Shown one piece after another: positions 1 to 33,489 of a DNA stretch of 33,489 bases (its first letter is position 1; the number at the start of each line of letters is the position of its first letter). Source of the stretch: Candidatus Methylomirabilota bacterium (lineage in GTDB: Bacteria > Methylomirabilota > Methylomirabilia > Rokubacteriales > CSP1-6); the NCBI GenBank assembly GCA_036001065.1, contig DASYUQ010000236.1:1-33489 (forward strand), given 5' to 3'. The position numbers and the translations under genes were made by a program. The notes beneath the pieces were generated by a model, which made no database searches, was not told the origin of the DNA, and saw nothing but the letters and a program-made list of their open reading frames with translations.

Positions 1-224
1 TTCGCCGGGGAGACGACGCGGTCGGAGCCTTTCTCGAGCCGCTCCGTGACCTTCATCTCCGTGATCTCGCCCGTGACGATCCCGGCCCTCACCGTCACCG
101 AGGCCGGCGTCACCGTGTAGGTCTTGTCCTCGACCCCTGCTACCGTCGCTGACGGCTGCTGGGCGCAGCCGAGGGCCATCACCGCCGCCGCCGCCAAGAC
201 TGTCAACCCTATCCATTTCGACAT
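1..224 (-). CDS. Small exported lipoprotein, 3' end beyond the window
   Basis: The reading frame starts at ATG 224 on the minus strand and runs off the left edge, so only about 74 N-terminal residues are visible. The N-terminus is a short basic start, a hydrophobic Ala/Val/Leu run and a lipobox ending ALGC with the cysteine at residue 20, which is a lipoprotein signal peptide for signal peptidase II. The mature part starts CAQQPSATVAGVEDK and is polar and Thr/Val rich, as in small periplasmic beta-rich lipoproteins. A strong AAGGAGA ribosome-binding site lies 6-7 nt upstream. I do not recognise a family. The gene is co-directional with the RHH gene upstream but separated from it by 115 nt that hold no other gene I can support. 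Confidence 0.75.
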   Translation of the reverse strand, partial: MSKWIGLTVLAAAAVMALGCAQQPSATVAGVEDKTYTVTPASVTVRAGIVTGEITEMKVTERLEKGSDRVVSPA

Positions 225-339
225 CGTCGTCTCCTTGCAAAAGACGCTGACCCTCAGCGTTCGTCGTCGTCACGTTTGACTGGCGCAGAGCCCCCTTCAC
301 TCCGGCTCGGCTCGGCGCTGGGTGGCCCCTACGCCCTCC

Positions 340-660
340 TCACTTCCGGCGCCTCTGCCGCTCACGACCGCTCGGCCGCTGCCGAATTCCAGACCGTCGA
401 TCCCCCTGTTCCCCCTCGGCTCGCCCCCCGAGACGCGCCACCCTCCGGATCTGGCGGACCGCCTTCGCCTGACCCTCGACGTTGGCGAGGAGGGCCGGGT
501 TGTCGTCCCACTTCAGCCCCTCCTCGATCAGGGCCCGGAGGACGATCTGAAGGCTCACCGGAAGCTTGAGTGTCGTCGTCGCCCTGCCCGCACAGACCCG
601 GGCCCGATCCACGACGTCCTGGGAAAGGATGAGGAGGACTCTGGTCTTATTGGCGAACAT
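340..660 (-). CDS. Ribbon-helix-helix-like DNA-binding protein (solitary)
   Basis: About 106 residues. The N-terminal part (MFANKTRVLLILSQDVV) looks like the beta strand and first helix of a CopG/Arc-type fold. A helical stretch around residues 30-75 (VSLQIVLRALIEEGLK, then LLANVEGQAKAVRQIR) follows, and a basic Arg/Gly-rich tail ends the protein. I chose ATG 660, preceded by GGGAG at good spacing; a GTG one codon earlier (663) is the alternative. RHH proteins usually repress their own promoter and often act as antitoxins, but no toxin-like gene lies immediately beside it. A near-consensus sigma70 promoter lies upstream at 746-774. Family assignment rests on pattern only, and the Arg-rich tail could be partly spurious. 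Confidence 0.55.
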   Translation of the reverse strand: MFANKTRVLLILSQDVVDRARVCAGRATTTLKLPVSLQIVLRALIEEGLKWDDNPALLANVEGQAKAVRQIRRVARLGGRAEGEQGDRRSGIRQRPSGRERQRRRK

Positions 661-745
661 CACAGCTCCCGTCTCGGGCCGGCCAGCCCGTCATCGGCCT
701 GACGCCAAGGCTCGCCTGGCCAATAATTATATATTTGCCACTTGT

Positions 746-774
746 TATATAAAATATTATTTGATATATGTCAA
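746..774 (-). promoter_or_regulatory. Near-consensus sigma70 promoter in an AT-rich island
   Basis: Read on the minus strand, TTGACA (774-769) is followed by a 17-nt spacer and TATATA (751-746). This predicts a start near 738 and a leader of about 75 nt before the RHH gene. The surrounding 720-775 is strikingly AT-rich in an otherwise GC-rich window, which could mark a regulated or silenced promoter. Confidence 0.7.
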
Positions 775-923
775 TGACCAGCGCGCGAGCGATGAGCCGC
801 CGCGATCTCACCTCTCAACGCGAGGGAGGGCCAGATGAGAAATCGTCCGAGGCCACCCATAACCGAGCCCGTTGACCAAATCGGGCGGGGCACGATCTCA
901 GTTGATGGCTTAGGAGTGTAACG

Positions 924-1082
924 ATGGCCAGATGCGAAGCTTGCCAAAGAGAACTCAAGGACGAAGCGCAGCGATTCTGCAGCGACGAGTGCCGCGGTGT
1001 CTTCATGAAGAGATCGAGGCAGGGTACGCCGAGGTCCCCCGGACGAACCGCCGCAAGAAGGCGGCGCAGGCGTGGAGGTTGA
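924..1082 (+). CDS. 52-aa zinc-ribbon protein with Arg-rich tail
   Basis: ATG 924 is preceded by AGGAG (912-916) with 7-nt spacing, and the frame stops at TGA 1080-1082, giving 52 residues. The N-terminal half has two cysteine pairs, C4-x2-C7 (MARCEAC) and C19-x3-C23 (FCSDEC), spaced as in small treble-clef or zinc-ribbon proteins of the DUF2116 kind, where CxxC is followed by a FCSxxC knuckle. The last twelve residues contain a run of six arginines, which suggests nucleic-acid contact. It is too short for a long-ORF search but has a clear ribosome-binding site and intact metal ligands. The function is unknown. Confidence 0.6.
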   Translation: MARCEACQRELKDEAQRFCSDECRGVFMKRSRQGTPRSPGRTAARRRRRRGG

Positions 1083-1091
1083 AAGTCAAAT

Positions 1092-1111
1092 TGGGGCACG
1101 CTCATGCCCCA
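1092..1111 (+). terminator. Short GC hairpin after the zinc-ribbon gene
   Basis: TGGGGCA (1092-1098) and TGCCCCA (1105-1111) form a 7-bp stem with a 6-nt loop, ten bases after the stop codon. No clear U-tract follows, so it may be a weak terminator or an mRNA 3' stabiliser. Confidence 0.3.
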
Positions 1112-1170
1112 GAGCTTTCCAGGGTGTCGGAACCAGGATCACGTTTCCTCACCGGGAGCGGGAGAACAAG

Positions 1171-1560
1171 ATGCGACAGATGACGGGCCTCAATGAGCTT
1201 CGCGAGCGGGGCATGATGACGTGGATCGAACAGGAGCACGGATGGGTCGCGGCGCCGGAGGAGATCGTGAAGGCATTCACGAAGGATGGCTTCGAAGAAT
1301 GCAACCGCGAGACAGCGACGAACCGGCGTGATCGGCAGCCGCCCGGCGGCGTGTGGCAGGGTGTCGATACGCGCTCGGGATCGCTGGCTTCGGCGATCTG
1401 GGTGAATCGGCCGCCTTGGCATCAAGCCATAGTGGCGGGCGGCGTGTGGCAAGCAGCACGCGCGAAATCCGTAGCATCGCCCATCTGGGTGGACCGCCCC
1501 GCGTGGGATCAAGCCATCGTGTTCATCGTTGTGGATGGGGAGTCTTTCAGAAGCGCCTAG
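1171..1560 (+). CDS. Hypothetical protein with a 31-codon internal repeat
   Basis: I start the frame at ATG 1171, which has the purine-rich GGGAGCGGGAGA just upstream; it encodes 129 residues. A GTG at 1072 would add 33 residues of poor quality. The first about 55 residues look protein-like (MTGLNELRERGMMTWIEQEHGW, then EEIVKAFTKDGFEE). The rest consists of two imperfect copies of a unit starting GGVWQ and ending near WVxRPxWxQAIV, about 31 codons apart (1345-1437 and 1438-1527). I recognise no family. The repeat is also open on the other strand, so it could be degenerate repetitive DNA captured by an ORF; confidence is therefore low. Confidence 0.35.
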   Translation: MRQMTGLNELRERGMMTWIEQEHGWVAAPEEIVKAFTKDGFEECNRETATNRRDRQPPGGVWQGVDTRSGSLASAIWVNRPPWHQAIVAGGVWQAARAKSVASPIWVDRPAWDQAIVFIVVDGESFRSA

Positions 1561-1576
1561 GGCCAAGGGCCGCTGC

Positions 1577-1652
1577 CGAGCGCCGGCTTGGCCGGCGCAA
1601 TCGAATCCTGGGGGAGGCCTCGGAGGGGGCCGTAACGTCCGCCCCCTCCGAT
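1577..1652 (+). repeat. Dispersed two-hairpin element, copy 1
   Basis: Stem 1 is GCGCCGGC-TTG-GCCGGCGC. A purine tract GGGGGAGG (1610-1617) follows, then stem 2 with 11-nt arms at 1620-1630 and 1641-1651 around a 10-nt loop. It lies between the unknown ORF and the convergent DUF2207 gene, ending two bases before the DUF2207 stop codon. It shares its architecture with the copies at 9344, 11038, 18803 and 26083. Confidence 0.85.
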
Positions 1653-1653
1653 C

Positions 1654-3378
1654 TTAAAACGTCCCCCCGCCGCCCCCGCCGCCGCCGCCGCCCGACGATC
1701 CGCCCGAAAACCCGCTGGAGCCGCCGCCGGCCCCGTCGCCGCTGCCGCCGCCGGCGCGCCGGCTGGTGAGGAGCGCGTCCTCGTTCTGGCGGCCGAAGGC
1801 GTCGAGGTCGCGGGAGTAGCCGGGCAGCGTGAACGGCCCCCGCCCGTCGTACCACGTGGGCGCCTCCACCCGAAGACCCTGCCAGTTGAAGATCCACCGC
1901 TCGCTCACCCCGAGCGCGATGGCCCAGGGCAGCCAGCGGTGCAACGTGTCGCCGGGCAGACGCTCGAGGCGGTCCTTCTCGGCCCGCTCGAGGAACTCCT
2001 GGAAGCCGCGGAGTGGCGTGAGCAACCGCACCCCCCGCCACGTCCGACGCGGCATGATGCGCGCGAAGGCAAGGACGACGGCGCCGCTCAGGGCTACGCC
2101 GGCCGGCAGCGGCCAGCCGAGCGGAGCGAAACGGTCCAGCGCGATGAGCAGCGCTCCGGCGACGAAGAGCAGGACGATGCCGGCCACGCCCCAGCCCTGG
2201 CGGATCCAGTAGGGTGAGGCCGGGAACAGGCTGCGCTCCACCAGGGTCCGGTAGATCGCGTCGCGGATGGGACCGAAGACGTAGTCGTAGTTGCGGCGGA
2301 GCTCCGAGAGGTGACGGTCGCGGAGCGTCAGCTCCTCGCCGAACACCTTTTGTAGCACGAAGCGCTCGATCGGCGTGAGCGTGACATCGCCCGCCAGGGG
2401 CTTGACGCGGCGAAAGAGGAAGTCCCGGCCGTCACCCTCCACCCGCTCGATGTGGAGGTACCCGCGCACGGCGAGGTCGACGAGCGTGGCGACGGCGTCG
2501 CGGGGCTCGGCCTGCTCGTCGATGAGCGCGCCGGCCTCCGCCGGCGCCAGCCCCGGCGGTGGCCCATACTCGGGCTTGATGGACCGGTTCGATGCGGGAT
2601 CGCGGCCGTATGCGCGCCACACCAGGCTCATCGCGCCGAGCGTCAGGAGCGGCAGCGCCAGCGGCCAGTGGTCCACGGCGAGCCACCACGCCTCGCGCCA
2701 GGCGGAGGGGCGGGCCACGACGCCGGGCGGCCAGCCCACCACAATGGTGAGGCCCTCGTGCGGCCGCAGCGGTCGGGTCGTGCGAAACACGACGCCCTCG
2801 GGGCGCCGTTCCTCGCTGTAGTCGGCGCCGGTCGCGCCGCGCGGGCCGGTGTAGGCCTGCACCTGCACGGGCGCGGCGGCCGCCCCCCCGGGGAGCGCGA
2901 CCCGGCCCTCCACCTGGCGAATGGGCACCTCCCACTCGTCACCGGTGACGTTCCAGTAGAGCTCGTCGTGGTCGTCGAAGAAGAGCAGACCACGGCGCAC
3001 GCGGTAGAGGATGCGCACGGTTCTCGTCGCGTTCTCGGCGCCCGGCACCCAGGCCTTGATGCGCACGTAGCGGCCGGGGTAGGTGACCTCCGTGCGCAGG
3101 GGCTGGTGCGCCTCGTCGAGGACGATCACGTCGTCGAGCCGGAGCGCGAACTCGGCGCCGTGGCGCATGTAGCGGACGGGAATGAGCCGGAACACGCCGT
3201 GGTGCCGGCCCCGGAAGTCGATGGTGAGCGTCTCCTGGACCGCGAGGCTTCCGTCGGGATGGACGTCGAGCGCCACCGCGAACCGTTCGATCGCGAACGA
3301 GCGGCCCTGGGCGGCTGCGGCGGACGTCGAGAGGAGGAGGCCGAGGACGGCGGCGACTGCGGGCCAGCGACGACGCAC
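1654..3378 (-). CDS. DUF2207-family predicted membrane protein
   Basis: 574 residues from GTG 3378, chosen because it directly precedes a basic, hydrophobic signal peptide (residues 1-24, ending SAAAAQ). Residues 28-215 form the extracytoplasmic beta-rich DUF2207 domain; FRGRHHGVFRLIPVRY and DELYWNVTGDEWEVPI are typical motifs. A membrane helix lies near 231-254, followed by a cytoplasmic segment with PEYGPPPGLAPAEAG (269-283), a helical pair at about 395-440 and a final soluble part. The C-terminus is a Gly/Ser tail (about 542-574) ending GGTF, a hallmark of this family. The gene follows lemA by 20 nt on the same strand. LemA and DUF2207/TPM-type proteins are frequent neighbours, suggesting a shared envelope role, but the biochemical function is not established. 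Confidence 0.85.
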   Translation of the reverse strand: MRRRWPAVAAVLGLLLSTSAAAAQGRSFAIERFAVALDVHPDGSLAVQETLTIDFRGRHHGVFRLIPVRYMRHGAEFALRLDDVIVLDEAHQPLRTEVTYPGRYVRIKAWVPGAENATRTVRILYRVRRGLLFFDDHDELYWNVTGDEWEVPIRQVEGRVALPGGAAAAPVQVQAYTGPRGATGADYSEERRPEGVVFRTTRPLRPHEGLTIVVGWPPGVVARPSAWREAWWLAVDHWPLALPLLTLGAMSLVWRAYGRDPASNRSIKPEYGPPPGLAPAEAGALIDEQAEPRDAVATLVDLAVRGYLHIERVEGDGRDFLFRRVKPLAGDVTLTPIERFVLQKVFGEELTLRDRHLSELRRNYDYVFGPIRDAIYRTLVERSLFPASPYWIRQGWGVAGIVLLFVAGALLIALDRFAPLGWPLPAGVALSGAVVLAFARIMPRRTWRGVRLLTPLRGFQEFLERAEKDRLERLPGDTLHRWLPWAIALGVSERWIFNWQGLRVEAPTWYDGRGPFTLPGYSRDLDAFGRQNEDALLTSRRAGGGSGDGAGGGSSGFSGGSSGGGGGGGGGGTF

Positions 3379-3398
3379 GCGGGCCTCGCGAACCCGGC

Positions 3399-3962
3399 TC
3401 AGCTCCCGAAGCTCACGCGGGGGACCTGCCGGTCCTCCGGACGGTCCAGCTCGAAGTAGGCCCGCCGGGCGAAGCGGAAGAAGGACGCGATCAGGTTCGA
3501 CGGGAAGCTGTCGATGGCGGTGTTGAGGTCGCGGGCAACCGCGTTGTAGTAGCGGCGGGCGTTCTGCACCGCCTCCTCGATCTCCGTCAGCGAGTGCTGC
3601 AGCGCCTGGAAATTCACGTTGGCCTTGAGCTCCGGGTAGCTCTCGGCCAGGGCGAAGAGCTGGCGGAGCGCGCCGGTGAGCGCGTTCTCCGCCTGCGCGC
3701 GCGCCTCGGGGGTGGTGGCGGCCACGGCGGCGCCGCGGGCGCGCACCACCTGCTCGAGGGTCGACCGCTCGTGGGCGGCGTACCCCTTGACCGTTTCCAC
3801 GAGGTTGGGCACGAGGTCCGTGCGGCGCTTGAGCTGCACGTCGATGTCGGACCACGCCTCCGCGGAGCGCTGGCGCAGGCCGACGAGCCGGTTGTAGGTC
3901 GCGATGCCGAGCCAGACCAGCGCCACGATGATCGCGAGAAAAATCCAGCCGGCCAGGGTCAT
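3399..3962 (-). CDS. lemA: LemA family protein
   Basis: 187 residues from ATG 3962, with GGGAGG upstream. One N-terminal membrane segment (about residues 3-22, GWIFLAIIVALVWLGI) is followed by the LemA signature: YNRLVGLRQR, then WSDIDVQLKRRTDLVPNLVE, then KGYAAHE. The long helical body ends with the family block NARRYYNAVARDLN, FPSNLIA and FFRFARRAYFE. LemA proteins are membrane-anchored helical bundles exposed outside the cytoplasmic membrane; their molecular role is poorly defined. Here the gene is promoter-proximal to the DUF2207 gene and divergent from lipA. An extended -10 element (TGCTATGAT, read on the minus strand, box at 3989-3984) lies about 22 nt before the start codon. Confidence 0.93.
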   Translation of the reverse strand: MTLAGWIFLAIIVALVWLGIATYNRLVGLRQRSAEAWSDIDVQLKRRTDLVPNLVETVKGYAAHERSTLEQVVRARGAAVAATTPEARAQAENALTGALRQLFALAESYPELKANVNFQALQHSLTEIEEAVQNARRYYNAVARDLNTAIDSFPSNLIASFFRFARRAYFELDRPEDRQVPRVSFGS

Positions 3963-3982
3963 GGCGTCGCCCTCCCGTCGGC

Positions 3983-4012
3983 TATCATAGCAGCGCGCGG
4001 CCGTGGCATAAT
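3983..4012. promoter_or_regulatory. Divergent lemA / lipA promoter region
   Basis: The palindrome CTATCATAG (3982-3990) gives a TATGAT -10 box toward lemA, with an upstream TG making it an extended -10, and TATCAT toward lipA. A second plus-strand candidate is TG-G-CATAAT (4004-4012), which would start transcription near 4019, shortly before the lipA ATG at 4038. No good -35 boxes are visible. Confidence 0.4.
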
Positions 4013-4037
4013 GAACCGGTTTGGGTTGGACGGACCG

Positions 4038-4946
4038 ATGCCCGTGATACAACTCCCCGTGATCGAATCGACCCCGCCGCTCGAGGGCCGCAAGCCGTCC
4101 TGGCTCAAGGTGCGCGCGCCGGGTGGTCCCCATTACATGCGTCTCAAGGGCCTCCTGCGCGATTGGAATCTTCACACCGTGTGCGAGGAGGCGCGCTGCC
4201 CCAACATCGGCGAGTGCTGGGAGGACGCCACCGCCACGTTCATGATCCTGGGCGACGTCTGCACGCGGCGCTGCGGCTACTGCGCCATCACGCACGGCAA
4301 GCCGGTCTGGGAGGATCGCGAGGAGCCCGAGCGGATCGGACGGGCCGTGGCGGCGCTCGGCCTCGATTACGTCGTGATCACCTCGGTGAACCGGGACGAC
4401 CTCGCCGACGGTGGCGCCGCCCACTGGGCGGCCACCCTCACCGCGATCCGGCGCCAGGCGCCGGCCTGTCGCACGGAGGCGCTCATCCCGGACTTTCAAG
4501 GGCAGGCGGCGTCGCTCCGGGCGGTGATCGACGCGGGCCCACACGTGCTGAACCACAACACCGAGACGGTGCCGCGCCTCTACAAGCTGGCCCGCCACGG
4601 CGGGCGCTACCAGCGGACGCTGGGGCTGTTCACGCGCGCCCGGTCATGGGCGCCGGACTTGGTCACCAAGTCAGGTTTGATCCTCGGGCTCGGCGAGACG
4701 CGGCCCGAGCTGCTCGCCACCATGCGCGATCTGCGCGACGTGGACGTGCGCATCCTCACGCTGGGCCAGTACCTCCGGCCGTCCGCGAACCATTTGCCGG
4801 TGGCGAAGTACTACCACCCCGACGAGTTCGCCGAGCTGGCGGCGGCGGGGCGCCAGCTGGGCTTCGCCCACGTGGAGGCGGGGCCGCTCGTCCGCAGCTC
4901 CTACCACGCCAAGCGCCAGACCCAGGCCGTCCGGACAGCGCCATGA
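4038..4946 (+). CDS. lipA: Lipoyl synthase (radical SAM)
   Basis: 302 residues from ATG 4038; an in-frame ATG at 4011 is an alternative start. LipA inserts two sulfurs into octanoyl groups bound to lipoyl domains, using two 4Fe-4S clusters. The auxiliary-cluster motif CxxxxCxxxxxC is C49, C54 and C60 (CEEARCPNIGEC). The radical-SAM motif CxxxCxxC is C75, C79 and C82 (CTRRCGYC). The conserved C-terminal RSSYHA, which supplies the serine ligand of the auxiliary cluster, is present. The stop codon overlaps the nuoA start (ATGA at 4943-4946), so lipA is translationally coupled to the complex I operon. A likely client, the lipoyl domain of PdhC, is encoded about 11 kb downstream on the same strand. 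Confidence 0.97.
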   Translation: MPVIQLPVIESTPPLEGRKPSWLKVRAPGGPHYMRLKGLLRDWNLHTVCEEARCPNIGECWEDATATFMILGDVCTRRCGYCAITHGKPVWEDREEPERIGRAVAALGLDYVVITSVNRDDLADGGAAHWAATLTAIRRQAPACRTEALIPDFQGQAASLRAVIDAGPHVLNHNTETVPRLYKLARHGGRYQRTLGLFTRARSWAPDLVTKSGLILGLGETRPELLATMRDLRDVDVRILTLGQYLRPSANHLPVAKYYHPDEFAELAAAGRQLGFAHVEAGPLVRSSYHAKRQTQAVRTAP

Positions 4947-5296
4947 CGGAATACAGCACCATCCTCATGGTCTTCGCCTTCGCGGCGGCGGTGGCGGGGG
5001 CGCTCCTGGGGTTGCCGCGGCTTCTGGCGCCGCGCCGGCTCACCCCCGTGAAGGCCGAGCCCTTCGAGTGCGGCAAGGACCCGCTGGGGATCGCCGAGGG
5101 CCGGTTCGCCATCAAGTTCTCGACCATCGCCATCCTCTTCATCATCATCGACATCGAGCTGCTCTTCGTCTGGCCGTGGGCCATGCTCTACCGTCGCCTG
5201 GGGTGGTTCGGCTTCGTCGAGATGATGGTCTTCATGGCGATCCTGATGGTGGGCTTCCTCTATATCTGGCGCAAAGGGGGACTGGAGTGGGAGTAG
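4943..5296 (+). CDS. nuoA: NADH-quinone oxidoreductase subunit A
   Basis: 117 residues, usual for the family, with three membrane helices (about 6-28, 60-83 and 88-110). The conserved loop EPFECGKDP (residues 33-41 or so) and the block RFAIKFSTIAILFIIIDIE identify NuoA. This subunit sits in the membrane arm near the quinone site and its Cys-bearing loop contacts NuoD/NuoH. The start ATG overlaps the lipA stop by four bases. The 3' end overlaps nuoB by ten bases, so translation of the whole block is tightly coupled. Confidence 0.96.
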   Translation: MTEYSTILMVFAFAAAVAGALLGLPRLLAPRRLTPVKAEPFECGKDPLGIAEGRFAIKFSTIAILFIIIDIELLFVWPWAMLYRRLGWFGFVEMMVFMAILMVGFLYIWRKGGLEWE

Positions 5297-5745
5297 GCAG
5301 CTTCTTCACCTCGAAGCTCGACGAGGCCATCGGCTGGGCGCGCAAGTACTCGATCTTCCAGTACCCGTTCGTGACCGCGTGCTGCGGCATGGAGTACATG
5401 GCGACCGCCTGCTCGCATTACGATATCGACCGCTTCGGCGCCGGGCTGCCCCGCTTTTCTCCCCGGCAAGCCGACGTCCTGTTCGTCGTGGGGACGATCT
5501 CGCACAAGATGGCGCCGGTGCTCAAGCGCGTGTACGACCAGATGACGGAGCCGAAGTGGGTGGTGGCCTTCGGCGTCTGCACGTGCACGGGCGGCTTCTA
5601 CGACAACTACGCCACCGTGCAGGGCATCGACACGATCATCCCGGTGGACGTCTATATTCCCGGCTGTCCGCCCCGTCCCGAGAGCGTCATCGACGGCCTG
5701 ATGAAGCTCCAGGAGAAGATCGCCGCCGGGACCCAGAGGTTTTAG
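5287..5745 (+). CDS. nuoB: NADH-quinone oxidoreductase subunit B (cluster N2)
   Basis: 152 residues from GTG 5287, which lies inside the end of nuoA behind a GGGGGACTGGA tract. NuoB carries 4Fe-4S cluster N2, the last electron carrier before quinone. The four ligands are visible: the tandem pair C32-C33 (TACCGMEYMA), C98 in FGVC and C127 in IPGCPPRPE. The usual GSCA around the third ligand reads GVCTCTGG here, adding a non-ligand C100. The length is near the usual 150-180. The gene is followed after a 3-nt gap by nuoC. Confidence 0.96.
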   Translation: MGVGSFFTSKLDEAIGWARKYSIFQYPFVTACCGMEYMATACSHYDIDRFGAGLPRFSPRQADVLFVVGTISHKMAPVLKRVYDQMTEPKWVVAFGVCTCTGGFYDNYATVQGIDTIIPVDVYIPGCPPRPESVIDGLMKLQEKIAAGTQRF

Positions 5746-5748
5746 TTG

Positions 5749-6246
5749 ATGGAAGGGGGGGCCATCCTCGCTGAGCTGCGGGCGCGGTTCGGCGATGCCG
5801 TCGTCGAGACCCACGCGCACCGCGGCGACCACACGGCGGTGGTGACCCGTGAGGCCCTCGGCGAGGTGCTCGGCCATTGCCGCGACGACGCGCGCCTGGC
5901 CTTCGACGTGCTGATGGACCTGACCGCGGTGGACGTCTCCAAGCTCCCCGGCCGCGAGGACGGGCCGCGCTTCGAGGTCGTCTACCACCTCTACTCGCTC
6001 CGCCACAACCACCGGCTGCGCCTCAAGGTCCGCGTGAGCGAGGACGACCCCGTGGTGCCGACGGCCGTCCCCCTCTGGCCGATCGCGGACTGGCTCGAGC
6101 GCGAGGTGTGGGACATGTTCGGGGTGCGCTTCCAGGGGCACCCCGCCCTCCGGCGCCTGCTCCTCTACGAGGAGTTCGTGGGTCATCCCCTGCGGAAGGA
6201 CTACCCGGTCAACCGGCGCCAGCCGCTCATCGGGCCGAGGACCTGA
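5749..6246 (+). CDS. nuoC: NADH-quinone oxidoreductase subunit C (30 kDa)
   Basis: 165 residues from ATG 5749, with AGAGG at 5735-5739; a TTG at 5746 is an alternative. This is a hydrophilic subunit of the connecting module between the peripheral and membrane arms. Family marks include DLTAVD (about 61-66), FEVVYHLYS, then WLEREVWDMFGVRFQGHP with the conserved ERE-DM block, and the C-terminal LRKDYPV. It is a stand-alone NuoC, not fused to NuoD. Its stop codon overlaps the nuoD start by one base (TGATG). Confidence 0.96.
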   Translation: MEGGAILAELRARFGDAVVETHAHRGDHTAVVTREALGEVLGHCRDDARLAFDVLMDLTAVDVSKLPGREDGPRFEVVYHLYSLRHNHRLRLKVRVSEDDPVVPTAVPLWPIADWLEREVWDMFGVRFQGHPALRRLLLYEEFVGHPLRKDYPVNRRQPLIGPRT

Positions 6247-7622
6247 TGGCGCGCCCGACGACCACCCGCGAGTTCATGCTGGGCGAGGGGGCCGGCACCG
6301 GAAGCGGCAGCCAGAACATCCACGTCGGGGTGGGCCCCGCCCATCCGGCCATGCACGGGATCATCCGGATCCAGGCCGAGCTGGACGGCGAGGTCATCGT
6401 GAAGGCGGACGTCGAGATCGGCTATCTCCACCGCGCCTTCGAGAAGGATTGTGAAGTCGGCGGGTGGAACAACGCCATTCCCTACACGGACCGCCTGAAC
6501 TACGTATCTCCGCTCATCAACAACTTCGGGTATGCCTCCGCGGTCGAAAAGCTTCTGGGTATCGAGATCACCGAGCGCTGCCAGTACATCCGCGTGATCA
6601 CGTCCGAGATCTCGCGGATCTGCGATCACCTCACCTGCGTCGGCGCCTCCGCGATGGAGCTGGGCGCCTTCACCGTCTTCCTCTATATGATCAAGGCCCG
6701 CGAATTCCTCTGGGAGCTCGTGGAGGACGTGACCGGTGCCCGCCTGACCATCTCCTACGGCCGGGTGGGGGGGGTGAAGGCCGACCTGCCGCCCGACTTC
6801 GGGGACAAGATGCGGGCCGCCTTCAAACAGGTGCGCGAGGTCCTCGACGAGGTGCACCGCCTGCTGACCGGCAACCGGATTTTCATGGACCGCATGGTCG
6901 GGGTCGGCGCGCTGTCCAGGGAGGAGACGATCGCCTACGCCATCACCGGCCCGATGCTGCGCGCGGTGGGTGTACCCTACGACGTCCGCCGGGCCCAGCC
7001 CTACTACGTGTACGACCGGCTGGACTGGGAGGTGCCCACCCAGGCTGCCGGCGACAACTTCGCGCGGTACCTGGTCCGTATGGCCGAGATGGAGCAGTCG
7101 ATGCGCATCGCCGAGCAGGCGCTGGACCAGATCCCGGGCGGTCCGATCAACGTGGACCACCAGGGACGCCCCCTCGACCCCGCGACGTATGTGGACCAGG
7201 GCAAGCAGGGCAAGACGGAATCGCTGCTGCTCATCCCGATCCGGCTGTCCCCCAATCTTCAGGGTTCGGAGCGACCGGCCCACCAGCGCATCAATGCCGC
7301 GGACAAGAGGGTGATCCTCCCCCCCAAGGAGACCACCTACGGCTCCATCGAGGGCTTGATGAACCATTTCATGCTGATCATGGAGGGCTACGGGATCCGC
7401 CCGCCCCCGGGCGAGGCGTATTTCGCGGTGGAGGGCGCCAACGGCGAGCTCGGCTTCTACGTCGTTTCCGACGGGACCGACCGCCCGTACCGCGTCCGCT
7501 GCCGCCCGCCGTGCCTGCCGCCCATGGCCGCGCTCCACCGGATGATCGAGGGCGAGATGGTGGCGGACCTGGTCCCCACCTTCGGCTCGGTGAACATGAT
7601 CGGAGGGGAACTGGACCGGTGA
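6246..7622 (+). CDS. nuoD: NADH-quinone oxidoreductase subunit D (49 kDa)
   Basis: 458 residues. NuoD forms the quinone-binding pocket together with NuoB. Conserved features are VGPAHPAMHG, with the histidines of the quinone site, then EIGYLHRAFEK, YTDRLNYVSP, GNRIFMDRMVGVG and the C-terminal DLVPTFGSVNMIGGELDR. The protein is longer than the common 390-420 residues. The extra length sits between PGGPINVD and DKRVILPPKE (about residues 305-350) and looks like a roughly 47-residue insertion with motifs DPATYVDQG and PIRLSPN. The C-terminal tail ends ELDR rather than the more usual DR after a short stretch, so the active core seems intact. It overlaps nuoC by one base and nuoE by four (GTGA). 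Confidence 0.96.
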   Translation: MARPTTTREFMLGEGAGTGSGSQNIHVGVGPAHPAMHGIIRIQAELDGEVIVKADVEIGYLHRAFEKDCEVGGWNNAIPYTDRLNYVSPLINNFGYASAVEKLLGIEITERCQYIRVITSEISRICDHLTCVGASAMELGAFTVFLYMIKAREFLWELVEDVTGARLTISYGRVGGVKADLPPDFGDKMRAAFKQVREVLDEVHRLLTGNRIFMDRMVGVGALSREETIAYAITGPMLRAVGVPYDVRRAQPYYVYDRLDWEVPTQAAGDNFARYLVRMAEMEQSMRIAEQALDQIPGGPINVDHQGRPLDPATYVDQGKQGKTESLLLIPIRLSPNLQGSERPAHQRINAADKRVILPPKETTYGSIEGLMNHFMLIMEGYGIRPPPGEAYFAVEGANGELGFYVVSDGTDRPYRVRCRPPCLPPMAALHRMIEGEMVADLVPTFGSVNMIGGELDR

Positions 7623-8104
7623 GCCTCACCACGCCCGTCGCCTTCACCCCCGAGCAGCTGGCCGAGGTGCGCCGGCTGCAGGCGCTCTACCCGGACCGGC
7701 GCGCGGCGCTCCTGCCCGTGCTCCACATGGCCCAGGACGCCTTCGGCTACATCTCCCTCGAGGTGGAGGAGTACGTGGCCGGACTCTTCGACCTGACGCC
7801 GGCGCACGTGCACGAGGTCGTGACCTTCTACACCATGTTCTTCCAGCGGCCCAAGGGGCGGCACGTGGTGGCCGTCTGCCACAACCTCTCCTGCCACCTG
7901 GCCGGGGCGCCCCGGATTCTCGCCCACCTTAAAGAACGGCTCGGCCTCGAGGTCGGGCAGACCACCGACGACGGTCGGGTGACGCTGCTGTCCGTCGAAT
8001 GCCTCTGCGCCTGCGAGCACGCGCCGATGATGCAGGTCGACGACCGCTACCAGTTCGATCTGACGCCGGCCCGGGTCGATCGGATCCTCGAGGAGCTTCG
8101 GTGA
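7619..8104 (+). CDS. nuoE: NADH-quinone oxidoreductase subunit E (24 kDa)
   Basis: 161 residues from GTG 7619, overlapping the nuoD stop in GTGA. It is a thioredoxin-like protein holding 2Fe-2S cluster N1a in the NADH-dehydrogenase module. The ligands are C87 and C92 (VCHNLSC) and C128 and C132 (ECLCAC); the usual glycine inside the second pair is an extra cysteine, C130. The helical N-terminal part (PVLHMAQDAFGYIS, then VHEVVTFYTMF) is standard. It overlaps nuoF by four bases (GTGA at 8101). Confidence 0.96.
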   Translation: MSLTTPVAFTPEQLAEVRRLQALYPDRRAALLPVLHMAQDAFGYISLEVEEYVAGLFDLTPAHVHEVVTFYTMFFQRPKGRHVVAVCHNLSCHLAGAPRILAHLKERLGLEVGQTTDDGRVTLLSVECLCACEHAPMMQVDDRYQFDLTPARVDRILEELR

Positions 8105-9327
8105 CCGGCGAGAGGATCCTCACCCGCAACTTCCACCGCGCCGACGCCCACACGCTGGCGGCCTACCGCGAGACCGGCGGTTACACGGCCTGGGAGAAGG
8201 CGCAGACGATGGAGCCGACGGCGATCACGGAGGAGGTGAAGAAGTCTAACCTCCGCGGTCTGGGGGGCGCCGGCTTTCCGACGGGGATGAAGTGGTCCTT
8301 CATCCCCAAGAACCACGCCGGGCCCGTCTACTTGGTCATCAACGCCGACGAGGCCGAGCCGGGGACGTTCAAGGACCGCTACCTGCTCGAGCGCGAGCCC
8401 CACGCCGTGATCGAAGGGATGCTCATCGCCGCGCGGGCCATCCGGTCGTCGGTGGGCTTCGTCTACATCCGCGGCGAATACGTGGAGCCGTGGCGCCGCT
8501 TCTCGGCGGCCGTGCGGGAGGCCTCCGAGGCCGGCTATCTGGGCGGAGGCTTCGACGTCGTCGTTCACCGCGGTGCCGGCGCCTACATCTGCGGCGAGGA
8601 GACCGGCCTGATCTCGTCGCTGGAGGGCCGGAAGGGCTGGCCCAAGCTCAAGCCGCCCTTCCCGGCCATCAAGGGCGCGTTCGGCGCGCCGACCATCGTC
8701 AACAACGTCGAGACCATCTGCCACCTGCCTCACATCATCAACCGGGGCGCCGGGTGGTTCGCCAGCCTCGGCACCAAGACCCAGGGCGGCACGCGCATGT
8801 ACTCCGTCTCCGGGCGCGTGAAGCGGCCGGGGGTCTACGAGGCGTCGGTGGCCCTCACCCTGCGCCAGCTGATCTACGACTTGGCCGGCGGCGTGACCGG
8901 CAACGGCCGGCTCAAAGCCGTGGTGCCCGGCGGCTCGTCGGCGGCGATCCTGAGAGCCGACGAGATCGACGTCACCCTGGACGTGGATGGCCTGAAGAAC
9001 GCCGGCACCATGGCCGGCTCGGCGGGCGTGATCGTGATGGACGAGACGGTCTCGATTCCCGAGGCGCTCATGGTGGTCGCGCGCTTCTACGCCCACGAGA
9101 GCTGCGGCCAATGCACGCCGTGCCGCGAGTGCACGGGCTGGATCTACAAGATCACGGAGCGCATCGTCGAGGGGCGCGGCCGGAAGGAGGACCTCGACAC
9201 CGTCCTCGACGTCGCCCGGCGGGGCGTCGGCACCACCATCTGCGCCTTCTACGACGGCGCCGTGGGGCCGTACATCTCCTACATCGAGAAGTTCCGTGAC
9301 GAGTTCGAGGCCCTGGTTACCAAATAA
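8101..9327 (+). CDS. nuoF: NADH-quinone oxidoreductase subunit F (NADH/FMN)
   Basis: 408 residues from GTG 8101. NuoF binds NADH and FMN and carries 4Fe-4S cluster N3. The glycine-rich nucleotide loop reads LRGLGGAGFPTGMKW (residues 51-65), with Leu where many homologues have Arg. NADEAEPGTFKDR (81-93) and GAGAYICGEETGL (158-170) are the FMN/NADH-contact motifs. N3 ligands are C335, C338 and C341 (SCGQCTPC) and C381 (TTICAF). Unlike the upstream junctions, which overlap, the gap to nuoG is 91 nt and is filled by a dispersed two-hairpin element. Confidence 0.97.
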   Translation: MTGERILTRNFHRADAHTLAAYRETGGYTAWEKAQTMEPTAITEEVKKSNLRGLGGAGFPTGMKWSFIPKNHAGPVYLVINADEAEPGTFKDRYLLEREPHAVIEGMLIAARAIRSSVGFVYIRGEYVEPWRRFSAAVREASEAGYLGGGFDVVVHRGAGAYICGEETGLISSLEGRKGWPKLKPPFPAIKGAFGAPTIVNNVETICHLPHIINRGAGWFASLGTKTQGGTRMYSVSGRVKRPGVYEASVALTLRQLIYDLAGGVTGNGRLKAVVPGGSSAAILRADEIDVTLDVDGLKNAGTMAGSAGVIVMDETVSIPEALMVVARFYAHESCGQCTPCRECTGWIYKITERIVEGRGRKEDLDTVLDVARRGVGTTICAFYDGAVGPYISYIEKFRDEFEALVTK

Positions 9328-9343
9328 TGATGACGACGACCGT

Positions 9344-9415
9344 GTTCGAGCGCGGGCTTTGCCGGCGCAATCCTGGGGGGAGGTTCCGGAAGGGGGGCGA
9401 AGCCCCCCTCCGGGG
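9344..9415 (+). repeat. Dispersed two-hairpin element, copy 2 (nuoF/nuoG junction)
   Basis: Stem 1 arms are 9350-9357 (GCGCGGGC) and 9361-9368 (GCCGGCGC), with one mismatch. A purine tract (six G, then AGG) spans 9375-9383. Stem 2 spans 9385-9414, with seven G-C pairs around a GAA loop at 9399-9401 and further pairing below a one-base bulge. The element ends 3 nt before the nuoG ATG (9419). If stem 2 folds, the GGAGG tract is only about 5 unpaired bases from the start codon. Confidence 0.85.
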
Positions 9416-9418
9416 ATA

Positions 9419-11026
9419 ATGCCGAAGCTGACGATCGACGGGAAAGAGATCGAGGTGGCGCCCGGCACCAACCTCATCGAGGCGGCGCGCGCGCTCGGCA
9501 TCGAGGTGCCGCACTACTGCTATCATCCCGGCCTCTCGGTGGCCGGCCAGTGCCGACTGTGCATGGTGGACATCGAGAAGGCGCCCCGGCCCACGATCGC
9601 CTGCAACACGGTGGCCAGCGACGGGATGGTGGTGTCGACGCAGACGGAGCGGGTGCTGGAGACGCGGAAGTCGATCATGGAGTTCCACCTCATCAACCAC
9701 CCGCTGGACTGTCCCGTCTGCGACCAGGCCGGCGAGTGCTGGCTGCAGATCTACTACATGAAGCACGGGCTCTACGACCCGCGGATGGTGGACGAGAAGG
9801 TCCACAAGCCCAAGGCGGTGCCGCTGGGGCCTCACGTGATCCTCGACGCCGAGCGCTGCATCCTCTGCTCGCGCTGCGTGCGCTTCTGCGACGAGGTCAC
9901 GGCCACCGGCGAGCTGGGCATCTTCGACCGCGGCGATCGCTCGGAGATCGGGCTCTTCCCGGGCCGGGAGCTGGAAAACAAGTACTCGGGCAACGTCGTC
10001 GACATCTGCCCGGTGGGTGCCTTGACCGATCGCGACTTCCGCTTCCAGGTGCGGGTCTGGTACCTCGACGCCGCCAAGTCCATCTGCCCCGGCTGCGCCC
10101 GCGGCTGCAACATCGAGGTCCACGTCAACCGGCGGCGCCCGCACCACGCCCAGGGCCGGCGGGTGGCGCGCCTCAAGCCGCGCTTCAACGCGGCCGTGAA
10201 CAAGTGGTGGATCTGCGACGACGGGCGCTACGGCTTCGGCTTCGTGGACGACCCGAGCCGCCTCCGCTCGCCGCTCCGGCGCGAGGGCGGCCAGCCGCTG
10301 CCGGTGGCGTGGGACGAGGCGATCGCCGGGGTCGCCGGAGCGCTCACGCGCCATCCGCCCGCGGAGATCGGTGTCATCGCCTCGCCGAAGATGGCCAACG
10401 AGGACCTCTTCGCGCTCCGGCGGGTGCTGGAGCGCCGCGGCGCCGCCCAGGTCGCCTTCGTGGTGCCGCCGCGGGTGCCGGGCGACGAGGACAAGCTCCT
10501 GATCCGGGCCGACAAGAACCCGAACACGCGCGGGGCCGAGCTGATCGGGCTCGGCGGCGACACCGCCGCGATCCTGGCCGCCGCCCGCGCGCGCCGGTTG
10601 AGCTGTCTGTGGATCTTCGACCACGATCTGCTCGACGCCGGGTGGCCGGAGGCGGAGACGCGCGCCGCCCTGGGGGCGGTGGAGACGCTCATCTGGAGCG
10701 GCCCCAACGCCAACGCCACCAGCGCGCTGGCCCGCTGGGTCCTGCCCGCGGCGGCCTGGGTGGAGCGGGAGGGCACCTTCACCAACTTCGAGGGACGCGT
10801 GCAGCGGTTCCGGACGGCCGTCGACCCGCTGGGCGAGGCGCTCCCCGACTGGGAGATCCTGGGCCGCGTCCTCACCGCGCTGGGGGAGCCGACCCCGGCC
10901 GCGCGCGCGGAGCACTGGTTCCGCGAGCTGGCGCGCTCGGTCCCGGCCTTCGCCGGCATGACCTACCAATCCATCGGCGACACCGGCCAGATGGTGGGCA
11001 CGACTCGAGAGGCAGCGCGCGCATGA
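9419..11026 (+). CDS. nuoG: NADH-quinone oxidoreductase subunit G (short form)
   Basis: 535 residues from ATG 9419. This iron-sulfur chain subunit has its cluster ligands in order: 2Fe-2S at C34, C45, C48 and C62; the His-ligated 4Fe-4S at H94, C98, C101 and C107; a 4Fe-4S at C147, C150, C153 and C197 (CILCSRC, then CPVGAL); and an N7-type site at C223, C226, C230 and C266, which many complex I enzymes lack. The molybdopterin-fold part after about residue 270 is much shorter than in the roughly 900-residue E. coli protein, and no molybdenum-cofactor role is expected. There is no ordinary Shine-Dalgarno directly upstream because the start lies against the hairpin of the repeat at 9344-9415. 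Confidence 0.95.
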   Translation: MPKLTIDGKEIEVAPGTNLIEAARALGIEVPHYCYHPGLSVAGQCRLCMVDIEKAPRPTIACNTVASDGMVVSTQTERVLETRKSIMEFHLINHPLDCPVCDQAGECWLQIYYMKHGLYDPRMVDEKVHKPKAVPLGPHVILDAERCILCSRCVRFCDEVTATGELGIFDRGDRSEIGLFPGRELENKYSGNVVDICPVGALTDRDFRFQVRVWYLDAAKSICPGCARGCNIEVHVNRRRPHHAQGRRVARLKPRFNAAVNKWWICDDGRYGFGFVDDPSRLRSPLRREGGQPLPVAWDEAIAGVAGALTRHPPAEIGVIASPKMANEDLFALRRVLERRGAAQVAFVVPPRVPGDEDKLLIRADKNPNTRGAELIGLGGDTAAILAAARARRLSCLWIFDHDLLDAGWPEAETRAALGAVETLIWSGPNANATSALARWVLPAAAWVEREGTFTNFEGRVQRFRTAVDPLGEALPDWEILGRVLTALGEPTPAARAEHWFRELARSVPAFAGMTYQSIGDTGQMVGTTREAARA

Positions 11027-11037
11027 GGATCATCGCT

Positions 11038-11107
11038 GTTCGAGCGCGGGCTGTGCCCGCGCAATCGAAGGGGGGAGGGTTCGGAAGGGGGGCGTAGCCC
11101 CCTCCGA
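11038..11107 (+). repeat. Dispersed two-hairpin element, copy 3 (nuoG/nuoH junction)
   Basis: Stem 1 is perfect: GCGCGGGC (11044-11051), loop TGT, GCCCGCGC (11055-11062). A purine tract GGGGGGAGGG (11070-11079) precedes stem 2 (11081-11107, loop around GTA). The element ends 3 nt before the nuoH ATG (11111). With stem 2 folded, the tract would be about 4 unpaired bases from the start codon, matching the layout in front of nuoG. Confidence 0.85.
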
Positions 11108-11110
11108 GTT

Positions 11111-12205
11111 ATGGACCTGGGGATCGCGTTCGGCCGCGTCGCCTTCGTCATGCTGTTCGTGCTGAACGTGGGCGGCCTGCTCACCTGGGTCGAGCGCAAG
11201 CAGTCGGCGATCATGCAGGACCGCATCGGGGCCAATCGCGCTTCCATCTTCGGGTTCCGGCTCATGGGGCTGTTCCACCCCCTGGCCGACGCCATCAAGA
11301 TGCTGACCAAGGAGGACTTCCGGCCGGCGCGGGCCGACCGCTTCCTCTTCACGCTGGCGCCCTTCGTCTCGGTCTTCTTCGCGCTGGCGGCCTTCGCGTC
11401 GATCCCGTTCGGCGACACCCTGCACCTGGCCGGGCGCGAGATCCCACTGCAGGCGGTCACCATGAACGTCGGTATCCTGTACGTCTTCGCCATGCTCTCG
11501 CTGGGTGTGTACGGGGTGATGATGGCGGGCTGGTCGTCGGCCAACAACTTCGCCCTGCTCGGGGGTCAGCGGGCGGCGGCGCTCATGATCTCGGCGGAGA
11601 TCGCCATCGGCGCCTCCATCATGGGGGTGATCATGGTCTACGGCTCGCTCAACATGCAGGACATCGTGCGCGGGCAGGGGGAACCGCTGCTGCCGTGGGT
11701 CTTCGGCGCCTGGGTCCCCGCCTGGGGGATCCTGACCCAGCCGCTGGCCTTCCTCCTGTTCCTCACCGCGGGCATCGCCGCCACCAAGCGCATCCCCTTC
11801 GACATGCCCGAGGGAGAATCGGAGATCATCGGCTACTTCATCGAGTACAGCGGCATGAAGTTCGGCATGTTCGCCATGGCCGATTTCTTGGAGTCGGTGG
11901 TCATCGCGGGAATGACCACCGCGCTCTTCCTCGGCGGCTGGCAGGTTCCGTATCTCTCCGCCGGCGGCTTCCAGTTTCCGTGGGGCTGGACGCTCGGGCT
12001 CCCGCACCTGCTGGTGGTGCTCCTGCAGGTCGGCGCCTTCGTGGTCAAGGTCAGCGCGATGATCTTCGTCCTCATGCTCATCCGGTGGACGCTGCCGCGC
12101 TTCCGCTACGATCAGGCGATGCGGCTGGGCTGGCTGGGGCTCTTCCCGCTGTCGATCGCCAACATCGTCGTGACCGGGCTCATCCTGTTAGTCGGGCGGG
12201 CCTGA
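11111..12205 (+). CDS. nuoH: NADH-quinone oxidoreductase subunit H
   Basis: 364 residues with about eight membrane helices. NuoH docks the peripheral arm and lines the quinone tunnel. Recognisable blocks are the first helix ending TWVERKQSAIMQDRIGAN, then GLFHPLADAIKMLTKE, RADRFLFTLAP, the acidic loop KRIPFDMPEGESEIIGYF with its conserved glutamates, and EYSGMKFGMF. The C-terminal helices contain VSAMIFVLMLIRWTLPRFRYDQ. The ATG follows the copy 3 repeat by 3 nt, with no separate Shine-Dalgarno between them. The stop overlaps the nuoI start by one base (TGATG). Confidence 0.96.
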   Translation: MDLGIAFGRVAFVMLFVLNVGGLLTWVERKQSAIMQDRIGANRASIFGFRLMGLFHPLADAIKMLTKEDFRPARADRFLFTLAPFVSVFFALAAFASIPFGDTLHLAGREIPLQAVTMNVGILYVFAMLSLGVYGVMMAGWSSANNFALLGGQRAAALMISAEIAIGASIMGVIMVYGSLNMQDIVRGQGEPLLPWVFGAWVPAWGILTQPLAFLLFLTAGIAATKRIPFDMPEGESEIIGYFIEYSGMKFGMFAMADFLESVVIAGMTTALFLGGWQVPYLSAGGFQFPWGWTLGLPHLLVVLLQVGAFVVKVSAMIFVLMLIRWTLPRFRYDQAMRLGWLGLFPLSIANIVVTGLILLVGRA

Positions 12206-12744
12206 TGCGGCTCCGGCAGCGGTTCTACGTGGTCGAGGTGGTGGCGGGGCTGGCGCTGACTGGCCGCCACTTCTTCCGCAACATGGGGCGCCACATCGCC
12301 CACGCCCTCGGCCGGTCGGACGCCAAGGGCGCCGTCACCGTCCAGTACCCGGAGGAACACCGCCCGTACTCGCCGCGCCTGCGGAGCCTGCACCGCCTGG
12401 TGCGCCGCGAGGACGGCTCGCCCCGCTGCGTGGCCTGCATGATGTGCGAGACCGTGTGCCCGGCCCGTTGCATCTACATCGTCGCCGACGAGCACCCCAA
12501 CCCCGAGATCGAGAAGGTCCCGGACCGCTTCGACATCGATCTGGGCAAGTGCGTGTTTTGCGGCTTCTGCGTGGAGGCCTGTCCGGAGGACGCCATCCGG
12601 ATGGACACCGGCATCCTCGAATTCTCCTCCTACAGCCGGACGGGCATGATCTACACGAAGGAGACGCTGCTCAGCCTCGAGCCGGCGGGCCCCGACGGCC
12701 GCCCGACGTCGCCGGTCCCGATTCCGGCGGACCGGAGACCGTAA
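12205..12744 (+). CDS. nuoI: NADH-quinone oxidoreductase subunit I (2x 4Fe-4S)
   Basis: 179 residues. NuoI carries clusters N6a and N6b, passing electrons from NuoG toward N2. The two ferredoxin motifs are C75, C78, C81 and C85 ([12 protein letters not shown]) and C116, C119, C122 and C126 ([12 protein letters not shown]). An N-terminal amphipathic stretch (about 1-35) anchors it to the membrane arm, and [10 protein letters not shown] lies ahead of the first cluster. The C-terminus is Pro-rich ([13 protein letters not shown]). The gene overlaps nuoH and nuoJ by one base each. Confidence 0.96.
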
Positions 12745-13235
12745 TGGCGCTCGCCGCGTTCCTGCTCATCGCCGCCGTGGCCGTGGCCTCGGCGCTCGGG
12801 CTCATCCTCAAGCGGAACGCCATCCACGGAGCCCTCTTCCTGGTGGTGAACCTCGGCAGCATCGCCGCGCTCTACCTGATGCTGGGCGCGGAGTTCCTGG
12901 CGGCGGCGCAGGTCATCGTCTACGCCGGGGCCATCATGGTGCTCTTCGTCTTCGCCATCATGGTGCTCATCCCCGGCAAGGAGGAGACGGGGCCCGACCC
13001 CCGGAGGTCGTACCGGCTGCTGGCGGCGCCGCTGGGCGCGCTGCTCCTGTTCGAGCTGGCCGTGGTGCTGGCGACCCGCTGGGCGGCTCCGGCCACGGCG
13101 CCGGCGCCCGCGGGAAGCGTCGAGGCGATCGGGCGGCTCCTCTTTACCGACTTCCTGTTCCCGTTCGAGCTGACCTCGGTGCTGCTGCTGGCGGCGATGG
13201 TCGGCGTGCTGCTGCTGGCCAGACGGCGGGCATGA
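12744..13235 (+). CDS. nuoJ: NADH-quinone oxidoreductase subunit J
   Basis: 163 residues with five predicted membrane helices. The conserved third-helix block [23 protein letters not shown], containing the pi-bulge region of NuoJ, lies at about residues 51-73. The loop [13 protein letters not shown] and an Ala/Pro linker ([10 protein letters not shown]) precede the last helices. NuoJ belongs to the E-channel region of the membrane arm. Its start overlaps the nuoI stop (TAATG), and its stop overlaps the nuoK start (ATGA). Confidence 0.95.
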
Positions 13236-13534
13236 TTCCCGAGGCCTACTACCTGGCGCTGTCGGCGATGCTGTTCACGATCGGCGCGGTGGGGGTCGTC
13301 ATCCGGCGCAACCCGCTGGTGATCTTCATGTCGATCGAGCTGGCGCTGAACGCCGCCAATCTGGCGCTGGTGGCGTTCGGCCATCGGCACGGCAGCTCCG
13401 AGGGCCAGGTGCTGGTGTTCTTCGTCATGGCGGTGGCGGCCGCCGAGGTCGCCGTCGGGCTGGCCATCATCGTGGCCATCTTCCGCCTGCGCCAGCGCCT
13501 CAGCGTCGACGATCTCAGCCTCATGCGGTGGTAG
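13232..13534 (+). CDS. nuoK: NADH-quinone oxidoreductase subunit K
   Basis: 100 residues and three membrane helices, the standard size. The proton-channel glutamates are at E36 ([13 protein letters not shown]) and E72 ([10 protein letters not shown]), the same numbers as in E. coli. This is the last complex I gene in the run. nuoL, nuoM and nuoN, which usually follow, are absent, and a triple 63-bp repeat starts over the stop codon. The proton-pumping antiporter-like subunits must be encoded elsewhere if this complex is a full-length enzyme. Confidence 0.96.
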
Positions 13535-13717
13535 TGCGAGCCGCAGGACGTCGCGGGGCGGGGGCCCCGCCGTCCGAGGCGAGCCTATGGAGAGTAGTGC
13601 GAGCCGCAGGGCGTCGCGGGGCGGGGGCCCCGCCGTCCGAGGCGAGCGTATGGAGAGTAGTGCGAGCCGCAGGGCGTCGCGGGGCGGGCCCGGCCGTCCG
13701 AGGCGAGCTTATGATAT
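13531..13717 (+). repeat. Three tandem copies of a 63-bp palindromic repeat
   Basis: Units start at 13531, 13594 and 13657, each with GTAGTGCGAGCCGCAGG; the third is two bases shorter. Each contains a hairpin with arms GCGGGGC and GCCCCGC, flanked by an outer GGACG/CGTCC (or G-U variant) pair. The period of 63 is a multiple of three, so reading frames stay open through the array; that is not evidence of a protein. The first unit begins within the last codons of nuoK. Confidence 0.9.
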
Positions 13718-13736
13718 GGCGGATGTAGGAGGACTC

Positions 13737-14741
13737 ATGGCTCAGAAGATGCAGGCTCTGAACATCGACGCCGACCTGGCCCGGCGCCTCCTGGGCGAGA
13801 TGATGCTCATCCGCCGCTTCGAGGAGAAGGCCGCGGAGGCCTACGCGCTCGGCAAGATCGGCGGCTTCCTGCACCTCTACATCGGCGAGGAGGCGGTGGG
13901 GGTGGGGGCGACTTCGGTGCTGCGGCCCGACGACTATGCGATCTCGGCGTACCGCGAGCACGGCCACTGCCTGGCCAAGGGCTCCGACCCGCGCCGCATG
14001 ATGGCCGAACTGTTCGGCCGGCGCGACGGGCTCTGCAAGGGCAAGGGCGGCTCGATGCACCTGTTCGACAAGACGGTGAACTTCCTGGGGGGCCACGCCA
14101 TCGTCGGCGCTCATCTGCCGCTGGCCGCCGGCGTCGGGTTCGCCATCAAGCACCGGGGCGGTGATCAGGTCATCGTCTGCTACTTCGGCGACGGGGCCGT
14201 CCCGCAGGGAGAGTTCCACGAGGCGATGAACCTCTCCGCGCTCTGGAAGCTGCCGGTGATCTGGATCTGCGAGAACAACCGCTACGCCATGGGGACCTCG
14301 CTGGAGCGGGCCCTGGCCCAGACGGAGATCTGGCGGTTCGGGGAGGTCTACGGCATCCCCGGCGAGGCCGTGGACGGGATGGACGTGCTGGCCGTCCGCG
14401 ACAGCGTCGCCCGCGCCGTCGAGCGCGCCCGCAAACAGCGGGTACCGGCGTTGATCGAGGCGCGGACGTACCGCTTCCGCGGTCATTCCATGCGCGATCC
14501 CGCCGGCGCCGTCTACCGCACCAAGGAGGAGGTCGAGCGGGAGAAGCAGCGCGACCCCATCGTGCTCTTCCGGGACCGCGTGCTGGAGGCCGGGCTGCTG
14601 GCGGAGGCGGACGTGCGGGCGCTCGAAAAGGACGTCAACGACCGGATCGACGACGCGGTGACGTTCGCCGACGCCTCGCCGGAGCCGCCCGTCGAGTGGC
14701 TCCTGACCGACGTCTACAAGGAAGACGCCGAAGGCGTCTGA
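13737..14741 (+). CDS. pdhA: Pyruvate dehydrogenase E1 component, alpha subunit
   Basis: 334 residues from ATG 13737, preceded by a strong AGGAGG (13727-13732). This is the thiamine-diphosphate-binding half of a heterotetrameric E1. The TPP motif starts GDG at 151-153 and ends near ENN (179-181). RRFEEKAAEAYALGKIGGFLHLYIGEEAV and YREHGH are the usual N-terminal blocks, and the phosphorylation-loop region contains RGHSMRDPA. It is followed by E1-beta, E2 and E3 genes. A branched-chain 2-oxo acid or acetoin substrate cannot be excluded from sequence alone. The last codons (EDAEGV) form the first unit of a 27-bp tandem repeat. Confidence 0.92.
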   Translation: MAQKMQALNIDADLARRLLGEMMLIRRFEEKAAEAYALGKIGGFLHLYIGEEAVGVGATSVLRPDDYAISAYREHGHCLAKGSDPRRMMAELFGRRDGLCKGKGGSMHLFDKTVNFLGGHAIVGAHLPLAAGVGFAIKHRGGDQVIVCYFGDGAVPQGEFHEAMNLSALWKLPVIWICENNRYAMGTSLERALAQTEIWRFGEVYGIPGEAVDGMDVLAVRDSVARAVERARKQRVPALIEARTYRFRGHSMRDPAGAVYRTKEEVEREKQRDPIVLFRDRVLEAGLLAEADVRALEKDVNDRIDDAVTFADASPEPPVEWLLTDVYKEDAEGV

Positions 14742-14804
14742 GACAGGGTCGACGCCGAAGGCGTCCGATACCAGGTCGACCCCGAAGGCCTGTGAGAGGA
14801 GATC
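14724..14804 (+). repeat. Three tandem 27-bp repeats at the pdhA/pdhB junction
   Basis: Units at 14724-14750, 14751-14777 and 14778-14804 share GAC(G/C)CCGAAGGC. The first two hold the palindrome GACGCC-GAA-GGCGTC. Unit 1 covers the end of pdhA including its stop. Unit 3 is the most diverged and supplies the AGGAGAT ribosome-binding site of pdhB. Confidence 0.9.
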
Positions 14805-14811
14805 GATCGAG

Positions 14812-15801
14812 ATGGCGGTCATGACCTACCGCGAGGCGTTGAACGTGGCACTGCGGGAGGAGATGCGGCGTGACCCCCGCGTCCTCGTGATCGGCGAGGA
14901 GGTCGGGCTCTACGAGGGCGCTTACAAGGTGACGCAGGGGCTCCTCAAGGAGTTCGGGCCCGAGCGCGTGGTCGACACGCCCATCGCCGAGTCGGGCTTC
15001 ACCGGCGTGGGCATCGGGGCGGCCATGGTCGGCCTCCGTCCCGTCGTGGAGATGATGACGTTCAACTTCGCCATGCTGGCGCTCGACCAGATCGTGAACT
15101 CGGCCGCGAAGATGTACTACATGTCCGGCGGGCAGTACAACATCCCCATCGTCATCCGCGGGCCCGGCGGTCCGGCCCACCAGCTCGCCGCCCAGCACTC
15201 GCAGTCGATGGAGGTCTACTTCTATCATGTCCCCGGGCTCAAGGTCGTGCGGCCCTCGACGCCGATGGACGCCAAGGGGCTCCTGAAGTCGGCGATCCGC
15301 GATGAGAACCCCGTCATCTTCATCGAGTCGGAGACGCTCTACGCGGTGAAGGGTGAGGTGCCGGACGATCCCGAGTTCGTCATCCCGCTGGGTCAGGCCG
15401 TCGTGCGCCGCGAGGGGACGGACGTCACCGTGATCGCCTACATGGGGATGATGTACCGGGCGATGGAGGCGGCCGAGGAGCTGGCCAGGGAAGGGATCTC
15501 GGTCGAGATCGTGGACCCGCGGACGCTGCGGCCCTTGGACACCGAGACCATCATCGGCTCGGTGCGCAAGACCCATCGTGTCGTGGTGGTGGAGGCGGGC
15601 GCCGGCTTCGCCGGCATGGGCTCGGAGATCTCCGCGTTCGTCACCGAGTCGGCCTTCGACGACCTCGACGCCCCCGTCGAGCGCGTGACCGGCGAGAATG
15701 CCCCGATGCCGTACGCGCGGAACCTGGAGCGGGCCAAGACGCCATCGAAGGAGAAGATCATCGACGCCATCCGGCGTGTCTGCCACGCCCAGGGGAGTTG
15801 A
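14812..15801 (+). CDS. pdhB: Pyruvate dehydrogenase E1 component, beta subunit
   Basis: 329 residues from ATG 14812, with GAGGAGAT upstream in the last 27-bp repeat. It is a transketolase-like partner of PdhA. Diagnostic blocks are MTYREALNVALREEM, IGEEVGLYEGAYKVTQGL, VDTPIAESGFTGVGIGAAM, RGPGGPAHQLAAQHSQSME and the C-terminal domain (VEIVDPRTLRPLD, then GAGFAGMGSEI). The glutamate that contacts the thiamine ring is in the GEEVG/AESGF region. The length is typical. It lies 3 nt before pdhC. Confidence 0.94.
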   Translation: MAVMTYREALNVALREEMRRDPRVLVIGEEVGLYEGAYKVTQGLLKEFGPERVVDTPIAESGFTGVGIGAAMVGLRPVVEMMTFNFAMLALDQIVNSAAKMYYMSGGQYNIPIVIRGPGGPAHQLAAQHSQSMEVYFYHVPGLKVVRPSTPMDAKGLLKSAIRDENPVIFIESETLYAVKGEVPDDPEFVIPLGQAVVRREGTDVTVIAYMGMMYRAMEAAEELAREGISVEIVDPRTLRPLDTETIIGSVRKTHRVVVVEAGAGFAGMGSEISAFVTESAFDDLDAPVERVTGENAPMPYARNLERAKTPSKEKIIDAIRRVCHAQGS

Positions 15802-15804
15802 GCC

Positions 15805-17196
15805 ATGGCCGTGACGAAGGTCGTCATACCGAAGTTATCAGAGGCTATGGAGACGGGGAAGATCATCAAATGGTTAAAGAAGGAAGGGGACAGGGTCCAG
15901 GGTGGCGATATCTTAGCCGAGATCGAGACGGACAAGGCCGATGTCGAGATGGAGGCGTTCGGCGCCGGCGTGCTCCGGAAGATCCTGGTGCAGGCCGGTG
16001 ACCGCGCGCCCGTCGGCGCGCTGATCGCCGTCATCGCCGAGGCCGACGAGGACATCGGGGGCGTGCTCAGCCAGGCGCCGAGCCCCGCCGCCGCGCCGGC
16101 GGTCGCCTCCGCACAGCCGGCGCCGGCGGCGACCATGTCGGACCGCCCGGCGGGGGTGCCGCCGCAGCCGCGCAGCGAAGATCCAGCCGCGCGCACGCCG
16201 GCACCGTCCGTGGGACACGCGGCACCAGGGGCAGGCGCCGTTGCTCAGAAAACCCCACTTCGCCCCGAGGCCGCCCCCGTCATGGCCGGCCCCCCACCTG
16301 CGGGGCCGTCCGTCTCGCATGGTCGGGTGAAGGCCTCTCCGCTGGCCAAAAAGATCGCCGCCCAGGCCGGCGTGGATCTGAAGTTGATTCAGGGCTCGGG
16401 GCCCGGCGGCCGCATCATCCGCCGCGACGTCGAAACGGCGGCCAGCCGGGCGCCGGCGGCGCCGACGGTGGCGCGTCCGGCCGTCGCCGCGCCGGCCGTC
16501 GGCATGCCGGTAGCCGAGTACGAGGACCGTCCGCTCTCCCCGATGCGGGCCACGATTGCCAAGCGGATGGCGCTGGCCAAGGCCCCGGTCCCGCACTTCT
16601 ACGTCACCTCGGAGGTGGCGATGGACCGGGCCTGGCCGCTGCGGGAGGAGTTGAACGCGCTCGAGGGCCAGCCGAAGATCTCGGTCAACGACCTGATCGT
16701 CCGGGCCTGCGCCATCGCGCTGCTCCAGCACCCCGGCGTGAACGCCTCCTTCCAGGGCGAGACGTTCCGCATCCACCACCGGGCGCACATCGGCATCGCG
16801 GTCGCGCTGGACGATGGCCTCATCACCCCGGTGCTCCGCGACTGCCAGGCGAAGTCGCTCGGCCAGATCGCCGTCGAGTCGCGCGATCTCATCGAGCGCG
16901 CGCGGGCGCGCAAGCTGCGGACCCAGGAGCTTTCGGGCGCGACGTTCTCCATCTCCAACCTCGGCATGTTCGACGTCGCGGACTTCTCGGCCATCATCAA
17001 CCCGCCGGAAGGAGCCATCCTCGCGGTGGGCTCGGTGCGGCGGGTGCCCGTGGTCGAGGGCGAGGCCGTCACCATCGGCCGGCGGATGTCGATGACGATC
17101 TCCTGCGACCACCGCGTCATGGACGGCGCCATGGGCGCGCGCTTCCTGCAGGACGTGAAGCGGCTGCTGGAAGAGCCGCTGCGGTTGCTCGTATGA
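15805..17196 (+). CDS. pdhC: Dihydrolipoyl acyltransferase (E2) of the PDH complex
   Basis: 463 residues. A single lipoyl domain (1-80) carries the modified lysine K44 in ETDKADVEME. A long Ala/Pro linker (about 88-170) leads to the peripheral subunit-binding domain (about 172-210: ASPLAKKIAAQAGVDL, then GSGPGGRIIRRDVE). A second short linker and the catalytic domain follow, with H436 and D440 in CDHRVMDG. The first about 40 codons use TTA three times plus ATA and TCA, codons that are rare in the neighbouring genes. The catalytic core forms the complex scaffold; PdhAB and LpdA bind through the middle domain. Confidence 0.95.
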   Translation: MAVTKVVIPKLSEAMETGKIIKWLKKEGDRVQGGDILAEIETDKADVEMEAFGAGVLRKILVQAGDRAPVGALIAVIAEADEDIGGVLSQAPSPAAAPAVASAQPAPAATMSDRPAGVPPQPRSEDPAARTPAPSVGHAAPGAGAVAQKTPLRPEAAPVMAGPPPAGPSVSHGRVKASPLAKKIAAQAGVDLKLIQGSGPGGRIIRRDVETAASRAPAAPTVARPAVAAPAVGMPVAEYEDRPLSPMRATIAKRMALAKAPVPHFYVTSEVAMDRAWPLREELNALEGQPKISVNDLIVRACAIALLQHPGVNASFQGETFRIHHRAHIGIAVALDDGLITPVLRDCQAKSLGQIAVESRDLIERARARKLRTQELSGATFSISNLGMFDVADFSAIINPPEGAILAVGSVRRVPVVEGEAVTIGRRMSMTISCDHRVMDGAMGARFLQDVKRLLEEPLRLLV

Positions 17197-17204
17197 GCGC
17201 CGCG

Positions 17205-17340
17205 CGGGGCCGAGGCCGCGGGGGGTCCGCCGACCACGAGCTTAGGCGCGGAGTCACCGTTCGCGTTTTCCATACAGCGCGGTGCGCGTCGTCCCTCTCG
17301 GCGCGAACGGGTCGGCGGACCCCCCGCGGCCTCGGCCCCG
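17205..17340. repeat. 136-bp element with 31-bp perfect inverted repeats
   Basis: The arms at 17205-17235 and 17310-17340 are exact reverse complements (CGGGGCCGAGG ... CGACC). The 74-nt centre holds a nested 9-bp inverted repeat, CCGTTCGCG (17257-17265) and CGCGAACGG (17302-17310). It fills the pdhC/lpdA junction. It has the shape of a non-autonomous palindromic element or a very strong RNA hairpin. No target-site duplication is obvious. Confidence 0.85.
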
Positions 17341-17415
17341 TGCCTCTCTCCTTCGTCATCCGTCGCCGCTCTGACGGCATCCGTGCTTCCGTCGCGCAGC
17401 AGCCGCACGAGCGTC

Positions 17416-18798
17416 ATGGCAGCGCATAAGGTCGACGTCGCCGTCATCGGCACCGGACCCGGCGGGTACGTCGCGGCCATCCGCTGCGCACAGCTCGGGC
17501 TCAGCGTCGCCGCGGTCGAGGACGACCGCCCCGGCGGCGTCTGCCTCAACTGGGGCTGCATCCCGACCAAGGCGCTCTTGCGTAACGCCGAGGTCGTCCA
17601 CCTCTTCGAGCGCGCCGCGGAGTTCGGTATCCGCGTGCAGGGCTTTCAGGCCGACTACGCGGAGGCCGTGAAGCGGAGCCGCCAGGTCGCCGACCGGATG
17701 GCCAAGGGCGTGGAGTTCCTCTTCCGGAAGAACAAGATCACGCTGCTGCCCGGCACCGGCACGCTCCGGAGCCCGACGACCGTCGAGCTCAAGGGCGTGC
17801 GGGGGACCGAGACCATCGAGGCGCGGGCGCTGATCCTAGCCACGGGCTCGGAGCCGAAGTCGCTGCCCGGCGTCGGCATCGACGAGAAGGCCGTCCTCTC
17901 GTCCAACGGCGCCGTGAGGCAGGAGCGCGCGCCGAAGTCGCTCGTCGTCATCGGCGCCGGCGCGGTCGGCGTCGAGTTCGCCGACGTCTACGCCTCCTAC
18001 GGCACCCAGGTGACGATCCTCGAGGCGCTGCCGCGCCTCGTCCCGGTGGAGGACGAGGAGGTCTCGAGCCAGCTCGCGCGCTCGTTCGGTCGCCGCGGCA
18101 TGACCCTCAAGACCGGCGTGAAGGTGACCTCCGTCAAGCCCGGTGGCGCCGGCGTCGTCGTCGAGACGGACGGCGGCCGGTTCGAGGCCGAGCAGATCTT
18201 GATGGCGGTAGGGCGAGCCGCGAAGGTGAAGGGGCTGGGGCTGGAAACGCTCGGTGTCGCGCTCGATCGCGGCTTCGTGAAGGTGTCGCCGCGGATGGAG
18301 ACGTCGGTCCAGGGCGTCTACGCCATCGGCGACATGGCCGGCCCGCCGCTCCTCGCCCATAAGGCGATGGCCGAGGGCGTCGTCGCCGCCGAGGCCATCG
18401 CGGGCCGGGAGCCGCGGCCGATCGACTATACCAACGTGCCGTCCTGCACCTACTGTCGCCCCCAGATCGCCTCGATCGGGCTGACGGAAGCGCGGGCAAA
18501 AGGGAACGGCCGTGAGATCACCGTGGGCAAGTTCCCGTTCACCGCCAGCGGCAAGGCCGCGGCCCTCGGCGACACGGAAGGGTTCGTCAAGGTCGTCGCC
18601 GACAAGGCGACCGGCGAGATCCTGGGCGTCCACATCCTGGGGCCCGAAGCGACCGAGGTGATCCACGAGTTTGCCGTCGGACGCACCCTGGAGGCGACAC
18701 TCGAGGAGATCATCCACACCATTCACGCGCATCCGACGCTGTCCGAGGCGGCGCTGGAGGCGACGCTCGGCGCCCTCGGCCAGGCCATCCACATCTAG
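17416..18798 (+). CDS. lpdA: Dihydrolipoyl dehydrogenase (E3)
   Basis: 460 residues from ATG 17416; a GTG at 17383 would add 11 residues ahead of the FAD-binding strand and is less likely. The flavoprotein reoxidises dihydrolipoamide on PdhC. The FAD loop is IGTGPGGYVAA (11-21). The redox-active disulfide is C43/C48 in GGVCLNWGCIPTK. The NAD-binding loop is GAGAVGVEFA, and the dimer-interface catalytic pair is H439/E444 in HPTLSE. No convincing Shine-Dalgarno is visible, and the 136-bp inverted-repeat element separates the gene from pdhC. Confidence 0.96.
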   Translation: MAAHKVDVAVIGTGPGGYVAAIRCAQLGLSVAAVEDDRPGGVCLNWGCIPTKALLRNAEVVHLFERAAEFGIRVQGFQADYAEAVKRSRQVADRMAKGVEFLFRKNKITLLPGTGTLRSPTTVELKGVRGTETIEARALILATGSEPKSLPGVGIDEKAVLSSNGAVRQERAPKSLVVIGAGAVGVEFADVYASYGTQVTILEALPRLVPVEDEEVSSQLARSFGRRGMTLKTGVKVTSVKPGGAGVVVETDGGRFEAEQILMAVGRAAKVKGLGLETLGVALDRGFVKVSPRMETSVQGVYAIGDMAGPPLLAHKAMAEGVVAAEAIAGREPRPIDYTNVPSCTYCRPQIASIGLTEARAKGNGREITVGKFPFTASGKAAALGDTEGFVKVVADKATGEILGVHILGPEATEVIHEFAVGRTLEATLEEIIHTIHAHPTLSEAALEATLGALGQAIHI

Positions 18799-18802
18799 TT
18801 CG

Positions 18803-18878
18803 CGTTCGAGCGCCGGCTTTGCCGGCGCAACGAGACGAAGTGGGGAGGAATCGGAGGGGGCGTCTCGCCCCCTCCGAT
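18803..18878 (+). repeat. Dispersed two-hairpin element, copy 4
   Basis: Five bases after the lpdA stop. Stem 1 is GCGCCGGC-TTT-GCCGGCGC. The purine tract GGGGAGG (18842-18848) precedes a perfect 13-bp stem 2 (18850-18862 with 18866-18878, loop TCT). This is the most symmetrical copy. It is not followed by a gene start on its strand and could act as a 3' mRNA stabiliser for the pdh transcript. Confidence 0.85.
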
Positions 18879-18880
18879 GG

Positions 18881-18972
18881 ACTAGTGCCGTTCCAACTTG
18901 TTGATACTAAATCTGTCCACGAACGACGTACACGGTGCCTTCCTAGGCGCGAATAGTTGGAACGGCACTAGT
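18881..18972. mobile_element. 92-bp MITE-like element with 18-bp terminal inverted repeats
   Basis: The arms ACTAGTGCCGTTCCAACT (18881-18898) and its exact reverse complement (18955-18972) flank 56 nt that are visibly less GC-rich than their surroundings. The outermost ACTAG/CTAGT could be a CTAG target duplication, as made by some IS5-type elements. The right arm supplies the TAG stop of the adjacent minus-strand gene. It carries no transposase. Confidence 0.75.
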
Positions 18973-19519
18973 GGGCCTCGTGCAGGAGGGGGACCTTGAC
19001 CAGGAGCGTGAACCCGTTGATCGTCAGCAACGCGCCGAGAATGGCCAGTGCCAGCGAGAACCAGAACATGGGGCGCGAGGCCGACAGGATGGAGACCGAG
19101 GCCGTTACGATGCCGATCTGGAGAAGGACCTCGGCGTAATCGAAGTAGGGGTCCTTCGCGCGGTGGTGATCGCGCTCCTTCTCGAGCTTCCGGGCGTCCT
19201 TCTCGAGGTCCTTCTTCTCGGCGTTGTAGCGCTTCTCCTCGTCGGCGAAGGTCCGGGCCAGTGCCTCGAACCGCGCCCGCTCCGGCCCCTTGAGGCTGGA
19301 CGGCTCGGTGAGCTGGGCCTCGAGCATCAGCTTCTGGGCCCGGTAATGGTGCTCGCGGATGACCTTCGCCTGGTAGAAAGCCCACTGGTCAGAGGACTGC
19401 TGCTGGGCGATGGCCAGGGCCACCGCGTAGATGGCAGTGGTCAGGGCGACGCGTCGGCTGAACGCCTTGTCGCGCTTGTCCTCGAGCTCCTCCAGACCGG
19501 GCAGCTCGACCTCAGCCAC
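18968..19519 (-). CDS. DUF4337-like membrane protein
   Basis: 183 residues from GTG 19519, which overlaps the stop of the upstream YtxH-like gene by eight bases. An acidic N-terminus (ELPGLEELEDKRDK) leads to a helix (VALTTAIYAVALAIAQQ). The signature SSDQWAFYQAKVIREH and a long charged coiled coil (about 85-125, rich in Lys/Glu) follow, then two C-terminal membrane helices. That is the plan of DUF4337 proteins, whose function is unknown. The final TAG (18968-18970) lies inside the right arm of the MITE-like element, so the original C-terminus may have been longer or different. Confidence 0.75.
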   Translation of the reverse strand: MAEVELPGLEELEDKRDKAFSRRVALTTAIYAVALAIAQQQSSDQWAFYQAKVIREHHYRAQKLMLEAQLTEPSSLKGPERARFEALARTFADEEKRYNAEKKDLEKDARKLEKERDHHRAKDPYFDYAEVLLQIGIVTASVSILSASRPMFWFSLALAILGALLTINGFTLLVKVPLLHEAH

Positions 19520-19829
19520 GCGCCGACGTCGACCACTTCTTGATCTCTTCCCGCATCGCTTCCTTGCCCGCCTCGAACGCCGTGATGAGGCGCTGCGTCT
19601 GGTCCTCGAACATCTCGCGGCTCTTGTCGAGCCACTCGCCGGCCTGGGTCTGGGCCTGGGTCGCCCACTCCTGCGCACGCTTGGCGACGTCACCGCTCCG
19701 CTCGGTGAGGAGCTCGCGCGCCTGGCTCCCGGTGCGCGGCGTCGTCAGGTAGGCGAGCGCGGCGCCCAGCGCGGCGCCGAAGAAGAACCAGCCCAGATAA
19801 CCTCCCGGGTCGCCCTTTTCGTTACTCAT
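19512..19829 (-). CDS. YtxH-like small membrane-anchored protein
   Basis: 105 residues with a clear AAGGAGAA ribosome-binding site. A short polar start is followed by one Gly/Ala-rich membrane helix (residues 9-28, GGYLGWFFFGAALGAALAYL) and the YtxH mark TTPRTGSQARELL. The remainder is a charged amphipathic helix likely to form a coiled coil (KRAQEWATQAQTQAGEWLDK). YtxH proteins are general-stress or envelope-associated in other bacteria, without a defined activity. It overlaps both neighbours and so belongs to a three-gene operon with the DUF948-type and DUF4337-like genes. Confidence 0.8.
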   Translation of the reverse strand: MSNEKGDPGGYLGWFFFGAALGAALAYLTTPRTGSQARELLTERSGDVAKRAQEWATQAQTQAGEWLDKSREMFEDQTQRLITAFEAGKEAMREEIKKWSTSARG

Positions 19830-20214
19830 GGTTTTCTCCTTGCTGCTTGCGCAGCCGGTGAAGGAACACGTCGAGGCCGGTCTTGATGCTGGCGGCCACG
19901 CCCACGAGCTGACCCGCCCGCGTGAGCCCGGCGATGGCGCTCATGACGCGACTGAGCCCGTCCGAGAGCCCCTGGGCCTGTTCGGCCAGCGCCCCCAGGC
20001 GCCCCACCTCGCCGCGGACCTCCCCGCTCATCAGCCTGAGGTCGTCGACGAGCGCCTGGAGCTGGCTCACCAGCGGTCGCAGCTCCTGCTCGGCGATGGC
20101 CAGCACGCGGTCGGCCCGCTCGGCGGCCCGCCGCAAGGCCACCAGCAAGGGGACGAGCGCCACCGTGACGGCGACCACGCACGCTATGATGACGGCCTGC
20201 GCCCAGAGTTGCAT
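19822..20214 (-). CDS. DUF948-like membrane-anchored coiled-coil protein
   Basis: 130 residues from ATG 20214. One N-terminal membrane helix (about 5-28) precedes an extended helical region with heptad-like Leu/Val spacing (ADRVLAIAEQELRPLVSQLQALVDDLRLM), the layout of DUF948 proteins, which commonly sit beside YtxH genes. The C-terminus has a second hydrophobic stretch (GQLVGVAASIKTGLDVFLHRL) and a charged tail. The gene opens the minus-strand operon. A -10 box GATAAT ends only 9 bases upstream of the ATG, so the transcript would be almost leaderless. The function is unknown. Confidence 0.75.
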   Translation of the reverse strand: MQLWAQAVIIACVVAVTVALVPLLVALRRAAERADRVLAIAEQELRPLVSQLQALVDDLRLMSGEVRGEVGRLGALAEQAQGLSDGLSRVMSAIAGLTRAGQLVGVAASIKTGLDVFLHRLRKQQGENHE

Positions 20215-20222
20215 GGACCCGA

Positions 20223-20252
20223 ATTATCGTCAGATCGCCCCGCGAAAGTCAA
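20223..20252 (-). promoter_or_regulatory. Promoter of the DUF948/YtxH/DUF4337 operon
   Basis: On the minus strand TTGACT (20252-20247), an 18-nt spacer and GATAAT (20228-20223). The predicted start is near 20216, two bases before the ATG of the DUF948-like gene, which implies a leaderless or nearly leaderless mRNA. Confidence 0.55.
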
Positions 20253-20267
20253 TAAATTCATTGACTT
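20246..20267. promoter_or_regulatory. Palindrome shared by two divergent -35 boxes
   Basis: AAGTCAAT (20246-20253) and ATTGACTT (20260-20267) are exact inverted repeats with a 6-bp AT-rich centre. Each arm contains one of the divergent -35 boxes, so one dimeric regulator bound here could control both the envelope operon and the carboxylase/mutase operon. No cognate regulator gene is in view. Confidence 0.5.
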
Positions 20268-20290
20268 GGTGAGCAGGCGGTCCCTATAAT
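20261..20290 (+). promoter_or_regulatory. Promoter of the carboxylase/mutase operon
   Basis: TTGACT (20261-20266), an 18-nt spacer and a perfect TATAAT (20285-20290). The predicted start near 20297 gives a leader of about 55 nt before the carboxylase ATG. Confidence 0.65.
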
Positions 20291-20351
20291 CGCGCCGATT
20301 GGTCGCGGGGTGTCTGAGCTTCCCCCAACCAAAGCCTAACGCGGGAGCCTG

Positions 20352-21898
<1,547 letters not shown>

Positions 21899-21902
<4 letters not shown>

Positions 21903-23500
21903 CGGACCGGGGCCGGGAGCGCAAGGGGCTCTTCACGACGTCCTGGGCCGCGCCGCTGAAGCCCGCCTACGGGCCCGCCGATGTTCCGGAGGAGGGCCGC
22001 GGCGGGGCACTGGGCGCGCCCGGGGAGTTTCCCTTCACGCGCGGCATCCACCCGACGATGTACCGCGGCCGGCTGTGGACGATGCGGCAGTACGCCGGCT
22101 TCGGCTCGGCGGCCGAGACGAACAAGCGCTACCGCTTCCTCCTCGAGCAGGGCCAGACGGGCCTCAGCGTGGCCTTCGACCTGCCCACCCAGATGGGGCA
22201 CGATCCCGACTCGCCCCTGGCCTACGGGGAAGTGGGCAAGGTGGGCGTGTCGATCGCCGGCGTCGACGACATGGCCGATCTCTTCGAGGGCATCCCGCTC
22301 GGCCGTGTGTCGACGTCGATGACCATCAACGCCACCGCGTCCATCCTCCTCGCCCTCTACATCGTGGTGGGCCGGCGGCAGGGCGTGCCGCCGGAGCGTC
22401 TGGCCGGCACCACCCAGAACGACATCCTCAAGGAGTACATCGCCCGGGGCACGTACATCTTCCCGCCCGGCCCCTCGATGCGGCTGGTGACCGACATGTT
22501 CGCCTACTGCCGGGACCGCGTGCCCCGCTGGAACACCATCTCGATCTCGGGCTATCACATGCGCGAGGCGGGCTGCACCGCGGTCCAGGAGGTCGCGTTC
22601 ACGCTCGCCAACGCCGTGGCCTACGTCCAGGCGGCGCTCAGCGCCGGGTTGGCCGTGGACGAGTTCGCGCCCCAGCTCTCGTTCTTCTTCAACGCCCACA
22701 ACAACCTCGTCGAGGAGGTTGCGAAGTTCCGGGCGGCGCGTCGTCTCTGGGCCCGTCTCATGCGCGACCGCTTCGGGGCCCGCGACCCGCGCTCGCTGAT
22801 GCTGCGCTTCCACGCCCAGACGGCCGGCAGCATGCTCACGGCCCAGCAGCCGGAGAACAACATCGTGCGGGTGGCGGTGCAGGCGCTGGCCGCCGTGCTG
22901 GGCGGCTGCCAGTCGCTGCACACCAACTCGATGGACGAGGCGCTGGCGCTGCCGACCGAGCGCGCCGTCCGCATCGCGCTGCGGACCCAGCAGATCCTGG
23001 CCTACGAGTCCGGCGTCGCCGACACCGCCGATCCCCTGGGGGGGGCGTTCGTCGTGGAGCGGCTGACCCGCGACATCGAGGCGGCGGCGGAGGCGTACAT
23101 CCAGAAGATCGACGACCTGGGTGGCTCGGTGGCGGCGGTGGCTTTCATGCAGCGCGAGATCCAGGACGCGGCGTATCGCTACCAGCGCGAGGTGGAGGAC
23201 AAGGCCCGCATCGTCGTCGGCGTCAACGAGTTCGTCACCGAAGACCCGCCGCCGGCGAACCTGTTCCAGCTCGACGCCGGCATCGGCGAGGCCCTCGCCC
23301 AGCGGGTCGCCCGCTTCCGGGCGGGCCGCCCCCGCGACGCGGCTCTGCGGGCGCTCGACGCCCTCGAGCCCGGCGCGCGGGCGGGGGCCAACCTCATGCC
23401 GCTCATCGTCGACGCCGTCGAGGCGTCGGTCACGCTGGGCGAGATCTGCGAGCGGCTGCGTGGCGTCTTCGGGACCCACCAGCCCTCGGTCACGTTCTGA
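21899..23500 (+). CDS. mcmA1: Methylmalonyl-CoA mutase, large (substrate-binding) subunit
   Basis: 533 residues, the TIM-barrel half of a split B12-dependent mutase. It lacks the cobalamin-binding domain (no DxHxxG), which must come from a separate small subunit not seen here. Substrate-pocket residues follow the methylmalonyl type: the Tyr of TMRQYAGFG, the Gln of GTTQND, the Arg of [10 protein letters not shown] and the His of SGYHMREAG. Isobutyryl-type mutases replace that Tyr/Arg pair. [34 protein letters not shown] (in part) and [14 protein letters not shown] are typical of the stand-alone large subunit. The start overlaps the carboxylase stop by four bases. The stop overlaps the next gene by one. 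Confidence 0.92.
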
Positions 23501-24309
23501 TGGGGCGCCCGCGGGCGCGGCTGGCGCTCGCCTTGCTCGCCGGCGGCCTGGCCCTGGCCGCTCCGGCGGCGGCGGGGCTGGCCGATCGGGTCGGCGCGAC
23601 CTTCGTGCTCATGGCCGCCGACTTCGTCAAGGCCGCCCAGCCGCTGGAAGGCGTCGTGGTCTCCGTCGACGGCGACCTGATCTACACGGATCTGGGTGAG
23701 GCCGCGGGCGCGCAGGCGGGCCAGGAGCTGACGGTCTTCCGCAAGGGCGAGCCCTTCCTTCACCCGTTCACGGGCAAGGTGCTCGGCCATTACGAGGATG
23801 TGCTCGGCTGGGCGCAGACCCGGCGCGTCGACAAGGAGTTCTCGGAAGGCGTGTTCATCCCGCTCCCCGACCAGCCCCGGCCGCGGGTCGCCGACGGCGT
23901 GCGCATCAGCCGCGCGCGGATCCGGATCGCCATCACGCCCGTCCTCGACCTCACGAACGGCAACGCCGACGTCCGCCGCGTCCCCTATCTCATCGCCAGC
24001 GTTCTCGAGCGCTCGAAGCGCTTCCAGGTGGTCGACCCCCTCGCGGTGAGCGACATGTTCGCCAGCGGCAGGGTGAGCGTCGAGCAGGTGCTGGCGCGCC
24101 CGGAGCGGGCGGTCCGTGTCGCCCGGAACCTCGAGGTCTCCGGCTGGCTGGTGCCCGTGCTCCTCGAGCGCAGCGGCGTGATCTATCTGGACACCACCTG
24201 GATCTCGGCGGTGACCGGGATGGCGCTCTTGTCCCGCCGCCAGCCGCTCCTCAGCGGCGGGGTCGCCGAGGAGCAACGGTTCCCCTGGGAGCCACGGCCG
24301 GAGGATTGA
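23500..24309 (+). CDS. Exported protein with FlgT-like modules
   Basis: 269 residues from ATG 23500, overlapping the mutase stop by one base. A signal peptide (1-25, ending AAPAAAG) is followed by a helix, then a beta-rich module with VVVSVDGDLIYTDLG, AGAQAGQELTVFRKG and the mark HPFTGKVLG. The second half (ITPVLDLTNG, RRVPYLIASVLERSKRFQVVDP, then SGWLVPVLL) resembles the middle domain of FlgT/CsgG-type secreted proteins that assemble in the envelope. The same HPxTG-LG module occurs in the lipoprotein encoded next and in the truncated gene at the right edge. The flagellar link is only by resemblance: no flagellar gene is nearby. Confidence 0.6.
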   Translation: MGRPRARLALALLAGGLALAAPAAAGLADRVGATFVLMAADFVKAAQPLEGVVVSVDGDLIYTDLGEAAGAQAGQELTVFRKGEPFLHPFTGKVLGHYEDVLGWAQTRRVDKEFSEGVFIPLPDQPRPRVADGVRISRARIRIAITPVLDLTNGNADVRRVPYLIASVLERSKRFQVVDPLAVSDMFASGRVSVEQVLARPERAVRVARNLEVSGWLVPVLLERSGVIYLDTTWISAVTGMALLSRRQPLLSGGVAEEQRFPWEPRPED

Positions 24310-24333
24310 GGGTTGTGCTATCGTAAGGCCCCC

Positions 24334-25071
24334 ATGGTGACCGGGCGGCTCACCCTGCTGGTTGTGCTCGCCCTCGCGGCCACCGGCTGCTCCACGATGC
24401 GTGCGATCGCGGGCATGCCGGGGCCGGGCGAGCCCTCCGTCACCCTCAAGTCCGCCGAGACCCGCTGGCTGCTCATCAAGAATCCGCGCTTCGGCGACGT
24501 GCCCAGCGAGCCGGAATATGTCTGGGTCGAGGAGGACAAGGTCCCGACCACCTTCAAGACGGTGTTCCTCGGCCAGCGAGCGATCATCGCGCTGCCGGAG
24601 ATCGTCGCCAAATACGGTCTGCCACCGGGGGGCGGCAAGATCAGCCCCCGCCAGGGCGTGCCGTACCAGCCCCCCGCCGAGGCTGCGCGCGCCGAAGCTC
24701 CGCGCGCCGAGACCGGGCGCGCCGAGGCGAGCGCGCCGGCGGCGGCGCCGGGCGCGCGCACGGGGGAGACCCGCGCGACGACTTCGGCCCTGCCCGAGTC
24801 CAAGCGCGGCTACGTCGTCTACGTCGACACGACCCGCATCGTCATCGACCTCACCGCGGCCGACGGCGTGCGCGCCGGCAGCGTCATCAGCCTCCGGCGG
24901 GACCGCATTCCCGTCGTCCACCCGGTGACCGGCGAGGTGCTCGGCGAGCTCGACGAGGAGGTGGGGACGGCGCGCGTCACCGAGACGCGGGAGAGGTTCT
25001 CCGTGGCCGAGATCCAAACGGTGGCGTCGGGCTCCCAGATCCAGGTCCGGGACCGAGTCGTCCTCAAGTAA
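24334..25071 (+). CDS. Lipoprotein with a C-terminal FlgT-like module
   Basis: 245 residues from ATG 24334; a TTG at 24313 would break the signal peptide. The lipobox LAATGC places the lipidated cysteine at residue 19. Next come a polar region containing WLLIKNPRFGDVPSEPEYVW and an Ala/Glu/Arg low-complexity linker (about 113-155, repeated AEA/PRAE motifs). The C-terminal module holds RGYVVYVDTTRIVIDL, GVRAGSVISLRRD, HPVTGEVLGELDEEVG, FSVAEI and VRDRV. An extended -10 (TG-C-TATCGT, 24316-24324) lies so close to the ATG that a near-leaderless mRNA is possible. The function is unknown. Confidence 0.65.
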   Translation: MVTGRLTLLVVLALAATGCSTMRAIAGMPGPGEPSVTLKSAETRWLLIKNPRFGDVPSEPEYVWVEEDKVPTTFKTVFLGQRAIIALPEIVAKYGLPPGGGKISPRQGVPYQPPAEAARAEAPRAETGRAEASAPAAAPGARTGETRATTSALPESKRGYVVYVDTTRIVIDLTAADGVRAGSVISLRRDRIPVVHPVTGEVLGELDEEVGTARVTETRERFSVAEIQTVASGSQIQVRDRVVLK

Positions 25072-25081
25072 CCCCTCGCGC

Positions 25082-26080
25082 GTGCCGACCCCTACCCTCG
25101 AGCAGGTCCTCAAGGAGCGCGTCGCTGCGCTGGTGGGGGAGGACCTCCGGACCGTCGAGGCGGAGATCCGCCGCCAGCTCGATTCCCCCGTCGCGCTGAT
25201 CCAGGAGATGGGCGGCTACATCGCGGGGGCCGGCGGCAAGCGCCTGCGGCCGATGCTCCTGCTGCTGGCGGCGCGCCTGGCCGGCTACCGCGGTCCCCGG
25301 TCGGTGCGGCTGGCCTGCGTCGTGGAGCTGCTCCACACGGCGACGTTGATCCACGACGACGTCGTGGACCAGGCGCCGCTCCGGCGGGGGCGGCCATCGG
25401 CCAACGCCCAGTGGGGCGACGACGCCTCCATCCTCGTCGGTGATCACCTCTACTCGAAATCCTTCGCCATGCTCGTGCGCGACAACGATCGCGCCGTCAT
25501 GGAGACGCTGGCCCGCGCCACGGTATCGATGACCGAGGCGGAGGTGTTCCAGCTGGAGCGCAAGCGGAGCGGGGTGACGACGGAGGCGGACTACCTCCGG
25601 ATCATCACCCAGAAGACGGCCTCCTTCATCTCGGCGTGCTGCCGCATCGGCGCGCTGCTGGGCGGGATCCCCGCGGCCCAGGTGGAGGCGCTGACGCGCT
25701 ACGGCCTCGACGTCGGCGTGGCGTTCCAGATCTCGGACGACTCGCTGGACTTCATCGCCGACCAGGACCGGCTGGGCAAGGCGATCGGCAGCGACCTCCG
25801 GGAGGGCAAGCTGACGCTGCCCCTGATCGCGATGCTGGACCGCGCCCCTCAGTGGGACGCCGAGCGCGTGCGCGGCCTCCTCAAGCGCCGGGCGCTGGCC
25901 CCCGCCGAGATCGAGGAGATCCGGCGCCTGGTGCTCAAGCACGACGGCGTCGAGTACGCCCGGGAGCGCGCGTCCGCTTACGCGCAGGCGGCCAAGGCCG
26001 ACCTGGAGACGTTCCCGCCGTCGGACGAGCGGGAGATCCTCGCGCTCATCGCGGACTTCGTCGTTGATCGCGACCGCTGA
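25082..26080 (+). CDS. ispB: Long-chain polyprenyl diphosphate synthase
   Basis: 332 residues from GTG 25082, 10 nt after the lipoprotein gene; no convincing ribosome-binding site is visible. It is an all-helical trans-prenyltransferase with the two aspartate-rich motifs DDVVD (92-96) and DDSLD (219-223). GGKRLRP (51-57) binds diphosphate, and LRRGRPSANAQWG follows the first motif. Small residues (Ala, Thr) a few positions before DDVVD favour long products, consistent with an octaprenyl- or similar quinone side-chain synthase (IspB/HepT type) rather than farnesyl or geranylgeranyl synthase. Exact chain length cannot be read from sequence. It fits with complex I, which needs the quinone. Confidence 0.88.
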   Translation: MPTPTLEQVLKERVAALVGEDLRTVEAEIRRQLDSPVALIQEMGGYIAGAGGKRLRPMLLLLAARLAGYRGPRSVRLACVVELLHTATLIHDDVVDQAPLRRGRPSANAQWGDDASILVGDHLYSKSFAMLVRDNDRAVMETLARATVSMTEAEVFQLERKRSGVTTEADYLRIITQKTASFISACCRIGALLGGIPAAQVEALTRYGLDVGVAFQISDDSLDFIADQDRLGKAIGSDLREGKLTLPLIAMLDRAPQWDAERVRGLLKRRALAPAEIEEIRRLVLKHDGVEYARERASAYAQAAKADLETFPPSDEREILALIADFVVDRDR

Positions 26081-26082
26081 CC

Positions 26083-26160
26083 CATCGGAGAGGGCCTCGG
26101 CGGCCCCCTCCGAGACCTCCCCCAGGATAGGATTGCGGCGGCGAAGCCGCCGCTCGAACG
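26083..26160 (-). repeat. Dispersed two-hairpin element, copy 5 (inverted)
   Basis: Read on the minus strand: stem 1 GCGGCGGC-TTC-GCCGCCGC, purine tract GGGGGAGG, then a 12-bp stem 2 with one G-U pair ending at 26084. It lies between the convergent polyprenyl synthase gene and the frameshifted exported gene. Stem 1 differs from copies 1 and 4 at paired positions, so base pairing is kept. Confidence 0.85.
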
Positions 26161-26187
26161 GAGGGCTGACGACGCCCGCAATCATCG

Positions 26188-26809
26188 CTACTTGAGGCTG
26201 TACGACATCAGCTCCTGTTCTTGGCCGCGCGGGTTAGTCGTTGTGGTCTTCACGAAGAGCTTCACGTCAGGAGCGAACCAGGTGGTGGTCTGCCACCTGA
26301 AGTCGCTGTGACGCACCTGCGCTCTTCCGCCTTTCAGCACCCAGTCACGCACGATCCGGTAGGCCTTGAACGTGCCGGCCGGCGTCTTGACGTCTTCGAC
26401 CCCTTCCACACGATTGCTGAGCTCATAGTTCTCGCTCCTGCCCCGCAGAAAGGCGGCAGTGCTCCCAGCGCTTCTTGGGCTCGAGCGGGAAGTTGTAGAA
26501 CTGCCACTGGGCCCCGAGCGGCACGAAATCGATCTTGGTCGGGTCGGCAGGCTTCCCGGCCCCGTCCAGGACCGCGAGGATCGCGAGGTTTCGGTCAAGC
26601 TGGACCATACAGGTCGGGCATCCGGAGAGGAACCCGAGCATGTCGACGGTCCCACCGTCGCCGACCTTGAGCACTTTGACTTCGCGAGTGTCGTTGCCGG
26701 TCTTGACAGTCCAGGTGTCGCCAACCGAATAAGTGGGCGCGCTCAGGGACTGGGCGTAGGCGCTGGATGCCATGGTTAGCAGGGCGAGAGCGGCGAGAAT
26801 GGATCGCAT
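26188..26809 (-). pseudogene. Exported protein of unknown family, frameshifted
   Basis: ATG 26809 has a strong GGGAGGAAG ribosome-binding site and a signal peptide (MRSILAALALLTMASSAYAQS). The first frame reads normally through YSVGDTWTVKTGNDTREVKV, GCPTCMVQLDRN and PLEPKKRWEH, then breaks and stops at 26423. From about 26470 the next frame continues smoothly (SENYELSNRVEGVEDVKTPAGTF, AYRIVRDW, WFAPDVKLFVKTTTTNP) to TAG 26188. A single-base indel between about 26445 and 26470 would restore one protein of about 205 residues. I do not know the family. The C-terminal style (VKTPAGTFKAYRI, then TTWFAPDVKLFVK) recalls DUF3108-like periplasmic proteins. A sequencing error cannot be excluded. Confidence 0.65.
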
Positions 26810-26942
26810 GGGGCTTCCTCCCTCGTGCCATAATTTGGGCGGAACCCTGGCGGCCCTCGAACTTACTCCGGAGAGAACGGGTCGTCAATGTCGTCGAACG
26901 GATCTGGCGGTCGCCCGCGTCGCTCCACAGTGGCGGGGCCCC

Positions 26943-26969
26943 TGTTGTGTATAATTTGGCTACACAACA
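26943..26969 (+). promoter_or_regulatory. Antitoxin promoter with palindromic operator
   Basis: TGTTGTGTA (26943-26951) and TACACAACA (26961-26969) are perfect 9-bp inverted arms with a 9-bp centre. A perfect TATAAT (26950-26955) is embedded, so a bound RHH dimer would cover the -10 box. The predicted start is near 26962. No good -35 box is seen. Confidence 0.65.
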
Positions 26970-26986
26970 TTTCAGGGGGTATCGCG

Positions 26987-27238
26987 ATGACCCGAGTTCA
27001 GGTTCTGCTCACCGAAGAACAGGACAGAAAGCTGGAGGCGCTGGCCAGGGCCCTCCAGAGTTCAAAGGCGCGGCTGGTTCGAGAAGGCGTGGAGCTTGTG
27101 CTTCGCCGGAAGACCAGGGGGCAGCGCGATCCGCTCTTCGAGCTCGTCGGGCGCGCGGGGAGGGTCGGCCGTTCTGACATCTCCGCCGCCCACGACGATT
27201 ATCTCGCCGCCTCGAGACTGCGGCGGAGGCGGCGGTGA
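26987..27238 (+). CDS. RHH (CopG-type) antitoxin
   Basis: 83 residues from ATG 26987, with AGGGGG (26974-26979) as ribosome-binding site. The N-terminal MTRVQVLLTEEQDRKLEALA, then SSKARLVREGVELVL, is a ribbon-helix-helix domain: strand TRVQVLL followed by two helices. The C-terminal part (about 45-75) is the likely toxin-binding tail and ends in six arginines. It sits 3 nt before a PIN-domain gene, the order expected for a VapBC-type operon in which the antitoxin and the toxin-antitoxin complex repress transcription. The inverted repeat over its -10 box at 26943-26969 is the obvious operator. Confidence 0.82.
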   Translation: MTRVQVLLTEEQDRKLEALARALQSSKARLVREGVELVLRRKTRGQRDPLFELVGRAGRVGRSDISAAHDDYLAASRLRRRRR

Positions 27239-27241
27239 GGG

Positions 27242-27661
27242 GTGCCTCCGCCCCGCATTTTCGTCGATACCGGAGCATGGTTCGCCCTCCAGACCACCGA
27301 TGATCGGTATCACCGGCGAGCCCGCGAGGCCTTCCCAAAGCTCTTGACCAGATTCCAGACCCTGGTCACCACAAACCACGTGGTGGGAGAGACCTATACC
27401 TTGTTGCGGACCGCCAAAGGCTACGCGGCCGCCCGCGGCTTCCTCGACATTCTCGATCGCAGTCCCAGGCTCGAGCGTTATTTCGTGTCCGCGGAGCTTG
27501 AGGGAGAGGCGGTGGCCCTGCTTCATCGCTATTCCGAGCATCCGTTCAGCTTCGTGGATGGCACCAGCTTCGCCGTCATGAGAAGGGAACGCATCCAGTA
27601 CGCGTTTGCCTTTGACGCACATTTCTCGATCGCCGGCTTCGTCCGCGTCCCAGGGGAATAG
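27242..27661 (+). CDS. vapC: PIN-domain toxin (VapC-type ribonuclease)
   Basis: 139 residues from GTG 27242, just after the antitoxin stop. PIN toxins are Mg-dependent ribonucleases that cleave tRNA or rRNA. The four acidic metal ligands are all present: D9 (IFVDTGAWFAL), E50 (NHVVGETYTLL), D106 (FSFVDGTSFAVM) and D125 (AFAFDAHFSIAGF), so the active site looks intact. The length is usual for the family. Whether the pair is active, and which RNA is cut, cannot be read from the sequence. Confidence 0.87.
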   Translation: MPPPRIFVDTGAWFALQTTDDRYHRRAREAFPKLLTRFQTLVTTNHVVGETYTLLRTAKGYAAARGFLDILDRSPRLERYFVSAELEGEAVALLHRYSEHPFSFVDGTSFAVMRRERIQYAFAFDAHFSIAGFVRVPGE

Positions 27662-27673
27662 TCGTCGGACGTC

Positions 27674-28501
27674 GTGGTCCCCATCATCACGCTCACGACG
27701 GACTTCGGCCTCCAGGGCAGTTATGTCGCGGAGATGAAGGCGGTCATCCTCGGCCTCGTGCGCGCCGTGCAGCTGGTCGACGTGACCCACGAGGTGGAGC
27801 CGCAGCAGGTTGCCGAGGGCGCGCTTCTGCTCGAGGCCGCCGCGCCCTTCTTTCCCCCGGGCACGATTCACGTCGCCGTCGTCGATCCGGGCGTCGGCAC
27901 CGCCCGCCGTGGCCTCGTGGTGGCCACGGCCGGTCAGCTCTTCGTCGGACCGGACAACGGCCTCTTCACGCCCCTGCTGGCGCGGGGCGGCTGGGCGGCG
28001 TTCGAGCTGGCGGCACCGGAGTATCGGCTACCCGTGGTGAGCCGTACCTTCCACGGGCGTGACGTCTTCGCACCGGCCGCCGCCCACCTGGCCCTCGGCG
28101 TTCCCCCCGAACGGTTCGGTCCGCCGGTCGGCGATCCCGTGTGCCTGCCGTGGCCGGCGCCGCGCCCGGTCGCGGGGGGCGTCGCCGGGACCGTCATCCA
28201 CATCGATCGCTTCGGAAACCTGGTGACCTCCATCGACGCCGGTCACCTCGAGGCGGTCGCCGCCGGCCGCGGCGGGGGAGGAACGGTGCGGATCGCGGGC
28301 CGCGCCCTGCCCCTCGTCGGCACCTACGCCGATCTGCCGCCGGGCCGCGCCGGCGCGCTGGTGGGCTCGCGGAACCGGCTCGAGGTCGTGGTCCGCGATG
28401 GAAGCGCCGCGGCGAGGCTCCGGGCCCGCCGCGGCACCCCGGTCGTGCTCAGCCGGACGACGCTGGTGGCGAAGACGAAGCGGCCGCGGAGCCGCTCGTA
28501 G
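27674..28501 (+). CDS. SAM hydroxide adenosyltransferase (DUF62 family)
   Basis: 275 residues from GTG 27674; only a weak GGAC lies upstream. DUF62 enzymes hydrolyse S-adenosylmethionine to adenosine and methionine using water activated by an Asp-Arg-His set. Here D71, R78 and H127 match that spacing (VVDPGVGTARRG and TFHGRDVFAPAAAHLA). ITLTTDFGLQGSYVAEMKA opens the protein, GPDNGLF lies at 92-98 and IDRFGNLVTSI in the C-terminal domain. Halogenases of the same fold have different residues around this site. The 3' end overlaps the convergent FmdB-type gene by 53 nt. Confidence 0.88.
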   Translation: MVPIITLTTDFGLQGSYVAEMKAVILGLVRAVQLVDVTHEVEPQQVAEGALLLEAAAPFFPPGTIHVAVVDPGVGTARRGLVVATAGQLFVGPDNGLFTPLLARGGWAAFELAAPEYRLPVVSRTFHGRDVFAPAAAHLALGVPPERFGPPVGDPVCLPWPAPRPVAGGVAGTVIHIDRFGNLVTSIDAGHLEAVAAGRGGGGTVRIAGRALPLVGTYADLPPGRAGALVGSRNRLEVVVRDGSAAARLRARRGTPVVLSRTTLVAKTKRPRSRS

Positions 28502-28817
28502 TCGGCGTTTCCTTGGACGGAGTCGGCGTCTCCTTGGAGGCCGAAGTGCTAGACTTCTCGGCGGATGTGGCGTCCTTCTTGTCGGCCTTGTCCGTCTTGT
28601 CGGCGCTCTTTTCGGTTTCGAGGGCCTTCTTGCGCGCTTCGGACGGATAATCGGTGACGTACCAGCCCTTGCCCTTCAGGATGAACGGCGCGGCGGACAG
28701 CAGTCGGCGGAGCGGCCCGCCGCACGCCTCGCAGCGCGTGAGGGGCGCGGCGGTGATTCTCTGCCGGATCTCGAAGGTGCGATGGCACTGATCGCACTGA
28801 TATTCGTAGGTCGGCAC
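28449..28817 (-). CDS. FmdB-type zinc-ribbon protein with low-complexity tail
   Basis: 122 residues from GTG 28817. The N-terminus is the FmdB/CxxC-CxxC regulatory zinc ribbon: MPTYEYQCDQC with C8 and C11, then C29 and C32 (RCEACGG), then PLRRLLSAAPFILKGKGWYVTDYP. The second half (about 66-122) is a Lys/Asp/Ser/Thr low-complexity tail, including the repeated SKETPT motif, and its last 17 codons overlap the end of the convergent adenosyltransferase gene. FmdB-like proteins are proposed regulators, but the role here is not known. It is divergent from the TPR lipoprotein gene, 30 nt away. Confidence 0.82.
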   Translation of the reverse strand: MPTYEYQCDQCHRTFEIRQRITAAPLTRCEACGGPLRRLLSAAPFILKGKGWYVTDYPSEARKKALETEKSADKTDKADKKDATSAEKSSTSASKETPTPSKETPTTSGSAAASSSPPASSG

Positions 28818-28847
28818 AGTTCCGAACGCTACAGGGGAGGACGAAAC

Positions 28848-29516
28848 GTGTCAAGACAACCGCGCGTTTGGCTCGCCGTGCTGCTCGCGAGCCTCTGGCT
28901 GGCCGGCTGCGCGACCACGGAGCAGACCGAGGTCCAGCGGCTGCAGGCGCGCGCCTCCTACGAGCGCGGGCTCGCCCACATGCGGGACAAGCAGCCGGCG
29001 CTGGCCCTCAACGCCATCCAGGAGGCGATCGCGCTCGACGGCACCGGCGCCACGTATCGCAACGCCCTCGGCCTGCTCTACCTGGAGCTGAGGCGCCCCG
29101 ACCTGGCGCTCGACGAGTTCCGTAAGGCCACCGAGATCGATCCGCACTATGCCGAGGCCCACCTCAATACCGGCATCGCGCTGGCCGAGAGCTCCCGCTG
29201 GGAGGAGGCAGCCGCAGCGTACCGGCGGGCGATCGCGATGCCGACTCTCGCCGTCCCTCACGTCGCCTACCAGAACCTCGGCCTGGCGCTCTTCCACCTG
29301 AAGCGATACCGCGACGCGGAACAAGCGCTCAAATTCGCCGTGAGCCTCGAGCCGCAGATGGAGGCGGCGTACTACAACCTGGGGCTCGTCTTCGTCGCCG
29401 AGGGCCGGAAAGACGAGGCGAAGGCCGCGTTTCGCCGGGCCCGAGACCTGGCGCCCCAGTCGCCGTTCGGCCAGGCCGCGGTGGGCCAGCTCCGGGCGCT
29501 GGGCGAAGGGGGATAG
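28848..29516 (+). CDS. TPR-repeat lipoprotein (PilF/PilW-like)
   Basis: 222 residues from GTG 28848, with GGGGAGG (28834-28840) as ribosome-binding site. The signal peptide ends with the lipobox LAGC (Cys21). Five tetratricopeptide repeats follow, each about 34 residues with the W/G/Y-A-F-A-P pattern (for example AYYNLGLVFVAEGRKDEAKAAF). The layout, a lipidated Cys plus five to six TPRs, is that of PilF/PilW type IV pilus pilotins, but no pilus gene is close, and TPR lipoproteins serve many envelope complexes. No terminator is obvious before the porin promoter. Confidence 0.8.
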   Translation: MSRQPRVWLAVLLASLWLAGCATTEQTEVQRLQARASYERGLAHMRDKQPALALNAIQEAIALDGTGATYRNALGLLYLELRRPDLALDEFRKATEIDPHYAEAHLNTGIALAESSRWEEAAAAYRRAIAMPTLAVPHVAYQNLGLALFHLKRYRDAEQALKFAVSLEPQMEAAYYNLGLVFVAEGRKDEAKAAFRRARDLAPQSPFGQAAVGQLRALGEGG

Positions 29517-29551
29517 ATTTGTAAGTTTTTCCAGACGTGGGTAATTTTCGT

Positions 29552-29578
29552 TTGACCTGGCCTCCCCCCTGGTATAGA
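29552..29578 (+). promoter_or_regulatory. Promoter of the first porin gene
   Basis: TTGACC (29552-29557) and TATAGA (29573-29578), with a 15-nt spacer that is short but usable. The predicted start near 29585 gives a leader of about 90 nt containing a GTGTTGGTGTTGG run ahead of a strong GAGGAGG ribosome-binding site. Confidence 0.4.
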
Positions 29579-29674
29579 ACCTTACCCGCTGTCCTACGCG
29601 TGTGCTGGTGTTGGTGTTGGGCCCTACGCAACGCTGTTTGGAGCAACTCACCCCCACCACATGAGGAGGCGGTA

Positions 29675-31279
29675 ATGAGGCGTACCCTCACAGCAGTCCT
29701 CTCCGTGGTCGCCATCCTGGGGTTGCTGGCCCCGCCGGTCTTCGCCCAGGCCCCGGCTGCGCCCGCACCGAAGGTGACGATCAACGGCCTGGTCGACTTC
29801 GTGACCACCATCTACAGAAACGCCACAGGTGACGTTGGCGCCGGTCGTGCCAGAGACATCACGAATGACGACGACAAAGGGTGGTACTCACGCGAGCGCG
29901 GTGTCTTCACGATCACCGGCGAGGTCGGCAAGGCGAAGGGCGTCCTGGCCCTCGAGTTCGACTTCAACAACGGCCGCACCGTCACGAACTTCGAGGGCGG
30001 CGGGTTCGGTGGCAACCAGGGTCTCGACATCGAGACCGACGAGAAGGGGCAGGCCGAGGTCAAGTGGCTCTACCTCGAGACCCCGATCACCGGTCCGGGC
30101 TCGCTCATGCCGTTCATCCCGGTGGCGTCGATCGGCCGCTTCGGCGGCCAGCCGTTCCGCGGCCACGACTACAAGCCCGGCATCCAGGCCACCGGCGACT
30201 TCCCGGGCGTCACGCTCGAGACCACCTGGGCCCCCAACCTCCGCTCGACCCTCACCTACGTCCAGATCGACGAGGGTCTCGATCCAATCACCAACCCGGG
30301 CGGGACCGAGGATTGGGCGATCCTGTTGAGCGTTGAGGTCGACGTCTTCAAGGGTCTGACTGTCAAGCCGACCTACTCTTTCGTCAGGTACGACCAGGGC
30401 AACAGCAGCGGCAATACCGGCACGTTCGCCCGGGGCGGCTTCGACCCGAACGCCGCCGCCCAGGCCAACAAGTTCACGTACCGCCACACCCTCGGCGGAG
30501 ACGTCCGGTGGACCTCCGGTCCCTTCTCGTTCCAGCCCACCTTCCTCTACCAGTTCGGCAAGCAGGAAGTACCATCTGCACTCATTCCCGGGACGACGGG
30601 CACGCAAGAAGTGGACATCAACACCTTTATCTTCGACGTCATCGGCGGCTACCGTGCGGGACCGCTGACCATCGAAGGGCGCGTCATGTACACGCCCGGC
30701 ATGAAGGCCAACGAGTGCGTGCAGAACATCCCCGGCGTCTGCTCGGGTGGCTCGGACATCAACACCTACGAGGTGATCAACAACGGCTCCACGAGTTACT
30801 GGGCGGGCTGGTCCGACATCGAGGCCAGCGGCGTCGACTATAACTTGAGCTTGCGCCAGAACAGCGGCAACCAGCTCGGGCGGTCGCCGAGCTACGACAA
30901 GTACGGCCGCATCGCCCTGGGCGCCGCGCTGGACTACGCGCTGACGCCCGCGCTGATCTTTCACGCCGTCACCAACGTTCAATGGACTGCCGAGAAGGTG
31001 GACACCAACAGTACGCTCGTCGCCGGGACTGGGACGGGTAGCCTGGTGCCGGTGAAGTCGAGTGGTGATAAGCGCTACCTCGGCAACGAGTGGAACCTCG
31101 GATTCACCTACCGCTTCGCGCCGAACGTCGCGTTCGATCTGATCGGCGCGTACCTGTTCGTCGGCGAAGCCCGTGACCACGGACCCGTGAGCCCGACTCA
31201 ACCCCGGGCTTGTGCCTCGGCGCGGTGCGAGGCCGAAGACGTCTACAAGCTCTCGGCGCGGGTCCGGCTGACCTGGTAG
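29675..31279 (+). CDS. Outer-membrane beta-barrel porin, paralogue 1
   Basis: 534 residues from ATG 29675, with GAGGAGG (29663-29669) upstream. The signal peptide (1-25, ending PPVFAQ) is followed by APAAPAPKVTINGLVDFVT, the start of the barrel. Alternating hydrophobic/polar strands run to a C-terminal aromatic residue (SARVRLTW), as expected for substrates of the BAM machinery. Conserved blocks shared with the next gene are DKGWYSRERG, GLDIETDEKGQ, WLYLETPITGPGS, IGRFGGQP and NPGGTEDWAI. There is a cysteine pair at NECVQNIPGVCSGG and another near the C-terminus (RACASARCEAED). The transported substrate is unknown. Confidence 0.85.
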   Translation: MRRTLTAVLSVVAILGLLAPPVFAQAPAAPAPKVTINGLVDFVTTIYRNATGDVGAGRARDITNDDDKGWYSRERGVFTITGEVGKAKGVLALEFDFNNGRTVTNFEGGGFGGNQGLDIETDEKGQAEVKWLYLETPITGPGSLMPFIPVASIGRFGGQPFRGHDYKPGIQATGDFPGVTLETTWAPNLRSTLTYVQIDEGLDPITNPGGTEDWAILLSVEVDVFKGLTVKPTYSFVRYDQGNSSGNTGTFARGGFDPNAAAQANKFTYRHTLGGDVRWTSGPFSFQPTFLYQFGKQEVPSALIPGTTGTQEVDINTFIFDVIGGYRAGPLTIEGRVMYTPGMKANECVQNIPGVCSGGSDINTYEVINNGSTSYWAGWSDIEASGVDYNLSLRQNSGNQLGRSPSYDKYGRIALGAALDYALTPALIFHAVTNVQWTAEKVDTNSTLVAGTGTGSLVPVKSSGDKRYLGNEWNLGFTYRFAPNVAFDLIGAYLFVGEARDHGPVSPTQPRACASARCEAEDVYKLSARVRLTW

Positions 31280-31312
31280 TGCGCTTACGGTAGTGCGTGG
31301 TTAATGTCAGCG

Positions 31313-31351
31313 GCGGGGAGGGCATGAAGCTCTGACCCATGCCCTCCCCGC
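31313..31351 (+). terminator. Hairpin after porin 1
   Basis: GCGGGGAGGGCATG (31313-31326) pairs perfectly with 31338-31351, an 14-bp stem with an 11-nt loop. Only a TTCT follows, so it is a strong stem without a full U-tract. A shorter relative containing the same GAGGGCATG core lies after porin 2. Confidence 0.65.
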
Positions 31352-31382
31352 TTCTCGCACTCACATCGCCGGGAGGCGCTCG

Positions 31383-32975
31383 ATGAGAAGAGCCGCGACA
31401 AGTCTGCTCGCCCTGATGGCGATCTTCGTGATGGGGGCCGCTCCGGTCGCGGCACAGGCACCGGCGGCCGCACCCCCCGCTCCCAAGGTCACGATCAACG
31501 GCCTCGTCGACTTCGTCACCACGATCTACAACAACGTCTCGGGTGCCGACCTCACCGACGGCGGCAGGGACAAGGGGTGGTACTCGCGGGAGCGCGGTCT
31601 GTTCACGCTGACCGGCGAGGTGGGCCGCTCGAAGGGCGTCCTGGCTCTCGAGATGGACTTCGCCAACGGCCGCATCGCGAACGTGAGCCTCGCGCCGAGC
31701 GGCAACAACGGCCTGGACATCGAGACCGACGAGAAGGGGCAGATCGAGGTCAAGTGGCTGTACCTGGAAACGCCCATCACCGGTCCGGGCTCGCTGATGC
31801 CGTTCATCCCCGTGCCGTCGATCGGCCGCTTCGGCGGCCAGCCGGCCCGCGGGCACGACTACAAGCCTGGCATCCACTTCACCGGTGACTTCCCCGGGGC
31901 GACGCTCGAGACCCAGTGGGCGCCGAACATCCGGTCGACCCTCTCCTATGCCCAGATCGACGAGGGCCTCGACCCCGTCACCAACCCGGGCGGGACCGAG
32001 GACTGGGCGATCGTGGCGAGCGTGGAGGTCGAAGTCTTCAAGGGTCTGACCGTCAAGCCGACATACTCCTTTGTCCGTTACGACCAGGGCAACAACAGCG
32101 CCGCGCCGTTCGGGACAGAGCCGAAGGGCGGATTCGCCCCGTCCGCCGCCACCCAGGCCAACAAGTCCACGACCCGCCACACATTGGGCGGCGACGTGCG
32201 GTGGACGGCCGGCCCCTTTTCGCTCGCGCCCACGTTCCTCTACCAGTTTGGCACGCAGGAGACCGTCGCAGCGACGGCGGGCGGCAAGAACGAGGTCGAC
32301 ATCAGATCGTGGATCTTCGACGTGATCGGCGGTTTCCGTTCGGGGCCGCTGACCCTCGAGGGGCGGTTCGTGTGGACCCCGGGCAATAAGGCGACGCAAT
32401 GCGTGCAGACCGTACCCGCGCCCGGCGTCTGTGCCGGCGGCTCGGACATCAAGTACTACCAGCCGATCAACGCCGGAACGATCATCTATTTTGCGGGATG
32501 GTCTGAGATGGAATCGGCCGGCGTGGACTACCAGCTCCCGCTCCAGGGCGGCGCCGTGACCGGCATGAAGCTCGGCGGCAACCCCAGCTACGACAAGTAC
32601 GGCCGGATCATCGCGGCCGTGGCTGCGGATTACGCGTTCACCCCGGCGTTGATCGGGCACCTGGTGACGTCGGCACACTGGACGGACCAAAAGGTGGATA
32701 CCGACGGCGCGCTGAACCTCGCCCCCACCGTCACGCAGACCAACGGGATCACTCCGGTCAACGGCGGCGACTCCAGGTACCTCGGCACCGAAGTGGATCT
32801 CGGCTTCACCTACCGGTTTGCGCCGAATGTCGCGTTCGACCTGATCGGTGCGTATCTCTTCGCCGGCCCCGCGCGCGACAACGCCAGGACGTTCGTCCCT
32901 CCCTCTGCCCCAGGGCCCCGCAAGGACGCGGACGACGCTTACAAGCTGTCGGCTCGGGTTCGGATCACCTGGTAG
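31383..32975 (+). CDS. Outer-membrane beta-barrel porin, paralogue 2
   Basis: 530 residues from ATG 31383, behind GGGAGG. The signal peptide ends near APVAAQ and is followed by APAAAPPAPKVTINGLVDFVT. The protein matches the upstream porin along its whole length, with near-identical blocks (GLDIETDEKGQ, LETPITGPGSLMPFIPV, FKGLTVKPTYSFVRYDQGN, NPSYDKYGRI, YRFAPNVAFDLIGAYLF) and a C-terminal ARVRITW. Differences cluster in short segments likely to be surface loops, such as the region after RYDQGN and the one around VTQTNGITPVNGG. The cysteines of NECVQN...GVC recur as TQCVQT...GVC. This indicates a tandem duplication with loop divergence. Confidence 0.86.
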   Translation: MRRAATSLLALMAIFVMGAAPVAAQAPAAAPPAPKVTINGLVDFVTTIYNNVSGADLTDGGRDKGWYSRERGLFTLTGEVGRSKGVLALEMDFANGRIANVSLAPSGNNGLDIETDEKGQIEVKWLYLETPITGPGSLMPFIPVPSIGRFGGQPARGHDYKPGIHFTGDFPGATLETQWAPNIRSTLSYAQIDEGLDPVTNPGGTEDWAIVASVEVEVFKGLTVKPTYSFVRYDQGNNSAAPFGTEPKGGFAPSAATQANKSTTRHTLGGDVRWTAGPFSLAPTFLYQFGTQETVAATAGGKNEVDIRSWIFDVIGGFRSGPLTLEGRFVWTPGNKATQCVQTVPAPGVCAGGSDIKYYQPINAGTIIYFAGWSEMESAGVDYQLPLQGGAVTGMKLGGNPSYDKYGRIIAAVAADYAFTPALIGHLVTSAHWTDQKVDTDGALNLAPTVTQTNGITPVNGGDSRYLGTEVDLGFTYRFAPNVAFDLIGAYLFAGPARDNARTFVPPSAPGPRKDADDAYKLSARVRITW

Positions 32976-32996
32976 TTCGGCTGGCCAGATTGATGG

Positions 32997-33024
32997 GAGA
33001 GGGCATGGGCGACCATGCCCTCTC
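32997..33024 (+). terminator. Hairpin after porin 2
   Basis: GAGAGGGCATGG (32997-33008), loop GCGA, CCATGCCCTCTC (33013-33024): a perfect 12-bp stem followed by GCTTGTTCT. It shares the GAGGGCATG core with the hairpin after porin 1, so it was probably duplicated with the gene. Confidence 0.65.
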
Positions 33025-33037
33025 GCTTGTTCTGCGG

Positions 33038-33046
33038 TGATATAGT
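33038..33046 (+). promoter_or_regulatory. Extended -10 promoter of the last gene
   Basis: TG-A-TATAGT (33038-33046) ends only five bases before the GTG at 33052, so transcription would begin at or beside the start codon. No -35 box is evident. Confidence 0.35.
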
Positions 33047-33051
33047 CCCCT

Positions 33052-33489
33052 GTGGTGCTAGCCTGGCTCCGCCCGACCCTGGGACCGCTTCTGATGCTGG
33101 CGACGCTCGTGTCGCTGGTCCGGGTTCCGCCCGTCCTGAGCCAGCCGGCTCCGCCCTCCCAGGCCCCGGCGCCCCCGTCGTTCAAAGTGCTCGCCGACCA
33201 GGTGGCGGCCATGTTCCCGGTCGTGGAGACCGAAGTCGTCGAGGTCTCGGGCGCGCGGGTGACGCTGGCCAGCGGACGCACGCAGGGCGTGCAACCCGGT
33301 CTCGAGCTGACGGCCTTCCGCGAGGGGCGGGAGCTGTACCACCCGACGACGAAGAAGCTCCTCGGCCGGACGGAGACGACGCTGGGGCGGCTGGTGGTCA
33401 CCGAGGCCTCCGAGAACTACTCCGTGGCGACGCTGCTCCAGGGCGGTGGCGGTGCCGAGGTGCCCCGGCCTGGTGACCGGGCTCGCGTG
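33052..33489 (+). CDS. Exported FlgT-like module protein, truncated by the window edge
   Basis: An open frame of 146 codons from GTG 33052 (GTG 33055 is an alternative) to the right edge with no stop. Residues 1-30 are a signal peptide or anchor (LLMLATLVSLVRVPPVLSQ). A Pro/Ala linker follows, then a beta-rich module: VVEVSGARVTLASGRT, GVQPGLELTAFREG, HPTTKKLLGRTE, LGRLVVTEASENYSVATL and a closing PGDRARV. It resembles the C-terminal module of the lipoprotein at 24334-25071 and the first module of the protein at 23500-24309, including the HPxT...LG mark. The function is unknown. Confidence 0.65.
   Translation, partial: MVLAWLRPTLGPLLMLATLVSLVRVPPVLSQPAPPSQAPAPPSFKVLADQVAAMFPVVETEVVEVSGARVTLASGRTQGVQPGLELTAFREGRELYHPTTKKLLGRTETTLGRLVVTEASENYSVATLLQGGGGAEVPRPGDRARV

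Follow-up and report, generated by a model that had tools for sequence, protein, structure and literature searches.

What is the perfect palindrome that separates pdhC from lpdA in a Rokubacterial pyruvate dehydrogenase (pdh) operon? We analyzed the surrounding 33,489 nucleotides (contig DASYUQ010000236.1 of assembly GCA_036001065.1; hereafter, the window). The genes next to the palindrome scored as pyruvate dehydrogenase E1 alpha, E1 beta, E2 and dihydrolipoyl dehydrogenase, with the E2 score slightly under the curated cut-off (437 versus 445 bits). The features of the junction are as follows.

15805..17196, plus strand: pdhC (E2, dihydrolipoamide acetyltransferase), with 8 nt between its stop and the perfect stem
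17202..17204 with 17341..17343, plus strand: stem extension of three more pairs, the innermost a G-T wobble
17205..17235, plus strand: 5' stem arm, 31 of 31 positions paired with 17310-17340; sequence private to the locus except at its inner end
17232..17238, plus strand: motif GACCACG, whose GACC pairs with GGTC at 17310-17313
17236..17309, plus strand: conserved centre (loop), 74 nt
17257..17265, plus strand: left half of a nested 9-bp pair, with its partner at 17302-17310; not conserved in the family
17268..17276, plus strand: mid-loop motif TTCCATACA, whose counterpart in other copies is TTCCCAT or GGCTGGGCTCCATC
17305..17313, plus strand: conserved motif GAACGGGTC
17310..17340, plus strand: 3' stem arm, partner of 17205-17235
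17416..18798, plus strand: lpdA (E3, dihydrolipoyl dehydrogenase); start backed by the aligned N-termini of relatives

The palindrome and its site in the pdh operon

As the preliminary description of this DNA had it, the two 31-nt arms pair without mismatch around a 74-nt centre. No longer perfect inverted repeat within 150 nt exists anywhere in the window, and 60 first-order Markov shuffles of the window gave none longer than 15 bp. The stem had also been called very stable, which is right for the sequence: the predicted RNA fold of the palindrome is -117.4 kcal/mol, compared with -75.0 +/- 4.3 kcal/mol for shuffles (z = -10). The 9-bp inverted pair reported inside the centre is present but is not a feature of the family described below; among 76 independent copies, the longest perfect stems inside loops were no longer than in shuffled loops. 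The observation that lpdA alone stands more than 200 nt from its pdh neighbour was borne out: pdhC stops at 17196 and lpdA begins at 17416, a gap of 219 nt, against 3 nt between pdhB and pdhC and 70 nt between pdhA and pdhB.

We compared the pdhC-lpdA site across 50 genomes, of which 48 had a usable gene on the contig. The element was present in five (8-11 nt from the stop codon in G000, G001, G033 and G006, and with different flanks in G062), and a sixth genome, G012, carried a shorter variant. Where the element was absent, the spacer was 15 nt or less, overlaps included, in 28 of the 48 genomes, none of them from a close sister species, and took other forms in 14. This comparison indicates that some genera carry the element and most lack it, and that in the carriers it is old enough for different genera to have it in common. 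A search for a clean empty site in close species yielded partial, rearranged or relic sites (L119, L132, L006 and L099). The spacer of one further genome (L149, G031:C284) contains a head-to-tail repeat with a unit of about 70 nt and neither core motif of the element.

An effect of the element on lpdA expression is plausible, because the predicted -117 kcal/mol hairpin would sit between pdhC and lpdA whatever its origin. The insertion would have pushed lpdA to its present distance from pdhC and would place a strong hairpin in the intercistronic RNA.

A Rokubacterial family with a common centre and private stems

When the palindrome region was compared with its own genome by BLAST, further copies were found that shared the centre and differed in their arms. 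The palindrome is thus not a unique occurrence, which had been named as a reason to abandon the earlier reading, and the copies sought through shared ends proved to share the centre instead. Four entries of the first BLAST list (L019-L022) lacked the core and were left out. We then used two covariance models, R1, built from 17 copies and applied at an E-value of 0.01 or better, and R2, built from 18 copies, most of which belong to a different loop subfamily, and applied at 0.001 or better. Within the family Candidatus Rokubacteria, R1 matched 29 of 57 genomes and R2 matched 30, for a union of 31. Across 95 genomes of the phylum, 23 were matched at an E-value of 0.0001 or better, all in the family of the window, and none of the 38 genomes from outside that family was matched. 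These genomes are fragmented metagenome-assembled genomes (MAGs), and the E-values of the models are rough. The genome of the window contained at least 24 R1 and at least 33 R2 matches; G045 contained at least 48, and all 60 scored candidates in G062 were matches. Because about 60 candidates were scored per genome, these counts are lower bounds.

The draft state of the genome (239 contigs) could favour an assembly artefact, and a palindrome may also arise by chance. We regard the probability of either as negligible, since an inverted repeat of 31 bp exceeds anything in the shuffled windows, the same family recurs in 31 of 57 genomes, and four genomes carry it at the same site. The family matches, the comparison of pdhC-lpdA sites and the shuffles together rule out both explanations.

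A pattern scan of named genomes returned at least 111 stretches, 80 of them with titles. Among those listed, the stretches with a clear stem came from Candidatus Rokubacteria or Rokuibacteriota, with the exception of one contig from a MAG labelled Chloroflexi. Pattern matches in Streptomyces, Brachybacterium and others lacked the stem among the matches listed, and some Rokubacterial matches scored low in a quick stem test that permits few bulges. The Chloroflexi-labelled contig (L258, VBKA01000011.1, from MAG CF_170 of the same soil series) holds a genuine-looking copy with a stem and is probably a wrongly binned Rokubacterial contig. In viral contigs, one pattern gave three matches, all without a stem, and a second pattern gave none; single copies searched against plasmids and against phages gave no match. 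No Rfam 15 family matched at curated or relaxed thresholds, and a sub-threshold match to a miRNA precursor was set aside because it fitted the GC-rich stem only.

We defined the anatomy of the element from 113 copies in 29 genomes, which represent part of the R1 matches (19 of 24 in G000 and 22 of 29 in G001). Every copy carried both core motifs within two mismatches, with exact GACCACG in 103 and exact GAACGGGTC in 83. The loop measures 65-82 nt and is closed by GACC/GGTC. The arms, re-measured with bulges allowed, span 14-67 bp with a median of 38 bp, and their sequences differ from copy to copy, whereas the loop is conserved. Watson-Crick pairs accounted for 3,930 of 4,276 aligned pairs (92%); the remainder comprised 151 transition mismatches and 195 others, 102 of which fell at two positions beside the GACC/GGTC collar. 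The loops formed three subfamilies of 32, 16 and 63 copies, and GGCTGGGCTCCATC at mid-loop was almost invariant in the first of these. Two sites with collar motifs and long stems (L068, G031:C35; L129, G038:C30) contain a different 65-nt loop, possibly representing a fourth subfamily.

The palindrome is one copy of a Rokubacterial family of dispersed non-coding hairpins, each combining a common centre with a private, near-perfect stem and mostly located behind stop codons. In Rfam 15 and the open-licence literature on repeats in Rokubacteria, we found no description of the element, nor did Rfam 15 and the open-licence literature yield any family with a common loop and a private stem. Palindromic repeats dispersed through genomes have been described before, as have template-switch hairpins, and within the sources searched the combination of shared loop and private stem is undescribed.

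Placement, strand preference and the evolution of the stem

To describe the genomic context, genes were called by a codon-score script. Among 106 copies with both neighbours, 56 lay between two plus-strand genes (++), 22 between two minus-strand genes (--) and 28 between convergent genes (+-), and none lay between divergent genes. Counting one copy per orthologous site (n = 72) gave 34, 15, 23 and 0, respectively. In the ++ context, the stem started a median of 11 nt past the stop codon and ended 72 nt before the next start; overall, the median spacers beyond the 3' side of the element were 72 nt (++) and 44 nt (--), against 11 and 30 nt at its 5' side, with an error of 1 nt because minus-strand copies were called one base short at the gene end. 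Arms overlapped the 3' ends of 16 upstream and 6 downstream genes and no gene start. Neighbouring genes encoded ABC transporters, tRNA modification enzymes, an aminotransferase, a histidine kinase, acetyl-CoA carboxylase and others. A common function of the neighbours was rejected, as 19 of 20 neighbour proteins in G000 had Pfam matches, mostly to unrelated families; a conserved segment adjoining the element was likewise rejected, as flank matches of non-orthologous copies revealed no shared neighbour segment.

The transition mispairs of the stems were unevenly distributed between the strands. Read on the plus strand of the window, there were 109 A-C and 42 G-U mispairs, which is equivalent to 109 G-U mispairs on the minus strand against 42 on the plus strand. 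The ratio of A-C to G-U was similar in ++ (56:21), -- (24:10) and +- (28:10) contexts. When the outer arms of 76 independent sites were counted, the numbers were 49 against 22, with 29 sites leaning in this direction, 6 in the other and 41 in neither. Folded RNA or DNA tolerates a G-U pair better than an A-C pair, and folding of the minus strand therefore appears to matter, regardless of the direction of neighbouring genes. Because the bias is similar in all three contexts, it is explained neither by template switching nor by transcription of the neighbours.

One explanation of the placement is a hairpin at the 3' end of sense mRNA, acting as a terminator, an RNase barrier or an RNase III site that uncouples pdhC from lpdA. 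Copies lie just past stop codons and are missing from divergent spacers, and the predicted fold of -117 kcal/mol also speaks for such a role. However, neither side of the element carries the U-tract of an intrinsic terminator (T content and T-runs past the arm were no higher than in a control stretch), and the wobble bias favours the antisense strand. The absence of a U-tract and a strand bias opposite to the pdh mRNA make this explanation less likely; moreover, the role requires no sequence-conserved loop, and the 28 relatives with tightly spaced pdhC and lpdA manage without the element. We consider a sense-strand hairpin decidedly unlikely.

The main alternative is a structured non-coding RNA transcribed from the minus strand, in which the stem would serve as the closing helix, the loop would bind a protein, an RNA or a ligand, and pairing would be maintained by selection. 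Besides the strand bias, seen also in the independent sites, this explanation draws on the unpaired conserved motifs of the loop, such as GGCTGGGCTCCATC in 32 copies, and on strong covariation. Double changes occurred in 17 of 26 pairs in a first alignment and 15 of 22 in a second, far above both controls in both alignments, and none of 500 shuffles was as good; a covarying helix of the kind expected for structured non-coding RNA is thus present. G-U pairs were nearly absent from the first alignment (2 of 436 cells). The larger space on the 3' side of the element would also leave room for a minus-strand promoter. In one test with 15 loop-column shuffles, the minus-strand consensus folded more stably than every shuffle in two of the three subfamilies, and the plus strand did so in none. 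Yet when the test was repeated with 100 shuffles, one alignment for both strands and a different scoring scheme, the loop stayed open on both strands except for two collar pairs in two subfamilies, with weak pairs in the third and small differences between strands; no inner loop structure was consistently supported. Other observations also weigh against a minus-strand RNA: several convergent copies have less than 10 nt on both sides, so that no outside promoter fits the spacer, the copies flank unrelated genes, a genome may contain 60 or more of them, which is unusual for an RNA gene, and no Rfam family matched at threshold. Template switching can yield the same covariation signal. On balance, a minus-strand RNA seems somewhat unlikely.

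How the stems change was examined in 14 orthologous copies from the sister species G000 and G001, covering 264 stem pairs beyond the conserved inner portion. Of these, 172 were the same in both species, 40 differed on both sides yet retained pairing, 39 differed on one side, and 13 differed on both sides and had lost pairing, some of the last probably from register shifts. Two-sided paired changes thus made up 40 of the 92 changed pairs, and two sites showed five and seven such changes with no one-sided change. Divergence per site was 27% in the arms, 19% in intergenic flanks, 16% in loops and 10% at third positions of conserved codons; the idea of arm hypermutation was softened accordingly, as intergenic DNA also diverges, if less than the arms. 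Excerpts of PMC8794818 and PMC8604942 describe template switching that copies one arm onto the other and so produces paired double changes quickly. The two-sided paired changes fit this process, since selection acting on single bases should not match the neutral pace; the 39 one-sided changes are also consistent with ordinary selection.

Complementarity extended past the measured arm ends beyond that of partner-swapped controls (0 of 200 as high), with a contribution from arms broken by indels. In another single case, G000:C33, both stop codons of a convergent gene pair fall within the stem. In the counterpart in G001, the minus-strand gene ends in CGCGCTAG, which is stem-like, and the plus-strand gene in AAGCGGTAG, which is not, and the end of the plus-strand gene in G000 therefore looks rewritten from the other side. 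The G001 counterpart retains about 15 nt that read as a reversed core start, with no R1 match; this remnant is a single case and possibly reflects a loop inversion. The site pair L093/L077, likewise a single case, may be inverted.

Relation to known repeats and the preferred reading

Integron attC sites lie behind genes, form hairpins and are recombined with a preference for one folded strand; simple sites carry RYYYAAC and GTTRRRY at the stem ends. The element might accordingly be an attC or a different single-strand substrate for recombination, with an integron integrase or a Y1 (REP-type) transposase moving it. By analogy, its position at gene 3' ends and its preferred folded strand would resemble attC sites, and 24 of 57 Rokubacterial genomes had integron integrases (TIGR02249) that scored above the curated cut-off (G000:C94:12134-13078, three loci in G062, and loci in G038, G048, G052 and others). 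However, these integrases do not track the element, occurring in 13 of 31 genomes with it and 11 of 26 without it (odds ratio 0.98), nor do Y1 transposases (3 of 31 and 8 of 26). Seven integrase loci (L331-L337) contained one copy of the element and no attC-like R-box pair by a simple pattern. Unlike attC sites, the element has variable stem ends, shows no RYYYAAC or GTTRRRY among its shared motifs, and has its conserved bases at the loop. A recombination substrate of this kind appears highly improbable.

REP/BIME sequences and REPINs with their RAYT transposases are dispersed extragenic hairpins with strand asymmetry, as the element is. It differs from them in being several times longer, in conserving the loop instead of the stem foot, and in lacking an association with Y1 transposases: a Y1 transposase occurred in 3 of the 31 carrier genomes, and G001, with at least 29 R1 matches, had none. 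According to excerpts of PMC2229807, ERIC, YPAL, Correia (NEMIS) and RPE elements resemble it in being about 100-170 bp long, dispersed, mostly intergenic and folded into a long stem-loop with a possible effect on mRNA. Terminal inverted repeats are common to the copies of most of those families (PMC2229807, in part), whereas copies of this element have only the centre in common; the terminal inverted repeats typical of MITEs were not found, as the arms differ between copies. Because its ends are private to each copy, neither a terminal signature nor a target duplication can be defined.

Most comparable copies in G000 and G001 were at the same sites, no movement was seen, and a search for partner enzymes that covered Y1 transposases and integron integrases identified none; mobility is therefore argued from dispersal, presence and absence at sites, and patchy distribution. 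The element had been interpreted earlier as palindromic and non-autonomous, a fair description in view of the lack of any apparent coding role, the many dispersed copies and the sites with and without it; taken as a whole, the earlier interpretation is partly supported. We favour a REP/MITE-like element based on the dispersed copies, their patchiness by genus, their occurrence in tandem and inverted pairs, the unrelated neighbours and the exclusion from promoters. That it is a non-autonomous REP/MITE-like hairpin of Rokubacteria, upheld by template switching, has in our judgement a roughly even chance of being correct.

Under the REP/MITE-like reading, the stem would be a structural requirement and not a sequence signal. 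Template switching during replication would be the main process keeping it perfect, by copying one arm onto the other, and may also draw the neighbouring gene-end sequence into the stem. The centre would be recognised by a putative factor in the folded minus strand of the window. Most probably, the element seldom spreads, is tolerated nowhere but downstream of genes and, once there, is passed on at the same site over long periods. The template-switch hairpins in the excerpts of PMC8794818 and PMC8604942 are likewise reported to have homogenised arms, perfect stems and two-sided changes that lack intermediates. Those cases concern individual RNA genes or short inverted repeats, whereas the process proposed here would act on a whole dispersed family and draw gene ends into its stems.

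A bolder version would make the element a new class, in which a conserved loop rides on any host-derived perfect stem, rebuilt from flanking gene ends through template switching by the replication machinery, and a putative dedicated factor recognises the minus strand in its folded form, whether RNA or single-stranded DNA. We offer this speculatively and think it rather unlikely; if true, the neighbours of such a hairpin would write its stem. Hundreds of copies and matched sites in sister species provide a test bed in which compensatory stem changes made stepwise by selection can be compared with those made in one step by template switching. The family also cautions that mutation can produce covariation, a signal that on its own usually serves as proof of a functional RNA. 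For Rokubacteria, the family represents a genome-wide repeat at gene ends.

Some copies occur in more complex arrangements. L046:579-808 (G001:C51) and L012:1-143 (G000:C122) each have, beside a full copy, tandem repeats of the element's 3' half with a period of 65-66 bp, and at L046 a second full copy lies nearby in inverted orientation. Another palindromic repeat, also dispersed and with a GGGGGCCTCGACGGCCCCCTCCGA-like core, is found in intergenic regions of G000 and G001 (L019, L002, L090 and L324) and of G054 (L182), and in one case it occupies a site where the hairpin element is missing.
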